This document shows positions 1 through 64,000 of a stretch of 64,000 nucleotides of DNA, piece after piece. Made by a program: the position numbers and the translations under genes. Location of the stretch: contig CALARU010000235.1 in NCBI GenBank assembly GCA_937888715.1, forward strand, positions 1 to 64,000. Reading direction: 5' to 3'. How positions within the stretch are numbered: position 1 is the first letter of the stretch; every line of letters begins with the position of its first letter. Under the pieces are notes generated by a model that was given only the letters and a program-made list of their open reading frames with translations, ran no database searches and had not been told where the DNA came from. The DNA is from an uncultured Planctomycetaceae bacterium. Its GTDB lineage: Bacteria > Planctomycetota > Planctomycetia > Gemmatales > Gemmataceae.

Positions 1-1284
1 TTTCAAGATACTGCGCAAGCTGTTGTGGATTTGATCGGTTTGGATCGTGGCTTGGTCTTGATGATTAAAAATGGAAGATGGATGGTTCAAGCCCGTTTCC
101 CAGATGACGATATTGAGCATCGTGAATTTAGTATTTCAGTTCTAGATAAAATGGCTAAAGGAAGAAAAACTTTTTATCAAGGCGGAGCAACCCTTCAAAA
201 TGATAGTAAAAGTGTAATGGGAATTGAAGCGGTTATCGCTTCACCCATTTTTGATAAAGCAGAAAATGTTGTCGGTGCAATTTATGGCGTGCGTAACAAA
301 ATAACTGTGGGTAAGAATATTGAGGTTAATCCACTTGAGGCACAAATCGTCCAACTCTTGGCAAGTTCTGTGGGCGCCGGTCTAGCAAGGCAAGAGCAGG
401 AAGCTGAAGCTGGGCGCTTGCGGGTTCAGTTTGAACAGTTTTTTTCTGTTGATCTTGCCCGCGAATTACAGAAAAACCCCAAGCTTCTTGAGGGGCATGA
501 TTCTGAAATCACCGTTCTTTTTACAGATATCAGAGGTTTTTCTAGAATTTCTGAATCCCTTAATCCTAGGGAAACTTGTAGTCTTGTTGCTGATGTTATG
601 GAAGAACTTACCTCTTGTGTCATGGCTTTCGAAGGGGTGGTGGTTAATTATTCAGGCGATGGAATCATGGCGATGTGGAATGCCCCTGCGCCTCAGTCTG
701 ATCATGCAATCAAGGCTTGCAAAGCAGCGTTGGCAATGGTTGCTCGGATGCCCGCAGTCCAGGAACGCTGGAAGAATAAGGTTTCACTTCCGGTAAAGGT
801 GGGGATTGGTATCAATACCGGAATGGCTTTGTGTGGAAATACCGGCAGTAAGATGAAATTTCAGTACGGTGCGCTGGGTCATACCGTCAACCTAGCAAGT
901 CGTATTGAAGGCGCTACCAAAGTGATGGGTGTACCTATTTTGATAAGTGGATTTACGAAAAAATTGGTAGGCTCAGCTTTTGCAACTCGAAAATTAAGAA
1001 AAATAAGGGTTGTTGGGATTAACGAACCTGTAGATATTTACCAACTTCACGCTGAAGTTTCTTCAATCGAATGGAGAAGTGATGCTGATATTTATGAATC
1101 AGCATTAAAACATTACGAAGCCAGTGAATTTGGCCCAGCCTGTAGGGATTTATATCCGCTCATTGCAAATCAAAATGAAAATTATGATACCGCCTCTTTA
1201 AGTCTTATGGCAAAATCAATCGAGTACCTTCGTAAGCCACCGCTGCTATCTTTTAATGGCGTAGAAGATCTAGAATCGAAATAG
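1..1284 (+). CDS. GAF domain plus class III adenylate/guanylate cyclase, 5' partial
   Basis: The reading frame is open to the first base, so the true start lies upstream. The visible part is 427 residues. Residues 1-130 look like a GAF sensor domain (VVDLIGLDRG at the start). A short linker leads to a class III nucleotide cyclase domain at about 163-350. The two metal-binding aspartates are D176 in FTDIRGFS and D220 in NYSGDGIMAMW, and the transition-state Asn/Arg lie in TVNLASR. The substrate-recognition position, often Asp or Thr, appears to be Gln (FQYGALGH), so ATP or GTP specificity cannot be stated. About 75 residues follow the domain, possibly helical repeats. Planctomycete relatives often carry an FHA domain before the GAF, which cannot be checked here. 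Role inferred: signal-dependent cAMP or cGMP synthesis. Confidence 0.85.
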   Translation, partial: FQDTAQAVVDLIGLDRGLVLMIKNGRWMVQARFPDDDIEHREFSISVLDKMAKGRKTFYQGGATLQNDSKSVMGIEAVIASPIFDKAENVVGAIYGVRNKITVGKNIEVNPLEAQIVQLLASSVGAGLARQEQEAEAGRLRVQFEQFFSVDLARELQKNPKLLEGHDSEITVLFTDIRGFSRISESLNPRETCSLVADVMEELTSCVMAFEGVVVNYSGDGIMAMWNAPAPQSDHAIKACKAALAMVARMPAVQERWKNKVSLPVKVGIGINTGMALCGNTGSKMKFQYGALGHTVNLASRIEGATKVMGVPILISGFTKKLVGSAFATRKLRKIRVVGINEPVDIYQLHAEVSSIEWRSDADIYESALKHYEASEFGPACRDLYPLIANQNENYDTASLSLMAKSIEYLRKPPLLSFNGVEDLESK

Positions 1285-1320
1285 TCAGCAAGTAATTTAA
1301 AGCAGGTAAGGAGACCACGC

Positions 1321-2700
1321 ATGTTCCGATGCACACAGTTGGCTTTTGTTGCGGTTTTATCTCTAGTTTTTTTAATGATAAACCCGGGTAATAATTTTAG
1401 CGCTGACCCACAAAACGAAGCGTTGCCCGATGATTTAGGAACCAGAAAATTCGGAGCCGATTGGGAATCATTTTTAGGGAAAAATAGCAACAGTTTTTCA
1501 CCCGAAAAGGGTATTGCCCCATGGCCTGCTTCGGGCCCTAAAATCCTTTGGGGAGCTAGAATGGCAGAGGGCTATTCCATGCCCGCCATCAGTAGGGGCA
1601 GGGCCTTCCTTTTTGATCAAGCTAAAGGTACCGCTAGGTTGCGTTGCTGTAATAGTGAAAACGGCAAAGAATTATGGTCGTTTACTTACGATTCTGACTA
1701 CCAAGATTTGTATGGCTATAGCAATGGCCCACGCTGCTATCCTGTGGTTGATGGTTCGCGCGTTTATATCCTTGGCCCTGAAGGCCTGCTTCATTGCATT
1801 AATATTGCCAATGGCAAAGTGCTATGGAAAATCAACACAGTGGCTGATTTTGGTGTGGTCCAAAACTTCTTTGGCGTTGGGAGTACCCCGGCTATCGAGG
1901 GGAATTTTCTTTTGGTCCCGGTCGGTGGCAGCCCAAAGGGCAGTGACAAAAATGATTTTACCCAACTTAAGGGCAATGGTAGCGCCTTGGTTGCTTTTGA
2001 TAAATACACAGGCAAGATTGTTTATCAGTTTTCCGATGAACTTGCCAGTTATTCAAGCCCCCTGATTGCGACAATTGATAATAGGAAATATGGATTGCAT
2101 CTTGCTAGGGGCGGTCTAATTGGCTTTGAGCCTGCAACTGGAAAGCAGGATTTCTTTTTCCCTTGGCGTTCCAGAACTCTTGAGAGTGTCAATGCTGCAA
2201 CTCCTGTCGTTGTTGGGAATAAGATTTTTATCTCCGAAACTTATGGCCCTGGTTCCGCATTACTGGAAGTTAACAAGGGTGCAGTTAAGGTTCTTTGGGA
2301 TGATGAAACCCGGGGACGCGATAAATCCATGCTGGCTCATTGGAATACGCCGATTCATGTTGATGGTTTTATTTATGGTTCGAGCGGTAGGCATAAATCA
2401 AATGCTGAACTTCGTTGCATCGAATTAAACACAGGGAAAGTTAAATGGTCGGTGCCAGAACTTACTCGATGTTCTTTGTTGCAGGTGGATGGTCATTTTA
2501 TTTGTCAGGCAGAGGATGGTATGCTGTATTTAATTAAAATCAACCCTGAAAAGTTTGAGAAGGTGTCTGTCGCTTCGCTCTCCGCCAATGGGGTTTCCTT
2601 GCTTCAGGAACCATGTTGGAGTGCACCAGTTTTGGCGCACGGACTATTGTATGTTCGTGGTAGAAATACCCTCATTTGCATTGACCTGATGCAGCAATGA
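1321..2700 (+). CDS. Secreted PQQ-type beta-propeller repeat protein
   Basis: 459 residues. The ATG follows an AAGGAG ribosome site at ideal spacing. The N-terminus (about 1-28) is a signal peptide ending near NFSADP. The body has repeated blades with the PQQ/BamB signature of a hydrophobic strand, Asp or Asn, then G-K-x-x-W, for example GKELWSF, GKVLWKI and GKVKWSV. No catalytic residues of quinoprotein dehydrogenases were recognised, so this is probably a binding or scaffold propeller exported to the periplasm or cell surface. Proteins of this kind are numerous in planctomycetes and usually uncharacterised. It lies 36 bases after the cyclase gene on the same strand and may be co-transcribed. 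Confidence 0.8.
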   Translation: MFRCTQLAFVAVLSLVFLMINPGNNFSADPQNEALPDDLGTRKFGADWESFLGKNSNSFSPEKGIAPWPASGPKILWGARMAEGYSMPAISRGRAFLFDQAKGTARLRCCNSENGKELWSFTYDSDYQDLYGYSNGPRCYPVVDGSRVYILGPEGLLHCINIANGKVLWKINTVADFGVVQNFFGVGSTPAIEGNFLLVPVGGSPKGSDKNDFTQLKGNGSALVAFDKYTGKIVYQFSDELASYSSPLIATIDNRKYGLHLARGGLIGFEPATGKQDFFFPWRSRTLESVNAATPVVVGNKIFISETYGPGSALLEVNKGAVKVLWDDETRGRDKSMLAHWNTPIHVDGFIYGSSGRHKSNAELRCIELNTGKVKWSVPELTRCSLLQVDGHFICQAEDGMLYLIKINPEKFEKVSVASLSANGVSLLQEPCWSAPVLAHGLLYVRGRNTLICIDLMQQ

Positions 2701-2716
2701 TTCAGCCTATTTGCGG

Positions 2717-2746
2717 TTGGATTTTCACCATACGTACGGTTATAAT
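2717..2746 (+). promoter_or_regulatory. Candidate sigma-70-type promoter for the DUF1549-DUF1501 pair
   Basis: TTGGAT at 2717-2722 and a perfect TATAAT at 2741-2746 are 18 bases apart, about 40 bases before the chosen start of the large PSCyt1/DUF1549 gene. Prediction by eye only; promoter consensus in planctomycetes is poorly known. Confidence 0.4.
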
Positions 2747-2787
2747 AATAATTGGTTCTTTTCCCACCTGTTAACCATGGGGTGGTC

Positions 2788-5700
2788 ATGAGTTGGAAAG
2801 TTTTTGCTTTATTAGCTCCTTTATTTTTAATTACCTCGTTTAGCCCTGTTTTGGGGGCTGATCAAAGCGAACACGACTTTTTTGAAAACAAAATCCGTCC
2901 GCTTTTTGTTAGCTATTGTCATGATTGTCATAGCACATCAAAGAAACAGCGGGGAGGGCTTTTATTAGATTCAAAGCCTTCTGTTTTGAAGGGTGGCGAT
3001 TCCGGGCATTTATTTGTTGCAGGAAAACCAGAAGAAAGTTTGTTGATTAAGGTTGTGGCCTATGATGATGAAATTAAGATGCCTCCTAAAAGCAAACTTT
3101 CTGCTTCCCAAATCGAAGATCTCCGTAAATGGGTAAAAGATGGCGCTTACTGGCCTGTCGAAAAAAATGTTGCTGTAAAAGCAAACACATTTAATATCGA
3201 AGAAAGAAAAAAGCAATGGGCTTGGCAGCCATTAAGTAAATCTAACCCGAAATCATTGAGTTCAAATCCGTGGGTTAAATCTTCTATTGATGCCTTTGTG
3301 CTTGATAAAATGACCGAAAAAGGTCTGGCCCCTGCAACCCCTGCAGCAAAAGAGGCTTTGATCAGAAGGGCTTATTTTGATCTTATTGGCTTGCCACCTC
3401 TGCCTGCAGATACCAAGGCTTTTCTTCAAGATAACTCTCCCAATGCATTCGAAAAAGTTGTTAACAAATTACTAGACTCTTCTTCCTTTGGTGAAAAATG
3501 GGCTAGGCATTGGCTTGATCTTGTGCGCTATGGAGATTCTCGCGGACATGAATTCGATGCCTCGATTCCTAATGCTTTTCAGTATCGTGATTATGTTATT
3601 CGTGCCTTTAATTCTGATGTCCCCTACAACCAATTTGTCAAAGAGCACCTTGCAGGCGATTTAATCTCTAATCCCAGATTGCATCCTGTTGAAGGTTGGA
3701 ACGAATCCATCCTAGGTACCGGATTTCTTTATTTAGGCGAGGAAGTTCATTCCCCTGTTGATATTAGGCTTGATCAAGCGGATCGCTTTGATAATCGCAT
3801 TGATGTAATTGGGAAAACTTTTCTAGGCCTTACCATTGCTTGCGCCCGTTGCCATGACCATAAGTTTGATCCCATTCCTACCAAAGATTATTACTCCTTG
3901 TTTGGTTTTCTTTCAAGCAGTCATTATCGTTTGGCCCGTTTTCAGAGCATGGAGAAAAACAAAAAGATTGATCAAAAACTGGCTGTAATAAGAGATAGTT
4001 TAGAGCCTCTAATAAAGACAGAACTAAGTGATGCTGTTAAAAATGCTGCAGCTAATTTCCCCGCTTATGCCAAAGCTGCAAGTCTTGTTTACAAACTTGC
4101 AAGGGGGCACTCTGTTCTTGGTTCAGTTGACCAAGATATTCTTATTGATGATTTTGAGTCAGGCAGCTTTAAAGGGTGGAAAGTCGAAGGCAATGCTTTT
4201 AGTGCCACACCTGTCTCTTCCAATGATCTTGCCCCTGAGCAAAAAGATGGATCGTTTCAGGGCAAGTTTCTCGTCAATTCTTATATCCACAAAAAGGGAC
4301 AAAAGGTTTCTCGTTCTGACCAACCCACTGGTACTCTTACTTCTGCTCCTTTTTTAATCCAAAGGGATTACATTTCTTTGCTTGTTGGGGGCGGTAGTCA
4401 TCGTGGGAAAACTTGTGTTAATTTGTTGGTTGATGGCAAAACCGAAATTAGTATTACCGGCAAAAATCTAAACGCAATGTCTTTAGCTTCTATGGATGTT
4501 CGTCGCTTTGCAGGTAAGATGGCCACGATTCAAATTGTTGATCAAGAAACCGTCGGATGGGGTCACATTGCTGTTGATGCTATCAGGCAAACTAATTCTG
4601 TAATGCCAAAAGATGCATCAATTCTGGCACTTGGTAAAATCAACAAAAATGAGTTGGGAAAGATAGCAATTGCCGAGAAAGTTGACACAAATACGCTTTC
4701 AGAATTTTTGACGTATTTGTTAAAGGCTGATTCTGACCCTAAGCATCAGGATCATTTTTTTGCCAAAAAGATCCTCCATCCCGAGCTGTTTCGTTCTAAA
4801 AATAAAGACATCGGGACTATCGTTGGAGATTTGGAATTTAGGGAGTCCTTTAAAAATAAAAAGCTCATCATTGATTATTCGAATACTTTGGTTTCGGATT
4901 GGATGCCCGATGATGTTACTTATGGTCATGGCCCTGCCAAGTTAGGCGCACTTAAAATCGTAGGGACTAAACCCAAACTGGAATTCCAATTCGTTGAATA
5001 TTCAGCAGCGATGATTGATCCTTTTTGGCAAGATTTGAAGTACTCAAAAGGAGCAGAATCAGAGCCAGGTTCCCTTGGTGCTAACAGAGCAGGTAGGATT
5101 TTATCTACGCCTTCTTTTATTCTTGAAGATGGGTGGGTTCATTTTTTCGCAAAGGGTAAAGCTAAAGTTTATTCTTCTGTTGGGGCACACATTATGATTG
5201 CTGGGCCTTTGCACGGAAATTTGGTGCGCACTATCGATATGAATGATTGGGGGTGGGTCAGTATTGATCTAACCCGTTACAAAAACCTACCCGTACATCT
5301 TGAGTTTTCTTCTGATGATTTGAACTTTGCTGTTAGATTTGTTTTCCAGGGCGGGCAAGATAAACCTTTATTACCAACCTCTGCCCGCGAGTTTGTTTCT
5401 AAAACTTTAGCTCCTCTTGATGATCAACTTTTTTATCAAGAAATACAGAAATTGCTTTTTGAATTCTCTTCCCTCCTTAAGCAAGAAAAGGTGGCTGACA
5501 ATCAAAAAAATTCCGTATTGGCGGCTATTGGAAATTCAGTTGTTAATTTTGGTTTGATTAAATTTGATACCAGCGCAAAACAAGCTGTTGCCTCCCTGCT
5601 TGAAAAACAAATGATACTGCAGGGTGAAGTGCAGTGGGATTCCCAGTTGGCGTTAGCTTTGCAAGAAGGTAGCGGCATCGATGAGAAAGTTTTTGTTCGC

Positions 5701-6639
5701 GGTAGTCACAAAAACCTCGGTGAACCTGCTCCTCGTTCTTTTTTAACAGCTCTTGGTGGTGCTAAACTTCCCGTACAAAACTTAGGTAGTGGTAGGCTGC
5801 AACTTGCAGACTGGGTTACCAATATTGAAGCTGATCCTTTTCTTCCCAGAGTCATGGTTAATCGAATCTGGCACCATCTTTTAGGCAGAGGTATTGTTGC
5901 TTCCGTTGATAATTTTGGGTTGCTTGGTGAAAAACCAACGCATCCCGAATTGCTTGACTTTCTTGCATTACAATTCGTTGATGATGGTTGGTCTGTGAAA
6001 AAAACCATCAAGAAAATTATGCTTTCTTCTGTGTATCAAGCATCCTCGATGTCTTCCGATGTAGCGAAAAAATCTGACCCTGAAAATCTTTTCTTAAGCC
6101 ATGCCAACATGAAAAGGCTTTCTGGTGAATCCATTCGCGATGCAATGCTTTTAATCTCTGGCGAGTTGAATGAGACTATGTTTGGCCCACCGATCAACAT
6201 TAATTTGTCTGTTTTTCAAGAGGGCAGGGGAAGGCCAGCAAGTGGGCCTCTTGACGGGGCAGGTCGTAGGAGTATTTATCTTTCCTCACGAAGGAATTTT
6301 CTTTCTTCATTCATGCTTGCATTTGATTCGCCAATCCCGTTTTCCACCGTTGGTAAACGAAGTGTTTCAAATGTTCCAGCCCAATCCTTGATTTTAATGA
6401 ACGATCCTTTTGTGCATCAGCAATCGGAGAAATGGGCTAAAAAAATAATTGCGCAATATGCTGAACCTAGCATGCGATTGGATGCCATGTTTTGGCAGAC
6501 ATTTAGTCGCCTTCCCTCCACTTTAGAACTTGAAGAATGCATGGGCTATTTATCGGCATCATCTGCTACTGACTCTGAAAAATGGGCTTCAATTGCACAT
6601 TCTCTATGGAATGTTAAAGAATTTGTTTGGATCCCGTAG
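2788..6639 (+). CDS. Large PSCyt1-DUF1549-DUF1553 secreted protein (planctomycete cytochrome family)
   Basis: 1283 residues from the ATG at 2788, which directly precedes a clear signal peptide (MSWKVFALLAPLFLI) and follows a GGGGTGG ribosome site; an in-frame TTG at 2752 would put 12 unlikely residues in front. PSCyt1 occupies about 30-120 with heme motif C44-x-x-C47-H48. DUF1549 spans about 170-375 and holds a second CxxCH followed by DH (C352). A mid region of about 430-900 looks beta-rich, and DUF1553 occupies about 985-1250 (NRIWHHLLGRG, SVYQASS, LSGESIRDAM). The family is planctomycete/verrucomicrobial, extracytoplasmic and biochemically little known, and is often linked to polysaccharide use. 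The stop overlaps the region just before the DUF1501 gene, the usual partner. Confidence 0.88.
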   Translation: MSWKVFALLAPLFLITSFSPVLGADQSEHDFFENKIRPLFVSYCHDCHSTSKKQRGGLLLDSKPSVLKGGDSGHLFVAGKPEESLLIKVVAYDDEIKMPPKSKLSASQIEDLRKWVKDGAYWPVEKNVAVKANTFNIEERKKQWAWQPLSKSNPKSLSSNPWVKSSIDAFVLDKMTEKGLAPATPAAKEALIRRAYFDLIGLPPLPADTKAFLQDNSPNAFEKVVNKLLDSSSFGEKWARHWLDLVRYGDSRGHEFDASIPNAFQYRDYVIRAFNSDVPYNQFVKEHLAGDLISNPRLHPVEGWNESILGTGFLYLGEEVHSPVDIRLDQADRFDNRIDVIGKTFLGLTIACARCHDHKFDPIPTKDYYSLFGFLSSSHYRLARFQSMEKNKKIDQKLAVIRDSLEPLIKTELSDAVKNAAANFPAYAKAASLVYKLARGHSVLGSVDQDILIDDFESGSFKGWKVEGNAFSATPVSSNDLAPEQKDGSFQGKFLVNSYIHKKGQKVSRSDQPTGTLTSAPFLIQRDYISLLVGGGSHRGKTCVNLLVDGKTEISITGKNLNAMSLASMDVRRFAGKMATIQIVDQETVGWGHIAVDAIRQTNSVMPKDASILALGKINKNELGKIAIAEKVDTNTLSEFLTYLLKADSDPKHQDHFFAKKILHPELFRSKNKDIGTIVGDLEFRESFKNKKLIIDYSNTLVSDWMPDDVTYGHGPAKLGALKIVGTKPKLEFQFVEYSAAMIDPFWQDLKYSKGAESEPGSLGANRAGRILSTPSFILEDGWVHFFAKGKAKVYSSVGAHIMIAGPLHGNLVRTIDMNDWGWVSIDLTRYKNLPVHLEFSSDDLNFAVRFVFQGGQDKPLLPTSAREFVSKTLAPLDDQLFYQEIQKLLFEFSSLLKQEKVADNQKNSVLAAIGNSVVNFGLIKFDTSAKQAVASLLEKQMILQGEVQWDSQLALALQEGSGIDEKVFVRGSHKNLGEPAPRSFLTALGGAKLPVQNLGSGRLQLADWVTNIEADPFLPRVMVNRIWHHLLGRGIVASVDNFGLLGEKPTHPELLDFLALQFVDDGWSVKKTIKKIMLSSVYQASSMSSDVAKKSDPENLFLSHANMKRLSGESIRDAMLLISGELNETMFGPPININLSVFQEGRGRPASGPLDGAGRRSIYLSSRRNFLSSFMLAFDSPIPFSTVGKRSVSNVPAQSLILMNDPFVHQQSEKWAKKIIAQYAEPSMRLDAMFWQTFSRLPSTLELEECMGYLSASSATDSEKWASIAHSLWNVKEFVWIP

Positions 6640-6662
6640 GTCATCGTTTTAGGACTAAAGTT

Positions 6663-8081
6663 ATGCATTGTGGAAATTTTCAACCTAGGGCTCTTTCTAG
6701 AAGACAAATGCTCATTGGTAGTGCCAATGGGTTTGGTGCTCTTGCTTTTGGCGTGCTTCATGCCGGGGAAAATGACAAAAATAAACCCAATCCTTCGGGT
6801 GGTTTGCACCATCAAGCAAAGGCGAAAAATATAATTTTTCTGTATATGGATGGTGCGCCTTCCCAGATGGATACATTCGATCCCAAGCCCATGTTGTCTA
6901 AATATCATGGGGAAACGCCTGACAAGGTGCTCAAAGTATTGCCCACTCAATTCAATAGCATTGGTAAGATTTTGCAATCGCCCTGGAAATTCAAACAGTA
7001 TGGTCAAAGTGGTATTTGGGTAAGCGATTTATTTCCACATATTTCGAAACATGTAGATGAACTTGCGGTGATAAAATCTGCAGTTTCGAATTTTCCCGAA
7101 CATACAAGCGCAAATTACTTTATACATACGGGGAGTGGGCTTCAAGGGAGACCGAGTTGGGGCGCTTGGACTAGTTATGGACTTGGAAGCTTTAATAAAA
7201 ATCTTCCAGGCTTTTTGGTTCTAAACGGTGGACTTATCCCGCCTGGGGGGCTTGATAATTTTAATAGTGGTTTTTTGCCCGCTGCTTATCAAGGGTCTGT
7301 CTTTAAATATGGCCCTGCACCAGTTGCCAACATCAACCGCAAAGAACCTTCTGAAAAGATTCAAAAAGAAAAACTAGATCTTGTTAATCGTTTGGATAGG
7401 CTAAATATCCAAAAAAATGGAACGCATGACCAGATTGAGTCTGCCATCGCCAATCAAGAAACCGCTTTTCTTATGCAAACTTCTATTCCTGATTTGATGG
7501 ATATTAAAACCGAATCAAAGGCAACCCAAGATCTTTATGGTGTAAGTTCTCCAAACGCACCAACCAAAATTTTTGGCACTCAATGCCTTGTTGCAAGGCG
7601 GTTACTTGAACGTGGCGCGCGGTTTATCGAACTAACTTGCCCTTCAGTTGGTAGCGATCGTTGGGATCAACACAGTAATTTGAAAGATGGTCATCAGAAA
7701 AACGCCCTTGCTGTTGATCAACCCATTGCTGGATTGATCCAAGATCTTAAAGCTAAGGGTATGCTTGATTCCACGCTAATATTATGGTCTGGTGAGTTTG
7801 GGCGGACTCCTTTTGCTCAGGGAAATGATGGCAGGGATCACAATCCCTTTGGTTTTACCTGCTGGATGGCGGGTGGGGGCGTTAAAGGTGGCACGAATTA
7901 TGGTGCTACGGATGATTTTGGTTATCATGCTATTGATGGAAAAGTTGAAATTCACGATATTCATGCGACTATGTTACATCTACTTGGAATTGATCATAAA
8001 AAATTAACATTCCGATTTGGTGGCAGAGATATGCGGTTAACCGATGTTCATGGCGAGGTTATTTCTAAAATATTAGTTTGA
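6663..8081 (+). CDS. DUF1501 family protein (sulfatase-like fold), Tat-type leader
   Basis: 472 residues from the ATG at 6663. A TTG start at 6627 is possible but would overlap the upstream gene, and the sequence after 6663 (SRRQMLIGSANGFGALAFG) is the typical twin-arginine leader of this family. Family hallmarks seen are IFLYMDGAPSQMDTFDPK near the N-terminus, GARFIELTC, ILWSGEFGRTPFAQ and RDHNPFGFTCWMAGGGVKGG. The fold is related to alkaline phosphatase/sulfatase proteins, but substrates are unknown. DUF1501 genes nearly always follow a DUF1549/DUF1553 gene, as here with a 23-base gap, implying a paired exported complex or pathway. Confidence 0.9.
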   Translation: MHCGNFQPRALSRRQMLIGSANGFGALAFGVLHAGENDKNKPNPSGGLHHQAKAKNIIFLYMDGAPSQMDTFDPKPMLSKYHGETPDKVLKVLPTQFNSIGKILQSPWKFKQYGQSGIWVSDLFPHISKHVDELAVIKSAVSNFPEHTSANYFIHTGSGLQGRPSWGAWTSYGLGSFNKNLPGFLVLNGGLIPPGGLDNFNSGFLPAAYQGSVFKYGPAPVANINRKEPSEKIQKEKLDLVNRLDRLNIQKNGTHDQIESAIANQETAFLMQTSIPDLMDIKTESKATQDLYGVSSPNAPTKIFGTQCLVARRLLERGARFIELTCPSVGSDRWDQHSNLKDGHQKNALAVDQPIAGLIQDLKAKGMLDSTLILWSGEFGRTPFAQGNDGRDHNPFGFTCWMAGGGVKGGTNYGATDDFGYHAIDGKVEIHDIHATMLHLLGIDHKKLTFRFGGRDMRLTDVHGEVISKILV

Positions 8082-8127
8082 TAGAACCTGAGTTATATAT
8101 GTTCATTTTTCGGGGGTGTGTTTTACG

Positions 8128-8739
8128 ATGAGAGTTTTTTTTTCGTTTTTCGTTATCATTCTTTTTTATCAATTACTTAATGCTGCCCAAGAAAAAGCAG
8201 TTCCTGTAACGGAGGTTTTATTTAAAGAGGGAGAAATTTTACCCGGTCCGTTTTACCCTTTTGTTGTTAATGGGCCTCGAAAAGACCGTTTACGCGCACT
8301 GATCAACGAGAAACCTGACAAAACTTTTATTCTTATGTTTTTCCAAGGTGCAACTGTCCCTGAGTATCTAGGCAAATCCCTTGAAGAACTCAACGCAAAT
8401 ATCAAAGGAAATAAAAGCAAAGGCTTTCCGACTTCAGCCATGGCCATTTTTGTTAATCAGGACATTAAAAATGTTGTTAAGGATGATGAAAAACGAAATG
8501 AATTTGTCAAAGCAATTCGATCTGCAATTGCTGAAGATAAATCCGATTTTATTGAGGTCGGGGTTGATGATCTAGAAGATTTAAAAAACTATAAACTTGG
8601 GCAAGCGACCACTGTCTTGATGCTTCGTTGCGAAAACTTAAAGGTTATAAAAATGGTAAATTTAGACGCTACAACTTCCAATGCGGATGGTTTTTCCAAA
8701 GCCTTGGAGCAATTACTTGTATTGCCCAAGGGGAAATGA
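8128..8739 (+). CDS. Exported protein of unknown function, possibly a degenerate redoxin-like fold
   Basis: 203 residues. The ATG at 8128 has GGGGGTG upstream and begins a signal peptide (MRVFFSFFVIILFYQLLNAAQ); the GTG at 8116 is less likely. The mature part opens with GEILPGPFYPFVVNGPRK, which resembles the start of planctomycete thioredoxin/peroxiredoxin-like proteins, but no CxxC or peroxidatic cysteine is seen. The only cysteine near the C-terminus is in LMLRCENLK. The function is unknown; a thioredoxin-like fold without redox activity is inferred from the beta-alpha pattern and is uncertain. It follows the DUF1501 gene by 46 bases on the same strand. Confidence 0.6.
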   Translation: MRVFFSFFVIILFYQLLNAAQEKAVPVTEVLFKEGEILPGPFYPFVVNGPRKDRLRALINEKPDKTFILMFFQGATVPEYLGKSLEELNANIKGNKSKGFPTSAMAIFVNQDIKNVVKDDEKRNEFVKAIRSAIAEDKSDFIEVGVDDLEDLKNYKLGQATTVLMLRCENLKVIKMVNLDATTSNADGFSKALEQLLVLPKGK

Positions 8740-8796
8740 AGAAGGTTTTACTTTTACCTCTTGTAAAGCTTTTTTAACAGAATTTTTTGCACATAT

Positions 8797-8826
8797 TTGC
8801 AATAATTATGCTTTTAATGTTATCAT
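8797..8826 (+). promoter_or_regulatory. Possible promoter upstream of the 8863 gene
   Basis: TTGCAA at 8797-8802 and TATCAT at 8821-8826 are 18 bases apart, in an AT-rich 120-base gap. This is a weak prediction by eye. Confidence 0.3.
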
Positions 8827-8862
8827 ACTTTTTAGTACATTTTTGCGTAGAGGTGCTTTGCT

Positions 8863-10257
8863 ATGAAATCTTCCCAAGGGATTATTGCTGTTTTGCTTTT
8901 TGTGGTTATGGTGTTTGGTTTGACCTTTGCAATGAATTATCTTGGCGGGTTCAACGAGGTAAAAAATCCAACTCAAAATAAAGATAACAACTCTACTAAT
9001 TCCTCCGATAATACTGATGATGGTTCCAATCAAGAACTTACTTTTTTGCAAAAAATATACCCATCGGATGGTATTAGCGCTCTTGAAAATGAATATAAAA
9101 TGGGGGGCATGCAAGACTTTCTTTTTGCTCATGAAGGTTTGTTGCCTCTAAAAATCGGCCTAGATAGTAAAAATTGTACCTGCACAAGTGTTCTTATGTA
9201 CGAACTTCCCTCAGAATGGCTGATAAGTAATCTCAGCAAAGACTCCACGGGTAAAATCAACTTGTTGAAAATTGAAGAGGAACTGTCTAATAATGAGATT
9301 AAAGCTATTCTTGAAAAACAAATTACTCCTATCCCCTTGGAAAAAAACGAGCAGCCTATCTTGAATGCTGGCTCAGTGGGTTGGATCAGGCTCCAGTGGA
9401 AAACTGAAAAAATGGGCCCTAATCGTCTTACTGCAAACATATGGATGGGTAAAAAAGGTGGCGGGAATGAATCGAGGCTTGAAGCTTTGGTTAATGTTCA
9501 GGCTGCACTCTTTGTTAATCCTGTAGAAATCCCAATTGATGTTTTGTCTCCGTTAGTTTCAGAAAAAAAAATTGCTTTTAAATGTTATTCTTCCACCCGA
9601 AAATCCTTCGATTTAATTGTCAAAATGACTAGGCCCAGACCTGATGAAACCGTCATTATTGGAAAACCTGTCCCCTTGACAAATGAAGAACTAAAAATTG
9701 ATGAAAAACAGTTCGGCGGTGCTCCTCTTTTGTCCGGTTATCTGGTACCAATAACGGCATCTTATAGTGTTCCTGGTGGTAAAGATTTGATGGAACTTGG
9801 ACCATTTAGCAGACAAATCGAATTTATCATTACCAAAAATAATCAAAAAGATTTGGAATCTGACACCCGTGTTGAAGCAAGGATCACAGGGAAGGTTGAG
9901 GGCGAATTTCGAATCCTTGACGCAGAACAACGGGGTAGGCTTTCGATGGGGGTTTTTCAAAGGGGACTGGGCTCTAAAAAAGAATTGAAAATAGAAACTG
10001 ATTTGCAGGGAATAGATCTTGAGTTGGATATTGTTAAAACAACTCCATACCTTAAGGCTAAGCTTGTTTCCGGGTGGCCTCAGGATGTTTCTGGCCGTAG
10101 GACTTGGAAGTACTCCGTTGAAATTGCCCCGAATACCGTAAGTGGCCCTTTTCCTCGGGATGATGAGTTTTTTCGAGATAGTTCCTTTTATCTTAAATCC
10201 AAAGGGAATTCATCCAGGTCTATTCGTATTCCTGTTGAAGGCCGTGCCGATAATTAA
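8863..10257 (+). CDS. Membrane-anchored protein of unknown function
   Basis: 464 residues. The ATG has GAGGTG seven bases upstream. One N-terminal membrane helix (about 7-27, IIAVLLFVVMVFGLTFAMNYL) is followed by an Asn/Asp/Ser-rich linker (about 34-55), so the bulk is expected outside the cytoplasm. The remainder looks beta-rich. Residues near 105 contain NCTCTSV, a short cysteine pair reminiscent of the conserved cysteine motif in DUF1573-type proteins common in planctomycetes; this relation is tentative. No catalytic motif was recognised. It precedes the tetraheme cytochrome gene by about 40 bases on the same strand, so a shared extracytoplasmic role is possible. Confidence 0.6.
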   Translation: MKSSQGIIAVLLFVVMVFGLTFAMNYLGGFNEVKNPTQNKDNNSTNSSDNTDDGSNQELTFLQKIYPSDGISALENEYKMGGMQDFLFAHEGLLPLKIGLDSKNCTCTSVLMYELPSEWLISNLSKDSTGKINLLKIEEELSNNEIKAILEKQITPIPLEKNEQPILNAGSVGWIRLQWKTEKMGPNRLTANIWMGKKGGGNESRLEALVNVQAALFVNPVEIPIDVLSPLVSEKKIAFKCYSSTRKSFDLIVKMTRPRPDETVIIGKPVPLTNEELKIDEKQFGGAPLLSGYLVPITASYSVPGGKDLMELGPFSRQIEFIITKNNQKDLESDTRVEARITGKVEGEFRILDAEQRGRLSMGVFQRGLGSKKELKIETDLQGIDLELDIVKTTPYLKAKLVSGWPQDVSGRRTWKYSVEIAPNTVSGPFPRDDEFFRDSSFYLKSKGNSSRSIRIPVEGRADN

Positions 10258-10298
10258 ATGATTGCCTAAATACTTAACACCATGGAAGGTGGTTGGTT

Positions 10299-11966
10299 AT
10301 GAAAAATAAGTTTGTTCTATCATTAAAACATCGTTTGGTTTCTTACAAAGCCAGCATTTTTTCGGCTTTATTAGTAACTTCATTTTTAGCTGCCTACCAT
10401 TTAGGGCTCTTTACTAATGCTCTTGCTCAAGAAACTAAAGGGAAGGAACTGGTAGCAATTGCTTCAACCACTCCCATTCCCAAGTCTTTATTAAAATGGG
10501 AAAAACCCGACCTTACTTTAATTCTTACTGCACAGCAGCATGGGTATTTATTGCCATGCGGTTGTTCTAGGCCCCAAGTCGGGGGGTTGGAAAGGCGTTA
10601 TAATTTTATTCAAGCCCTTAAAACCAACGGCTGGAACCTTACTGCTTTAGATCTTGGGGATCTTTCTCAAAAACAAGGGCCGGTTTCTCTGCCCAATGAA
10701 CAAGGGTTGATTAAATATCGTTACGCCATGAATGCCCAGAAAAAGATCGGGTATTCTGTTGTCGGCTTTGGAGAGTATGAAACAGCATTGCCTTTGTTTA
10801 ACGCTTTAGCTGAATACGCACTCAACGAACCTAGTCCAAGAGTTGTTTCTGCGAATCTTCTTGATCGTGAAAAAGAATTTCCCGATCAAGTTTCTGCTTG
10901 GCAAAAAGTTGATATCAAGGGATCGGATATTAAGTTAGGTGTAACTGGAGTTGTTAGCCCAAATATCGCAGAAAAAATCAAGGACCCTAGAGTTAAGTTT
11001 GGCCCTTCCAAAGTTGCTTTGGATTCCGTGTTGAAAGAAATGAACCAAGATAACATTCAACTTAAAGTCTTACTTTATCAGGGGGTTCTCAATCGCAGTC
11101 CGAAGGGTGAGCCTGCAACCGAAGCTTTGAAAGCGGCCCAATCCTATCCCGAATTTCAAATTCTTATGTGCCTTAGTGAAGAAGATGAGCCTTCTTCCAA
11201 TCCCATTACCATAAGTCACGAAAACAAAAAACAGTCGCTAATCATCAGGATGGGAACCAAGGGTAAGTATGTTGGGGTTTTGGGCGTTTATAAAACAGGC
11301 GATCCTTCTCAGCCTTTTAAGTTTCGTTATACCATTGAACAAATGTCTGAAGATTACATAACGACTGAATCCGCAAAAAAAAATCACCCTGTCATGGAAC
11401 TCATGGAATCTTACGCTAAAGAACTTAAAAACGAAAATTACTTATCTAGGTTTGGCCAAGCCAGACACCCAGTTCAGGTTTCTGCACCTGGTTCAAATCC
11501 TGTTTATGTCGGTTCCGAAAAATGTAAGAAATGCCATGAATCCGCTTATGATGTTTGGAAAAAATCGACTCATAGTCATGCCTATCAAACCCTTGTTGAT
11601 GCCAAGGAACCTTCTTTACGACACTATGATCCCGAATGCATTGTTTGTCATACCGTTGGATTTGGGTACCAATCAGGTTTTACTACCTTTGAAAAAACGC
11701 CCAACCTTACCAATGTTGGGTGCGAAAGTTGCCATGGCCCCTCAAGCGAACATGTTAAAAAACCTAATGATGAAAGCTGGCACAAACTTATTAATCCTTG
11801 GAAAACTGTGAGTGGAGAAACACCCGCAGATAAAGAATCTCGGTTGGGAAAAACGGATCAGTTTTGCCAGAAATGCCATGATATTGATAATGATGTCACT
11901 TGGACGAACAAAGGTTTTGAACGAAAATGGCCTAAAGTAGCGCATCCTTCCCCAGCATCTGAGTAA
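10299..11966 (+). CDS. UshA-like domain fused to a tetraheme cytochrome c (c554-like)
   Basis: 555 residues from the ATG at 10299 (GGAAGGTGG upstream); TTG 10293 is an alternative. An N-terminal hydrophobic segment (about 15-45) serves as signal or anchor. Residues about 65-350 resemble the metallophosphatase-like UshA family in a planctomycete form carrying LPCGCSRPQVGGLERR in place of the classical metal ligands. The C-terminal part has four c-type heme sites: CKKCH (about 409), CIVCH (about 447), CESCH (about 475) and CQKCH (about 523), the pattern of the cytochrome c554/multiheme family. Expected location is the periplasm. Electron transfer is inferred from the heme motifs; the role of the N-terminal domain is unknown. 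Confidence 0.82.
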   Translation: MKNKFVLSLKHRLVSYKASIFSALLVTSFLAAYHLGLFTNALAQETKGKELVAIASTTPIPKSLLKWEKPDLTLILTAQQHGYLLPCGCSRPQVGGLERRYNFIQALKTNGWNLTALDLGDLSQKQGPVSLPNEQGLIKYRYAMNAQKKIGYSVVGFGEYETALPLFNALAEYALNEPSPRVVSANLLDREKEFPDQVSAWQKVDIKGSDIKLGVTGVVSPNIAEKIKDPRVKFGPSKVALDSVLKEMNQDNIQLKVLLYQGVLNRSPKGEPATEALKAAQSYPEFQILMCLSEEDEPSSNPITISHENKKQSLIIRMGTKGKYVGVLGVYKTGDPSQPFKFRYTIEQMSEDYITTESAKKNHPVMELMESYAKELKNENYLSRFGQARHPVQVSAPGSNPVYVGSEKCKKCHESAYDVWKKSTHSHAYQTLVDAKEPSLRHYDPECIVCHTVGFGYQSGFTTFEKTPNLTNVGCESCHGPSSEHVKKPNDESWHKLINPWKTVSGETPADKESRLGKTDQFCQKCHDIDNDVTWTNKGFERKWPKVAHPSPASE

Positions 11967-12010
11967 TCATTTATCTCATTAATTTTAATAGCACAAAGTG
12001 GCGGTAGCGA

Positions 12011-12901
12011 ATGAATCGATCGGCTTTTATGCCATATTTGTGGATGGTGAGTGGGTGTATTGCTTTTACATTTATGGGCAATTTTACTTTCGCGCTAGGG
12101 CATATTTCAGCTATTGGGCTTAGTCTTGATTGGCAAATCATTGCGTTCTTTAGAGCTTTTTTAGTTTTTCTTTTTTCGTTTGTGCTTACTATGGCCTTTC
12201 GAATCAACCCTGTGGTTATGGGGTCTCGAAGCCTTTGGCTTAGAAGTATAGCGGGCAGTTTAAGCCTTGTCTTTTCCTTTTATGCCCTAACAAAATTGCA
12301 ACTTTCCTTGGTTCTTACCGTTACTAATATGTTCCCGCTATGGGTCGCATTACTATCGTGGCCCATGTTAAAAAAGATACCGTCCATTTCGGATTGGGTC
12401 GCTGTTTGCATGGGTATTATTGGAGTAGGGTTGATTCAAAAACCCCACCTTAGTGATAATTATCTAGCCATTGCTTCTGCCATTATCGCTTCCTTTTTTA
12501 CCGCATTGGCAATGATAGGGCTCCATAAAATTAAAGGCATTCCGACTCAGGCTATTGTGGTTCACTTTTCTGGCGTAGCAACGGCGTTATGCCTTTTGGT
12601 TTTGCCTTTTGCTCCAAATGTGGGTACTACAATTGCTGGCATGGATTTTAAAATCTTGCTGCTTTTGTTGGGTGTGGGCATTTCTGCGACTATCGGCCAA
12701 AACTTTTTAACTCTCGCCTTTTCAAGCGGTGCGCCAACTAAAATTTCTGTTGTTGGCCTTAGTCAAGTTGTTTTTGCGGTTATCGGCGACATGTTGTTCT
12801 GGCATAAATCGTTGGGAATTACTGAATTAATAGGCATTTTTCTTATTCTTCTACCAACAGGCTGGGTTATGCTAAAATCTGATCCTGATTTAAATTCTTA
12901 A
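12011..12901 (+). CDS. EamA/DMT-superfamily transporter
   Basis: 296 residues with about ten hydrophobic helices in two repeated halves, typical of the drug/metabolite transporter (EamA) superfamily. Family-like segments include SLWLRSIAGSLSLVFSFYAL and VFAVIGDMLFWHKSLGITE, the latter matching the second-half motif where a second EamA repeat ends. Located in the inner membrane; the substrate cannot be deduced. The gene starts 44 bases after the cytochrome gene with GGCGG before the ATG. It is the last plus-strand gene before the long minus-strand cluster. Confidence 0.85.
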   Translation: MNRSAFMPYLWMVSGCIAFTFMGNFTFALGHISAIGLSLDWQIIAFFRAFLVFLFSFVLTMAFRINPVVMGSRSLWLRSIAGSLSLVFSFYALTKLQLSLVLTVTNMFPLWVALLSWPMLKKIPSISDWVAVCMGIIGVGLIQKPHLSDNYLAIASAIIASFFTALAMIGLHKIKGIPTQAIVVHFSGVATALCLLVLPFAPNVGTTIAGMDFKILLLLLGVGISATIGQNFLTLAFSSGAPTKISVVGLSQVVFAVIGDMLFWHKSLGITELIGIFLILLPTGWVMLKSDPDLNS

Positions 12902-12994
12902 AATAACTTGGCAACTCTGAGATCGATAAGAAGGACTGTGCATCAATAGAATCATTTTAATAAGATTTATGCTTATCGCTCGGCATCTGATATT

Positions 12995-14314
12995 CTACTT
13001 TCCAGAAGTGCCTGGTAATTCTAAGCTTCCAATCAATGACAAATCTTTAGTACCCAATTTCTCAGCCTGCTTTGGGGATAAGCTGAATGTTACAACTACT
13101 TGCTCACCGCCTGGGCTAGCTACTGCATAATAGTTTTGCATGGTCGGAACATTATCAAGTTGGCCCAACGCAGAAATTCTATAAACCCATCGGCCTTTAT
13201 CACCTGATGGAACTTCGCCTTCTTGTAGGTCTTTTTCGACAACCCAGCCGGGAGTTCTTTCTGTGACATTTTTGAATTCTGCAACCGAAAGATGTTTACC
13301 TGGCTCTGCCTTGCTCCATACTGAAACGGTAGCCTGTGCAATAAAATCGCCTTTTTCAACCAATCTTAAAACCAGATGGTTTTCAGTTTTTGCTACTAAT
13401 TGCCAGTCTCTGCTCATCGATAAATCAAATCGCCTTTGCTGGTCTTTGAATTCAACATAAGTCATTAAATTGGGGACTTCAAAATCTTGGGGAATTGAAA
13501 CCAATGCTGCATCATTTAGTGTTTTCGGAGTTTCAAGAACCTCTCGTTTAACGGTAATTTCCATTTCTGTTTTTGATGCAGGATTGACAGGGCCAGCTTC
13601 TCGATTGTCACTTTGCTTCCAGCTAAGGTTTGTGATTTTTGCGGTTTTTTCGTTCCAAATTCCCGTTGCATCAACGGTGGAAGAAACACTTGCACCAGAT
13701 TCAACTCCGGTTGCTGTTCCTTCAATTTTAAAAGTCACAATCCCATTTTCATTGGAAAGTACTTTTCCTGTAATTGTATGCTCGGAAAGGCCTTCAAAAT
13801 TACAAATTGCTTGCACTGTAGCATCCTTTAATTTCCAAGCTTCTTTAGGAATAGGGCCTTTATCTGGAATTAAATTCGCAATGCATAAAGTGTCAAAATG
13901 ATCGCCAGTTAGTTCTAATTCTTCCCTCGTTAATGGGCCTTTTGGGCAATAAACGAAAATTGAGTTTTCGGGTTTTTGAGCAACAATTAAGCTTCTTTGC
14001 TTTCGAAGGGTTCTTTCAGATTTGTTACTATCGATGTTAAATAAAGCTTCAGCCTTTATATAATTCCTTGCAACTTTGTCTGGAATTCCCGAGGTAGATA
14101 AATGAATGACCCGTTCTTCAAAATGGTGATTTGCAGTGGCTATCATGGGGATAGCTACCATTTTTCCATCGCGTTGCACCTTCATTTCGCCTTTTAAATT
14201 TAGCGATAATTCTATTTTTAAGCAATCATCTGTTTGCGGTTGTTCTTTAAAAGAAACAGCATTCTGGTTTGAAAGAAATAAACACACCGCGGTAACAAAC
14301 TGAAGGGTAAACAT
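12995..14314 (-). CDS. Secreted protein of unknown function
   Basis: 439 residues. The ATG at 14314 is chosen because GGAGA lies upstream and the sequence starts a signal peptide (MFTLQFVTAVCLFLSNQNAVS); an in-frame TTG at 14326 would add four residues. The mature protein is rich in beta-strand patterns (repeated T-V-E-x-K stretches) with a central VSSTVDATGIWNEKTAKI segment. The C-terminal part, WVVEKDLQEGEVPSGDKG to YYAVASPGGEQVVVTFSL, resembles lipoprotein-like PsbP/DUF1795-type folds, but this is only an impression. Several planctomycete proteins of this layout exist without assigned function. It lies downstream of the rplQ terminator and is probably transcribed separately. Confidence 0.6.
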   Translation of the reverse strand: MFTLQFVTAVCLFLSNQNAVSFKEQPQTDDCLKIELSLNLKGEMKVQRDGKMVAIPMIATANHHFEERVIHLSTSGIPDKVARNYIKAEALFNIDSNKSERTLRKQRSLIVAQKPENSIFVYCPKGPLTREELELTGDHFDTLCIANLIPDKGPIPKEAWKLKDATVQAICNFEGLSEHTITGKVLSNENGIVTFKIEGTATGVESGASVSSTVDATGIWNEKTAKITNLSWKQSDNREAGPVNPASKTEMEITVKREVLETPKTLNDAALVSIPQDFEVPNLMTYVEFKDQQRRFDLSMSRDWQLVAKTENHLVLRLVEKGDFIAQATVSVWSKAEPGKHLSVAEFKNVTERTPGWVVEKDLQEGEVPSGDKGRWVYRISALGQLDNVPTMQNYYAVASPGGEQVVVTFSLSPKQAEKLGTKDLSLIGSLELPGTSGK

Positions 14315-14417
14315 TGCATTCTCCAACCATAAAAATCAACAGAATTAAAGGGTAATACCGTGAGTTAAAAAAGCAGTCAACCCTAGGTTAGGAATTTATT
14401 AAGGTGGGTAAACAAAA

Positions 14418-14444
14418 AAGCCAAGGTAGCATATACCTTGGCTT
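14418..14444 (-). terminator. Rho-independent terminator after rplQ
   Basis: A perfect 11-bp inverted repeat (14418-14428 with 14434-14444, five-base loop) is followed on the minus strand by CTTTTTTGTTT. It ends the ribosomal super-cluster just after rplQ. Confidence 0.85.
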
Positions 14445-14468
14445 TCTTTGTTTAAATGAATTTTAGGA

Positions 14469-14885
14469 TTAGCTTTTCACTTCAGCTTCGATAACAGGTG
14501 CAGTTGTACTTACATCCTTAGATCGGGATTCAAGTACCAACTCGAGAAACGCAGTTTGACCACCGTCACCAAGGCGTCTTTCTTGACGCTTTAAAACTCG
14601 AGTATAACCACCTTCTCGATTAGCGAAAAGTGGTGCGATTTCTTTGAAGAGAAGCTCAACAGCCTCTTTATCACGAAGCCTAGCTAGAGCAAGTCTTCGG
14701 GCGGCTAAAGTGTTTTTCTTAGCCAAGGTAATAAGCTTTTCAGCGAATATCCGCACTTCTTTAGCTTTTTCAAGACCTGTTATAATACGACGGTGAGTGA
14801 ACAAGGCACGGGTAAGATTTCGGAACAACGCTATTCGATGGTCCTGATTTCTACCTAGTTGTCTACCTCTTCTTAAATGACGCAT
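14469..14885 (-). CDS. rplQ: Ribosomal protein L17
   Basis: 138 residues. The start MRHLRRGRQLGRNQDHRIALFR matches the conserved N-terminus of L17, followed by NLTRALFTHRRIITGLEKAKEVR and a C-terminal GGYTRVLKRQERRLGDGG segment. It is a 50S component near the exit tunnel. Last gene of the cluster, 36 bases after rpoA as in the classical alpha operon, with a strong terminator behind it. A short acidic tail (about 20 residues) after the conserved domain is slightly longer than in E. coli. Confidence 0.97.
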   Translation of the reverse strand: MRHLRRGRQLGRNQDHRIALFRNLTRALFTHRRIITGLEKAKEVRIFAEKLITLAKKNTLAARRLALARLRDKEAVELLFKEIAPLFANREGGYTRVLKRQERRLGDGGQTAFLELVLESRSKDVSTTAPVIEAEVKS

Positions 14886-14921
14886 GGCTCAATCTCGATT
14901 TTTAGTTGGAAAAAATACTGT

Positions 14922-15917
14922 TTACTTACGAAGAGCAGATGATCTTAAACCAAGTTTAAGATTTCGCTCATCAAGTTTAATCTTAACTTCTTTAAGCGTA
15001 GTTTCACCAAAGTTGCGAACTTCAAGCAATTCTTCTTCAGAACGCATTACAAGATCACGTACCGTGGAGATACCTTCAGATTCTAAACAATTGGTTGCCC
15101 TTACAGACAATTCCAATTCAGCAAGGCTCATATTAAGCTTGCGTTCAAGTTCAACATCTACTGTTGAAGATGCAACAGGTTCTTGAATATGTTCCAAACC
15201 AACTTCTGGGCCGGGTTCTGCATATTGAATAAAGGGGTTAAGATGCTTTCGAAGAATCTTTGCGCCTTCAACAAGTGCCATCTGGGGAGTTACTGTACCA
15301 TTGGTCCAGATTTCCATGATCAATTTGTCATAGTTGGTTTTTTGACCAACACGAGTATCTTCAATCTCATATTTTACACGAACAACAGGTGTAAAGCTTG
15401 AATCGATAGGAATCACACCGATTTCACGATCACCTGGTACATTTTCTTCTGCCATTCGATAACCACGACCGTTTTCAACCGTCATTTCAACTTTGAAAGG
15501 AACATCGTCGGTTAATGTCGCGATTACATGTTCAGGGTTGATAATCTGAACTGCTTCAGTCGTAATAATATTAGCTGCAGTAACCACGCCTTTTTCGTGC
15601 TTTTCAATACGAATAACTTGTGGTAAATCACTAATGTTTTTTACAACAAGGCTTTTAATATTAAGAATAATATCAATTACATCTTCAACAACACCAGGTA
15701 TGGTGGTGACTTCGTGCTGAACACCTTCGATTTTAACTTGGGTTATAGCACTTCCTTCAAGGCTTGAAAGAAGAATCCTACGAATACTATTACCAATCGA
15801 AACACCAAAACCCCTTTCAAAGGGTTCTGCATAAAACTTACCGTAGGTATCAGACAGAGTTGAACGATCCCCATTAACCCTACTTGGTAATTCCAAACCG
15901 CGCCATCGAATACGCAT
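14922..15917 (-). CDS. rpoA: RNA polymerase alpha subunit
   Basis: 331 residues. The N-terminal dimerisation domain ([37 protein letters not shown]) is well conserved, a linker lies around 235-260, and the C-terminal domain has the helix-hairpin-helix pattern [16 protein letters not shown] and [15 protein letters not shown]. The arginine in ELSVRATNC corresponds to the residue that contacts UP-element DNA. Function is assembly of core RNA polymerase and promoter/activator contact. Placed between rpsD and rplQ as in most bacteria. Confidence 0.98.
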
Positions 15918-15992
15918 TATTAATTCACTCCTAAACTATTTTAAGGCTGTTTTTACAAGCCTATTATTATCAAATAAAAAATATACCAGTTT

Positions 15993-16625
15993 TTAACGGG
16001 AGCAGAATTCAATGATTAACTGTTCACGAATTTCTTCAATATGCGGATCCATATCACCACGAGTCGGGATGCGCGTCAATTTTCCTTCAGGTGGTTCTTG
16101 ATTTGTAATGGTCAAGAAATCTGGAATGTTAGGCGAAGTTTGTTGCACTTGAAGCCTTACCAAGTCAATAGATCGCTTACGATTTTTGATTGAAACAACA
16201 TCATTTGGCTTCATGATCAAGCTTGGGATGTCGGTTGGTACGCTGTTAACAGTTACATGTCCATGAGCTACAAGTTGTCTGGCTGCTGCACGATTTGGTG
16301 CAAAGCCCAATCGGAATACTACATTATCAAGCCGACGTTCGAGCAAACTAATTAAAACTTCACCGGTGTTTTGCTTGGAACGGCTTGCAATCTCAAAGTA
16401 TCTTCTGAATTGCCTTTCGAGCAAACCATAAAATCTTTTTAGTTTTTGTTTTTCACGAAGACGGATACCGTATTCGCTTGGCTTGCTGCGTCGAAGATGC
16501 ATGCCGGGCGGCTGATTGCGTCTTTCAATTGCGCACTTAGGCGACTCACAACGAAGGCCTTTAAGATAAAGCTTTACGCCTTCTCTTCGACAAATTCTAC
16601 ATACTGGATCGGTAATTCTTGCCAT
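15993..16625 (-). CDS. rpsD: Ribosomal protein S4
   Basis: 210 residues, a 30S assembly protein binding 16S rRNA; in many bacteria also the translational repressor of its operon. Near the N-terminus four cysteines (CRIC at 9-12 and a second pair about 15 residues later) form the zinc-binding type of S4. The S4 RNA-binding domain is visible in RLDNVVFRLGFAPNRAAARQLVAHGHVTVN. The C-terminus, QLIIEFCSR, is the family ending. Starts with ATG at 16625. Confidence 0.97.
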   Translation of the reverse strand: MARITDPVCRICRREGVKLYLKGLRCESPKCAIERRNQPPGMHLRRSKPSEYGIRLREKQKLKRFYGLLERQFRRYFEIASRSKQNTGEVLISLLERRLDNVVFRLGFAPNRAAARQLVAHGHVTVNSVPTDIPSLIMKPNDVVSIKNRKRSIDLVRLQVQQTSPNIPDFLTITNQEPPEGKLTRIPTRGDMDPHIEEIREQLIIEFCSR

Positions 16626-16689
16626 GGATGTTATTACTATCTCTAGCGGTTAAAAGTTGTAAATCTTCCTGATGGATACAGTTTTCCTA

Positions 16690-17064
16690 TTATACTCGAC
16701 GACGCTTGGGCGGCCTACAACCATTGTGAGGAAGTGGCGTTACATCTTCAATTGCCTTTACATTCAAGCCGGAAGCTTGGAGTGCGGTAATCGCAGATTC
16801 GCGACCTGACCCAGGACCCTTGACTCGAACTTCAATTTCTTTAAGTCCAAACTTTAAGGCTCGGGATGCTGCTTCTTCTGCTGCCCTTTGGGCTGCAAAA
16901 GGTGTGCTTTTTCGGCTACCCTTGAATGCGCAGGTTCCTGCTGATGCACAACATAGGGTATCACCATTAGTATCAGTAATGGTCACAATGGTGTTATTGA
17001 AAGTAGCAAGTATATGAGCTACTCCCCGACTGACATTACGACGCTGTTTTTTCTTCTTGGACAC
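16690..17064 (-). CDS. rpsK: Ribosomal protein S11
   Basis: 124 residues. Conserved motifs: [58 protein letters not shown] and the basic C-terminal tail [13 protein letters not shown]. It is part of the 30S platform. Lies between rpsM and rpsD in the standard alpha-operon order. Confidence 0.98.
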
Positions 17065-17098
17065 GAAAGAATATCTCCGTGAAAATTAAATTACAAAA

Positions 17099-17485
17099 TT
17101 AACCTCTAAGCTCTTTAACACCCTTCTTACCAGCAACGGTCTTTCTTGGACCTTTTCTGGTGCGGGCATTTGTTTTAGTACGCTGACCCCTTACAGGTAA
17201 GCTGCGACGATGGCGCGAGCCTCTGTAGGAGCCGATATCTCGTAATCGAGCAATATTTTGTTGGATTTGCCTGCGGAGAGGCCCTTCCACTACATATTCT
17301 CGGTCAAGTATGTTTGCCAATCGGCTTACATCGTCTTCGTTAAGATCTTTTGCACGGCGAATCGGGTCAACCCGTGCTTCTTCACACAGACGCAATGCAA
17401 GAGCGGGTCCAATCCCATAAATATAGCGTAAAGCTATATGGGTTGGTTTTTCATTCGGAATATCTACACCTAGAATACGCGGCAT
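17099..17485 (-). CDS. rpsM: Ribosomal protein S13
   Basis: 128 residues. [19 protein letters not shown] and [17 protein letters not shown] form the conserved N-terminal part; [37 protein letters not shown] is the basic tail (quoted as two adjoining parts, [16 protein letters not shown] then [16 protein letters not shown]). It is located in the 30S head and contacts the P-site tRNA and L5. The gene starts 16 bases after the rpmJ stop, suggesting one transcript. Confidence 0.97.
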
Positions 17486-17501
17486 TCTCTAGCTCCCTTG
17501 A

Positions 17502-17615
17502 TCAACCCTGCCTTTGTTTATGGCGAGGATCGCTGCAAATTACATAAACTTTACCTTGGCGACGCACCAATTTGCATTTTTCGCAAATTCGTTTTACACT
17601 AGTTCTAACTTTCAT
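17502..17615 (-). CDS. rpmJ: Ribosomal protein L36
   Basis: 37 residues, small enough to be missed in automatic calls. Translation starts [19 protein letters not shown] and ends [13 protein letters not shown]. The CxxC pair (C11, C14) with a later Cys and His (C27, H32) is the zinc-ribbon form of L36. It sits between map and rpsM, the normal position except that infA, which usually lies just before it, is absent here and found at 62886. Confidence 0.97.
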
Positions 17616-17757
17616 ATTTCACTCCCGTCCTTCTGACGGATTAAGGTAAACTATTTTTTTACCATGGTTAAGGGTCTTCGGCAAGTAGTTGATAGAAAAA
17701 ACAAGTCCAAATGATCATTTTTCTTCATTTTCTTCAACAAAATGAAGGATTTGTTTA

Positions 17758-18567
17758 TTATATTTTTATTATTAAGTCTTCATCTGAAGTTAATACAAAA
17801 ACTCCATCCTTCGTTAATGCCAATGTATGTTCTACATGTACACTTGGTAGGCCATCCCGGGTAACAACCGTCCAATGGTCCCTTAGGACCTCAGTTTCCG
17901 CCTTACCCATGTTTATCATGGGCTCTACCGCAAGTACTAAACCTTCTTCGAGTTTGAAATCTTGTTTTTTAACTTCTCGGTTAACATAGTTTGGCACCTG
18001 GGGGTGTTCGTGCATTAACTTTCCGATCCCATGTCCCACGTATTGGGTTACAACACTAAATCCCGCATCTTCTACAGCTTTTTGCATTTTAGTGGCAACT
18101 TCAGTCCACCATTTGCATCGAGATAGCTCTCTGATGGCAATATTAAGAACCTGTTCACCTACTTCGATCAGCCTTTTTTTTTCGTCACTGACTGTACCAA
18201 TAGGAATCGAAATTGCAGAATCTGCACACCAACCATTCAATTTGCACGCTGTATCTATTTTAAGAATATCGCCATCCCGGACAACTTTTCCACCTGGAAT
18301 TCCGTGTACCACTTGTTCATTAACAGAAATACAGGTGACTGCGGGAAATGGTACTTTCCCTGGATAACCTTTAAAAAGTGATAGAGCGTTATGTTGCTTA
18401 TAAAATTCTTCGACTGCCTTATCGATATCACCAGTGATAACGCCAGGTTTTGCCATGGCTTTGCACATTTTAAGGGCACCAGCGACCAATTTGCCCGCTT
18501 CACGCATCAACCCGATTTCGCGAGGGGATTTTAATTCAGGCCTGTTTGCAAAAAGGTTTCGCAACAT
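17758..18567 (-). CDS. map: Methionine aminopeptidase, type I
   Basis: 269 residues. It removes the initiator methionine from nascent proteins using two metal ions. Metal ligands are visible: the two aspartates in LKIDTACKLNGWCADSA, the histidine in VGHGIGKLMHEHP, and the glutamates in VLAVEPM and VHVEHTL; the substrate-binding His is in VVHGIPGG. No N-terminal zinc-finger extension, so type I. Gene order adk-map follows the spc operon pattern, and the start codon lies 6 bases after the adk stop. Confidence 0.96.
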   Translation of the reverse strand: MLRNLFANRPELKSPREIGLMREAGKLVAGALKMCKAMAKPGVITGDIDKAVEEFYKQHNALSLFKGYPGKVPFPAVTCISVNEQVVHGIPGGKVVRDGDILKIDTACKLNGWCADSAISIPIGTVSDEKKRLIEVGEQVLNIAIRELSRCKWWTEVATKMQKAVEDAGFSVVTQYVGHGIGKLMHEHPQVPNYVNREVKKQDFKLEEGLVLAVEPMINMGKAETEVLRDHWTVVTRDGLPSVHVEHTLALTKDGVFVLTSDEDLIIKI

Positions 18568-18573
18568 TGGTCC

Positions 18574-19224
18574 TCAAATGCTCAATGAATGAACCATAGA
18601 TTGATAAATTTGTTCGATATCTCCAGTTCCATGAATGCTTTTAAGCAGTCCGTTCTGCTCATAGTAAGGCAATAATGGAACTGTGTCTTTATGGTAAACC
18701 GTAAGCCTTGATTTTACTGTTTCCACATTGTCATCTTCGCGTTGAACTAAAACCGTTTGGCAATCATCACAAATTCCAGCAATCTTACTAGGATTGCTTA
18801 GTGTATGAAATGTTGCTTTGCACCCTAACTTGGGGCAACTCCATCTACCAGTTACTCGTTTAACAATTTCCGCATCACACACATCAAGCAACACAACTGC
18901 TGTCAAAGGCAAACCATGTAGCACTAATACGCTATCTAACGATTTTGCTTGCATCAGAGTCCTAGGATAGCCATCAAGAATAAAGGTTTTAGGTCGGTCA
19001 TCCCTCTGAAACCGTTCACTCACTAGATCATTGACAAGTTCATCAGGAACCAAGTTGCCAACTTCTACAAAAGGTTTGGCACGAAGTCCAACTGAGGTTT
19101 CGTTTCGAATGGCTTCCCTAAGAAGGTCGCCTGTACCAATATGTTCCAACTTCATTCTTTTCGAGAGAAGTTTGGCTTGGGTGCCTTTGCCGCATCCAGG
19201 GGGACCAACTAAAATTATTCGCAT
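18574..19224 (-). CDS. adk: Adenylate kinase
   Basis: 216 residues. Converts ATP + AMP to 2 ADP. The P-loop GPPGCGKGT is at residues 7-15; GTGDLLREAI and FILDGYPRT are the AMP-binding motifs. The LID domain carries two cysteine pairs (CPKLGC and CDDC), indicating a zinc-stabilised LID like that of Gram-positive enzymes. Positioned between secY and map as in the spc operon of many bacteria. Confidence 0.97.
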   Translation of the reverse strand: MRIILVGPPGCGKGTQAKLLSKRMKLEHIGTGDLLREAIRNETSVGLRAKPFVEVGNLVPDELVNDLVSERFQRDDRPKTFILDGYPRTLMQAKSLDSVLVLHGLPLTAVVLLDVCDAEIVKRVTGRWSCPKLGCKATFHTLSNPSKIAGICDDCQTVLVQREDDNVETVKSRLTVYHKDTVPLLPYYEQNGLLKSIHGTGDIEQIYQSMVHSLSI

Positions 19225-19346
19225 GGAACAACCGTTCTAATGCTGAGTTTTATAAAAAACAATACCTAAATCATGTTTTCACAAACAAAATAAATCAGCA
19301 AAGTTAAATACAATAAAAAGGCAGGAATATACTTTCAAAGAAGACT

Positions 19347-20714
19347 TTAATCTTCAGTTAGACCAGGATAATTTCGCATTACAAGATGGCTGTTAATTTT
19401 TTGGACCAAATCCAATGCAACGCTAACCACAATTAGGAGGCCTGTACCACCATAGAAACTCGCAACTTCTTGCCTTACATCCATTGTGCTTGTGATTAAA
19501 GTAGGAATAACAGCAATAATAGCTAGGAAAGCTGCACCAACATAGGTGATTCGCATCATCACCTTTTCGAGGTATTCTGAAGTTCTTTTGCCTGGCCTGT
19601 AGCCAGGAATAAAACTACCAAAGTCTTTCAAATTATTTGCAACATCTTTTGGGTTAAAAATAATCGCAGTCCAAAAGTAGCAGAATATGTAAATCATTAC
19701 AACAAAAAGAACAGTGTAGGCCCATCCTTGCCTTTCAAATAATTCTTTTAACGCAAGAGCCCAGCTCCACTCCGTTGCACTCGAAATAAAGTTAAAAATA
19801 AAGTAGGGTAGGATAAGTAAGCTGCTAGCGAAAATAACAGGCATAACGCCCGCTTGATTAACCTTCAAGGGTAAAAACTGCCTAGTACCGCCAAACACTT
19901 TTCGGCCACGTACATGTTTCGCTGATTGCGTAGGAATCCTTCTTTGAGCTTTAGTAATTGCAATAACTGCAACTACTACAATTACAAAAAGTAACATCAA
20001 GACAACTAGTTTCTCGAAACTGATGTCTTGGCTGGAACCTCCACCAAGTGTGAATATAGATTCTTTAAACTTCCCATTTTCGAAAAGTAAGGAAGCTGTT
20101 GCTGCAGGAATCCTTGCAACAATACCGGCCATGATAATTAAACTTATACCGTTACCAATCCCATATTCATCAATTTGTTCGCCCATCCACATAAGAAACA
20201 TGGTTCCGGTGGTCATCATAAGGACCATGGTAATCCAATAGTAACCTACGTTGTAATCAATGGGTTGTGTCAAAGCAAAACCCTGGCCACCCCTAGAAGA
20301 GGGTTGCATAATAAATTGAACATACATAAAAGCTTGGAAGAAGCAGATAACAACGGTTGCCCAGCGGGTGTAGTTGTTAATTTTCTTGCGTCCGGATTCC
20401 CCCTCCTTCTGGAGTTTTTCAAGGGGAGGATAAACCGCACCAAGCAATTGGAAAATAATGGATGCAGAAATGTAAGGCATAATGCCCAAGCCAAAAAGAG
20501 TTGCATTACTTAAATCGCCACCGCTGAACAGCGATACATACCCCAAGATATCACCCAAGGGGCCGCCTTGTCCTACGTTGCGGTTCATCAAGCTTTGATC
20601 AACAAAAGGGAGAGGGATGGAATAACCAACCCTGTAAACAGCGAGGAATAGAAGTGTTATAAGGATTTTATTCCGTAGTTCCGGAATAGCTAAAATTGAC
20701 CTAAACTTACCCAT
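19347..20714 (-). CDS. secY: Protein translocase subunit SecY
   Basis: 455 residues from the ATG at 20714, which has AGGAG upstream; an extension to 20753 is possible in frame but lacks a signal. About ten membrane helices. Family motifs: PELRNKILITLLFLAVYRVG, GIMPYISASIIFQLL, YGIGNGISLIIMAGI and the cytosolic loop KNVA-like FNPKDVANNLKDFGSFIPGYRPGK. It forms the protein-conducting channel with SecE and SecG. Last part of the spc segment; the gap to rplO is about 130 bases without coding. Confidence 0.97.
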   Translation of the reverse strand: MGKFRSILAIPELRNKILITLLFLAVYRVGYSIPLPFVDQSLMNRNVGQGGPLGDILGYVSLFSGGDLSNATLFGLGIMPYISASIIFQLLGAVYPPLEKLQKEGESGRKKINNYTRWATVVICFFQAFMYVQFIMQPSSRGGQGFALTQPIDYNVGYYWITMVLMMTTGTMFLMWMGEQIDEYGIGNGISLIIMAGIVARIPAATASLLFENGKFKESIFTLGGGSSQDISFEKLVVLMLLFVIVVVAVIAITKAQRRIPTQSAKHVRGRKVFGGTRQFLPLKVNQAGVMPVIFASSLLILPYFIFNFISSATEWSWALALKELFERQGWAYTVLFVVMIYIFCYFWTAIIFNPKDVANNLKDFGSFIPGYRPGKRTSEYLEKVMMRITYVGAAFLAIIAVIPTLITSTMDVRQEVASFYGGTGLLIVVSVALDLVQKINSHLVMRNYPGLTED

Positions 20715-20847
20715 ACCTTGGCTCCTGCAGTTGGGTTTACCGCAGATTGCCAATTGAGAACAATCCGGATTACCCTAAATCTTATCCCAAAATGGTAATC
20801 TTAAACCGAATGAAAGAAACAAAAAACAAAGGAAACCAATATCTAAA

Positions 20848-21342
20848 TTAAGATTTGGTTCCCATTTTGTTTCTTATAGGCTTCGCTGGTGGCGGAATAA
20901 TTTCAACAACTCCACCTTTAGCAATAATTTTTTCAATCGCAGATTTGGAAACATGGTGCGCACGGACAGTTAACTTCTTCGAAAACTCGCCTTTAGCAAG
21001 AATTCGAATACCATCGGAAGGACCGTTAGCCAAACCTTTTTTCTTTACTGTTTCAGGGTCAACAGTATCACCATCGTTAAAGTGGGCGTCAATCGCACCT
21101 AGGTTAACAACATGAAACTTTTTGTCCCACATTCCGTGGCTGAAACCGCGCTTTGGTATTCTGCGGAATAATTGCATCTGTCCGCCTTCGAACACCGCAA
21201 TTGGCTTATCGGAACCTGCACTTGCCCACTGGCCTTTATGACCTCGGGATGCAGTTTTTCCATGACCGCTACCAACACCACGACCTACGCGCTTTTTGGT
21301 CTTAAGCTTATTCACGCCTTTGTGTACTTGTGTCAAATCCAT
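20848..21342 (-). CDS. rplO: Ribosomal protein L15
   Basis: 164 residues. The N-terminal glycine-rich part (KKRVGRGVGSGHGKTASRGHKG) and FRRIPKRGFSH are diagnostic, and IEKIIAKGGVVEIIPP ends the globular part. The ATG shares one base with the rpsE stop (TAATG), so translation is probably coupled. rpmD (L30), normally between rpsE and rplO, is not present. Confidence 0.97.
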   Translation of the reverse strand: MDLTQVHKGVNKLKTKKRVGRGVGSGHGKTASRGHKGQWASAGSDKPIAVFEGGQMQLFRRIPKRGFSHGMWDKKFHVVNLGAIDAHFNDGDTVDPETVKKKGLANGPSDGIRILAKGEFSKKLTVRAHHVSKSAIEKIIAKGGVVEIIPPPAKPIRNKMGTKS

Positions 21343-21839
21343 TAGAGTGTAACTCCACGAAGACTAGCAACTTCAGAACGGGATCGAAGTTGTTGCAAGC
21401 CTTCAATTGTTGCTTTTACAAGATTTATTGGGTTCGTACTACCATGCACTTTTGTAAGGATGTTTTTTACACCACAAACTTCAAGAACATCGCGAACACC
21501 AGCACCAGCTTTAACACCAGTACCAGGACCCGCAGGAACCATAATAACGCGACTGGCACCGAAACGGCCAATCACACGGTGAGGAATAGTATCACCACGA
21601 AGTGATACTCTCCGTGATCTTTTGATTGCTCCTTGAGCATCTTTAGTTGCTTTTTCTACAGCAGGAGGAACTTCCTTGGCTTTGCCGTAACCCACAGCAA
21701 CTCTGCCTCGGGTATCGCCTACAACGACTAAAGCGTTGAAGCTAAAACGACGGCCACCTTTGACCACTGTTGCAGACCTGCGAATTTTAATTACGCGGTC
21801 TTGAAGTTCTTCTTGTTTTGGTTCCCGATCTTTTGCCAT
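21342..21839 (-). CDS. rpsE: Ribosomal protein S5
   Basis: 165 residues. Double-stranded-RNA-binding-like N-terminal domain (QDRVIKIRRSATVVKGGRRFSFNALVVVGD is split here as DRVIKIRRSATVVKGGRRFS and FNALVVVGD) and C-terminal GTGVKAGAGVRDVLEVCGV plus NLVKATIEGL. It is a 30S decoding-accuracy protein. Overlaps the next gene, rplO, by one base. Confidence 0.97.
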   Translation of the reverse strand: MAKDREPKQEELQDRVIKIRRSATVVKGGRRFSFNALVVVGDTRGRVAVGYGKAKEVPPAVEKATKDAQGAIKRSRRVSLRGDTIPHRVIGRFGASRVIMVPAGPGTGVKAGAGVRDVLEVCGVKNILTKVHGSTNPINLVKATIEGLQQLRSRSEVASLRGVTL

Positions 21840-21881
21840 GATCTCTGAATACCTGTTATGGGAAAACTATCTGGATGAAAA

Positions 21882-22250
21882 TTAAAACTGCAAACCACCT
21901 TCACGAGCAGCATCAGCAAGAGCTTTGATTCTGCCATGATATCTGTAATATCCTCGGTCAAATGCGACCTTCAATATGCCTTTGGCCTTTGCTGCTTCAG
22001 CAATTTGTTTGCCTACAGCAACAGCGGCAAGGACATTACCACCATAGGTTAAGGCTTTTTTTACTTCGGGACTGTTGCTACTTGCAGAAGCAAGTGTGCA
22101 ACCGTTCGAGTCATCAATAAGCTGTGCATAGATGTGTTTCGAACTTCGAAACACAGTAAGCCTTGGCCTGATAACAGACCCAACCACTGTTCTACGAACA
22201 TGGTTTTGTCTGCGGATTCTACGAATTTCTTTTAACTTTTGTTCGCTCAT
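21882..22250 (-). CDS. rplR: Ribosomal protein L18
   Basis: 122 residues. It binds 5S rRNA with L5. Conserved features: [33 protein letters not shown] and the ending [28 protein letters not shown] (parts [15 protein letters not shown] and REGGLQF). The order rplF-rplR-rpsE is standard. Gap to rplF is 16 bases. Confidence 0.97.
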
Positions 22251-22266
22251 TTTTTATCTTCCAACC

Positions 22267-22818
22267 TTAACCACCGCTACCGAAGGCTTTACCTTCTTTG
22301 CGGCGTACAATTTCATAATCGTAACGAATACCCTTACCCTTGTAGGGTTCAGGGGGACGAACTGCCCGGACATCAGCAGCAAACTGACCAACCATTTGTT
22401 TGTCCGCACCTTTCACAAGAACCATTGTTGGTTCTGGAACTTCAACGGTCACACCTTCTGGAGGCTGTACCTTGATTTTATTAGCAAAACCGACAGTAAG
22501 CTCCACAGCTTTCTTATCCATTTTTGCTTGATAACCAATACCTTCAATCCTAAGTCTTTTTTCAAAGCCTTTCAAAACCCCTTCAACCATGTTCGCAATC
22601 AACGTACGAGTAAGGCCGTGAACAGACTTACTTAGACGCTCATCATTAATGCGTTCAACATGAATGGTTTTTGCATCATCATCAAAGCTAACCTTGATAT
22701 TCTGATGGGGCATCAAATCAAGCTTACCCTTGGGTCCCTCCAAGAAAACCTTACCGCCATCAATTTTTACCTTGATGGTTGCTGGGACTACAATTAATTT
22801 TTTACCTATTTTCGACAT
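22267..22818 (-). CDS. rplF: Ribosomal protein L6
   Basis: 183 residues. The start is placed at the ATG at 22818 (MSKIGKKLIVVPATIKVKI), the conserved N-terminus; a longer frame to 22893 would overlap rpsH. C-terminal PPEPYKGKGIRYDYEIVRRKEGKA is the family signature. L6 stabilises the sarcin-ricin region of 23S rRNA at the factor-binding site. Confidence 0.97.
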   Translation of the reverse strand: MSKIGKKLIVVPATIKVKIDGGKVFLEGPKGKLDLMPHQNIKVSFDDDAKTIHVERINDERLSKSVHGLTRTLIANMVEGVLKGFEKRLRIEGIGYQAKMDKKAVELTVGFANKIKVQPPEGVTVEVPEPTMVLVKGADKQMVGQFAADVRAVRPPEPYKGKGIRYDYEIVRRKEGKAFGSGG

Positions 22819-22834
22819 GGGAAGATCCCTTAGT

Positions 22835-23281
22835 TTACCAAACCTTACAAACCATTTCGCCGCCCAATTTCTTGACGCGGGCAAGACGATCACTCATAAC
22901 GCCTTGGCTGGTTGACAGCACGCTGATACCCAATCCATCGAGGACGGGTCTCAACTGGTTGCTTCTGCAATAGAACCTTCTGCCAGGTTTACTACTTCTT
23001 TCAATATGCCTGATGACTTTTTCGCCATCAGGACCATATTTAAGAAAAACTCGAAGAATAAGGTGTGACTTATTGAGATCAGTTTCAGGATGCAAAAATT
23101 TTGCTCCATGAGCATCTTTTTGCAAAGTGCCAACTTGATAATCAACAATAAAACCCTCATCCTTGAGAACCTTAGCAACATTAACTTTAAAATTAGTTGA
23201 ATCCATATCCACAAGAGGCCGTTCTATACGATTGGCATTACGAATACGAGTAAGCATATCTGAAATCGGATCTGTCATCAT
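22835..23281 (-). CDS. rpsH: Ribosomal protein S8
   Basis: 148 residues, somewhat longer than the usual 130 or so. TDPISDMLTRIRNANRIERP is the N-terminal signature; the C-terminal core is GLGISVLSTSQGVMSDRLA with the ending GGEMVCKVW. The extra length lies in the middle (QKDAHGAKFLHPETDLNKSH), between the two domains. Two ATGs in a row (23281 and 23278) can serve as start. S8 is a central 16S binder and in E. coli the spc-operon repressor. Confidence 0.95.
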   Translation of the reverse strand: MMTDPISDMLTRIRNANRIERPLVDMDSTNFKVNVAKVLKDEGFIVDYQVGTLQKDAHGAKFLHPETDLNKSHLILRVFLKYGPDGEKVIRHIERSSKPGRRFYCRSNQLRPVLDGLGISVLSTSQGVMSDRLARVKKLGGEMVCKVW

Positions 23282-23293
23282 TTTAGGAGTACC

Positions 23294-23530
23294 TTACCAG
23301 CTAGCCTTGGTTACACCAGGAATTAAACCATCACTTGCAAGATTTCTAAAGCAAATTCTGCAAATACCAAATTTACGATAGACCGCTTTGGGTCGACCAC
23401 AAATCTTACAACGAAGTCTCACCCGAATCTTATCCCTAGGAAGCATGGGATGATTTTTAGGGTCTTTCTTATTTTTATCTAGTCTCGCCATATCTCTACG
23501 AAAGCGAGCTAATTTTGCGTCCGTTGCCAT
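23294..23530 (-). CDS. rpsN: Ribosomal protein S14, zinc type
   Basis: 78 residues, between the 61-residue zinc form and the 101-residue zinc-free form. Four cysteines (CKICGR and CRICFR) bind zinc, and the C-terminus [12 protein letters not shown] is diagnostic. The additional N-terminal part ([17 protein letters not shown]) is unusual for the short zinc form. Located in the 30S head; 12 bases before rpsH. Confidence 0.95.
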
Positions 23531-23548
23531 GTTAACTTTTTCCCGTAA

Positions 23549-24088
23549 TTATTCCTTGAAGGGCATACCAAAAGCACGAAGTAGGTCACGCGCCTCTTCA
23601 TCACTTTTAGTAGTAGTAACAAAGGTAATATCCATACCCTGTACAAAATTCAATTTGTCAGGATCAAGTTCTGGAAATACACCTTGTTCAGCAATACCCA
23701 TACTGTAATTACCCTGGCCATCGAAACTCTTGGGATTCAACCCACGAAAATCGCGAATACGAGGAAGAGCCATGCTCACCAAGCGGTCAAGAAATTCATA
23801 CATTCTTTTGCCGCGCAGAGTTACTCTGCAACCGATGGCATTTCCTTCACGCAAGCGAAAACCACTGACCGCCAATTTTGCTTTGGTGATCTGAGGTCGC
23901 TGGCCTGCAATATGAGCAAGTTGGTCAGCAGATTGTTCCATTCTGGACTTATCTTGCAACGCTTTACCCACACCCATATTGATAACGATTTTAGAAAGCC
24001 TTGGTAGGCTAAAAATATTAGTCCTCCCAAGTTTCTGGGAAATAAGGGGGACAATCTCTTTATGATATCGTTCAAGTAACCTTGCCAT
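23549..24088 (-). CDS. rplE: Ribosomal protein L5
   Basis: 179 residues. RLLERYHKEIVPLISQKLG, IVINMGVGKAL and ITKAKLAVSGFRLREGNAIG are conserved, and the C-terminal TTKSDEEARDLLRAFGMPF is the family ending. It binds 5S rRNA in the central protuberance and contacts S13. Standard order rplX-rplE-rpsN. Confidence 0.97.
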   Translation of the reverse strand: MARLLERYHKEIVPLISQKLGRTNIFSLPRLSKIVINMGVGKALQDKSRMEQSADQLAHIAGQRPQITKAKLAVSGFRLREGNAIGCRVTLRGKRMYEFLDRLVSMALPRIRDFRGLNPKSFDGQGNYSMGIAEQGVFPELDPDKLNFVQGMDITFVTTTKSDEEARDLLRAFGMPFKE

Positions 24089-24154
24089 TGTTCACTCACC
24101 GGGCTTTCGCCCAAAAACATATAATAAAAATAACCAATCAGAAGTTCACTAACT

Positions 24155-24490
24155 CTACTTGGCTTTGGAAATCGTACCTAAATCAGCTTTACACTTCTTA
24201 CATTCGCGGAATTTTCTGCCATCTGCTGCAATCTTACGTCCGTAGCGAATGCCTTTTTTGCAATTAGGGCAAAAAAGCAATACATTTGAAACAGCAATAG
24301 GTGCTTCGACAGAAAGTCGACCGCCCTGAGGGTTTAACTTATTAGGTTTCACATGTTTGTAAACACGATTGATACCTTCGATAACTACACGATTTTTGGC
24401 TGTTATTACGCGAAGAACCTTGAGGGCACGGCCTTTGGCGGCATCATCACCCGCAATCACTTCAACAAGATCATCTTTTTTTACATGCAT
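24155..24490 (-). CDS. rplX: Ribosomal protein L24 with cysteine-rich C-terminus
   Basis: 111 residues. KOW-type N-terminal domain (VKKDDLVEVIAGDDAAKGR) and GINRVYKHVKPNKLNPQGG are the hallmarks. The C-terminal part has CPNC and CKKC pairs, a probable zinc ribbon of the kind found in L24 of Thermus and several other lineages. L24 initiates 50S assembly near the tunnel exit. Confidence 0.96.
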   Translation of the reverse strand: MHVKKDDLVEVIAGDDAAKGRALKVLRVITAKNRVVIEGINRVYKHVKPNKLNPQGGRLSVEAPIAVSNVLLFCPNCKKGIRYGRKIAADGRKFRECKKCKADLGTISKAK

Positions 24491-24527
24491 GGCTTAATCT
24501 CTTATTCAGCAAATCCTAAGGAAGAAG

Positions 24528-24896
24528 TTATACAACTTCGGAAGCAAGACTAACAATTTTAGCAAAACCACAGTCGCGTAATTCTCGAGCTACAGCACCG
24601 AAAATACGAGTACCACGGGGATTCATATCCGCATCAACTAGAACCAAAGCATTTCTGTCGAATCGAACATAACTGCCATCGGGCCTGCGAGTTGTCTTTT
24701 TAACTCGAACGATTACGGCTTTTACAACTTCACCTGGTTTTACTTCACCACCAGAAATTGCTTTTTTTACACTGCATACGATGACATCGCCCAAACCTGC
24801 GGATCGCCGTTTGGTGCCACCAAGCACTTTAATACACATGCATTCTTTTGCACCGGTATTATCTGCAACATCTAAATAACTATACATCTGAATCAT
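24528..24896 (-). CDS. rplN: Ribosomal protein L14
   Basis: 122 residues from the ATG at 24896 ([18 protein letters not shown]), the family start; the frame continues upstream to 25010 but this would overlap rpsQ. Conserved [14 protein letters not shown]-like segment [20 protein letters not shown] and the ending [12 protein letters not shown]. It contacts the factor-binding region and 16S helix 14. Confidence 0.97.
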
Positions 24897-24951
24897 AAGA
24901 TACCCAATATTTTCTGAGTTAGATAATAGATTAAAATCTACTATGCTTGGT

Positions 24952-25260
24952 CTAAACCGGTTGAGCAATATCCTTAACACTAGGAGATGCTGAGAGGGCC
25001 TTTTTAACAATGCTTGACAAGCGCCAAAACTTTGTCTTAGAAAATGGTCTTGATTCTACAATTTCAACAGTATCTCCTATATGAGATTCATTGTTTTCAT
25101 CGTGAACATGGCATGTGGTACTTCTACGAATATACTTTCCGTACTTGGGATGTTTAACCAAGCGGGGAATTACGACAGTTCGGGTCTTGCTTCGCTTATC
25201 GCTGGTGACAACACCAACCATAACACGTCTTCGACCACGGGTGTTTTGCGCCTCCAACAT
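24952..25260 (-). CDS. rpsQ: Ribosomal protein S17
   Basis: 102 residues. Motifs [20 protein letters not shown] and [20 protein letters not shown] are diagnostic. N-terminal 13 residues and a C-terminal tail of about 15 residues ([16 protein letters not shown]) extend the 85-residue core. Primary 16S rRNA binder. The ATG is 3 bases after the rpmC stop, implying coupling. Confidence 0.95.
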
Positions 25261-25263
25261 TTT

Positions 25264-25485
25264 CTACTTACTCCCTGAACTTAAAGCGCGCTCTTTAAGA
25301 ATTACACGCTCTCGTTGAAAAGTTTTAACTCTTGCAATTTCTTTTTTTGCTTTACGAATCTCACTAGGAGTTTCGAGACGATCAGTTGCAGATTGAAATC
25401 TAAGGTGAAAAAGATTCTTCACCAAATCTTTCAATGACCCTTCAAGCTGCTCGTCACTCATCCCTTTATAGTCTACTGATTTCAT
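25264..25485 (-). CDS. rpmC: Ribosomal protein L29
   Basis: 73 residues, helical hairpin. DLVKNLFHLRFQSATDRLE and RKAKKEIARVKTFQRER are family signatures. Sits at the peptide tunnel exit where chaperones and SRP dock. Between rplP and rpsQ as usual. Confidence 0.95.
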   Translation of the reverse strand: MKSVDYKGMSDEQLEGSLKDLVKNLFHLRFQSATDRLETPSEIRKAKKEIARVKTFQRERVILKERALSSGSK

Positions 25486-25521
25486 AATAATTTACCTCAG
25501 CTACCAAGAATAACTTGATAG

Positions 25522-25944
25522 TTATCCAATACTTGGCCTTCTAGTTACAAGCCTGCATCGAAAAGGCATTTTATAAGCAACTTTGCTTAATGCTTCTTTT
25601 GCAATGGCTTCAGGCAGTCCACCAATTTCATATAAAATCATGCCAGATTTTACGACAGCAGCCCAGTATTCTGGTTCCCCCTTGCCTTTACCCATGCGGG
25701 TTTCAGCAGGAATAGAAGTAATGGACTTATTAGGGAAAACCCTAATAAATAACTTTCCTTCACCATGAATAGAATGCGAAGCCGTAATACGACCTGCTTC
25801 TATTGCTTGTGCAGAAAGCCATCCAGAATCTAGCGACTGTAAGCCGTATTCACCATAGCTTACGGTATTGCCCCGATGGGCGTTACCTTTTATTTTGCCG
25901 CGTTGGCTTTTTCGAAACTTTACCCGCTTTGGCATCAGGGCCAT
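25522..25944 (-). CDS. rplP: Ribosomal protein L16
   Basis: 140 residues. The ATG at 25944 is preceded by GAGGAG at good spacing (MALMPKRVKFRKSQRGK); the internal ATG at 25935 would give the more common MPKRVKFRK start. Motifs: GNTVSYGEYGLQSLDSGWL, GRITASHSIHGEGKLFIRV and RMGKGKGEPEYWAAVVKSG. It organises the A-site and central protuberance. Its first 62 bases overlap the end of rpsC in another frame. Confidence 0.96.
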   Translation of the reverse strand: MALMPKRVKFRKSQRGKIKGNAHRGNTVSYGEYGLQSLDSGWLSAQAIEAGRITASHSIHGEGKLFIRVFPNKSITSIPAETRMGKGKGEPEYWAAVVKSGMILYEIGGLPEAIAKEALSKVAYKMPFRCRLVTRRPSIG

Positions 25945-26584
25945 CGATAGTCTCCTCAGTCAGGAAATCACCGTTATTAATCCAGACTTTAACGCCTATA
26001 TTACCTTGTCCAGTAACGGCCTCGGTGAAGCCGAACTCAACTTTTGCACGCAAAGTTGAAAGTGGAACGCTACCAGCCATTGCACCTTCAGTCCTCGCCA
26101 TTTCAGCACCACCAAGACGACCGGAAAGTTGGACTTTAATGCCTTTAGCACCAGCCTCCATTGTTGTTTCCAGGGCACGCTTGGTAACTCTTCTAAAACT
26201 TGCACGTTTTGCCAACTGTTCCGCGATTTCTTGGGAAACAAGTTGGGCATCTACTTCGGGTCTTGCAATTTCAATGGTCTTAACTTCAATATGGCGATGA
26301 CAAAGAGTTTCTAAATCTTTGGTAAGCTTTTCAACTTCTTGGCCTTTTTTGCCAATAATCACACCAACTTTGGAAGTAAGAATCACAACAACCACTTTTT
26401 CTCTAGTTCGTTCAATACGAACTTTGGAAATACCAGAGCTTTTATAACGGCCGTGGATAAATTTCCTGATTTTATGATCTTCGAACAAGAGTTCAGCGAA
26501 ATCCTTTTTCCCAGCAAACCAAGTGCTTTGCCAAGGAAGAAAAATACCGGTTCTGAATCCTGTTGGTCGTACTTTTTGTCCCAT
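25883..26584 (-). CDS. rpsC: Ribosomal protein S3
   Basis: 233 residues. N-terminal MGQKVRPTGFRTGIFLPWQS, KH domain with VGVIIGKKGQEVEKL, and C-terminal AEMARTEGAMAGSVPLSTLRA plus GVKVWINNGDF are all present. It forms part of the mRNA entry helicase. The C-terminal tail (about 25 residues after the core) runs into the rplP coding region, giving an out-of-frame overlap of 62 bases. Confidence 0.97.
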   Translation of the reverse strand: MGQKVRPTGFRTGIFLPWQSTWFAGKKDFAELLFEDHKIRKFIHGRYKSSGISKVRIERTREKVVVVILTSKVGVIIGKKGQEVEKLTKDLETLCHRHIEVKTIEIARPEVDAQLVSQEIAEQLAKRASFRRVTKRALETTMEAGAKGIKVQLSGRLGGAEMARTEGAMAGSVPLSTLRAKVEFGFTEAVTGQGNIGVKVWINNGDFLTEETIDGPDAKAGKVSKKPTRQNKR

Positions 26585-26642
26585 TTTACCTAATCCTTAA
26601 GACTAAAATCTCAGTCGCAATGAAAATTACAGGTAACAAAAA

Positions 26643-26993
26643 TTAATCTGCTGCTTCTTCCTGACCATCAGAAAGAGTTACATGAATATGAGCAATTCGG
26701 CGTTTAATAGGATAAGCGGTACCGCGAGCACGAGGCATAATACGCTTCATGATCGGGCCACCATCAACACGCGATTCACTCACAATAAGTTCTTCGATAT
26801 CACGAGCGCCCCGGAATTCAGCATTACCTAAGGCGCTTTTGACTACTTGTTCAAGTAATCTTGCGCTTCGGTTGTGAACAAACCTAAGCAACTCCAGTGC
26901 TTCTTCAGCAGTTCTGCCTCTAATTAAAGTAGCAAAAGGCCTAATTTTTCTAGGCGACATATCTGCATATCTGTGTATAGCGTTATACTGCAT
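26643..26993 (-). CDS. rplV: Ribosomal protein L22
   Basis: 116 residues. MSPRKIRPFATLIRGRTAEEAL and VVKSALGNAE with the tunnel-loop region VDGGPIMKRIMPRARGTAYP and IKRRIAHIHVTLSD are conserved. The beta-hairpin loop lines the exit tunnel where macrolide-resistance changes occur elsewhere; no known change is evident. The initiator tRNA gene lies 37 bases upstream of its start. Confidence 0.97.
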   Translation of the reverse strand: MQYNAIHRYADMSPRKIRPFATLIRGRTAEEALELLRFVHNRSARLLEQVVKSALGNAEFRGARDIEELIVSESRVDGGPIMKRIMPRARGTAYPIKRRIAHIHVTLSDGQEEAAD

Positions 26994-27030
26994 TACCCAC
27001 CTCTAAAACTTACTAGAACACTATCAATAA

Positions 27031-27102
27031 TTCCGGGGACAGGATTTGAACCTATGACCTCCAGGTTATGAGCCTGGCGAGCTACCTCTGCTCCACCCCG
27101 GG
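27031..27102 (-). tRNA. Initiator tRNA-fMet (CAU), inside the r-protein cluster
   Basis: A 72-base cloverleaf without encoded CCA. Acceptor stem CCCGGGG/CCCCGGA gives the C1xA72 mismatch that defines bacterial initiator tRNAs. The D stem GAGC/GCTC supplies A11-U24, a second initiator feature. The anticodon stem-loop CCAGG-CTCATAA-CCTGG holds CAU. The third expected trait, three G-C pairs at 29-31/39-41, is partly absent: 29-41 is A-U. T arm ATAGG-TTCAAAT-CCTGT. It lies between rpsS and rplV on their strand and must be cut from the operon transcript unless it has its own promoter. Confidence 0.9.
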
Positions 27103-27114
27103 GTATTTCAACGA

Positions 27115-27387
27115 CTAAGCTTTGGCTTTACCACCACTGTGGCCTCGGAAAGTTCTCGTTGGAGAAAATTCACCAAGTTTATGACCAACCATATCTTCAG
27201 TTACATAAACCTTAGGGAAGAACTTTCCGTTGTGAACAAGAAAAGTCGCTCCAACAAATTCAGGAATTATGGTACAATCTCGAGCCCATGTTTTAATAGG
27301 TTCACGATTATTAGTTTTGATAGACTTTTCTACTTTTGTAAAAAGTCTCTCATCGACGTGTGGCCCTTTTTTTAACGATCGACTCAT
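27115..27387 (-). CDS. rpsS: Ribosomal protein S19
   Basis: 90 residues. [40 protein letters not shown] and [19 protein letters not shown] are family hallmarks. Located in the 30S head with S13. The tRNA-fMet gene begins only 12 bases after its stop codon. Confidence 0.97.
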
Positions 27388-27456
27388 GCTCGAATTAGCT
27401 CCAAAAAAACCGTATCTACATAGTGTAGTGTAACTTTCGACTCTGACCAGTTATAA

Positions 27457-28311
27457 TTATGAACCAGCAGTTCGAGGTCCAGGTCTTCTTCGTCTAACGA
27501 TTGAAGAATTGGAAGGTTTTCGTTTCTGTCTGGTTTTTCCACCCTTTGCAAGTACCCCTGTAGGTCCGCAAGGATTTCTACCGCCACCTGTTCTACCTTC
27601 ACCACCACCCATTGGATGATCCACAGGATTCATCGAAGTACCACGGTTGTGAGGCCTACGACCCATCCACCTGGATCGGCCAGCTTTTCCCAAGCTTACA
27701 TTCATATGATCGGTATTCCCAATCATCCCGATGGTAGCTCTACATTCATTACTAACTCTTCGAACTTCACCTGAAGGAAGAGTAATTTGAGCCCATTTAC
27801 CTTCGCGAGCCGTAAGAGTTGCTTTTGTACCAGCACTTCTACAAACTTGGCCGCCATGCCCGGGTTGAAGTTCAACATTATGAATAATCAAGCCTAAGGG
27901 TATTTTCTTAAGAGGCATACAATTGCCAATTTTTGGTTCCACATCTTCACCGCTCATTACCTTGTCGCCTGCAGTTAAGCCTTCAGGAGCAAGAATATAT
28001 GTTTTTTCGCCATCTTCATATTCGAGAAGGGCAATGCGGGAACTTCGGTTTGGATCATATTCTATAGAAATTACGGTGGCAACAAGACCATCGTGATTTC
28101 GTTTGAAATCGATGATTCGGTATTTTTGTTTGTGACCACCCCCACGAAACCTGGTGCAGGTAACCCCTTGGTTATTACGGCCTCCGGTTTTCTTCTTAGG
28201 AAGCAAAAGGCTTTTTTCGGGCTTTCGTTTGCGGTCAGTAATTTCAGCGAAGTCGCTGACACTGCCTTGTCTACGGCCGGGAGTAACCGGTTTGTATTGT
28301 CTGATTGCCAT
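27457..28311 (-). CDS. rplB: Ribosomal protein L2
   Basis: 284 residues. Conserved [59 protein letters not shown] and the catalytic-centre region [15 protein letters not shown] with His in NPVDHP. L2 is needed for subunit joining and peptidyl transfer. C-terminal basic tail ends [12 protein letters not shown]. It lies 41 bases after rplW as in the S10 operon. Confidence 0.98.
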
Positions 28312-28352
28312 CTCTCACCTCAGTATCAACAAATTCAATTAAAAAACAATAT

Positions 28353-28682
28353 TTAGAATAATTCGATCTTGGGACTATCTGGTTTAAGGGTCACAATAGC
28401 CTTTTTCCAGTTAGAAAGTTTCCCGATCCTATTTTTAAAGCGCTTGTTTTTTCCCAAGCGATTTGCAGTTCGCACTCTAGCAACTTTTACATTGAATAGT
28501 TCTTCAATGGCGCCTTTTATTTCATCTTTGGTTGACCAAGGATTTACTTCAAAAGGGTATGCTGCTTTATGGGTAGACTGGTGTGTACCCTTTTCAGTAA
28601 TCAAAGGTCGAATTACAATTTGGTGGGCATCAAGCTTTGGGCCACCAGATTTTGTTCGTCTACTATGCATTGAAGTATTCAT
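28353..28682 (-). CDS. rplW: Ribosomal protein L23
   Basis: 109 residues from the ATG at 28682 (AGGA upstream); an upstream in-frame start at 28703 is less likely. VIRPLITEKGTHQSTHKA and YPFEVNPWSTKDEIKGAIEE define the family; FNVKVARVRTANRLGK follows. It is the docking site for trigger factor and SRP at the tunnel exit. The N-terminal 20 residues (MNTSMHSRRTKSGGPKLDA) extend beyond most homologues. Confidence 0.95.
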   Translation of the reverse strand: MNTSMHSRRTKSGGPKLDAHQIVIRPLITEKGTHQSTHKAAYPFEVNPWSTKDEIKGAIEELFNVKVARVRTANRLGKNKRFKNRIGKLSNWKKAIVTLKPDSPKIELF

Positions 28683-28713
28683 CGCTATTTGTCCTAATAT
28701 CACAATCGATAAA

Positions 28714-29343
28714 CTAGTTAGCTTTTTTGTTTTTAAGTTCTTCCAAGGCTTCCTTGGTGAGAACCAAACGCTTTTGTCTTAAAACTATATAGGCATTTAA
28801 TTCTGATGCGGGAAGAACCTTAACTCCATGCAAATTTCTTGCAGAGAGGTAAAGTTGTTTGTTTGGACCTGAAACACCAAGAAGGCAAGTAGTTTCATCA
28901 ATTTTCAAGGCTTTAAGAATTGTCAAAATCCCTTTAGTCTTGATTTCGGTTAGTGTCAAATCATCAATAATCAAAGCTTCGTTATCTTGGAATTTGCTCA
29001 AAAGAGCCATTCTGGTAGCAGCTCGAACCGCCTTCTTTGGAAGATGGTATTCATAATCTCTTGGCTTTGGACCTTTAGCGGTACCACCACCACGGCGTTT
29101 GTTAGTTCGTTTGTTACCAACTCGAGCGTTACCCGTTCCTTTTTGACGAAACAACTTTTTCGTGCTGCCTGCAACTTCGCCCCTGCGAAGAGTGCTATGG
29201 GTACCAGCACGTTGATTTGCAAGGTGCATAATCACAACATCGTGAAGAAGTTGTTTTTTAACTTCGCCACCGAAATCAGCAGGGTTGATGCTTTCGCTAC
29301 CAACTTGCTCGCCTTGTTTATTGAAGACATTTACTGTTAACAT
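28714..29343 (-). CDS. rplD: Ribosomal protein L4
   Basis: 209 residues from the ATG at 29343, for which AGGCGG lies seven bases upstream; the ATG at 29349 would be only one base from that site. VAGSTKKLFRQKGTGNARVG with the extended loop KRRGGGTAKGPKPRDYEYHL and LPKKAVRAATRMALLSK are diagnostic. Lines the exit tunnel and in E. coli represses the S10 operon. rplC, its usual upstream neighbour, is missing; 191 non-coding bases separate it from rpsJ. Confidence 0.96.
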   Translation of the reverse strand: MLTVNVFNKQGEQVGSESINPADFGGEVKKQLLHDVVIMHLANQRAGTHSTLRRGEVAGSTKKLFRQKGTGNARVGNKRTNKRRGGGTAKGPKPRDYEYHLPKKAVRAATRMALLSKFQDNEALIIDDLTLTEIKTKGILTILKALKIDETTCLLGVSGPNKQLYLSARNLHGVKVLPASELNAYIVLRQKRLVLTKEALEELKNKKAN

Positions 29344-29383
29344 ATCCATCCCGCCTGTTTAATCGCCCTAATCAATCAATACT

Positions 29384-29399
29384 TAATGATTAATCATTA
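29384..29399. repeat. 16-bp perfect palindrome upstream of rplD
   Basis: TAATGATTAATCATTA reads the same on both strands. It lies in the 191-base gap where rplC would be expected. It could be an operator or chance in AT-rich DNA; nothing else in this gap looks coding. Confidence 0.5.
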
Positions 29400-29534
29400 T
29401 TACAAATAATATTGTTTTCGGCACAAATCGGCTGCCAGAAACTTAAATTATCACAACAAACTATGGATAAATTTGAGGGTTATTCGTTTCCAGAGGGTTA
29501 AAACCTTTGATCTGGAAAGGAGTAAACACCAAAG

Positions 29535-29870
29535 TTATTTTGTGGCTCCTGCCATCACGCGAATTTTGATATCTACGCCTGGTGGTAAACTAAGGCCTTT
29601 ATTAAGGGCTTCAATGGTTTTACCCTGAGGTTGAAGAATCTCAATCAATCGTTTGTGAGTTCTTATTTCAAACTGTTCTCTTGATTTCCGGTCAATGTGC
29701 GGACTCCGCAACACTGTGTATCGTTCCACGCGTGTAGGCAATGGAATGGGGCCATTAACAATAGCGCCGGATTGTTCTGCAATTAAGACGATTTCTTGGG
29801 CAGTTCTGTCCAATACTTCGTGGTCATATGCTTCCATCCGAATTCTGATTTTTTCTTTACTGCTTGCCAC
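29535..29870 (-). CDS. rpsJ: Ribosomal protein S10
   Basis: 111 residues starting with GTG at 29870 (protein [20 protein letters not shown] with initiator Met). AGGAG lies seven bases upstream of this GTG, and the family begins at this point; the frame extends to 29933 but that part does not match S10. Motifs: ALIAEQSGA-like [20 protein letters not shown] and [19 protein letters not shown]. It also serves as NusE in antitermination. First gene of the S10 section. Confidence 0.95.
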
Positions 29871-30070
29871 CGTTCCGCTCCTCACGATTACTTCATTATT
29901 CCCGATATAAAGGGAAACAGTAAGGATATGCACTTAGGAACCCACTGTCAAGATTCACAAAAATATAAGTGCAAAGCATCCAAACACATAAAATAAGGAA
30001 TAATTGGTTCTTTTCAACAACAAACAAAAGAAAAACACTAATTAGGCAAAAAGACTAGGTTATTTAAAGG

Positions 30071-32191
30071 TTAAAAAGCAAATGGATTAAGCATATTTTT
30101 TAGGACTTCGTTCGGGGCAGGGGAGTAAGAGTACGGCTCCATGGTGGAAGAAGCACGTCCCTGACTTAAACTTCGCACTTTATCTGCATAATCAAATAGT
30201 TTTGCCATGGGTACTATTGCCTCAACAACCCTCATTTTGCCACGAATATGTAATTCGCGGATTTCGGCCCGTCTGGCATTTAGATCAGCGGTAATTGGCC
30301 CTAAATATTCTTCTGGAAGGGTTACTTCCAGTTTCATGACTGGTTCTAATAAAATCATGTTGTCTTTTAAGGCTTTTTGAACCGCATCAGCCCCTGCAGA
30401 TTGAAAAGCAACTTCGGAAGAAAGTTGCTCGTCCATTTTTGCACCGGTAATAATTGCTTGTACATTCATCACCGGGTAACCAAGTTCACCTGATTGAAGC
30501 GCTAGTTTAATGCCTTGTTCTGCAGCATTTAGTAGTATTTGGGTTAAATCATCAGGTTTAAGTTTGTGCGAAACCTTGATATTATCTTCGCTTTTATCTG
30601 AATTTGGTGGATAGGGGGAAAATTCAACCACAAGCTTGGCAAAAAGCCCAGCAGACCCAGATTGCCTGACGCATTCCCCTTCGACTCGCAAAGCTTTTTT
30701 AAGGGTTTCGCGATAGCTTACCCTGGGTTTTCCTGCTCGAACTTTTAGGCGAAAATCCCGCTCCATCCTGTGTTGTTTGATTTCCAAATGAAGCATTCCC
30801 ATACCGCTCATCAGGGTTTGCCCTGTTTCCGGGTCGATTTTAACTGAAAAAGTTGGATCTTCTTTTCGCAACATATTTAGAGTGTCGATCAGTTTTTGTT
30901 TATCTGCGGAGGATTCTGGCTCAATTGACCGACTGACGACTGCTTCCGCAAATTTAATTTTTTCTAACAAAATCGGATTTAGAGGATCGCAAATAGTATC
31001 GCCGGTAATGGCCTCTTTCATACCAACTACTGCGACTATGTCTCCTGCGAAAGCTTCGGTTAATTCTGTTCTGCTGGCAGGATCTGCAGCAGTGTGGTAA
31101 ATTTTTCCGACAAACTCTTTGACATCGCGCCCGGTGTTAAGGACTCTACTTCCAACTTTTAATACACCTGAATAAATGCGAACAAAAAAGAGTTCTCCAT
31201 GTGCATCAGAGGTGATTTTAAATACAAGCCCACAAAAAGGATCTTTAGTATCGGAGTTTCTATTTTCTTCTTTATCTTTCTTTTTAGGATTGATTCCTTT
31301 GACAGGAGGCCTGTCTAGCGGACTTGGGAGGTACCAACTTACCCCGTCAAGTAAAGTTTGAATACCAATATGCTCGCGACCACTCCCGCACAGTACGGGC
31401 TGAATGAGTTTTTTAAGAGTTCCTTCTCGCAATACTTCACGAATTAAGTTCGTTGGTATTTCCATACCTTCCAGGTAAAAAGTAGCTATGCGATCTCTCA
31501 AATCTATCGCACTGATTTTGTCGATGAGGTTTTCGCGCCAAGTGTTGGCGTAGTCTTGATACTTTTCAGGTATATCAAATATCCTGATTGTTTTTCCTTG
31601 GTTAGCTGGATCGAATTCGAGAGCTTTCATTTCGACAAGGTCGATGATTCCATGAAAAGGATTATCGCTATCTTTAATAGACCCGCTTCCCATTGGGATG
31701 ATGATGGGTACAGGTTTGGCTTCGAGGCGAGATGTGATTTCTGTAATTGCGTTTTCGAAGTTTGCGCCAACCACATCCATTTTGTTGATAAAAACCAATC
31801 GAGGGACTTCGTATTTGTCGGCTTGTCTCCAAACTGTTTCGGATTGTGCTTCCACGCCTTTTTGAGCATCAAACACAACAACGCAACCGTCAAGAACTCT
31901 AAGACTGCGCTCGACTTCGGCGGTAAAATCGACATGCCCTGGAGTATCGATCAGATTGATTCTTGTTTCGCGCCATTGGAAGGGTATGCAAGCACTGTAA
32001 ATGGTGATACCGCGTTCTTGTTCTTCTTCATCGTAATCCGTGGTGGTATTGCCTGAATCAACAGCACCTAGTCTGTGAACAACGCCTGCATAATAAAGGA
32101 CATGTTCAGTGGTTGTAGTTTTACCTGCATCGATGTGGGCAATAATACCAATGTTACGAAAGTTGGAGAGGTCGAGATTTTCATTAGCCAT
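30071..32191 (-). CDS. fusA: Elongation factor G (EF-G2/spd-type features)
   Basis: 706 residues from the ATG at 32191. GTPase motifs: P-loop AHIDAGKTT (18-26), switch I ERGITIYSA, DTPGHVDF and NKMD. Domains II to V follow (LVFKITSDAHGELFFVRIYSG; GMGMLHLEI; LPEEYLGPITADLNARR). The effector region reads DSGNTTTDYDEEEQERGITI, and GVEAQSETVWRQADKY replaces the GVQPQSETVWRQANKY of classical EF-G. These resemble EF-G2 and mitochondrial EFG2-like sequences, known to include a planctomycete/spirochaete group. A Lys/Glu-rich insertion lies before domain II (about 300-320). Translocation or ribosome recycling is its role; which one needs phylogeny. Confidence 0.9.
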   Translation of the reverse strand: MANENLDLSNFRNIGIIAHIDAGKTTTTEHVLYYAGVVHRLGAVDSGNTTTDYDEEEQERGITIYSACIPFQWRETRINLIDTPGHVDFTAEVERSLRVLDGCVVVFDAQKGVEAQSETVWRQADKYEVPRLVFINKMDVVGANFENAITEITSRLEAKPVPIIIPMGSGSIKDSDNPFHGIIDLVEMKALEFDPANQGKTIRIFDIPEKYQDYANTWRENLIDKISAIDLRDRIATFYLEGMEIPTNLIREVLREGTLKKLIQPVLCGSGREHIGIQTLLDGVSWYLPSPLDRPPVKGINPKKKDKEENRNSDTKDPFCGLVFKITSDAHGELFFVRIYSGVLKVGSRVLNTGRDVKEFVGKIYHTAADPASRTELTEAFAGDIVAVVGMKEAITGDTICDPLNPILLEKIKFAEAVVSRSIEPESSADKQKLIDTLNMLRKEDPTFSVKIDPETGQTLMSGMGMLHLEIKQHRMERDFRLKVRAGKPRVSYRETLKKALRVEGECVRQSGSAGLFAKLVVEFSPYPPNSDKSEDNIKVSHKLKPDDLTQILLNAAEQGIKLALQSGELGYPVMNVQAIITGAKMDEQLSSEVAFQSAGADAVQKALKDNMILLEPVMKLEVTLPEEYLGPITADLNARRAEIRELHIRGKMRVVEAIVPMAKLFDYADKVRSLSQGRASSTMEPYSYSPAPNEVLKNMLNPFAF

Positions 32192-32228
32192 TGGACAACT
32201 CAAGAAAGAAGAATAGAGGGTGTTAAAT

Positions 32229-32263
32229 AAAAAAAGGCCCGCTGGAATGAAATCCAGAAGGCC
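32229..32263 (-). terminator. Terminator or attenuator between rpsG and fusA
   Basis: On the minus strand GGCC (32260-32263) pairs with GGCC (32236-32239) and CTGGA with TCCAG inside, followed by a run of seven T. It sits only about 38 bases upstream of the fusA start, leaving little room for a separate promoter, so partial read-through seems likely. Confidence 0.65.
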
Positions 32264-32287
32264 CGGTGATTTAAGCGGCTGGAAAAT

Positions 32288-32758
32288 TTACCAGGCAAAA
32301 TGTGCAAATGCCTTATTAGCATCTGCCATCTTGATGGTATTTTCGCGTTTGGACATAGCTTCACCTTCACGACGAAAGCCAGCAATGAGTTCATCAGCCA
32401 AGCGAAGGTACATAGGGCGGCCAACTTTATCACGAGCAGCGCCAACAATCCAGCGAATCGAAAGGCTTTGTTGCCTAGAGCGATTAACTTGCATTGGAAC
32501 CTGATAAGTAGCACCACCAACTCGTTTGCTACGGACTTCGACCGTTGGCTTAACATGCTCAACAGCTTGGGTGAAAACTTCGAGCGGATCCATATCTGGA
32601 ATACGCTTTTTGATTTGTGCCATCGCATCATAGAAAATACGACAAGCGGTCTGCTTCTTGCCAGAAGTCATGACGCAATTAATAAATTTGCTGACCAGCT
32701 TGGAATTATAAACTGGATCGGGTTTAAGCGTTTCAGCGCTTGCAGTCCTTTTTCCCAT
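32288..32758 (-). CDS. rpsG: Ribosomal protein S7
   Basis: 156 residues. Conserved SKLVSKFINCVMTSGKKQTA, PTVEVRSKRVGGATYQVP and the C-terminal KREDTHKMA-like SKRENTIKMADANKAFAHF. Organises the 30S head and mRNA exit, and in E. coli regulates the str operon. Followed by a hairpin with T-run. Confidence 0.97.
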   Translation of the reverse strand: MGKRTASAETLKPDPVYNSKLVSKFINCVMTSGKKQTACRIFYDAMAQIKKRIPDMDPLEVFTQAVEHVKPTVEVRSKRVGGATYQVPMQVNRSRQQSLSIRWIVGAARDKVGRPMYLRLADELIAGFRREGEAMSKRENTIKMADANKAFAHFAW

Positions 32759-32797
32759 GATATTCTCTTACCTTTGTACTTGGATCAGGAGGAATGA

Positions 32798-33172
32798 TTA
32801 CTTAGATTCGCGCTTCGTACCGTACTTGGAACGAGCTTGTTTACGATCAGATACACCTTGTGAGTCGAGTACACCACGAACGATATGGTATCGAACCCCG
32901 GGCAAATCGCGTACACGACCGCCACGCACAAGAACAATTGAATGTTCTTGAAGGTTATGACCTTCGCCAGGGATGTAAGCCGTGATTTCGATCTGGTTAG
33001 AGAGACGAATACGGGCGACCTTACGAAGCGCAGAGTTAGGCTTCTTAGGGGTCATGGTTTTAACTTGCAAGCAAACGCCCTTTTTATGAGGGCAACCTTG
33101 CATCGCAGGATGCTTGGGTTTGCTGAATTGTTGAACTCTGGGCTTTCGAACTAATTGATTAATCGTTGGCAT
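32798..33172 (-). CDS. rpsL: Ribosomal protein S12 with natural Arg88
   Basis: 124 residues from the ATG at 33172 ([12 protein letters not shown]). The decoding-centre loop [12 protein letters not shown] keeps Lys43. The second loop reads [13 protein letters not shown]: position 88, Lys in E. coli (GGRVKDLPG), is Arg here (codon at 32909-32911). In E. coli and Mycobacterium the same Lys88 to Arg change gives streptomycin resistance, so natural resistance is inferred. Gene order rpsL-rpsG-fusA follows the str operon. Confidence 0.97.
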
Positions 33173-33290
33173 AGTATCAAACCAAAACAAGAGTTTCTGT
33201 TACACAGATAAAGAACCCTAATGGGCGCAATAACTGTAAACATTTAAATTAGGAACATATCCACACAAGGTCAAGTAACTGCTTCAAATG

Positions 33291-33320
33291 GGTGTTTCCA
33301 GAAATCAATCTGAAAACACC
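33291..33320 (-). other. 12-bp RNA hairpin between rpoC and rpsL
   Basis: Arms at 33291-33302 and 33309-33320 pair with a single G-U. There is no clear T-run after it, so RNA processing or a pause is as likely as termination. Confidence 0.5.
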
Positions 33321-33334
33321 TAAGTCTTTACATA

Positions 33335-36300
33335 CTAGTTAGTTAAGAGTGCTTCTTTGTCGTCTGATTTGCCAAGGATGTTTCCTGAGCTTTCATCAAC
33401 ATAAGGAGAATTAACCTTAACTTCGGAATTCTGGTGATCACTAAAACCAGTTCCTGCGGGAACTAAGTGACCAAGAATAACATTTTCTTTAAGTCCAACA
33501 AGGTAGTCAACCTTGCCTGCCAAAGCTGCTTCGGTAAGAACCTTTGTAGTTTCTTGGAAGGATGCAGCCGAGATAAAGCTATCGGATTGAACCGATGCCT
33601 TGGTAATACCAAGGAGTTGGGTGCTACAAGTAGCAGGTTCGGGTTTGGTAAAGGTAGGAAGAACTTTGTCATCAGCTTCGAGCAATGCTCGTTCTTCTTC
33701 AAAGACATCCTTGGCAATGATTTTACCTTCTTCAAACTTAGAATCGCCAACTTTTTTGATCTTAACGCATTCACGAAGTCGTTGATTTACATGCTGGAAT
33801 GCGAAGCGATCGATGACTGAGCCAGGTAGTAATCCGGTATCGCCCATTTTTTCAACTTTGACTTTGCGAAGCATCTGGGAAACGATGATTTCAATATGCT
33901 TATCATCGATATCAACACGCTGGGTTCGATAAACAGCTTGAATTTCGCGGACCAAGTAAGCTTGAGCAGCTTCTGTTCCACTGATGCGAAGAATATCATG
34001 AGGAGCAAGAGGGCCTTGAACCAAGGCATCGCCTTCACGAACCCTATCACCAGCATGAACTCGAAGATGTTTGCCTGGGGGAACAAGATGCTCGATCTTG
34101 GTACCAGAAGGCTTGCCGTGATCATCAACTGGAATAACCCAAATAGTTCGTTTGCCACGACGCTTATCGCCAATTTCGACAACCCCAGCGACTTCGGCCA
34201 TAACGGCGGGATCACGAGGGCGCCTAGCTTCAAAGATTTCAGTAACGCGAGGAAGACCACCAGTAATATCCTGTGTACCAGAAACTTCTCGAGGAGTTTT
34301 AGCAAGGAGTGCGCCGGCAGAAACCATTTGGCCTTCACGAACTTCGATGACTGCTTTTTCAGGCATGTAGAAGAACATGAGTTTTTGGCCACGCTCATCA
34401 TTAATGAAGACTTGTGGATGAAGCTCGCCCTTATGTTCCATAATTACCCAGCGTTCTGCGCCGGTAACTTCATCACTTTCCTTGCGGAAAGTTTCGCCTT
34501 CAACGATCTCTTCGAAAGTAATTTTACCGCCACGGTCAGCGATAATTGGAATAATATGTGGATCCCATTTGCAAAGGATCTGGCCGGGAGCAACTTGCTG
34601 ACCCTTTTCAACAAAGAGAATCGATCCGTTTGGAACCGCATAGGTTTCAAGGACTTTATCTTTGGGTCCAAGGATTTTAATTTCACCATTTCGGGTAAGA
34701 GCAATCTTTTCCTTCTTGTCGTTGATAACGATGTCGAGGCGTTCGTAGCTGACAGTACCAACCTTTTTGGCCTTATGTTCGCTCTCGCCTACTTCGCGTT
34801 TCACCACCCCACCGATGTGGAAGGTACGCATGGTAAGTTGTGTTCCAGGTTCCCCAATGGACTGGGCAGCAATGATACCAACAGCCATGCCTTCTTCAAC
34901 AAGCGAGCCGGTTGAAAGATCCATGCCGTAGCAAAGTCTGCAAATACCTAGAGGAGCAAGACAAGTCATGGGGCTTCGAACGGTAATTTTGTCGATGCCA
35001 TAAAGTTCAAGCTTCAGGGCAGCTTCGGTTGAAATCATATCGTTTTCTTCAACGATAGTTTCACCAGTAACAGGGTTGCTAATGGTAACCCTGCTGACCC
35101 TACCGCGAATCGTTTCTGAAAGTGAGCGTTCAGTTTCCTCACCTTTAAGGATAGCAGATTTATCAATACCCGAGGAGGTGGCACAATCATGCATTGTAAT
35201 AACCACATTTTGAGCCACATCAGCAAGTTTTCTGGTGAGGTAGCCTGAATCTGCGGTCTTGAGTGCGGTATCTGCCAAGCCTTTACGAGCACCGTGAGTT
35301 GAACTGAAGTATTCAAGAACGGAAAGACCTTCCTTGAAGTTCGCCTTGATAGGCGTTTCGATAATGGTACCGTTAGGTTTTGCCATTAGACCGCGCATAC
35401 CAGCAAGTTGGCGGATCTGTTCGATACCACCGCGTGCGCCGGAGTGTGCCATCAAGAAAATAGGATTAAGATAAGGGCGTTTTTTGCCCGTCTCATCAGG
35501 ACGAGTGTCGTTGCGAAGATCTTCCATCATCTGTTTAGTGATAGCTTTACTTGCATTGGTCCAAAGATCGATAACGTTATTGTAGCGTTCGCGTTCAGTA
35601 ATATTACCTTTGTCGTAATTTTTGCGAATCTTTTCGACATCTTTTTCAGCTTCGATAAGGATTTTCTCTTTGGTATCTGGAGTGCGCAGATCGTCAGTTG
35701 CAAAGGAAAGGCCGGATCTAGTGGACTCGCGGAAACCGATTTCTTTCATACGATCAAGAAGTTCAATGGTAGCGCGTCTACCAAGGGCTTGATAGCACTC
35801 CGCAATAATGCGGGAAAGATTTTTGGTTGAGAGAGCAAGGTCATAAAAGGCCATGCGATCATCAAGGATGTTATTAAAGATAACGCGACCAACGGTACTT
35901 GTAACAAGGCCATTGGATTTTCTTGGAAGCTCTTCAACCTTGGTTTTGTCTTTTTCAAAACGGATTTCAGAGATGAACTTTTTGTGGATGGGAAGTCGCA
36001 CATGAATGCGGGCATGAATGCCAATTTTTCGCAGATCAAAAGCGGTGAAAACTTCTTTGGTGCTGGCAAAAGTCTTGCCTTCGCCTGATTCTCCACTTTC
36101 GCCCATTTCTCCGCGAGTTGCAGTCAAGTAATAGCAACCCATAACGATGTCCTGGGAAGGACTGATAATAGGCTGACCATTTGCAGGGCTGAAAATGTTA
36201 TTGGTGGACATCATCAACACGCTAGCTTCAACTTGTGCTTCGATTGAAAGGGGCAGATGCACTGCCATCTGATCGCCGTCGAAGTCAGCATTAAAACCTT

Positions 36301-37693
36301 TACAAACCAAAGGATGAATGCGAATGGCATTACCTTCGATAAGCACAGGCTCGAAAGCCTGAATACCCATACGATGCAGGGTAGGGGCACGATTCAAAAG
36401 AACTGGATGATTCTTGATAACTTCTTCAAGAATATCCCAAACATGATCATCTTTTCTTTCAAGCATTTTCTTGGCAGACTTGATAGTGTCTGCATGGCCT
36501 AATTCTTTAAGCCTTCGAATAATAAATGGTTGGAACAATTCCAAAGCAATCTTCTTAGGCAAACCGCACTGGTGCAATTTGAGTTCAGGGCCAACAACGA
36601 TAACTGAACGGGCGGAGTAATCGACGCGCTTGCCCAAAAGGTTTTCGCGGAATCGACCTTGCTTACCTTTGATCATGTCCGTTAGGGACTTCAATGGTCT
36701 GTTGCTGGATCCAAGAACTGGGCGCTTGCAACGACTGTTGTCAAATAGTGAATCAACAGATTGCTGAAGCATTCGTTTTTCATTTCGAATGATAACTTCA
36801 GGAGCATTGAGGTCGACCAATTTTTTGAGGCGATTATTACGGTTAATAATACGACGATAAAGATCGTTAAGATCTGAAGTTGCGAAGTTGCCGCTGTCCA
36901 GCAAAACCAAAGGACGAAGGTCTGGTGGAATAACTGGGACGCACTCAAGGACCATCCATTCGGGTTTGTTTTGTGGGCCACCCAATCCGGAATCGCGGAT
37001 AGCTTCAACAACTTTAAGCCTTTTAACAAGGTCTTTAAGCTTTTGCTTGCTGGGTTTATCTTTCTTTTCTTCAGCATCCAGGCGTTTTCTTAAATCGATT
37101 GAAAGATCGACAAGATTCAAGCCGGTGAGAAGCTTGCGAATTGCTTCAGCCCCCATTTCAGCCTTGAATGATTCGCCGTAATTATCACGACTCTTACGGT
37201 ACTCATCTTCAGTAAGGAGCTGGCTTTTTTTAAGTGGAGTTTCACCAGGATCGGTAACCACATAATCTTGGAAGTAAATAATCTTTTCCAAGCTGGTGGT
37301 TTTCATATCGAGCAAGGTTCCAAGGCGAGAAGGCATCGCTTTGAAGAACCAAATATGAACAACAGGAGCAGCAAGTTCGATGTGACCCATGCGTTTTCTA
37401 CGAACGCGACTATGGGCGACTTTGACGCCACAACGGTCACAAATCATGCCTTTGTATTTCATGCCGCGATATTTACCGCAGGAGCATTCCCAATCTTTTT
37501 CAGGCCCGAAAATTCTTTCGCAAAAGAGACCATCTTTTTCAGGTCGATAGGTTCGATAATTGATAGTTTCGGGTTTCTTTACTTCGCCAAATGACCAATT
37601 ACGAATGTCATGTGGGCTAGCAAGACTGATGCGAACAGCACCATAGTCATTAATACGATCATAAGAACTATCACCATTATTAGCATTGCTCAT
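33335..37693 (-). CDS. rpoC: RNA polymerase beta' subunit
   Basis: 1452 residues from the ATG at 37693; the ATG at 37702 gives three more residues but sits only two bases from GGAGG. N-terminal zinc site ([20 protein letters not shown], about 70-90), the catalytic magnesium motif NADFDGDQM near residue 470, bridge-helix region [20 protein letters not shown], and the second zinc site with HDCATSSG and [13 protein letters not shown]. It forms core polymerase with RpoB. Separated from rpoB by 119 bases containing a hairpin. Confidence 0.98.
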
Positions 37694-37772
37694 AGATAGC
37701 ATCGCCTCCGCAGTGAAGAATCCGGTAAAAACCCCGGCCGACCTATAGGGAAAATCTCAATAATAACACATA

Positions 37773-37802
37773 CCCCAGCTAAGTTAACAAACATAGCTGG
37801 GG
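37773..37802 (-). other. 9-bp hairpin between rpoB and rpoC
   Basis: CCCCAGCTA at 37773-37781 is the exact reverse complement of 37794-37802, with a 12-base loop. Only a weak T-rich stretch follows on the minus strand. It may be a processing or pausing structure. Confidence 0.5.
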
Positions 37803-37812
37803 ATTAAATTAA

Positions 37813-40800
37813 CTATAATCGCTTCTTTTCTAATTGCATGTTCAGTGCCAAGCCACGAATTTCATTGGTTAAAACATCAAAGCTTGCAGGTGTGCCAGCT
37901 TCGAGGGTGTTTTCACCTTTAACCATGGATTCATAAATCTTGGTTCTGCCTTCAACATCGTCGCTCTTGACGGTAAGAAGTTCTTGAAGGATGTATGCAG
38001 CACCGTAAGCTTCGAGTGCCCAAACTTCCATTTCCCCAAAGCGTTGTCCACCGAAGCGGGCTTTGCCGCCGAGGGGTTGTTGGGTAATGAGTGAATAGGG
38101 ACCAGTTGCTCGGGCATGCACTTTGTCATCAACAAGGTGATGCAATTTAAGCATGTAAATATAACCAACGGTAACAGCCTGTTCGAATCGTTCGCCCGTT
38201 CTGCCATCAAACAAATAACTTTTACCAGAGACAGGCAAGCCGCATTCTTTCAAGACATCCCGAATTTCTTCTTCGGTAGCTCCATCGAAAACAGGGGTGA
38301 TGGCCTTGAAACCAAGCTTGGAAGCTGCCCAACCAAGATGGGTTTCAAGAATCTGTCCCACATTCATACGACTAGGAACACCAAGAGGATTCAAAAGAAT
38401 ATCAACAGGAGTACCATCAGCAAGATAAGGCATATCTTCGACAGGTAAAATTTTGGAGATAACCCCCTTGTTACCATGTCGACCAGCCATTTTATCGCCG
38501 ACAGAAATCTGTCGTTTTGCAGCAACATAAACCTTGACCATTTGTTGAACGCCTGGAGGAAGTTCATCACCCATTTTGAGGATGTTGAGCTTGCGATCCT
38601 TTTCGTCAAACAAAGTGTTCAAGCGTTCGCGATGTCTGCCATAAACTTCAACGCAATCTTTTTTGCGTTCTGGGCTGCGAATATCGAGACGGTCCATGGT
38701 GAAATGCTGCGCAAGATCGAGCAAGGCTTTTTCGTCCTTGTCGGTGGAAGACTTGCCTGCAAAATCTTTGACCAGATTTTTATCTAGAACGCCGCCCAAC
38801 TCGGTAAGCATCGAACGGAATTCTTCGATGATTATTTTGTTGTAATGAGATTCAAGATCACGGGATTCTTTGTCAAGTGTCTTTCTTTCTTCATCAGTCA
38901 TGCTGGATTTGCGACAGAATCTCTTGGATTCGGTAACAATGCCTTCAATACCCGATGGAACTTCAAGACTGTCATTTTTGACATCTTCGCCAGCGCGGCC
39001 GAAGATTGCATAAAGCAATTTTTCTTCAGGAGTAAGTTCGCTCTTAGACTTGGGTGATACCTTGCCTACAAGGATATCGCCTGGTTGAACATAGGTACCA
39101 ATACGAACCACACCATGTTCATCAAGGTTTGCAAGTGCCTTGGGTGAAACATTGGGGATATCGCGGGTAAATTCTTCCTTACCGAGTTTGGTTTCCCGAA
39201 TCTCGATTTCAAAATGTTCAATGTGAATACTGGTGTAAGTATCGTTGTGAACCAGTTTCTCACTGATGATGATAGCATCTTCAAAGTTGTAACCATCCCA
39301 AGACATAAATGCGACAAGCACATTTCTGCCCAGAGCGAGTTCGCCATGACTGGTGGCAGCACCATCAGCAAGGACGGTACCTTTTTTAACTTTTTGGCCA
39401 AATTTAATAAGAGGCCTGTGGTTTTGGCAGGTATGTTCGTTAAGGCCTACGAACTTGCGAAGGATTAGTTCGCGATACCCAGATTGAGCTCGTGCACGAT
39501 CAAGAACACTGCCTTCACCAGTATCAGCAAGCTTATGATGGCCCACAATAATGCGATCGGAATCAACATACGTGATGTAGCCATCGAGTGGTGATTTGAG
39601 AACCATGCCGCTGTTGTAAGCAACATCTTTTTCAAGGCCAGTGGCAACAAGTGGAGCCTCGGTGATTAGCAGGGGAACCGCTTGCCTTTGCATGTTGGAA
39701 CCCATCAATGCACGGTTTGCATCGTCATGTTCCAAGAATGGAATAAGGCCGGCAGAAACTCCGACCATTTGCTTGGGGCTAATGTCGATGTATTCTACTT
39801 CATCAGCACCAACCTGCTTGAAGTCACCTTGATGGCGTGCAATGATACGCTCTTCGGTAATTTTCTGGCCATCGGAAGGGGCATCGGCTGGTGCAAGGTT
39901 AGCAAGAGCTTCTTCATCAGCACGCAACCATTTTACTTCGGTGGTTAGTTTGCGTTTTTTGATTGCCCTGTAGGGGGTAATAAGGAAGCCATAATCATCA
40001 ACACCAGCATAAATGCTAAGATGCGAGATAAGACCAATATTAGTACCTTCAGGAGTTTCAATTGGGCAGATTCTTCCGTAGTGCGAAATGTGAACATCGC
40101 GTACATCGAAGCCAGCCCTTTTTCTGTTCAAACCACCAGGCCCAAGGGCAGAAAGCCGCCTTTCGTGCGTCAACTGAGACAATGGGTTGGTCTGATCCAC
40201 AACTTGACTAAGTTCACCACGGCCAAAGAAGTATTCGATGGCTGCAGAGATACTCTTGGGGTTGATCAATTGCCTTGGAGTCATATCCGTTTGTTCGCGC
40301 ATACTCATGCGTTCTTGAACGGTACGCTTCAATTTAAGGAATCCCTTGCGCAACTCATCAGCAGCAAGTTCATCGATTGTTCTAACGCGCCTGTTACCAA
40401 GATGATCGATATCATCAGCATAACCTTCCTTGGCACGTAATTTAAGAACATACTTAATAGCGTTAAGGAAATCGATGGAACGCAAAGTCATTTCTGACTC
40501 TTGGATTTCCTGATCGAATTTTCGGTTAAGCCTGAAGCGGCCAACTTTACCCAGACGGTATCTGCTAGGGTCTTGGAACTTTTCTTTGAATAGTTCCTTG
40601 GCTTTTTGCAGCTGTGGGGGATTACCAGGACGAAGCCTCTGGTAGATTTTCAGTAAAGCTTCTTCATGAGTATTCGTTGCATCATCTTTCAAAGATGCCA
40701 TGATGATCGGATCTTTGGCAGCTTTAAGAATGATTACTTCTTTGACACTAGTCAAAGAAATAGCATTAACCTTTTCTTCGGTAAGGATTTCGCCACTTTC

Positions 40801-41562
40801 AGCGTAAATCTCACCGGTTTCAGGATCAATTACATCCCCAACCACTTGAGCTGCTTTCAATCTGGCTTTACCTGCTGCTGTCATTTTTACAGCTTCGGTT
40901 TCATAAAATTCCTTGATGATATCAGCATCGGTGGAATAATTAGGATCCATTGCCCGAAGTAAAGTCATGGCGGAAAACTTGCCTGACTGATCAATTCGAA
41001 CGCTTAGAGCATCCTTCTTCGTTACATTAATTTCAATCCAGCTACCGCGTTCAGGAATAATTCTGCAGCTATGCAATTCCTTATCGCCATCGATTGTTTT
41101 CTGAAAATCAACACCAGGTGAGCGATGTAATTGGCTTACAACAACGCGTTCTGCACCATTAATGATGAATTCACCGCCACCAATCATGATGGGCATTTCA
41201 CCAAGAAAAACTTCCTCTTCAACAGGTTGTTCTTTTTCAAGGCGGAGCCAAACTTTAAATGGTCGGCCGTAAGTCAGCCTTAGTTGTCTGCATTCATCAG
41301 GGCCAAAACGCGGTTTGCCCAGTTCATAACGAAGGTACTGAAGACGAATTGTCTTATCGTAACTTTCAATAGGAAAAATTTCTTTAAGGACACCTTCTAA
41401 ACCCGAAGCATCGCGCTTTTCAGGATGCACATCAAGTTGAATAAATCTATCGTAAGATTTAGTCTGGATGTCGGTTAATGAAGGCACATCTATGGTATCG
41501 CCAAATCGTCCAAAGTTTCTAACAACTTCTGGGGTGATTGTGCGTTTTGAAGTAATGGGCAT
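37813..41562 (-). CDS. rpoB: RNA polymerase beta subunit
   Basis: 1249 residues. Starts [18 protein letters not shown]. The rifampicin pocket reads [20 protein letters not shown] followed by SALGPGGL: the residues equal to E. coli Q513, D516, H526, R529, S531 and L533 are kept, so there is no obvious target-based resistance. Further motifs: [35 protein letters not shown] and [14 protein letters not shown]. The upstream gap of about 520 bases to rplL carries two hairpins. Confidence 0.98.
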
Positions 41563-42007
41563 GGCAAGTAGCTCCTACCCTTGGTGGATTCCAAGCAAAG
41601 TTCAATAATGCCGACAGGTACGAAAGAGGTGACAAACCAAAACCGTTCCATCGTCAGCCCAACGGGAACATCAAAAGTTAATAATAAAAGTCGGAGGACT
41701 CAATAACGCTAAAGCAAAGCCAGTTAGCTTAATTACATTCTGAATTAAACCGATATAGACATTACCAAGATTTTTTGGCATAAGATAAAATCTCCCAAAA
41801 TAGCTAAAGCCAGGTATATAAACCTGGCTAAGTGCCTTAGTAAAATCAAATAACTCGATAATAGGATATCCTTTTGCTGACATATTTAAGTGAGCTTTCC
41901 CTTCCAAACAGCAGCAATTCTAAATAAAGGGAATCCATTTCCTTAATTCAGAGCAAATATCAAACAAAACAAGTATTTTCGTATTAAACCACAAGAACTA
42001 AGCATAG
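41563..42007. other. Long non-coding stretch between rplL and rpoB
   Basis: No convincing gene. A 78-codon minus-strand frame (41671-41907) matches nothing recognised and overlaps a hairpin. It probably serves as leader for rpoBC: one hairpin at 41808-41829, and the rplL terminator lies just beyond at 42008-42067. Confidence 0.5.
41808..41829 (-). terminator. Hairpin in the rplL-rpoB gap, possible attenuator
   Basis: AGCCAGGT at 41808-41815 pairs with ACCTGGCT at 41822-41829 across a six-base loop. A weak T-containing stretch (TTTAGCTATTTT) follows on the minus strand. E. coli also has an attenuator in this gap; equivalence is inferred from position only. Confidence 0.45.
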
Positions 42008-42067
42008 CAAAACAAAAAACGAATGAAACCCGGACAACAGCTTTAATATCTTAAAGAAGCTATCCGG
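42008..42067 (-). terminator. Terminator after rplL
   Basis: CCGGA at 42030-42034 (plus strand numbering) pairs with TCCGG at 42063-42067, with further pairing (AGCTT/AAGCT) inside. A T-rich stretch with TTTTTTG follows on the minus strand. It would separate rplJL from rpoBC transcription at least in part. Confidence 0.6.
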
Positions 42068-42084
42068 AATCAAATTCGCTTTGT

Positions 42085-42495
42085 TTACTTCAAGCTTACT
42101 TTTGCGCCAGCATCTTCGAGCTTTTTCTTGACAGTCTCAGCTTCGTCCTTAGCAATGTTTTCCTTAACATTCTTAGGTGCGCCTTCAACTAAATCCTTAG
42201 CTTCTTTCAAGCCTAGGCCAGTGATTTCGCGAACAACCTTGATGATGCTGATTTTCTTGTCAGCAGCAGCAATGCCATCCAGAACCACAGTGAATTCAGT
42301 TTTCACTGGAGCAGCTTCAGCGCCAGCAGCAGCGCCACCAGCGGCTGCCATCATAACGCCACCGCCTGCAGCAGGTTTAATATTGTGAACCTTTTCAAGG
42401 TAATCAGCCAATTCGACTGCCTTGATCAAGGTAAGGGAAACGATTTTTTCTCCTAGATCTGAAATCTCTGGAGCGTAGGTTGTTGCATCGGACAT
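42085..42495 (-). CDS. rplL: Ribosomal protein L7/L12
   Basis: 136 residues. N-terminal dimerisation helices, an Ala/Gly-rich hinge (about 40-60, [20 protein letters not shown]), and the C-terminal domain [20 protein letters not shown] and [20 protein letters not shown]. Forms the stalk that recruits translation GTPases. Followed by a terminator-like hairpin. Confidence 0.98.
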
Positions 42496-42570
42496 GAAAA
42501 CTTTCCTTTCTTAAATTGCTGCTTGAAGCTTAGCAGCGATTGGTGCGTAATAACGGTTAAAAAAAGACCC

Positions 42571-43143
42571 CTAGCTGGCGGTAGACTCTGCAGCAACCCC
42601 AGTGGTTTCTGCAGGAATTCTTTCGGATATTGTTTTGATCTGACTGGCAATTATGCCACCAACTGAAATAATCTGGCTGGCAAGCTTTGCACCAGGTGCA
42701 AGAATCATACCTGCGATAGTTCCAATTGCTTCTTCGCGCGTAGGCATCTTGATAGCAACATCAAACGAAACAAGCAAAGAGTCTGCCACTGCGCCTTTAA
42801 TTTTTACAGTTGTTTTGTAACCTGCTGCGGTTTTAGGATTCTTAAGTTCGGCTTCGAGTTCGCGGCACAATTCTGCAATTGAATTCGCACCCCAAACCAA
42901 AACAGTAGGGCCATGGAAATAAGCAGAATCGCGGGCAATGTTGATGCCTTGTTCTGACAAAACCATTCGCGCCAAAGTATTTTTCACAACTTTGTAGTGA
43001 ATTTTCTTTTTTCTAAGAGTCGCACGGAGACTCGTGTTGTTTTGCGCTGTAATTCCTTGAACTTCAAGAAATACTAAATCTTTAACATTTTTAAAGTCCT
43101 TACGAAGGGCTTCAATTTCCATACCTTTAATTAACTTACTCAT
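42571..43143 (-). CDS. rplJ: Ribosomal protein L10
   Basis: 190 residues. KVVKNTLARMVLSEQGI and the stretch around PTVLVWGANSIAELCRELEA fit the L10 fold; a C-terminal helix anchors L7/L12 dimers. Family members bind their own leader RNA; a hairpin lies directly before the ribosome site (43165-43186). The C-terminal tail (ETTGVAAESTAS) is low in complexity. Confidence 0.93.
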   Translation of the reverse strand: MSKLIKGMEIEALRKDFKNVKDLVFLEVQGITAQNNTSLRATLRKKKIHYKVVKNTLARMVLSEQGINIARDSAYFHGPTVLVWGANSIAELCRELEAELKNPKTAAGYKTTVKIKGAVADSLLVSFDVAIKMPTREEAIGTIAGMILAPGAKLASQIISVGGIIASQIKTISERIPAETTGVAAESTAS

Positions 43144-43164
43144 ATTTTCTGTATCCTGCTAAGG

Positions 43165-43186
43165 GATCAAACTCTAATGTTTGATC
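43165..43186 (-). promoter_or_regulatory. Hairpin in the rplJ leader
   Basis: GATCAAAC at 43165-43172 and GTTTGATC at 43179-43186 form an 8-bp stem just upstream of the rplJ AGGA site. It could be part of an L10 autoregulatory leader; the conserved L10-binding kink-turn was not verified. Confidence 0.35.
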
Positions 43187-43203
43187 TTATCTTGTTGATT
43201 CAA

Positions 43204-44037
43204 TTAAATTGTGACTGGAATTCCAGGACACATTGTTGCCGATATTGTTACAGACTTAATATAGTTGCCACGGATGCCAGTAGGCTTTGATGCCCGAACT
43301 TGCTCAACAAAAGCCAAAGCATTTGAAGCTATTTTGTCGGTATCAAAACTAATTTTGCCAATGCCTGCATGCACATTGCCACCTTTGTCTGAACGATATT
43401 CGACTTTACCAGATTTAAATTCTTTAACAATTGCACCAATATCTTGACCTGAACCAATGACAGTACCAGCCTTTGGAGTTGGCATTAAACCACGGGGTCC
43501 AAGAACCTTACCAAGGCGACTGACTTGCCCCATCATGTCTTGAGTTGCAAGTACAACATCGAAGTCTAGCCAGTTTTCGGACTGAATTTTTTTGATTAGA
43601 TCGCCTTCACCGACGAAATCTGCACCCGCTGCAGTTGCTTTAGCAGAATTATCGCCTTGGCAGAAAACAAGAACACGAACCTTCTTGCCTACGCCGTGAG
43701 GAAGAGCAACACTACCACGAATCATCTGATCGCTTTGAGCGGAGTCAATACCCAAGCTCATGTGAATTTCGATAGATTCGTCAAATTTGGCACGTTTAAT
43801 TTGTTTGAGAATCGTAATTGCTTTATCTAAAGAAACTTGGCCTTCTTTATTTACTTTTGCGTAAATTGTAGCAATCTGAGCTTTAAGCTTTTTACCTTTG
43901 TGCGGTGGCCTACCTGGTTGCTTGCCCTTCCTTTTACCGGAAGATTCAGAACTTATGTTGGCAGGTGCGGCCTTAGGTGTAGCAACAGGGGTTGCTGCTT
44001 CTTCTGAGACTTTTGGTTCTTTTTCTGATTTTGCCAT
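43204..44037 (-). CDS. rplA: Ribosomal protein L1 with N-terminal extension
   Basis: 277 residues from the ATG at 44037 (MAKSEKEPKVSEEAATP). The first 55 residues are Lys/Pro/Ala-rich and low in complexity (GKRKGKQPGRPPHKGKKLKA); the L1 core follows with FDESIEIHMSLGIDSAQSDQ, VLGPRGLMPTPKAGTV and GKVEYRSDKGGNVHAGIGK. L1 forms the E-site stalk and can repress rplKA. The basic extension is longer than in most bacteria. Confidence 0.95.
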   Translation of the reverse strand: MAKSEKEPKVSEEAATPVATPKAAPANISSESSGKRKGKQPGRPPHKGKKLKAQIATIYAKVNKEGQVSLDKAITILKQIKRAKFDESIEIHMSLGIDSAQSDQMIRGSVALPHGVGKKVRVLVFCQGDNSAKATAAGADFVGEGDLIKKIQSENWLDFDVVLATQDMMGQVSRLGKVLGPRGLMPTPKAGTVIGSGQDIGAIVKEFKSGKVEYRSDKGGNVHAGIGKISFDTDKIASNALAFVEQVRASKPTGIRGNYIKSVTISATMCPGIPVTI

Positions 44038-44134
44038 GACTATTTCCCAAATTATTCGTGAATATTTATAGTAGATACAAATCGCAAGATCGGCCACTAG
44101 AAATTGGCCGTTTCTTGACGATTTTTATTTATGC

Positions 44135-44599
44135 TTAAGCTTCGACTGTTAAACCAAGGCTTCTGGCGGTACCAGCAATGATACGAGCAGCATGGTCTAA
44201 ATCACGAGCATTAAGGTCAACAAGTTTCTTTTGTGCGATATCTCGAACTTGAGCTTGAGATACTTTAAAACCTTTGTATTTGCCACTTCCTTTGGTTTTT
44301 TCATCCCCAGGAATAACATCACCGCCCTTTTTCTTTTCGGGAGGAATGCCTGCAGCAATTTTCAGAAGGATGGAAGCTGGTGGGCTTTTCACAATAAATT
44401 CAAAAGAACGATCAGAATAAACTGTAATAACGATAGGTACGATAATACCTTTGTTATCTTTAGTTCGTTCATTGAATTGGGATACAAATGCCCCAATATT
44501 TACACCATGTTGCCCCAATGCTGGGCCAACGGGTGGTGCAGGGGTAGCCAAACCACCTGGACACTGTAGACGAATCTGAGCTGTAACTTGCTTTGCCAT
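44135..44599 (-). CDS. rplK: Ribosomal protein L11
   Basis: 154 residues. The proline-rich N-terminal part [20 protein letters not shown] and the RNA-binding C-terminal region ([35 protein letters not shown]) are conserved. A short insertion ([18 protein letters not shown]) lies between the domains. It forms the GTPase-associated centre with L10. Confidence 0.97.
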
Positions 44600-44612
44600 T
44601 TCAAACCCTTAT

Positions 44613-45254
44613 TTAAACGATTTCAACTTGCCAGTATTCCAATTCAACGGGAACTGGCCTTCCAAAAATAGTTAATTCCACTTTAACTCGGCCCAATGCT
44701 TCCATGATCTCTTTAACTTCGCCATCCATGCCCGCAAAGGTTCCATCTTTTACCTTGATTCGATCGCCTGCATCAAAAGCGGGTCTGCTAACAACGGTAG
44801 CTGCAACATTATCACCTTTGACACGGAGCATGCGTTCGATTTCCCGTTCACTCATTGGGGTCGGTAGTTTATGAGTGGCAGTGCCACCTACAAAATCGCC
44901 AACACCAGTGGTTTCACGGAACAAATACAAGATCGGGTCGTTAAATTCGACTTCGACCATAAGATAACCAGGAAAAAGCTTTCTTTCTCTGGAAACTCTT
45001 TTGCCCCTCCGCATTTCCGTTACTTTTTCAATTGGAATATGGATTTGGCCAAAGAATTCTTCCAGACCATCAATTTTAACTCGTTTTTCGAGTGCTTCTT
45101 TGATGGATTCTTCTCTACCACTCTGAACTTTTACAACATACCAGCTTTTGCCTAAGCTAGGTATTGCACTAATTTCAGGTGTAGAACTTTGAACGGGATG
45201 ACTTTCAGAATCTACTGAAGGGTCAACAGGTTGTTCTAAATTATCCGATACCAT
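44613..45254 (-). CDS. nusG: Transcription termination/antitermination factor NusG
   Basis: 213 residues. N-terminal NGN domain with SWYVVKVQSGREESIKEAL and ERKLFPGYLMVEVEFND, then the KOW domain GDRIKVKDGTFAGMDGEVKE. The first 35 residues are an acidic, Pro/Ser-rich extension of uncertain role. Links transcription to translation. Starts 24 bases after the secE stop; rplK follows 13 bases after its own stop. Confidence 0.97.
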   Translation of the reverse strand: MVSDNLEQPVDPSVDSESHPVQSSTPEISAIPSLGKSWYVVKVQSGREESIKEALEKRVKIDGLEEFFGQIHIPIEKVTEMRRGKRVSRERKLFPGYLMVEVEFNDPILYLFRETTGVGDFVGGTATHKLPTPMSEREIERMLRVKGDNVAATVVSRPAFDAGDRIKVKDGTFAGMDGEVKEIMEALGRVKVELTIFGRPVPVELEYWQVEIV

Positions 45255-45278
45255 TGTTTCGAACTCCGAAACAGTTGT

Positions 45279-46559
45279 TTACCATTTTTTCAGGTCAACA
45301 CTTGTATTTTTCTGAACACTATCCTGACCGAAGCGAAGCACCCCCGCTTTTGTCAGGAAAATTCTCCAAAACTGATCCATCGCAAACAAAAAGACAGACA
45401 TAAGAACCAAGGTGGTCAACACCACAATGGTATCATGAAACAACTTCTTTTTGGTTGTCCAGGAAACTTTATTCATCTCGGCTTCAGTTGCGATCAAGAA
45501 ATCGGCAAATACCGGAATATTGACAACTTTCCACGAGACCCATATTGCAAGAATGATTAAAAGAATCGGGCCAGAGAACTGAACTCCGGGCAGCAAAATT
45601 AAGGAACGATAGATGACAGTTCCCTCTGCAATTTTGAGTGGAACAGATTCTGCAGGTTTGCGATCATTTTTAATTAATTCGCGCGATTCTTCTTGGAACA
45701 AATCTTTGGATACTATCTCACCTACTTTATATTTAGAATCACCTGTTAACAAACCAATTTTAATAAAGAGGTTTGGATCAATGGCTGAATTAGCCATACG
45801 GAAATCTGCACGAGAAACTAATAATTGGTCTTCTGCTTTGTAACCAGCGGACTGGAGTAGAGCAAGCGTATCGCCTACTTTATCAGAGTTTATTTTAACT
45901 TTGCCAGTATAAGGTATTTCGATCTGCCAGTTGGAACCATTTCTTGCAAGGGTTTCGTTACGAACAAGAGTCATGATGCCTGTACCAAACAAAATAAGAA
46001 GACACATGATTGTGCCTCTTCGGATTTTGGATCCTTGATTTTGTTTAAAGGAATCGCGGGAAAACCAACCTTGATCTTCAATACGGTTAAAGAGCTTGAT
46101 ATTGTTAGGGCGGAAGAAAAATATAAAGGATCCGATTGCAGCAAGAGCAGCACCTGCGCCAGCCAAGCCCAACCCAAATGATTCTGGGAAGGCTCTTTTA
46201 TCGAATACAAGACTTTCAGTAAATTTGCCCCAAAAAGAATCGAAATAAAGATTGGCAAGCACTAGGACAAATCCAATAAAAATACCTGCTTTCAGACCTG
46301 GTAGTTCGTGGAATATTTTGTTTTTTCCGATGACGATGAGGGCGGTAATACCAAGGCCAAATCCTACCAAGGCAAGTGTGATATTAGATGTTGACGATAC
46401 GGGTGATTTAAAAAGATTAAACCATGCCAAAGGGAGGAGTTGCAGCAAAGCATAAGCAATAGCAACGAAGAGTACGAGAAAGCCCAAACTATAAATCGCA
46501 GGGTTAGCGTTTATAAAGGCGGGGGCTGTATCGGGTTTATTTTTAATGGTCGATGCCAT
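45279..46559 (-). CDS. secE: Very long SecE: seven predicted helices with C-terminal SecE domain
   Basis: 426 residues, against about 60-130 in most bacteria. Only the C-terminal part is SecE-like: FADFLIATEAEMNKVSWTTK followed by the conserved final helix (about 367-390, IVVLTTLVLMSVFLFAMDQF). Ahead of it are about six more hydrophobic helices near 20-45, 60-79, 88-105, 127-148, 182-200 and 318-340, and a soluble stretch of about 115 residues (200-315) between helices five and six, partly charged. The position upstream of nusG is the normal secE location. The extra helices match nothing I recognise. It is essential as the SecYEG clamp; the added part may be a planctomycete-specific membrane module. 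Confidence 0.9.
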   Translation of the reverse strand: MASTIKNKPDTAPAFINANPAIYSLGFLVLFVAIAYALLQLLPLAWFNLFKSPVSSTSNITLALVGFGLGITALIVIGKNKIFHELPGLKAGIFIGFVLVLANLYFDSFWGKFTESLVFDKRAFPESFGLGLAGAGAALAAIGSFIFFFRPNNIKLFNRIEDQGWFSRDSFKQNQGSKIRRGTIMCLLILFGTGIMTLVRNETLARNGSNWQIEIPYTGKVKINSDKVGDTLALLQSAGYKAEDQLLVSRADFRMANSAIDPNLFIKIGLLTGDSKYKVGEIVSKDLFQEESRELIKNDRKPAESVPLKIAEGTVIYRSLILLPGVQFSGPILLIILAIWVSWKVVNIPVFADFLIATEAEMNKVSWTTKKKLFHDTIVVLTTLVLMSVFLFAMDQFWRIFLTKAGVLRFGQDSVQKNTSVDLKKW

Positions 46560-46668
46560 TTTTGTCCTACGAATACCGACAGTTTAAAAAACCAGGCGAG
46601 TTAGCAATAGTTCGCCAATAATGATCATACGAGAAAATTATTTTTTTTCCCGATAATATTTTTAAGAA

Positions 46669-46741
46669 CACGGGCGGAGGGAGTCGAACCTTCAACCCCC
46701 GGTTTTGGAGACCGGTGCTCTGCCAGTTGAGCTACACCCGT
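46669..46741 (-). tRNA. tRNA-Trp (CCA)
   Basis: Acceptor ACGGGTG/CGCCCGT (one G-U), D stem GCTC/GAGC, anticodon stem-loop CCGGT-CTCCAAA-ACCGG, T arm with GGTTCGACTCC, discriminator G. No CCA encoded. Located between rpmG and secE, as in many bacteria. Confidence 0.95.
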
Positions 46742-46796
46742 ATTAATCATGTAACCAACCTTAACAAGTCATAACCAAAGCATAGGTTGGCAGGAA

Positions 46797-46949
46797 TTAC
46801 TTTTTGCGGGTTTCTTTATGAATAGTAACCTTGCGCAATTTTGGGCAATACTTTTTAAGTTCGAGGCGTTCTGGTCCGCGGGTTTCTTTTTGAGCCCTGT
46901 AGTTGCGTTCGCCGGATTCAGTGCATTCTAGCCAAACATATTCACGCAT
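46797..46949 (-). CDS. rpmG: Ribosomal protein L33
   Basis: 50 residues, too short for routine detection. Reads MREYVWLECTESGERNYRAQ and ends KKYCPKLRKVTIHKETRKK. Of the four cysteines of zinc-type L33 only the first of each pair remains (CTES, CPKL), so it is a zinc-free form. Lies between tuf and tRNA-Trp. Confidence 0.94.
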   Translation of the reverse strand: MREYVWLECTESGERNYRAQKETRGPERLELKKYCPKLRKVTIHKETRKK

Positions 46950-46975
46950 CGTAAACTCCAATTCACTAGTAGTCT

Positions 46976-47021
46976 AAAAACCAAGGGCACCCGAATGGAA
47001 ATAGCTCCCGAGCGGGCGCCC
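46976..47021 (-). terminator. Terminator after tuf
   Basis: GGGCACCCG (46985-46993) pairs with CGGGCGCCC (47013-47021), one G-U, enclosing a small inner hairpin. TTGGTTTTTAG follows on the minus strand. Confidence 0.65.
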
Positions 47022-47043
47022 CCCGGCTTTAACAAGGCTGGTG

Positions 47044-48258
47044 TTACTCAAGAATCTTGGTAACAACGCCAGATCCAACAGTTCTGCCACCTTCACGAAT
47101 TGCAAAGCGGAGGCCTTCTTCCATAGCAATTGGGGAATCTGGCAAAAGTTGAACCACTAAACTTTTAACATTGTCACCAGGCATACACATTTCAACACCA
47201 GCAGGCAAAGTTACAGAGCCTGTAACATCAGTGGTGCGGAAATAGAATTGGGGACGATAGCCGCTGAAGAATGCGGTGTGCCTACCACCTTCTTCTTTGC
47301 TAAGCACATAGATTGAACATTCGAATTTGGTATGAATGTTGATACTGCCTGGCTTTGCAAGAACTTGGCCTCGTTCCACGCCATCGCGGTCAATACCACG
47401 AAGCAAAACACCAACATTGTCACCAGCTTGGCCTCTATCGAGGGTCTTCTGGAACATTTCGATGCCTGTGATAACGGTTTTCACTGGGTCTTTGCGGAGA
47501 CCTAGAAGTTCAACTTCATCACCAACTTTACAAGCACCGCGTTCGATACGGCCAGTAGCTACAGTACCACGACCTTTAATTGAAAACACATCTTCGATGC
47601 TCATCAAGAAAGGTTTGTCTTCTTCACGAATAGGGTCAGGAATATAGTTATCCAAGGCATCCATAAGGTCGTCGAGGCATTTGCCAGCGACATCGTCTTT
47701 GCCAGCAGAAAGCATAACGGGAAGTGAGCTACCACGAATGATCGGAATTTCGTCGCCTGGGTATTCGTACTTGTTAAGAAGTTCGCGGATTTCCATTTCG
47801 ACAAGTTCAAGAAGTTCTGGATCATCAACAAGATCTACTTTGTTGAGGTAAACGACAACTCTGGGCACACCGACTTGACGGGCGAGCAAAATATGTTCGC
47901 GCGTTTGGGGCATTGGGCCATCGTTTGCAGCAACCACAAGGATGGCACCATCCATTTGTGCTGCGCCAGTGATCATGTTTTTGATATAGTCAGCATGGCC
48001 TGGGCAATCGATGTGTGCATAGTGGCGTTTGTTGGTTTCGTATTCAACGTGTGCAACGGCGATGGTAACGGTTTTGAGATCATCGCGGACGGTACCGCCT
48101 TTAGCGATTTCCTTGTAATCCTTGAATTTCAGGACTTTATTGATGTGAGCTCGACGAGCAACAATTGCCGCCGTCGTGGTAGTTTTGCCATGATCAATAT
48201 GCCCAATGGTTCCAACATTAACATGGGGTTTATTACGATTGAAAATTTCCTTAGCCAT
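47044..48258 (-). CDS. tuf: Elongation factor Tu with divergent switch I
   Basis: 404 residues from the ATG at 48258 (GGAGG upstream); a GTG lies just before. P-loop GHIDHGKT (19-26), DCPGHAD (84-90), NKVD and the C-terminal barrels ([18 protein letters not shown]) are intact. Switch I is unusual: where nearly all bacterial EF-Tu read ARGITINTAHVEYET this protein has [15 protein letters not shown], preceded by [12 protein letters not shown]. The effector threonine is kept (T65), but Arg-Gly is replaced by Lys-Thr. It delivers aminoacyl-tRNA. I recall similar sequences in other planctomycetes. Preceded by four tRNA genes, as in the E. coli thrU-tyrU-glyT-thrT-tufB operon. Confidence 0.97.
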
Positions 48259-48425
48259 CACGCCTCCGAAAGATCAAAATAAGGTTAACAAGGATGCCTA
48301 CAAAAGCCACATCCAAGATTCTAGGAAAAAACCAATAAAGTACACCTGTTATTTTTAAAAACAAGTGAACACCCAGTTTAAATACTGGATGAGTCATTGG
48401 TAGTAAGTGCCCGGACTTACTAAAT

Positions 48426-48497
<72 letters not shown>

Positions 48498-48524
48498 GTC
48501 GTGGAACTTTTTAGGGAACCACAA

Positions 48525-48595
48525 AGCGGGTGAGGAGAATCGAACTCCCATAGCCTGCGTGGAAGGCAGGTGCTCTGCCATTGAGCTACACCCGC
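48525..48595 (-). tRNA. tRNA-Gly (UCC)
   Basis: Acceptor GCGGGTG/CACCCGC, discriminator U, anticodon stem-loop CCTGC-CTTCCAC-GCAGG, T arm with GAGTTCGATTCTC. No CCA encoded. Confidence 0.94.
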
Positions 48596-48623
48596 ATGGC
48601 AGATAATCTTACAGAAATCTCAG

Positions 48624-48707
48624 TGGGTAGAGAGGGATTCGAACCCCCGTAGGACAAAGTCCGACAGATTTACAGTCTGTTGCCATTGGCCGCTCGGCCA
48701 CCTACCC
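48624..48707 (-). tRNA. tRNA-Tyr (GUA)
   Basis: 84 bases with a long variable arm (class II). Acceptor GGGTAGG/TCTACCC (one G-U), anticodon stem-loop ACAGA-CTGTAAA-TCTGT, discriminator A. No CCA encoded. Confidence 0.95.
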
Positions 48708-48835
48708 GGCCGAATTTTTCGCCTTAATATCAGAGCTATACTCACCCTTAATCAAGCATCTGAAGGCGCTAAAATTATTAACTAACAAATTTCTGCAAAA
48801 TACTCTTCAAAGCTATTCTTACAACTGCTCTACAG

Positions 48836-48907
48836 AGCTAGCGGAGGGACTTGAACCCTCAACCGCTGGTTTACAAAACCAGTGCTCTGCCATTGAGCTA
48901 CGCTAGC
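48836..48907 (-). tRNA. tRNA-Thr (UGU)
   Basis: Acceptor GCTAGCG/CGCTAGC, discriminator U, anticodon stem-loop CTGGT-TTTGTAA-ACCAG, T arm GAGGG-TTCAAGT-CCCTC. First gene of the tRNA-tuf operon. No CCA encoded. Confidence 0.95.
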
Positions 48908-48930
48908 ACGGCTAGCCTTGGAGAAAAGTA

Positions 48931-48959
48931 AATATAGGCCAGTTATTGCCTTAAGGCAA
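48931..48959 (-). promoter_or_regulatory. Promoter of the tRNA-tuf operon with overlapping palindrome
   Basis: On the minus strand TTGCCT (48954-48959) and TATATT (48931-48936) are 17 bases apart, about 25 bases before tRNA-Thr(UGU). TTGCCTTAAGGCAA (48946-48959), a perfect 14-bp palindrome, overlaps the -35 element and could be an operator. Sigma-70-like match is by eye. Confidence 0.55.
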
Positions 48960-49026
48960 GGTTAAAACTGTCTTCGGGGGCAATTACCTAAATATTTTTT
49001 GAAAAGATAAATGTTTTTGAGCGGAT

Positions 49027-49476
49027 TTAAGGTTTGGGTAATTTTTTGTATTGGAGTAAAACGCCATCGAAAGCAGGGTAAATTTTTATAGTTCTGCCAG
49101 AAAAGCCAGGAGAGGGGGGAATGGGTACGATTTCAAACGATTTTCCGGAATCTGTGCTGCGAAGGGGTACGAGCCAGAATTTATTTTGAGTTTCGGGTAA
49201 TTCCAGATTGTTAATTGTTACGATATCACCGACTTTTGGCGTTTTATCATTTAATGCGGAATAAAGCACTTCGGTGACTTGGGCAACAACAGTGTTTTCT
49301 TGCATAATGGGTTCGATAATCAAGTCGAGTTGAGAAGTTAGAAATTGTGGACGGGATAAGCGGACGGGTTTGCCATCCATGCCACGGGTAGTATGGATGA
49401 CCAAAAAGCCCAAATAGCAAATCCAAGACAAAAATAAAGTGAGGGCAAGAAGAAGCTTTAAACGGTTTGGCTTCAT
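49027..49476 (-). CDS. Membrane-anchored protein of unknown function
   Basis: 149 residues. One N-terminal helix (about 8-28, LLLALTLFLSWICYLGFLVI) with a basic start suggests a type II anchor, followed by an extracytoplasmic domain of about 115 residues that is beta-rich (KVGDIVTINNLELPETQNKF, KSFEIVPIPPSPGFSGRTIK). No family recognised. Its ATG overlaps the stop of the preceding Minf_1886 gene by four bases (ATGA), so the two are translated together. It is the last gene of the ricT operon. Confidence 0.7.
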   Translation of the reverse strand: MKPNRLKLLLALTLFLSWICYLGFLVIHTTRGMDGKPVRLSRPQFLTSQLDLIIEPIMQENTVVAQVTEVLYSALNDKTPKVGDIVTINNLELPETQNKFWLVPLRSTDSGKSFEIVPIPPSPGFSGRTIKIYPAFDGVLLQYKKLPKP

Positions 49477-49895
49477 CGTGCTCGCTCGTTTTCGGGCCTA
49501 AAAGCGATCACATAATCATGCATAAGACCAGTTTCAATATCGAAAATATCTTCAAAATCATCCATGGAGTCATTTTCTGTTTTGCTCATGAGTCCAATTT
49601 CGACAAGATTGAAAACCATGTTCCCGAAGTCACCGGTTTTTTTTATTCCCCATTGATTGAAAACACACCGGGCCATGAGGCCGAATTCATCAAGGGCAAA
49701 TTTTCGCACCCCTTCGATCAATTGCTTGCCTGAAACATGGTGCTCTTTGGCAGGTTCTTCGCCTTCGGGGGGCTTTATTTTTCCGAGTGTTTTTTGGGTG
49801 TATGCGAGTGCTTGAAAAAGAAACTCATAAGCTTCGTAGGGAAACCTAGGGTCTTTTTTTATGATTTCGTGGATTTTCGGATGATAAGAACCCAT
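49473..49895 (-). CDS. Minf_1886 family protein (planctomycete/verrucomicrobial conserved)
   Basis: 140 residues. The pattern RFPYEAYEFLFQALAYTQK, then HHVSGKQLIEGVRKFALDEF, GLMARCVFNQWGIKKTGDFG and NMVFNLVEIGLMSKTENDSM matches the small conserved family called Minf_1886, found mainly in Planctomycetes, Verrucomicrobia and relatives. The function is unknown; no catalytic residues seen. Cytoplasmic. It lies between ricT and an anchored unknown protein, overlapping the latter by four bases. Confidence 0.8.
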   Translation of the reverse strand: MGSYHPKIHEIIKKDPRFPYEAYEFLFQALAYTQKTLGKIKPPEGEEPAKEHHVSGKQLIEGVRKFALDEFGLMARCVFNQWGIKKTGDFGNMVFNLVEIGLMSKTENDSMDDFEDIFDIETGLMHDYVIAFRPENERAR

Positions 49896-49919
49896 GTCTT
49901 TTATTTATTCCATAAGTGT

Positions 49920-50729
49920 TTAATTTGCAGAAGTTTTAATAACTTCTGAATGCATGATGGATATTCTACGGCCATCTTCAAACTCTACCAGAAGCCTGCG
50001 CGAGAGAATTTCCTGTGCTAAAACCCTGCCTTTACCTTTTTCAGTTGTTATCAAAGTTCCAACATCAGGAAGTTCTTTCTGATGAAGATCATATACATCT
50101 TGTTCGAATCGAAGGCAACATTTTAACCTGCCGCACCTTCCTGAAATTTTTGCTGGATCGAGGGATGCTTTTTGCATGCGAGCCATTTTCATGGAAACCG
50201 GAGGCATTTCGATCATGTGAGAGTTGCAGCAGACGGGTTTTCCGCAATCCCCAAAGTCTGCAAGAAGCTTGGCTTCATCGCGGGCGCCTATCTGCCTCAT
50301 TTCAATGCGCGTTTGAAATTCCCGGGCAAGGTCTTTTACCAAATCTCGGAAGTCGATTCTGCTTTCGGAAAGGTAATAAAAGATAAGCCTTTCAGCGCCA
50401 AAAAGAAGCTCGGCATCAACCATTGCAAGTTGGATGCCCCGTTTTTCAGAGAGAGAGGCGCAGGTTTCGAGGGCCTTGGCTTCCAGTTTTTTGTTTTGTG
50501 CTATTCGTTGGATATCTTGGGGGGTTGCCTCCCTCACAATGGTTCCAACGGTCGAATCTATAAGCCATTTAAGGGTGTTTTCGTTGGATTCGCAAAGAAT
50601 TTCGCCAGATTCCTGGCCTCGTGGGGTTTGAAGGATAACGGTAGCGCCCTTAACATAAGTTGTGTGGGCCGCATCATATTCCCCCATCAAGCGCATAGCG
50701 CCATGCCTGACGATCCATTTTATTGCCAT
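49920..50729 (-). CDS. ricT: RicT/PSP1-domain protein (YaaT-like)
   Basis: 269 residues from the ATG at 50729; the frame runs to 50813 but the extra part is not family-like. The PSP1 domain has FRDLVKDLAREFQTRIEMRQ and two cysteine clusters, CGKPVCC (162, 167, 168) and CGRLKCC (199, 204, 205), in the same spacing as the Fe-S ligands of Bacillus RicT. In Bacillus it acts in a complex with RicA and RicF that modulates RNase Y. Neither partner is seen in this window. First gene of a three-gene operon. Confidence 0.9.
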   Translation of the reverse strand: MAIKWIVRHGAMRLMGEYDAAHTTYVKGATVILQTPRGQESGEILCESNENTLKWLIDSTVGTIVREATPQDIQRIAQNKKLEAKALETCASLSEKRGIQLAMVDAELLFGAERLIFYYLSESRIDFRDLVKDLAREFQTRIEMRQIGARDEAKLLADFGDCGKPVCCNSHMIEMPPVSMKMARMQKASLDPAKISGRCGRLKCCLRFEQDVYDLHQKELPDVGTLITTEKGKGRVLAQEILSRRLLVEFEDGRRISIMHSEVIKTSAN

Positions 50730-50859
50730 GACAAAAATGTTCCAAAAGTGATTTATCAAGGCTAAACAACAATGTATTAAATACGACTTATTAAATTCAA
50801 GATAACACAGCATAGCAGGAATGTTTTAGAGTGCCTGTTATGCTTCAAATATAATTTAA

Positions 50860-53800
50860 TTAATGGTTAAATTGAAAAGCCTTTGAGTTTAGTAATGCCC
50901 AAACGAGGTCTTGGGCCCCGATCTGCCTTTTATCGATAGGTTTTCCAAAGGAAGAGATATTGTTTTGCAGACGGATCAACTCTGTATCCTGAGCACGGAA
51001 TGCAGCTAAAATTGCGTTTATTTGCATGGGATTTCGTTTAGTTGGCTCTAATTGGAAAATTTTAACAAGTTCGGATTCTGCCCCGAATGGTTGAACCTGA
51101 CCAGGGGATTTCGTGAGAGAAATCCTGAATCTTCCCAGAGTATGCTGGGTGCCAAAATTTTGGATAAGGGTGATTGTTAGCTCACCTTTATCTTTAAATA
51201 GTGCTGGGCTTTGAATTTGAAAATAAGCGGAATTTGCTTTTCCAAACTCGGGTGAAATAGCCCACCCAGTGGTTAAATTATTATCAATAGCTTTTGCGAT
51301 TGGGAAAGTCGGTTGGTTAAAAGTGGACTTTGGATTTGTAAGGGGCAGAGGTGCAGGTTTCTGCCCTTCTAGGTTAAAAGTAGCTTTAAATTCGTTGAGA
51401 ACAAAGTTGCCATTGGGCGCCCGACCCGGCCCCTTAGTCGGCAGGGTGTCGTGAGGTAACACTTCAAGCAAAATGCCCGTCCAAGCGTGTTTATCGACTG
51501 GAATTTTTACAGTGATGGTTTCTTGGAGTGGATTTTCGCCGCTGGCAAGAAAGCTTCCATCATCGAGTTTGGTTAATTTAGCTTTAGATTTCGCAGAGGC
51601 AGTAGCGGCTTTGATGTTTTCCCACTCTGCAATTTTGGTATAGGATTTTTCCCACTGGTCTAAGCGTTGGGTTTCACTTTTCTTGTAAATATTGAGGGCT
51701 TCTGTTCTGCGATTAAATTCTTCCACCATGGTTTGGAAATCAGGTTCGCCATCTTTGAGGGCTTTTAAGCCTGCATTGATTTCGGGCTGAGTTGGAGGCC
51801 TGTTTAAAACGCTGAGAAACAATTCTTCAATTAGTTTTGAGTCATCTTTTTGGGTGCCTAGAAGTTTAGCGATAAGGTTATTTGGGTCGCGAACTGCATC
51901 GCCGATAACTGGGCCATTCACCAAGCTTAAAACGGGCCCAAGCATCATGGAGGAAGATCTTTCACATTCGCAAGCACTTTGGCGTGGGGGCTTACCAAAC
52001 AATTGAAAGAACCCGCCACCAACATCAACGGAAGCATCAACTAATTGTGCAGCTCTGGTGCCAGCAGGAACTCCAGGGAGCTTGGTGATAGAGCCAGTTG
52101 CGCGGTGAATGGAATCAAAGAGAACCTCGGCAGGCAGCCTGCGAGCCAAAGCGTGAGAGAAATTTGACTCATCATCTTTGTTCCAATCATTGGTTTGAAC
52201 AGAAAGCTGATAAACCCGTGATTTGCAAATAAGCTTGACGATATGCTGGATGTTAAAATCGCTTTGAATGAATTCTGAGGCGAGTTTTTCAAGGAGTTTG
52301 GGGTTTGAAGAAGGATTTCCGGCTCGGATATCGTCAATCGGTTCAATAAAGCCAACGCCCATTAAGTAGGCCCATTGCCTGTTGACAAAGCTGCGGGCAA
52401 AATAAGGATTTTCTTTAGAAGTTACCCAGTGGGCCAACTGCTGTCTTCTGCTCGAGTTGTCTGCCGCTTTGTCTTTTAAAGCGAAAGGGAATTGAGGTTG
52501 TGCAACCAATCCCGTTCGTTCGTGTTTCATTTCCCCAGATTTAGAATCTTGGATCACTTCAACAAGAGGTTGGGCCCCTTCAACAGCACTGCCACCGACT
52601 TTTTGGCCTTTGTATTTTTGGTCTTCCACCCTTGATATTTGGGCAAAGTAAGCCGAAAGTTGGTAATACTGGTCTTGGGTCCAGCGCTCGAATGGATGGT
52701 CGTGGCATTTGTTGCAATTAAATCGGACGCCCAGAAATAGGTGGGTGCTATTTTCTGCAGCAGCAGCGGGGTCGCGCAATATTTTAAAGTAGCTTGCTGC
52801 GGGGTTTTCCAAATTCGATCCCGAACTGGTGAGTATATCGCTGGCAAATTTGTTGTAGGGTTTGTTGGTAGCGATTAAATCACGAATGTAACTATAAAGC
52901 TTGGCTGCGCCTTGATCGCCCAAATACAATTTGTTGACTTGTAAAAGATCGGCCCATTTGTTTGTCCAATGTTCAATGTAATCGGGTGAGCCAACGAGTT
53001 TGTCAATCACTTCGTCGCGCTTAACCTTGCTATCGCGTTTGTCTGCAAGAAAAGTTTTTACAGCTTCAGAAGTTGGGGGCAGGCCTGTAAGATCAAGGGT
53101 GATTCTGCGCAGAAACTCGGTGTCACTGCATAGCCCACTAGGTAGGACTTTGATGGATTGAAGTTTTTCGTAAACCAAGTGATCAATGAAGTTGTTTTCG
53201 ATCTGCGGTTCCCATTTAAAATTCTTGCGATCGCCCATGATAATAAAAGTAGAGGCTGCATAATTACCTTCAAATCTTGCAAGAACCGTGGCTTCTCCCC
53301 TTCTTAAGCCTTGCACTACGCCGTTCTTTTCTACAAGCGCTGCTTCAATATTGCTGCTTTCAAGAAATGCTTCAGCAGTAACATCTCGGCTGGTGTTGTC
53401 TGGGTAGAAAGCTTTAACAAGCATTTGTTGTTTCATGCCTGGAAGTGGAAGTACGAAATCTTTAGGGAAGACTTCGATTCTGGAAACCTTAGGGGTGGAA
53501 GGATCAAACTTAACGCCTTCGGCAATCCATTTGCGGAGGATTTCGTAGGTTCGGTCGCCTGGCTGAATGACAGATCCGCCAGCATGAGGGGTCTGCCCCG
53601 AGGCTTTAAGCAGCATAAGGCTAGAATCTGGAGCAGCTCGGTTAAATCTTCGTCCCTCAAGATCATCGGTAAGTGATCTGTGATCAAAAAGTGAATCGTA
53701 GCCACGAAGGCTTAATTTAAAGCCATTTTTTCCTTCAGCAGAACCATGGCAGGTGCCTTGATTGCAACCCGTTCGGGCAAGGAGAGGCATCACATCGTTG

Positions 53801-54204
53801 ATAAAGCTGGTGGGTGCCAGGCTTTTAGTTTGAGAAATTTTGATGGGAATGGAAATACTCTGCCCATCAAAAGAGGCTGAAATCATGCCTGTGCCATCTT
53901 TGAGAGGAGAAATAATGCCCGAGGGGGAAATTTTGACTAGATCTTCGGGAACAGTCCATTTTCCAATGCGGGTGAGGTCAGCATTATCGCCCGTGCTTAA
54001 AATGCCCGTCAGTAAAACTTGGGAATAAGAGAAAGGGCCAACAAGGTCGAGAGAAAGGGGGGTGATAAAGATTTTTTCAACTTTAGCACCGGCGGGCAGC
54101 TTTTCGGGCTCTTGCGCTTGGCTTAGATTTGCCTGAGTAAAAAAAAGCATTACTAGGGTAAATGTAGCGGTCATGGTTATATTTTTGGGGAAACGATTAT
54201 TCAT
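50860..54204 (-). CDS. Large Ig-like/PSCyt-DUF1549-DUF1553 secreted protein
   Basis: 1114 residues. A signal peptide (about 1-30, ending LSQAQ) is followed by a bacterial Ig-like (Big2) region (about 40-125), a PSCyt-type segment with CNQGTCHG (C147, C152, H153; four residues between the cysteines instead of two), a second Ig-like region (about 240-325), DUF1549 (about 335-540, with CNKCHDHPF at 497), and DUF1553 (about 590-830; SFVNRQWAYLMGVGF, KSRVYQLS, RRLPAEVLFDSIH). The C-terminus holds a helical and a beta-rich part. Extracytoplasmic; substrate unknown. Downstream of the PSCyt1-WD40 gene by 36 bases, likely one operon. Confidence 0.87.
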   Translation of the reverse strand: MNNRFPKNITMTATFTLVMLFFTQANLSQAQEPEKLPAGAKVEKIFITPLSLDLVGPFSYSQVLLTGILSTGDNADLTRIGKWTVPEDLVKISPSGIISPLKDGTGMISASFDGQSISIPIKISQTKSLAPTSFINDVMPLLARTGCNQGTCHGSAEGKNGFKLSLRGYDSLFDHRSLTDDLEGRRFNRAAPDSSLMLLKASGQTPHAGGSVIQPGDRTYEILRKWIAEGVKFDPSTPKVSRIEVFPKDFVLPLPGMKQQMLVKAFYPDNTSRDVTAEAFLESSNIEAALVEKNGVVQGLRRGEATVLARFEGNYAASTFIIMGDRKNFKWEPQIENNFIDHLVYEKLQSIKVLPSGLCSDTEFLRRITLDLTGLPPTSEAVKTFLADKRDSKVKRDEVIDKLVGSPDYIEHWTNKWADLLQVNKLYLGDQGAAKLYSYIRDLIATNKPYNKFASDILTSSGSNLENPAASYFKILRDPAAAAENSTHLFLGVRFNCNKCHDHPFERWTQDQYYQLSAYFAQISRVEDQKYKGQKVGGSAVEGAQPLVEVIQDSKSGEMKHERTGLVAQPQFPFALKDKAADNSSRRQQLAHWVTSKENPYFARSFVNRQWAYLMGVGFIEPIDDIRAGNPSSNPKLLEKLASEFIQSDFNIQHIVKLICKSRVYQLSVQTNDWNKDDESNFSHALARRLPAEVLFDSIHRATGSITKLPGVPAGTRAAQLVDASVDVGGGFFQLFGKPPRQSACECERSSSMMLGPVLSLVNGPVIGDAVRDPNNLIAKLLGTQKDDSKLIEELFLSVLNRPPTQPEINAGLKALKDGEPDFQTMVEEFNRRTEALNIYKKSETQRLDQWEKSYTKIAEWENIKAATASAKSKAKLTKLDDGSFLASGENPLQETITVKIPVDKHAWTGILLEVLPHDTLPTKGPGRAPNGNFVLNEFKATFNLEGQKPAPLPLTNPKSTFNQPTFPIAKAIDNNLTTGWAISPEFGKANSAYFQIQSPALFKDKGELTITLIQNFGTQHTLGRFRISLTKSPGQVQPFGAESELVKIFQLEPTKRNPMQINAILAAFRAQDTELIRLQNNISSFGKPIDKRQIGAQDLVWALLNSKAFQFNH

Positions 54205-54240
54205 ATTTACAATCTCCTGAAAGCAGGCTTCGTAGGTGTT

Positions 54241-55704
54241 TTAGTTTTTACTAACTGTAATTGGTACTGGAACGAATTCTTTTTCTTTTTCCCCGGTGGG
54301 AACTTTGAACAATTTAACAGTACCATCAAATCCAGCGGCTGCGATTTTTGTGCCATCTGGCGTGAAAGCTAAGGAATAGATGGGGGTTAGCCCGGTTTCA
54401 ATTCGGGTTACTACCTTGCCATCCTCTGCCTGATAAACTTTAATAAATCCGTTACCATCCAAGCTGCTTCCCGCTGCGAATAAAGCGCCATTTTTGTCGA
54501 AACAAGTGGCATAAATCCTGCCTGAAATGGCCTCGTACTCACGCACTTTATTGGCATCATCACCGATGACACGCTTGGTAACCCGGTGCATTTTGTATAG
54601 CCTTGGAATGCCGTCGGATCCCCCTATTAAGAGTTCTTCATAAACTTTTTCTGCAGCATCGGTACCCTCAGCACCTTTAACCATGGTTTTATCTTTACGG
54701 GGACGGACAGAAACAGTTTGAAGTCCGCCTTTAAGGGCTCCGGGGGTGATGCTGGTGATATTGTCGATAAAGCGTTGGGTTGCAATTTCGGTTAGTTTCA
54801 TGGAGCGATCTCTGCTAATGGAAGCCAGAAAAAGCCCATCGCGGGAAAAAGCAGTACCCAGAACCCAATCGGTGTGGGCGCCTTGATAAAGGATTTGTTT
54901 GCCCGTCGTAGCGTCGATTGCCCGAACGGAGTTGTCGGCGCAGCCATAGGCGATTTTTGAGCCATCTGGGGACCAGCTAACCCCATAAATGGTGTCAAAA
55001 GTTGAAGGGGCGGAAAGGGCGAGCTTTTTCTTGGCAACATCCCAGACTTGGATTTCTCCAAAACGGCCAGGCGAGCCAGCAGCCGCTGCAATTTGTTTGC
55101 CATCCGGTGAAAACGCAAGAGATTCGATTCTTTCTGCAAGGCCGATAAGCCTTCCTAGAATTTCGGATCCATCGGCTTTGTGCAGAATGATTTCATGGTA
55201 ACCAGAAACGGCTAAGATTTGGCCATCTGGAGAGAAATCGATTGAAGTGATTACAGGTGGGAGTGAGTAAATCGGAGGATGTTCTGGGTCAACAAGTTTC
55301 TTGGCGGATTTAGGTGAATCGTCCTTGGCGCCTTCTGAAATCCATTTGCGAACCAGTTCCGTTTGATCCTTGGTTAAAGGATCCTTTCCTTTGGGCATTT
55401 CGGCTTTTTGGTCTGCATGGGCAATCATAACTTGGTAAATGTTACTTTTTGTTGGGTCTCCCGAGACGATTTGAACTTTGTCTCGGTCTCCCTTTAAAAA
55501 TAAAGAGGGATAGTCAATCATCATATAGCTGCCTTGAACTTTTGCTGGTTGGTGGCAACCCTGACAGTTTTGTTGGAAAATCGGCCTAATATCTTTGAAA
55601 TAACTTGTGAGGGTGTTTGTTTTGACTTTATCTTCTGCAGCAATTATGCTTTGAGGCAGAATCAAGGCAAGAAATGCCAGAGGTAATGTTAGGGGTGGTT
55701 TCAT
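54241..55704 (-). CDS. PSCyt1 plus WD40 beta-propeller protein
   Basis: 487 residues from the ATG at 55704 (MKPPLTLPLAFLALILPQS), a signal peptide; the frame extends to 55806 without support. PSCyt1 heme domain at about 25-125 with CQGCH (about 46-50) and MPKGKDPLTKDQTELVRKWI. The remainder forms WD40-type blades with recurring FSPDGQ and FTPDGTKIAAAG motifs. Such proteins in planctomycetes accompany DUF1549/DUF1553 genes, as here. The propeller is probably a protein-interaction platform; electron transfer through the heme is inferred. Confidence 0.87.
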   Translation of the reverse strand: MKPPLTLPLAFLALILPQSIIAAEDKVKTNTLTSYFKDIRPIFQQNCQGCHQPAKVQGSYMMIDYPSLFLKGDRDKVQIVSGDPTKSNIYQVMIAHADQKAEMPKGKDPLTKDQTELVRKWISEGAKDDSPKSAKKLVDPEHPPIYSLPPVITSIDFSPDGQILAVSGYHEIILHKADGSEILGRLIGLAERIESLAFSPDGKQIAAAAGSPGRFGEIQVWDVAKKKLALSAPSTFDTIYGVSWSPDGSKIAYGCADNSVRAIDATTGKQILYQGAHTDWVLGTAFSRDGLFLASISRDRSMKLTEIATQRFIDNITSITPGALKGGLQTVSVRPRKDKTMVKGAEGTDAAEKVYEELLIGGSDGIPRLYKMHRVTKRVIGDDANKVREYEAISGRIYATCFDKNGALFAAGSSLDGNGFIKVYQAEDGKVVTRIETGLTPIYSLAFTPDGTKIAAAGFDGTVKLFKVPTGEKEKEFVPVPITVSKN

Positions 55705-55893
55705 GTTCAATTCGGGTTCTACCAGAAAATTTAGTGGGTTGTCAAAAACCTTTTGGAAGGAATAACCATACCTATATTGGCAATAAAAAACCATTTCTGC
55801 AAGCAAGATATCTGAAAAGCGGTATTGCTATACGCAAAAGTATTGTGAATCCTTGTTAGTATTGTAGATAACCAAAGGTTTTAGGGGATAGTC

Positions 55894-56976
55894 ATGCGAA
55901 TAGGAAATTGGCAATTATCGTTACTTGCATTAATGTTGCTTGGGGCGACTTCTTGGGCTCAGGAAGGCGGGAAAAAGAAAGATTTTACCCCAAAAATCCC
56001 TATCAAATCCCTGAAATCTTGGATCATGGATCTTAAAGATAAAGATGCCAGTGTTCGAGATATTGCACTTAGTGCAATTCCAAATTATGGTTCTTCCACT
56101 TCTGAAGCAATTCCTGCGGTAATTGATCGGTGCCTTGATCCCGATGCGGGGGTGCGGGTAAAAGCGGTGATGGCGCTAAGCGTGCTTGAAATTTTAGACA
56201 AGGATATTGCCAGAACGGTTGATACCCTTGCAAAAAGGGCCCAGGAAGACCCCCAAGCTCAGGTACGTTATCTTGCAATCAATGCCCTACAAAGATTTGA
56301 TCCTGTAGATGCTAGAAGGACTATAGCTGCTTTAGTCGAAGCTTCAAAATATCAAAACTCTTATGAAGTAAGAAGGATTGCTTTGATCGCTCTTGTAAAG
56401 TTTGGTATGGATAAAACAACAGGGCCCGATACCAAAGCTGTAACAGCGGCTTTGGTTGCTTTGAAAGACCCTGCAATTCCTGTTCGATATGCAGCCATTA
56501 CTGCAATTGCACTTTTAGGAAAACCAAATAATCCTGTGGTATCTGCTGGGGTAGAAAAAGCGTTGACAGATCTAGCCAATGGTACCGATAAAATCTTCGC
56601 AATTTGGGCTAAAGTAGGCTTGGCAAATCAAGATGTGTTAAGTACTGCAACCCATGTTAAGTTCATAAGCCAAATGTTGAAGCAAAGTGATCTGCAAGTA
56701 AAGTTAGAAGCCATGCGTGCAATTTCTGTAATAGGGGCTCTTGCTAAACCAACTGTTCCAGATTTGATTGATCTTCTTGAAGATAAAGATAACTTTGTAG
56801 TTTTTAACGCTTGCCTTACACTTGGAAGCCTTAATGTCGAGGCAAGAGAAGCAAAAGAACCCTTAACGAAGCTTATTGCCAAAAAAGACGTGATCGAACC
56901 TGTCAAGCAAGCTGCGACTAATGCATTGGAATCATTGAAAGGCATTACCCCAAAACCGATGCCAAAAACGCCATGA
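55894..56976 (+). CDS. Secreted HEAT-repeat protein
   Basis: 360 residues. AGGGGAT before the ATG; signal peptide at 1-22 (NWQLSLLALMLLGATSWAQ). The rest is a series of about 35-residue helical HEAT repeats with D-A/P-x-V-R patterns: DASVRDIALSAIPNYG, DPDAGVRVKAVMALSVL, AQVRYLAINALQRF, IPVRYAAITAIALLGK. Acts presumably as a scaffold outside the cytoplasm. Convergent with the UbiD-family gene; only 11 bases separate the stops. Confidence 0.85.
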   Translation: MRIGNWQLSLLALMLLGATSWAQEGGKKKDFTPKIPIKSLKSWIMDLKDKDASVRDIALSAIPNYGSSTSEAIPAVIDRCLDPDAGVRVKAVMALSVLEILDKDIARTVDTLAKRAQEDPQAQVRYLAINALQRFDPVDARRTIAALVEASKYQNSYEVRRIALIALVKFGMDKTTGPDTKAVTAALVALKDPAIPVRYAAITAIALLGKPNNPVVSAGVEKALTDLANGTDKIFAIWAKVGLANQDVLSTATHVKFISQMLKQSDLQVKLEAMRAISVIGALAKPTVPDLIDLLEDKDNFVVFNACLTLGSLNVEAREAKEPLTKLIAKKDVIEPVKQAATNALESLKGITPKPMPKTP

Positions 56977-56987
56977 TTTGAGCTACA

Positions 56988-58838
56988 TTAAATAATACCA
57001 TGAAGGGGGCCGCCTCTGGCTCCCAAGGCATCTACAGCTCTTTCCACCGCGGGATCTTCGATTAATGCTGGTGCATGGTGCGGTTTGCTTCGTGCATCAA
57101 TCACCAAAGATCCATGGCATCCCCAATGCTTGTCACTAATAACCGAACCTATGCCGTGGATATCTTTGGCTGGATTGGTCTTGGTGAAAACAGTCCACAG
57201 GAAATTCCCCTGACTTGCACTTGTGAAGTCACTGTCATCGACCAGTAAAACCATGGGGAATTGATTGATGGAATCTGAGGGGTTAAATGCATCGCAGAAA
57301 TACAAAGCATCATGATTTTGTGGAGTTTGAAAGGGTGGAGATTTGATGGCAAGTATGCCAGGCAGGCAAACCCTGGGTGCCTCAAAACCATTTGGAAGAT
57401 TTAGTTTTTCAGGGATCGTCGTTGGTAGCGTTCTTCGAACCGGGCCTGCTGCAGCAAATACCACTTTAGATCCAAGGTTTAAACCACTGCCGCTGTAATC
57501 AAGCGTGTCCATGGTTGTGCGTGTATGAAAATGAAGATCGTTGGTTAAATCAATTCGTTCGAGCAGATGTCTTAAAAACAATGGAATATCTTTAATGTCT
57601 AATTCTGGATTATCTTCTTTTGCAATGATCAATAGGAATTTTGCAAGAGAGAGTTGCCCTTGTCCCAATATTGCATTTGCGGCAGTCAGTAACTCTTGGG
57701 GTCTTTCGATGGTGTTGTAAGGGGTGTAGCGCTCGCTGCCTATGGCTAGTAACAAAGGATGAACCCCTGCTGCATCGACTGCATTAACGGCATGTACACC
57801 TGGGATGACGGTGGGAAGAATGGGGGCGGTCAATTCATGGATTAATTCCCCAAATGCTGTGTCTTCTTGGGGCGGTCTACCCACCACGGTGAATGGCCAA
57901 ATTGCATTAGTTCTGTGGTATACCGCTTCCACTTTCATTACAGGGAAATCATGTGCAAGGCTGTAGTAGCCAAGGTGGTCTCCAAAAGGTCCTTCAGGTA
58001 AAAGCCTGCTGGGATCAACAATGCCGACGATGCAGAAGTCTGCTTCTGCAGGCATTAGGATGGGTTGAATATCTGGGGATGGCATAGGAAACTTAACCAA
58101 GTCCATACGTCTGCCTCCGAGGGCCCCAGCAAAGCATATTTCGGGCATTGCTTCGGGTAAAGGCATAACGGCAGCAACTGCAAGGCTTGGAGGGCCACCT
58201 ACTGAAATAGCCACTCGGAATGGTTTGTTATTGTTGATGGCTTTGCTGTGATGAACGCCAATGCCTCTATGTAGCTGGTAGTGCAATCCAATTTCTTCAT
58301 TGGTTTTGTATTGGTTGCCTGATAATTGAATGCGATACATGCCAATGTTTGAAAACCTCCAACCGGGGCTCTCAACATCTTCGGTATGAACTTGAGGCAG
58401 AGTGACAAAAGCTCCCCCATCCTTTGGCCAGCAAACTAATTGAGGCAGTTTGGAAATAAGGGTTTGGTTTTCTAACAAAGGACCTTTATTTACAATTCTG
58501 GGCAGCGAGTTCCATAAACCAGAAAACAACTTAGGCCATAGAAGTGGATTCCGCATTACTTTTTCCGGGTTAGCCTTGCAGGCAACCATAGCTTCCACGG
58601 TGGCGAGTTGATGCCGGAATATGAACTTTGCACGGGCAATGTTCCCAAATAGATTACTCACCATGGGGAATTTTGAGTTCTTTACGTTGGTAAAGAATAT
58701 AGCTGGGCCATTTGCCTGAAAGACTCTTCGATGGATAGCCGCGGCTTCGAGATGGGGATCGACTTCAACATCGATACGAATCAAGTGTTTGTTTTTTTCA
58801 AGATCCGTGACGCACTGTCTTAAATTTCGATAGCTCAT
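56988..58838 (-). CDS. UbiD-family decarboxylase
   Basis: 616 residues, the longer class of the family. N-terminal MSYRNLRQCVTDLEKNKHLI, the active-site motif LPEGPFGDHLGYYS near 280, and GLHYQLHRGIGVHHSKA are family hallmarks. UbiD enzymes use prenylated FMN, made by UbiX, to decarboxylate aromatic acids, for example in ubiquinone or menaquinone routes; UbiX is not in the window. Which acid it acts on cannot be told. AAGGA upstream of the ATG. A C-terminal part of about 100 residues (HHAPALIEDPAVERAVD) is typical for planctomycete members. Confidence 0.88.
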   Translation of the reverse strand: MSYRNLRQCVTDLEKNKHLIRIDVEVDPHLEAAAIHRRVFQANGPAIFFTNVKNSKFPMVSNLFGNIARAKFIFRHQLATVEAMVACKANPEKVMRNPLLWPKLFSGLWNSLPRIVNKGPLLENQTLISKLPQLVCWPKDGGAFVTLPQVHTEDVESPGWRFSNIGMYRIQLSGNQYKTNEEIGLHYQLHRGIGVHHSKAINNNKPFRVAISVGGPPSLAVAAVMPLPEAMPEICFAGALGGRRMDLVKFPMPSPDIQPILMPAEADFCIVGIVDPSRLLPEGPFGDHLGYYSLAHDFPVMKVEAVYHRTNAIWPFTVVGRPPQEDTAFGELIHELTAPILPTVIPGVHAVNAVDAAGVHPLLLAIGSERYTPYNTIERPQELLTAANAILGQGQLSLAKFLLIIAKEDNPELDIKDIPLFLRHLLERIDLTNDLHFHTRTTMDTLDYSGSGLNLGSKVVFAAAGPVRRTLPTTIPEKLNLPNGFEAPRVCLPGILAIKSPPFQTPQNHDALYFCDAFNPSDSINQFPMVLLVDDSDFTSASQGNFLWTVFTKTNPAKDIHGIGSVISDKHWGCHGSLVIDARSKPHHAPALIEDPAVERAVDALGARGGPLHGII

Positions 58839-59094
58839 TGTAATAAATCCTTAAATTGATGCTTCATTTATAGACATATTTAACGATTAAGCAGTAGAAA
58901 TCGTCCTTTTCTTTTAAATATAACGGTTAACTGGATGCGGAGGGCCAGAATCTAGATGTACGGAAGCTGATTTGCATAAAGTTTGATTGTTTCAGGGTCG
59001 ATCCATTTAAAACGACGGAAGCCTTTACCGTAACCAAAGCAATAGTGTTGGTTGCGGTTTCAACTGTTTTTATTTGTTTTTTATAGGTGTTCGG

Positions 59095-59847
59095 ATGATT
59101 GAAGTAATGCAAATTAGAGAGCCCGTAAGCGCCTTGACACATGGTGCTTGGGTGCTGTTTTGCATTCCTGCGACGGTATTACTGATGAGGCGGACCCGTA
59201 ATGATAAGCTGAAATCCATCGGGTTGTTGGTGTATGGATTGACCATGCTTGCGTGCTTTGCAAGTAGCTGTTTATTTCATTCTGTTTGGGGTTCGGAAAG
59301 AATTGTCGAAACATGCAGATCACTGGATCATGTATGCATATTTTTATTCATTGCAGGCACTTGTACGCCAATCGCTTTAGTGTTTATGGAAAAGCGCTGG
59401 CGATTCATGTTCTTATCCAGCATGTGGTTTTTTTCCTGCGCTGGAATATCAGTTATTGTGAGTGGTACCACCATGCCCTTATACGTGAGAACCACGGTCT
59501 ATCTCATGTTGGGTTGGATGGGGTTGTTTCTTTATATTCAATTGTTGAAAAAGTTGCCTGAAAGGAAAGCTAGGCCCTTCATCATGGGTGGAATTATTTA
59601 CAGCTTGGGAGCTGCATTTAATTTGGCCCACCAACCCGTGATCATTCCAGGATTAATTGGCCCTCATGAAGTTTTTCACTTGGTGGTAATCCTCGGAAGC
59701 CTAACCCATTACTACTTCATGATAAAAACATTGGCGGGTTATTCGAAACCTCTCGACTTCGCCATGGAAATGTATGATAATCCCATCTTGATTGGTAATG
59801 ATGCAAGTTGTTTGCAAGAAATTCCAATGTCACGAAAATCAGCCTGA
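59095..59847 (+). CDS. HlyIII/PAQR family membrane protein
   Basis: 250 residues from the ATG at 59095 (AGGTG upstream). Seven predicted helices. Family motifs: EPVSALTHGAWVLF at the start, ASSCLFHSVW with the conserved Ser/His, ERIVETCRSLDHVCIFLFIAG and the C-terminal HEVFHLVVILGSLTHYYFM with two His. These residues form a zinc site in PAQR receptors. The function in bacteria is unclear (membrane homeostasis or hemolysin-like). The next gene follows 17 bases after the stop. Confidence 0.85.
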   Translation: MIEVMQIREPVSALTHGAWVLFCIPATVLLMRRTRNDKLKSIGLLVYGLTMLACFASSCLFHSVWGSERIVETCRSLDHVCIFLFIAGTCTPIALVFMEKRWRFMFLSSMWFFSCAGISVIVSGTTMPLYVRTTVYLMLGWMGLFLYIQLLKKLPERKARPFIMGGIIYSLGAAFNLAHQPVIIPGLIGPHEVFHLVVILGSLTHYYFMIKTLAGYSKPLDFAMEMYDNPILIGNDASCLQEIPMSRKSA

Positions 59848-59864
59848 ATTCGAATGCAGTTGAA

Positions 59865-60869
59865 ATGAAAATTGTTCTCTTTCCCCCAGTTGATGCACCT
59901 CGCGTCGCAAAATTTAATGCCATTGCTGGTCAGCATAAAGTGGTTAATGCCAATTCGTTAAATGAAGCAATGGAATCGGTAGGCGATGCCGATGGGTTTA
60001 TAGGAAAAATTACACCCGAATTGCTTGGAAACGCAACCAAGCTAAAGTGGGTTCAGTCGATGACTGCCAGTTTGGAACATTATGTTTTTCCGGATCTTAT
60101 CAAACATCCTTCGGTATTGACTAACATGCGTGGTATTTTTTCTGATGTGGTTGCAGATCATGCGATTGGGATGGTGTTAAGTTTTTCAAGAAATCTGCAC
60201 CGATATATATTGCAACAAGAGCAGAGTAAATGGGCTCCCCTTGGAGGCGAGAACGGGCGGGTCGATTTTGCCAGCGGCCCTGGGATCACCAATTCAATCG
60301 ATTTAAAACATCAAGTATTAAGCGAAAAAACACTAGGGGTATTTGGCCTTGGCGGAATTGGCAAGGAAATAGCCAAGCGAGGCGCGGCTTTTAATATGCG
60401 TTGTATTGGTCTTGATCCCTTTTGCTTAGAACCTTCAAAAGAAATCCCGCAACCTTGGCCGATGGAACGGTTGGACGAATTTCTAAGGTCCTCTGATTAT
60501 GTCGTGATTGCTGCCCCTCACACACCTCTTACCGAAAAACTTTTCAACCTAGATTTGATCAAGAAAATGAAAGCAGATGCGGTTTTGATCAACATCGGCA
60601 GAGGTGCGATTGTAGTTCTTGATGACCTAATAAAAGCATTGGATCAAGGATTAATAGCAGGAGCAGGATTAGATGTTTTTGAAATTGAACCGCTTCCTGA
60701 AACGCATCCCCTTTGGAAAATGAGCGATAAAGTAATTTTAACACCTCATGTTGCGGGGTATGCCCCACCAATTGCTTCAAGGCATCTAGCATTTCTAATG
60801 GATAATTTGCAAAGGTTTTTGAATCAGTTACCCCTGATGAATGTTGTTGATAAATCGCGATGGTTTTAA
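59865..60869 (+). CDS. D-isomer-specific 2-hydroxyacid dehydrogenase
   Basis: 334 residues from the ATG at 59865 (MKIVLFPPVDAPRVAKF); the open frame begins further upstream within the HlyIII gene and is less likely. The NAD-binding motif GLGGIGKEIAKRG is at about 157, catalytic Arg in NIGRGAIV (about 247), Glu in the segment FEIEPLPETHPLW (about 275), and His in LTPHVAGY (about 295). Reduces or oxidises a 2-keto/2-hydroxy acid; the specific acid is unknown. Start context is weak. Next gene 13 bases after. Confidence 0.88.
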   Translation: MKIVLFPPVDAPRVAKFNAIAGQHKVVNANSLNEAMESVGDADGFIGKITPELLGNATKLKWVQSMTASLEHYVFPDLIKHPSVLTNMRGIFSDVVADHAIGMVLSFSRNLHRYILQQEQSKWAPLGGENGRVDFASGPGITNSIDLKHQVLSEKTLGVFGLGGIGKEIAKRGAAFNMRCIGLDPFCLEPSKEIPQPWPMERLDEFLRSSDYVVIAAPHTPLTEKLFNLDLIKKMKADAVLINIGRGAIVVLDDLIKALDQGLIAGAGLDVFEIEPLPETHPLWKMSDKVILTPHVAGYAPPIASRHLAFLMDNLQRFLNQLPLMNVVDKSRWF

Positions 60870-60882
60870 AAAGGATTTTCAA

Positions 60883-61569
60883 ATGAGTATAAAAAATCGG
60901 CTTAGAATTGTGATTACAGGTGCAACCAGAGGTTTAGGTGAAGCTTTGGTATTGGGGATGAGTGAACTTGGGCATGAAATATATGGTTGTGGCTCATCAG
61001 AAGCGAATGTTGAGGCACTGCAAAAAAAGGTACCTCAAGGAAAATTTGCGGTGGTTGATGTTACCCAGGAAAAATCTGTAGAGAAGTGGGCAAGATCTGT
61101 GCTGGGGCACGGATTGCCTGATTTACTCATTAATAATGCCGCGGTAATCAACAAGCCTGCTCCGTTATGGGAAATCTCAGAGAAGGAATTTCGCAACTTA
61201 ATGGATGTAAACATTAATGGGATTGGAAATGTTATCCGTTGTTTTGTCCCTCCCATGGTGGGGGCGAAAAAAGGGGTGATTGTAAATTTAAGTTCGGCTT
61301 GGGGCAGATCGGTATCCGGTGGGTTTGCAGCTTATTGTGCATCAAAGTATGCAGTGGAAGGGTTGACAAAGGCTTTGGCTGAGGAATTGCCTCAAGGAAT
61401 GGCAGCCATCCCTTTAAATCCTGGAATTATTAATACCGACATGTTAAAAACTGCTTTTGGCGATGGCGCTTCCAGTTATCACTCCGCAAGTACTTGGGCT
61501 AAAAGTGCTGTTCCGTTCATATTGGGTTTAAATGCAGCTAATAATGGTGCATCATTAACAGTTCCTTAG
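60883..61569 (+). CDS. Short-chain dehydrogenase/reductase
   Basis: 228 residues from the ATG at 60883 (AAGGA upstream). The Rossmann motif TGATRGLG is at 12-19, NNAA at about 85, and the catalytic Ser plus YxxxK in NLSSAWGRSVSGGFAAYCAS then KYAVEGL. The substrate is unknown. It follows the 2-hydroxyacid dehydrogenase closely, so the two may act in one pathway. Confidence 0.9.
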   Translation: MSIKNRLRIVITGATRGLGEALVLGMSELGHEIYGCGSSEANVEALQKKVPQGKFAVVDVTQEKSVEKWARSVLGHGLPDLLINNAAVINKPAPLWEISEKEFRNLMDVNINGIGNVIRCFVPPMVGAKKGVIVNLSSAWGRSVSGGFAAYCASKYAVEGLTKALAEELPQGMAAIPLNPGIINTDMLKTAFGDGASSYHSASTWAKSAVPFILGLNAANNGASLTVP

Positions 61570-61738
61570 CCTATAAAGCCATGCTGTTTTGCTTCTTGAT
61601 TTGGCTAGGCAGATGTAAATATTAAATGAATAAACTCAAATTTTTGAAAAACTAATAGCAACAATCTCTCGAAATGCTTAAGATAACCCCTAGTAATTAA
61701 TGACTAATGACTAAAATAAATATAGAGGATTGATTGAT

Positions 61739-62791
61739 ATGACAACGCCTTTGCAATCTTTAATAACCGCGGGTACTAAACTTTGGCTTGATTCCATTGA
61801 CCCAGAGTTAGTTAAAGCAAATCGTGCAATGGGTGCAACTGGGGCGACTTCCAACCCTATTATTATCTCGAAGTTGTTGGGAACACATCGTTTTGACGAG
61901 CAAATAACCAAGTTTGCTGCTGAAGGCCTTGATGATGCGGGTTTGGCTTGGAAAATGACCGACCTTTTGGTTTCCCAAGCTCAAGAAGTATTCCTTCCCG
62001 TTTGGACATCCACCAAAGGCAATGATGGTTATGTAAGTTTTGAATTGGATCCACTGCTTGAAGATAAAGATTGCAAGCTTTCTGTACAAGAAAAAGCTGC
62101 TCACTACATAGAACTAGGGAAGAAATGGGCCAAAGGGCACCAAAACCGAATGATCAAGGTTCCTGCAACTCCAGGTGGCTTGGCAGCTTTGGAAGAACTT
62201 TGTGCTGCAGGAATTACCCTTAATTGTACGTTAATTTTCTCCGAAAGGCAGTATTTGGAAGCTCGCGCAGCGATTTGGCGCGGTGCCCAGCGTCGTAAGT
62301 CACTCGAAAATTTCAAATCGGTTTATAGCATTTTTGTTAGCCGTTTGGATGTTTACACCGAACAACATGTCTCTACGCTTTCTGCTGAAGCTCAAGGCAT
62401 GGTAGGTATCGTGAATGCTAAAAGATTGTGTGCAATGAACCATAAGTTCTGGGCTGACAAAAACCTGCCTTTGCAGCAGGAAATTATTTTTGCTAGCACC
62501 GGTACTAAAAAACCTTCCGATGCTGCTTACAAATATGTTGCAGCGTTTGCTGGGTCTGATATCGAAACGAATCCTCCAGAAACCAACGATGCAACTCAGA
62601 AAAGCGGTCAAGTTTTCACTAAGCAAGTTGATGTTTTGCCTGCAAAGGCCATCTTGGACGATATTGATGCCAAGGTGAATATGCAGCATTTGGAAGAAAC
62701 TTTGATGTCAGAAGGCTTGAGTAAGTTTGCAGACCCATTCAAGGGCCTGTTGAAAACTATTGGTGAAATACGCAGCAAGCTTGCAAAGTAA
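61739..62791 (+). CDS. tal: Transaldolase
   Basis: 350 residues from the ATG at 61739 (AGAGGA upstream); an upstream in-frame TTG at 61730 is less likely. Signature [13 protein letters not shown] near the N-terminus and the Schiff-base lysine in [18 protein letters not shown] (about 139), followed by [15 protein letters not shown]. Transfers dihydroxyacetone units in the pentose phosphate pathway. A terminator follows directly. Confidence 0.93.
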
Positions 62792-62806
62792 AGTTGTTTT
62801 AATTTA

Positions 62807-62840
62807 GAAGAGGGTTCATTTTGAACCCTCTTTGCTTTTT
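62807..62840 (+). terminator. Terminator after tal
   Basis: AGAGGGTTCA (62809-62818) pairs exactly with TGAACCCTCT (62822-62831) and is followed by TTGCTTTTTT. Confidence 0.88.
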
Positions 62841-62885
62841 TATAAGCGTTCGTTTTGTTTTACATTTTGGCTTGGGAGATTTTTA

Positions 62886-63139
<254 letters not shown>

Positions 63140-63143
<4 letters not shown>

Positions 63144-63886
63144 CTTTCTAGTTCTTTCTTGCTTGGTTTATCAGCTTTTCGACTAGAAGATTTGCCTACC
63201 TTCTTCTTGGCTGGTTTTTCATCTCGATCAGGGTGAACCAATATTAGTTGGCTCCATAAACTTGGATCTTCTGAAAAAGGAAAATCCAAGGTGCTGTCGT
63301 ATATCTGGTCGCCCAATTCCCTGTCATGTACTTGAATACATACACCCAACCTTGGGCATTCTTCTGAGTCATACCCTGCAAGTGCCTGCGATGGTAAAAA
63401 GGCTTCCATAAAATAACCACTCGGTTCGTTGGTGCATCGAAACATGATTTCACTTGGGTTGCAAAAAGGCGCATCCTGCAAGGCTCTGTGAATTTTAGAT
63501 TGAACGAAACATGGGTCTTCTCGATCCGGGCCTGCCCCTGATGCAAGAAAATGGAATTGATGGCAGTAGCGTGTTGCTCGATGGCTAGATCGTGAATCGC
63601 GGGTATCAATCCAAATAGTTATCCCATCAGAGCTTCTAGGCCTTGTATTGTCCCCTTCTGGGTGCTGTTTTTTGCCTGTAATGGTGGCTTGGAAACCAAG
63701 TCCTTGGGCATTCCAGCAAATTTGCAATTCAGCGAATTCTTCCTGTCCATCTAAACCACACAAACTAGCGATGGTAAATTCGCTGGATAAGTCGAGTAAC
63801 GCATCGCCCTTGGCCAAAGGCACATTTGGGTGGTTCAAGCACTTTCGTGCAAGTCGAATAAGAAATCGTGAAGGTACAGGCTGCAT
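63140..63886 (-). CDS. Probable CBM9/DOMON-like domain protein
   Basis: 248 residues. Segments [20 protein letters not shown] followed by [11 protein letters not shown] and [17 protein letters not shown] resemble the carbohydrate-binding module 9/DOMON-like fold often seen in planctomycete proteins. No signal peptide is evident, and the C-terminal 30 residues are Lys/Ser-rich ([20 protein letters not shown]). Function unknown. It ends 4 bases inside infA on the opposite strand and follows the gene at the window's right edge by 15 bases. Confidence 0.65.
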
Positions 63887-63901
63887 GGAAGCAATACTTT
63901 C

Positions 63902-64000
63902 TTAATTTAAAAGGCTGCGGGTTAATACTTCCTTTGCGCGATCAAAACAAGGATCCCAAACAATTTCAGGCGTCTCGTTTATTAGGCAATCCCTAAGATT
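63902..64000 (-). CDS. C-terminal end of an unidentified gene, partial
   Basis: A minus-strand frame enters the window at 64000 and stops with TAA at 63902-63904 after 32 codons, ending FDRAKEVLTRSLLN. Too short to assign. It lies 15 bases before the CBM9-like gene on the same strand, fitting an operon. Confidence 0.5.
   Translation of the reverse strand, partial: NLRDCLINETPEIVWDPCFDRAKEVLTRSLLN

Follow-up and report, generated by a model that had tools for sequence, protein, structure and literature searches.

The locus described here raises the question of what a protein does that joins a UshA-like domain to a tetraheme cytochrome c, and whether the gene in front of it is its partner. The window, meaning the whole stretch of DNA that was analysed (64,000 nucleotides), comes from a planctomycete of the family Gemmataceae, whose draft genome totals 4.56 Mb in 414 contigs. 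The fusion gene and its parts were located as follows.

10299 to 11966, plus strand: UshA-fold/tetraheme cytochrome fusion ORF, ATG to stop, 555 amino acids, matching NF041198 below and PF13435 above the respective cut-off.
10323 to 10400, plus strand: hydrophobic N-terminal helix (residues 9–34), a predicted export signal or membrane anchor; helix in the model, role read from the residues.
10500 to 11453, plus strand: 5′-nucleotidase/UshA-fold domain (residues ~68–385) with degenerate metal ligands, from profile match, structure match and ligand columns.
10557 to 10565, plus strand: CGC motif (residues 87–89), the second Cys being the Sec position in CGU relatives.
11505 to 11948, plus strand: cytochrome c554-like tetraheme domain (residues ~403–550).
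11523 to 11537, plus strand: heme 1 motif CKKCH (residues 409–413), invariant.
11571 to 11573, plus strand: H425, candidate distal heme ligand.
11637 to 11651, plus strand: heme 2 motif CIVCH (residues 447–451), invariant.
11721 to 11735, plus strand: heme 3 motif CESCH (residues 475–479), invariant.
11751 to 11753, plus strand: H485, candidate distal heme ligand.
11865 to 11879, plus strand: heme 4 motif CQKCH (residues 523–527), invariant.
11943 to 11945, plus strand: H549, candidate distal heme ligand.

The reading frame has an alternative start, TTG at 10293, two codons 5′ of the ATG at 10299, and the opposite strand is stop-rich in the same frame. An artefactual ORF was ruled out because homologues were found in 59 of 59 genomes, the window's own included, and because dN/dS was about 0.05 (about 0.04 and 0.06 for two close orthologues with 98% and 90% identity, respectively). 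Four CXXCH motifs, at residues 409, 447, 475 and 523, were obtained by chance in 0 of 20,000 shuffles of the protein, with a mean of 0.004 (3,000 shuffles). The protein contains 11 cysteines, namely eight in the CXXCH motifs, two in CGC, which opens the segment CGCSRPQVGGLERR (residues 87–100), and C291, a position at which only 8 of 45 orthologues have Cys. An A-x-A-like site (NALA-QET) may be read after the N-terminal helix. The AlphaFold2 model of the protein had a pLDDT of 88.6 and a pTM of 0.85.

Conservation was followed in two sets of orthologues. The first set contained 41 proteins, that of the window and 40 matches from 39 of the other 58 genomes (one genome gives two), and these 40 relatives are free of heme bias because they were fetched by a whole-protein search. 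The second set came from 80 named loci (L076–L155) retrieved with sequence patterns that span hemes 3 and 4, so heme conservation in these loci is partly built in. Alignment A2 (45 rows) consisted of 44 of the 80 loci and the window; L097, in which no reading frame could be followed, was left out of the alignments. Several of the 40 relatives are from the same genomes as named loci.

The C-terminal part of the protein is a tetraheme domain of the cytochrome c554 type. PF13435 matched residues 408–480 with 64.5 bits against a gathering score of 20.8, and the best solved relative of the heme part was Nitrosomonas cytochrome c554 (1bvb; E 7.4e-25 with the family profile). The four heme motifs were kept in 41 of 41 orthologues and in all 45 rows of A2. 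Outside these motifs, exactly three histidines were invariant, H425, H485 and H549 (41/41 and 45/45), and they are candidate distal ligands. Cytochrome c554 has three bis-His hemes and one open heme. Three extra invariant histidines for four hemes are the same number as in this pattern, which is a comparison of counts only. Both proteins share the tetraheme domain, to which the focal family adds the three invariant histidines outside CXXCH, but the focal heme domain is fused to an N-terminal domain and a role in ammonia oxidation is not implied. Against NF043010, the focal protein scored 49.4 bits, far below the cut-off of 400. In the excerpt of PMC8840924, c554 is named as a heme-packing example only.

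A Pfam scan of the N-terminal half of the fusion protein gave no match. However, a profile built from 45 orthologues found 5′-nucleotidases with an E value of 8.8e-23, E. coli UshA with about 1e-12, and SoxB with 7e-6. The model superposed on the 5′-nucleotidase of T. thermophilus (2z1a) with Z 29.8 and rmsd 2.7 over 282 residues, and on E. coli UshA (1ush) with Z 27.5 and rmsd 3.0 over 284 residues; the Z scores against CD73 and SoxB were about 29 and 26.6, respectively. The N-terminal half is a true homologue of 5′-nucleotidase and UshA. The two-domain fusion and the four heme-binding motifs proposed by the first-pass annotation are therefore real: the N-terminal half has its profile and structure matches, and the C-terminal half has its Pfam match and four CXXCH motifs that are not lost in homologues.

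The catalytic fold is shared with E. coli UshA, CD73 and bacterial 5′-nucleotidases (Z 27–30), but the metal site is not. The dimetal ligands of CD73, which we take to be D36, H38, D85, N117, H220 and H243, were mapped by eye through alignments of the family with nucleotidases, and the columns were counted over A2. Asp was found at the D36 and D85 columns in 1 and 16 of the 45 rows, respectively, His at H38, H220 and H243 in 14, 22 and 6 rows, respectively, and Asn at N117 in none. The focal protein has Q79, H81, D121, E159, Q261 and S293 at these positions and so keeps two of the six (H81 and D121), and no row keeps more than three. The dimetal site of the nucleotidase-fold domain is lost, although the 22 of 45 relatives with His at H220 may, judging from this residue, bind a metal. 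Furthermore, the nucleotide-binding C-terminal domain of nucleotidases had no Pfam match in the focal protein or among the families listed for the 45 members. This ancestral domain is replaced by the cytochrome domain, which occupies the place of the substrate domain of UshA and 5′-nucleotidase.

The residues C87, G88 and C89 were conserved in 41 of 41 and 45 of 45 orthologues. The CGC motif had been placed by the earlier annotation at the position of the nucleotidase metal ligands, and this has to be corrected: it replaces no ligand and sits six to eight residues further along, in the loop that follows directly on the first ligand motif (DxH in nucleotidases and Q79-x-H81 in the focal protein). 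The degradation of the ligands themselves is a separate matter.

The fused family is already known and is catalogued without a function. NCBIfam holds it as NF041198 (UshA_like_PCGU, 'UshA-like (seleno)protein'), which has the same two-domain layout and a C-G-[C/U] motif, and tables of selenoproteins have included UshA-like CxU proteins since 2008, according to the excerpts of PMC2398784 and, later, of PMC9312934 and PMC13188914; the fusion itself is therefore not a discovery. The profile of NF041198 matched both halves of the focal protein with 170.6 bits, below the curated cut-off of 275. Its motif feature is present as C87-G88-C89 after the first beta strand of the UshA-type domain, and for the tetraheme part profile positions 361–513 fell on focal residues 359–532. 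A second, shorter profile (NF049981, UshA_like_Sel_2; 262 positions) matched weakly at residues 72–111 around the motif, with 23.6 bits against a cut-off of 140, and matched 22 of the 45 orthologues; its motif is given as CxxU in the excerpt of PMC13188914.

As the tree showed, 44 of the 45 A2 rows (from the class of the window, anammox bacteria and one bin) grouped together with a support of 93/84 (not starred), and all of them were Cys forms. The remaining row, L152, joined another phylum. The focal protein belongs to an all-Cys sister group of NF041198. Within the class of the window, the family profile matched 197 of 198 genomes at E ≤ 1e-3, and in 194 of the 198 the E value was below 1e-70, the exceptions being G386, G437, G443 and G421. 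The named loci are from Gemmatales (among them Limnoglobus roseus PX52, L080), Isosphaeraceae, Pirellulales, Planctomycetales and anammox genera. In broad terms, the gene tree agrees with these groupings, which suggests vertical inheritance of the fusion gene. Spread on plasmids was considered and set aside, with no match in 72,556 plasmid records. In a wider family search, 117 of 149 genomes gave a match, but so did 9 of 14 control genomes, which makes this count uninformative, and only 9 of the 149 were over the cut-off.

Selenocysteine at the second position of the motif was observed in relatives. At 11 loci in 11 genomes, namely seven distant planctomycetes and four genomes of the phylum reached through L152, an in-frame TGA occupies precisely the third position of CG[C/U]; the loci were filtered so that the frame contains no further TGA as far as the fourth CXXCH. 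All 11 genomes contain a tRNA-Sec above the Rfam cut-off. In the seven planctomycetes (L168–L174) two UshA-cytochrome genes stand in tandem, the Sec copy (CGU) directly before the Cys copy (VCGC). In a tree of 69 proteins, the Sec label required at least three changes. Selenocysteine in place of the second Cys argues for redox chemistry at CGC, and the redox role that the first-pass annotation had proposed is supported at this motif. At two of the tandem loci (L168:2702–3993 and L173:2337–3841), genes named from sequence as ECF-sigma-like and zinc-finger anti-sigma-like lie directly before the pair.

Among the 19 genomes examined, 16 had a tRNA-Sec over the cut-off, compared with 5 of 14 controls. 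Five of the genomes with tRNA-Sec had no known Sec copy: G244 and, with a Cys form of the gene, G000, G014, G027 and G034. The tRNA supports Sec decoding but singles out no gene, because four genomes of the class with a Cys copy have it as well. The genome of the window (G000) has its tRNA-Sec at contig C124:4094–4187 (68.8 bits), so selenoprotein synthesis is probable in this host even though its fusion gene is the Cys form. No Sec member was seen in the window's class among the copies looked at. The TGA codons flagged in G010, G462, G463 and G335 were terminal stops after the last heme, with the motif CGC, and L175–L177 were likewise Cys forms.

The gene in front of the fusion gene was located as follows.

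8863 to 10257, plus strand: conserved upstream neighbour, a membrane-anchored DUF1573-like protein of 464 amino acids with Ig/ASH-type repeats; model pLDDT 82.3, pTM 0.72.
8872 to 8949, plus strand: predicted N-terminal transmembrane helix (residues 4–29), from model and sequence.
9175 to 9183, plus strand: C-x-C motif (C105-T-C107).

The stop codon of this gene lies 41 bases before the ATG of the fusion gene. Its model has beta-sandwich domains after the helix, which we read as three Ig-like repeats, and the closest structures were HYDIN/ASH-type repeats (Z about 10, rmsd near 15), a likeness at the level of fold only. At the gathering score of PF07610 (DUF1573), the copy in the window gave no Pfam match. 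It is too divergent for Pfam and was linked through its relatives: a profile of 50 upstream relatives matched it with 25.0 bits (E 7.4e-10, one sequence, filters off), and PF07610 was found in 48 of the 51 upstream proteins of alignment A3. This alignment was made from 50 of 51 upstream ORFs (79 loci) chosen for a C-x-C within residues 41–190, together with the window; L146 was dropped. Both cysteines were present in all 51 rows, an invariance that is partly built in because the ORFs were chosen for C-x-C. Among 25 upstream ORFs not chosen for the motif (from BLAST clusters of the relatives and the window), 24 had C-x-C and one had C-x-x-C. Ig-like repeats with C-x-C are what the upstream protein shares with DUF1573. 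The motif is changed to C-x-x-C at two Gemmataceae loci (L074 and L082). DUF1573 is listed as a selenoprotein family with the motif UGC in the excerpts of PMC9312934 and PMC13188914.

An adjacent DUF1573-like ORF on the same strand was detected by HMM at 82 of 141 loci: the window, 25 of 40 relatives, 54 of 80 named loci and 2 of 20 others. The HMM shares the bias of A3, and the 54 named loci include its own training rows. When BLAST clusters and a protein search were added, the relatives with an adjacent partner rose to 29 of 40, and at the other 11 none of these methods found one next to the gene. Nine further matches were found elsewhere in the flanks, all on the same strand and six of them 0.5–1.5 kb upstream, so the contrast between adjacent and elsewhere is not a clean background. 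A better background for adjacency is the number of DUF1573 matches per whole genome, which was 3–10 in eight genomes. The window's type of partner is a single copy in its own genome. Fifteen Gemmataceae genomes, five in which the linkage had been seen before and ten in which it had not, were searched with the partner of the window; a homologue was adjacent in eight (three of them from the ten), elsewhere in five and not detected in two. G013 and G022 each have two focal paralogues and no detectable partner homologue. At the Scalindua locus (L127), opposing genes flank the pair, which has no other company. The HMM found no DUF1573-like ORF at L168–L174, where Sec and Cys copies stand in tandem, so that the Sec forms give no sign of the partnership. 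The gene conserved as partner of the fusion gene thus encodes a membrane-anchored DUF1573-like protein that itself has a C-x-C motif, in agreement with the earlier suggestion that the neighbouring membrane-anchored gene may be a partner.

Other neighbours differed more. The wider gene cluster was set aside as a functional clue, the surroundings being different in Gemmatales and anammox loci. Upstream genes resembling O-antigen ligase (31/80) and WecA/MraY (22/80), named from sequence, recurred in the named loci, mostly two or three genes off. Just upstream of the pair in the window, positions 2752–8081 hold a long ORF that contains a CHDCH motif, with a DUF1501 protein (PF07394) after it, and this order is kept in the loci of the genus that were looked at. 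A 207-residue exported-looking protein without a Pfam family (8116–8739) lies between the DUF1501 gene and the partner and was found at 5 of 41 loci compared.

The explanation that we favour, tentatively and at slightly less than an even chance, is a two-protein periplasmic relay on a degenerate phosphatase scaffold, in which heme-coupled thiol/disulfide chemistry, or a thiol-bound substrate, is handled. The CGC pair would alternate between a dithiol and either a disulfide or an adduct bound to the thiol. It would exchange with the C-x-C of the partner, or with a substrate shared or bound between both proteins. The same pair would trade single electrons with the hemes, and these would link to periplasmic cytochromes and the respiratory chain. 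The preferred direction would be thiol oxidation with the hemes as acceptor, a lean taken because the class of the window is mostly aerobic. Direct electron transfer from thiol to heme is unusual, which counts against the relay. According to the excerpt of PMC12561257, a CGC triad in NOX2 has PDI-like activity, and the same excerpt cites Woycechowsky and Raines 2003 on the CXC motif.

Four other explanations were weighed. The first is a SoxB-like protein, in which the Ig-like partner would carry a sulfur compound (persulfide, thiosulfate or sulfite) on its cysteines, CGC would act on this compound and the hemes would take the electrons, as a compressed SoxB/SoxYZ with its cytochromes. The fold resembles that of SoxB thiosulfohydrolase in the structure and profile matches given above, and the SoxB model TIGR04486 matched 18 of the 45 family members (best 1.3e-20), compared with 3 of 45 for the UshA model NF007109; in SoxYZ, moreover, the carrier is an Ig-like protein that has a reactive Cys. 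However, the focal protein itself gave no SoxB match at E values up to 0.1, SoxB needs the dimetal site that the focal family has lost, and occurrence in almost all genomes of a class that is largely heterotrophic suits a housekeeping role more than sulfur oxidation. We consider this explanation unlikely, and it stands first among the alternatives.

Ranking second, and improbable in our judgement, is a structural or vestigial CGC in a simple tetraheme carrier, to which the N-terminal domain would contribute only a scaffold or a docking module. CD73 has a structural disulfide, C51–C57, in the same loop, and c554-type domains act as carriers alone. A structural disulfide would not need the Sec that is found at the second Cys at 11 loci, and CGC is invariant while no other Cys of the N-terminal domain is conserved, C291 included.

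Metal handling comes third, and we give it a correspondingly small chance. The two C-x-C sites would bind or pass Cu(I) or a similar soft ion, and the hemes would change its oxidation state. Two adjacent, predicted exported proteins do carry such sites, and the excerpted selenoprotein table also contains metal-related families, the mercuric transport protein (C/SxxU) and a metal-binding protein (UxxU). On the other side, no invariant His or Met lies beside CGC, no metal-resistance genes were recognised among the recurrent neighbours, which were named from sequence, and the partner motif becomes CxxC at the two Gemmataceae loci mentioned above. The last alternative, a hydrolase still working with an altered metal site beside hemes of separate function, is very improbable: the nucleotidase fold is intact in the model and D118 is conserved (41/41 in the relatives and 38/45 in A2), but at most three of the six canonical ligands are left in any row and the nucleotidase substrate domain was not found in the Pfam scans.

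Returning to the thiol relay, no functional or biochemical study of any member of the fusion family was found in the literature search, and the fusion protein is absent from the excerpt of PMC12758564. Four findings are new as far as the searches go: the metal site has been lost, nearly all genomes of the class have the protein, it is partnered with DUF1573, and Sec and Cys copies stand in tandem pairs. A broader proposal, which we regard as doubtful, is that the pair forms a new periplasmic thiol oxidoreductase system that is core to planctomycetes, anammox bacteria included. A dead nucleotidase fold would show C-G-C (elsewhere C-G-Sec) directly to a four-heme wire, not to a flavin or quinone, and the membrane-anchored DUF1573 protein would be the thiol donor or acceptor. 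If this is true, it would give DUF1573 proteins their first functional setting. If CGC does trade electrons with the hemes, thiol chemistry would be tied to respiration in an uncommon way, and this in a phylum that has many c-type cytochromes. The fusion protein is near-universal in its class, and the pairing of UshA-like and DUF1573 proteins, both of which stand in selenoprotein tables, turns two annotations into one testable system.

Follow-up and report, generated by a model that had tools for sequence, protein, structure and literature searches.

The analysed window, a stretch of 64,000 nucleotides from contig CALARU010000235.1 of an uncultured Gemmataceae bacterium (assembly GCA_937888715.1), harbors a secE open reading frame whose product is 426 residues long (Table 1), and the enlargement of SecE to about this length, as proposed in the initial annotation, was borne out by a frame occupying exactly the interval indicated. 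Residues 354-402 of the chain matched the Pfam SecE family PF00584 (E = 1.1e-11; 45 bits against a curated cut-off of 22.7) and residues 354-397 matched TIGR00964 (39.6 bits against a curated cut-off of 27.55), and a SecE family match was found in all 62 homologues of the window chain. It is the only above-cut-off SecE in the source genome, and the family score together with its position as sole copy beside nusG places the 426-residue chain within PF00584/TIGR00964. One flank of the gene holds what we take to be tuf, rpmG, and tRNA-Trp, and the other presumably nusG, rplK, rplA, rplJ, rplL, rpoB, and rpoC, all names being drawn from the translations and established knowledge. The terminal residue, Trp426, is shared by most SecE chains of Gemmatales (90% or more in alignment A3), the tail preceding it being variable; in the SecE of the Gemmataceae metagenome-assembled genome SKYG72 (L082), an RpoC-like loop occurs along with an additional C-terminal extension of about 65 residues.

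Table 1. Coordinates of secE, its parts, and related features in the window.
Feature	Position	Strand	Remarks
secE	45279..46559	-	426 aa and stop; ATG start
Shine-Dalgarno-like AGGA 5' of the secE ATG	46565..46568	-	kept within the genus
SecE residues 1-150, N-terminal four-helix module (TM1-TM4)	46110..46559	-	predicted N-in; Gemmatales-specific
SecE residues 151-204, cytosolic helix, GWFS..(Y/F)K..QG..RR signature, and TM5	45948..46109	-	counterpart of helix 1 in the standard planctomycete protein
SecE residues 205-323, alpha/beta domain of the TM5-TM6 loop	45591..45947	-	predicted periplasmic
SecE residues 220-316	45612..45902	-	region of homology to the RpoC C-terminal segment
SecE residues 324-404, core (TM6, clamp helix 349-364, TM7)	45348..45590	-	Pfam SecE at 354-402
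Trp426 codon	45282-45284		last SecE residue
nusG	44613..45254	-	directly downstream of secE; identity from translation and established knowledge
rpoC segment resembled by the loop domain	33626..33865	-	close to the 3' end of the rpoC gene, which spans 33335-37702
secY	19347..20753	-	single copy, normal length; partner clamped by SecE

Hydropathy analysis, both of the single sequence and averaged over the 62 homologues, revealed exactly seven transmembrane (TM) segments, and the AlphaFold2 model (mean pLDDT 81) recovered the same helices together with a compact mixed alpha/beta domain at about residues 203-323 and the amphipathic clamp helix at residues 349-364. In the family average, loops 2 and 4 were rich in lysine and arginine (2.6 and 6.2) and loops 1 and 3 were poor (0.84 and 0.70), a positive-inside pattern from which the chain is predicted to run N-in and C-out, with the TM5-TM6 loop outside, that is, periplasmic. 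The clamp helix of SecE, which follows TM6, must be cytosolic, in agreement with the predicted orientation. Members of the family have been described with one to three TM helices (PMC4632601), a size exceeded by the seven of the window chain; because that size only describes known members and is no criterion of the family models, the chain is regarded as a SecE variant rather than a non-member.

Across the phylum, SecE follows a common order: a (Y/F/H)K..QG...R signature and first helix, an outer loop leading to the second helix, and then the clamp and last helices. TM5, TM6, and TM7 of the window chain can be identified by sequence as the three helices of this ordinary planctomycete SecE, and residues ~160-204 and 324-426 combined are the homologue of an entire SecE of normal size. 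The Isosphaeraceae proteins of Paludisphaera (L113) and Aquisphaera (L121) share the YK..QG..R signature and the TM5-TM6-clamp-TM7 order with the window chain, whereas they have neither its N-terminal module nor its loop insert. Residues 312-397 also align with the second and third helices of the E. coli-type protein. The clamp helix, the TM7 core, the nusG-side position, and the sole copy are those of PF00584/TIGR00964 SecE, whereas the seven helices, the 426-residue length, the N-terminal four-helix module, and the folded, predicted periplasmic domain set the window chain apart from known SecE.

The distribution of the N-terminal module was explored with a profile of window SecE residues 1-220, which matched at full or nearly full length in 90 of the 102 Gemmatales genomes; among the remaining 12, ten had no SecE in their draft assembly and two had a truncated one, of which one frame visibly ends at a contig end (G008) and the other, an open frame of 165 aa, was judged truncated by comparison with L114 (G392). 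In the rest of the class, matches to the same profile began only at about position 152, at TM5, and the module itself was not matched in any member of the class outside Gemmatales. Named records identify the order as Gemmatales, carriers of the module including Gemmata, Zavarzinella, Limnoglobus, and Fimbriiglobus, and the module is absent from the Isosphaeraceae Paludisphaera and Aquisphaera. The profile searches indicate that a four-helix module was joined to the N-terminus of SecE in Gemmatales and has been retained wherever this could be assessed. A Gemmatales-type SecE also occurs in two public records that look mislabelled or contaminated, one under the title 'Candidatus Kuenenia stuttgartiensis' (L063) and the other under 'Bacteroidales bacterium UW1SPNA076' (L083). 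Candidate relatives of the module were dismissed as chance hydrophobic matches, namely a PHO4 Pfam match (E = 0.015, below cut-off and in a single member only) and adiponectin-receptor-like profile matches (E = 0.05).

The TM5-TM6 loop comprises 22-46 residues in most Gemmatales and about 115-260 residues in the window genus and others, with an overall range in the order of 22 to 262. In blastp comparison, the window loop matched its own RpoC at E = 3e-7 (34% over 80 residues), loops of other genera reached values down to 7e-11, and all significant matches fell within RpoC 1280-1367. Profile-profile alignment with hhalign extended over 83 columns at 34% identity (probability 99.1%, E = 2e-18), and in separate tests each of three loop subgroups and each of three individual loops matched RpoC at 92-98.8%. 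A loop profile searched in 41 genomes hit RpoC, mostly at E = 1e-12 to 1e-5, even where SecE had no insert. With the RpoC segment as query against 59 whole genomes, the matches beyond RpoC were SecE in three (G023, E = 2.4e-6; G000, 0.004; G018, 0.005) and a 16-residue RpoC-end fragment on a short contig. The window's own loop by itself gave a moderate whole-genome match (E = 0.004) and none against PDB sequences with phmmer, the strength of the relationship coming from profiles, direct comparison, and related loops. In Foldseek, RNA polymerase beta' accounted for all 50 matches listed for the loop model, with a best E of only 1.5e-3 and low TM-scores over long alignments, a modest indication. 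By sequence comparison, with negative controls, the TM5-TM6 domain of some genera can be regarded as homologous to the C-terminal segment of RpoC.

The RpoC counterpart lies just before the LLGITKAS motif and shares with the loop a length of about 83 residues and a two-repeat layout, whereas the SecE copy occupies a predicted extracytoplasmic loop of a membrane protein and has none of the catalytic or other RpoC parts. The loop was accordingly rejected as a whole RNA polymerase beta', covering just about 1280-1367 of the 1455 RpoC residues with the catalytic and remaining core absent. Long loops also occur elsewhere. Other planctomycete lineages (L054, L050, and L059) have their own long TM1-TM2 loops of about 270, 140, and 90 residues, which proved unrelated when compared with RpoC and were rejected as RpoC-like; the corresponding SecE loop has expanded independently in these lineages. 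In a Gemmataceae group (L077, L078, and L080), loops of about 124 residues reached only 25% probability against RpoC and may be a strongly diverged copy or an insert of different origin, and likeness to RpoC was not found for the L088 loop.

With regard to origin, the first repeat of the RpoC segment is found in beta' chains of diverse bacteria, some of which have the two-repeat form; in the window RpoC the 'GDT..LPG..ID' repeat occurs a second time, and the two-repeat form is also present in the beta' chains 8dkc and 9n9p. Because the repeat is widespread in beta' chains and the SecE insert is limited to some Gemmatales, the direction of transfer is read from the sequences as RpoC to SecE. 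In the window, both belong to one gene cluster and share a strand, the RpoC segment being 11.4 kb downstream of secE; in genomes with both genes on one contig the distance is 11.4-12.8 kb, again on the same strand. Copying of the rpoC segment into secE within the cluster would be the simplest route. As to the number of captures, the poorly resolved SecE core tree requires four changes in loop length, and the segment tree is compatible with a single clade of SecE loops (p = 0.447), the loops being short and fast-evolving.

This layered composition alters several points of the initial annotation. The six additional helices it counted hold relative to a one-helix SecE; relative to the three-helix planctomycete form, the excess is four. 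The restriction of SecE to about the last 70 residues was not upheld, with TM5 and TM6 corresponding to the ancestral first and second helices. The soluble domain of about 115 residues is present as the mixed alpha/beta domain of the AlphaFold2 model, yet the single polytopic module in which it was placed resolves into two unrelated additions, the order-wide four-helix module and the loop of RpoC origin in some genera. Nor is the enlargement a general planctomycete trait, given that SecE frames in other planctomycetes are mostly ~130-230 aa and the module was found only in Gemmatales, and a change in the translocon clamp itself was not evident, the clamp helix and TM7 being the most conserved part of the chain.

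Considering that SecE is normally short and that the Pfam match is confined to the last 70 residues, the long frame might be an artefact of two merged genes, SecE itself being made from a start inside the frame, a possibility already raised in the initial annotation. An in-frame ATG, GTG, or TTG was sought near 45610 and none was found, the closest in-frame start, a TTG at 45596, being without a Shine-Dalgarno sequence. Moreover, the 426-residue frame is complete, with identical start and AGGA, in six more members of the genus (75-94% identity), secE starts are similar throughout the order, and the module was never seen as a gene of its own. A dN/dS of ~0.05-0.15, alike in the N-terminal module, TM5, loop, and core, points to purifying selection over the entire chain. 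Because there is no internal start, the frame and start are kept in the genus, and dN/dS is low throughout, the 426-residue SecE is one genuine protein, and conservation leaves the merged-gene reading with hardly any credence. That the loop and RpoC merely converged on a hairpin-helix motif, the short 'GDS..G.iv....f.ee', is a somewhat better, though still very improbable, account of their likeness. Such motifs do recur, as RpoC itself bears the repeat (30-residue repeats with 9 identities) and other long SecE loops contain loose G-rich motifs, but the scores of the latter were non-significant, and an E of 2e-18 over 83 aligned columns is difficult to attribute to a short motif. Separate loop groups align collinearly with a single RpoC segment, in several cases including its PEPA[ST] end, and RpoC was the only other clear whole-genome target. 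Furthermore, 4,400 shuffled loops scored at most 9.2 bits whereas 18 of 22 real loops scored 18-53 bits, reversed ORFs used as an RpoC control gave no match, and neither the reversed profiles nor any of four unrelated long loops exceeded 0.4% probability against RpoC.

The N-terminal module could also be an unrelated membrane protein, such as a transporter or Sec accessory, that was fused to SecE and kept its own activity, and its compact set of four helices, the conservation of P43, G88, and G129, and a confident independent fold would suit such a history. However, no relative was found in Pfam, among PDB sequences, or in a fold search of the PDB and viral models, no stand-alone homologue appeared in searches of the order and class, and sequence conservation in the module is low and devoid of a polar active-site signature. 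A role as substitute for SecG, YidC, or SecDF was likewise rejected: SecG is present in 60 of 61 genomes of the order, and YidC, SecDF, and SecY are encoded separately in the source genome, so that the module replaces no Sec part. Fusion with retained activity is considered improbable. A stronger contender, albeit still an unlikely one for the additions as a whole, is neutral growth conferring no advantage and tolerated because the first SecE helices are dispensable elsewhere. The variation of Gemmatales loop length from 22 to 262 residues is in keeping with it, as is the enlargement of the same loop by unrelated sequence in other planctomycetes; the persistence of the four-helix module throughout the order wherever testable and the low dN/dS in both module and loop oppose it. 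Neutral retention is a serious rival for the loop, and less so for the module.

Taken together, the favored reading is that the window chain is SecE, the subunit that clamps SecYEG, built up layer by layer, with a probability of roughly 0.8 for its architecture and the origin of its parts. The functional steps that may follow are tentative and on balance doubtful. By analogy with the family, SecY would be braced by TM7 together with the amphipathic helix, as in other bacteria, and the topology suggests that the N-terminal helices could adjoin TM5-TM6 on the lipid-facing side of SecY, where they might form a platform for docking or stabilisation. The RpoC-like domain, which the predicted topology places on the periplasmic side next to the channel exit, may have entered secE by copying of the rpoC segment that lies ~11 kb downstream on the same strand of the cluster, and its present role might be docking or shielding at the exit, with no relation to transcription. 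The odds are about even for the broader proposal, namely that a beta' fragment copied from the same cluster into secE was relocated outside the membrane, where it acquired a working role as a periplasmic domain of the export channel, atop an order-specific four-helix extension by which the translocon of Gemmatales would be set apart as its own type.

Few parts of the universal protein-export channel are as small or as well conserved as SecE, and a search of mainly non-subscription literature found no account of an enlarged SecE or of an RpoC-derived SecE domain. In Gemmatales, the membrane part of this subunit has more than doubled and the addition has been retained. With the RpoC-derived loop, an intracellular protein of information processing has, unusually, supplied a predicted extracytoplasmic domain, apparently from within its own gene cluster. 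Gemmata and its relatives have extensively folded inner membranes, and the enlarged SecE offers a concrete, testable handle on whether the Gemmatales translocon differs.
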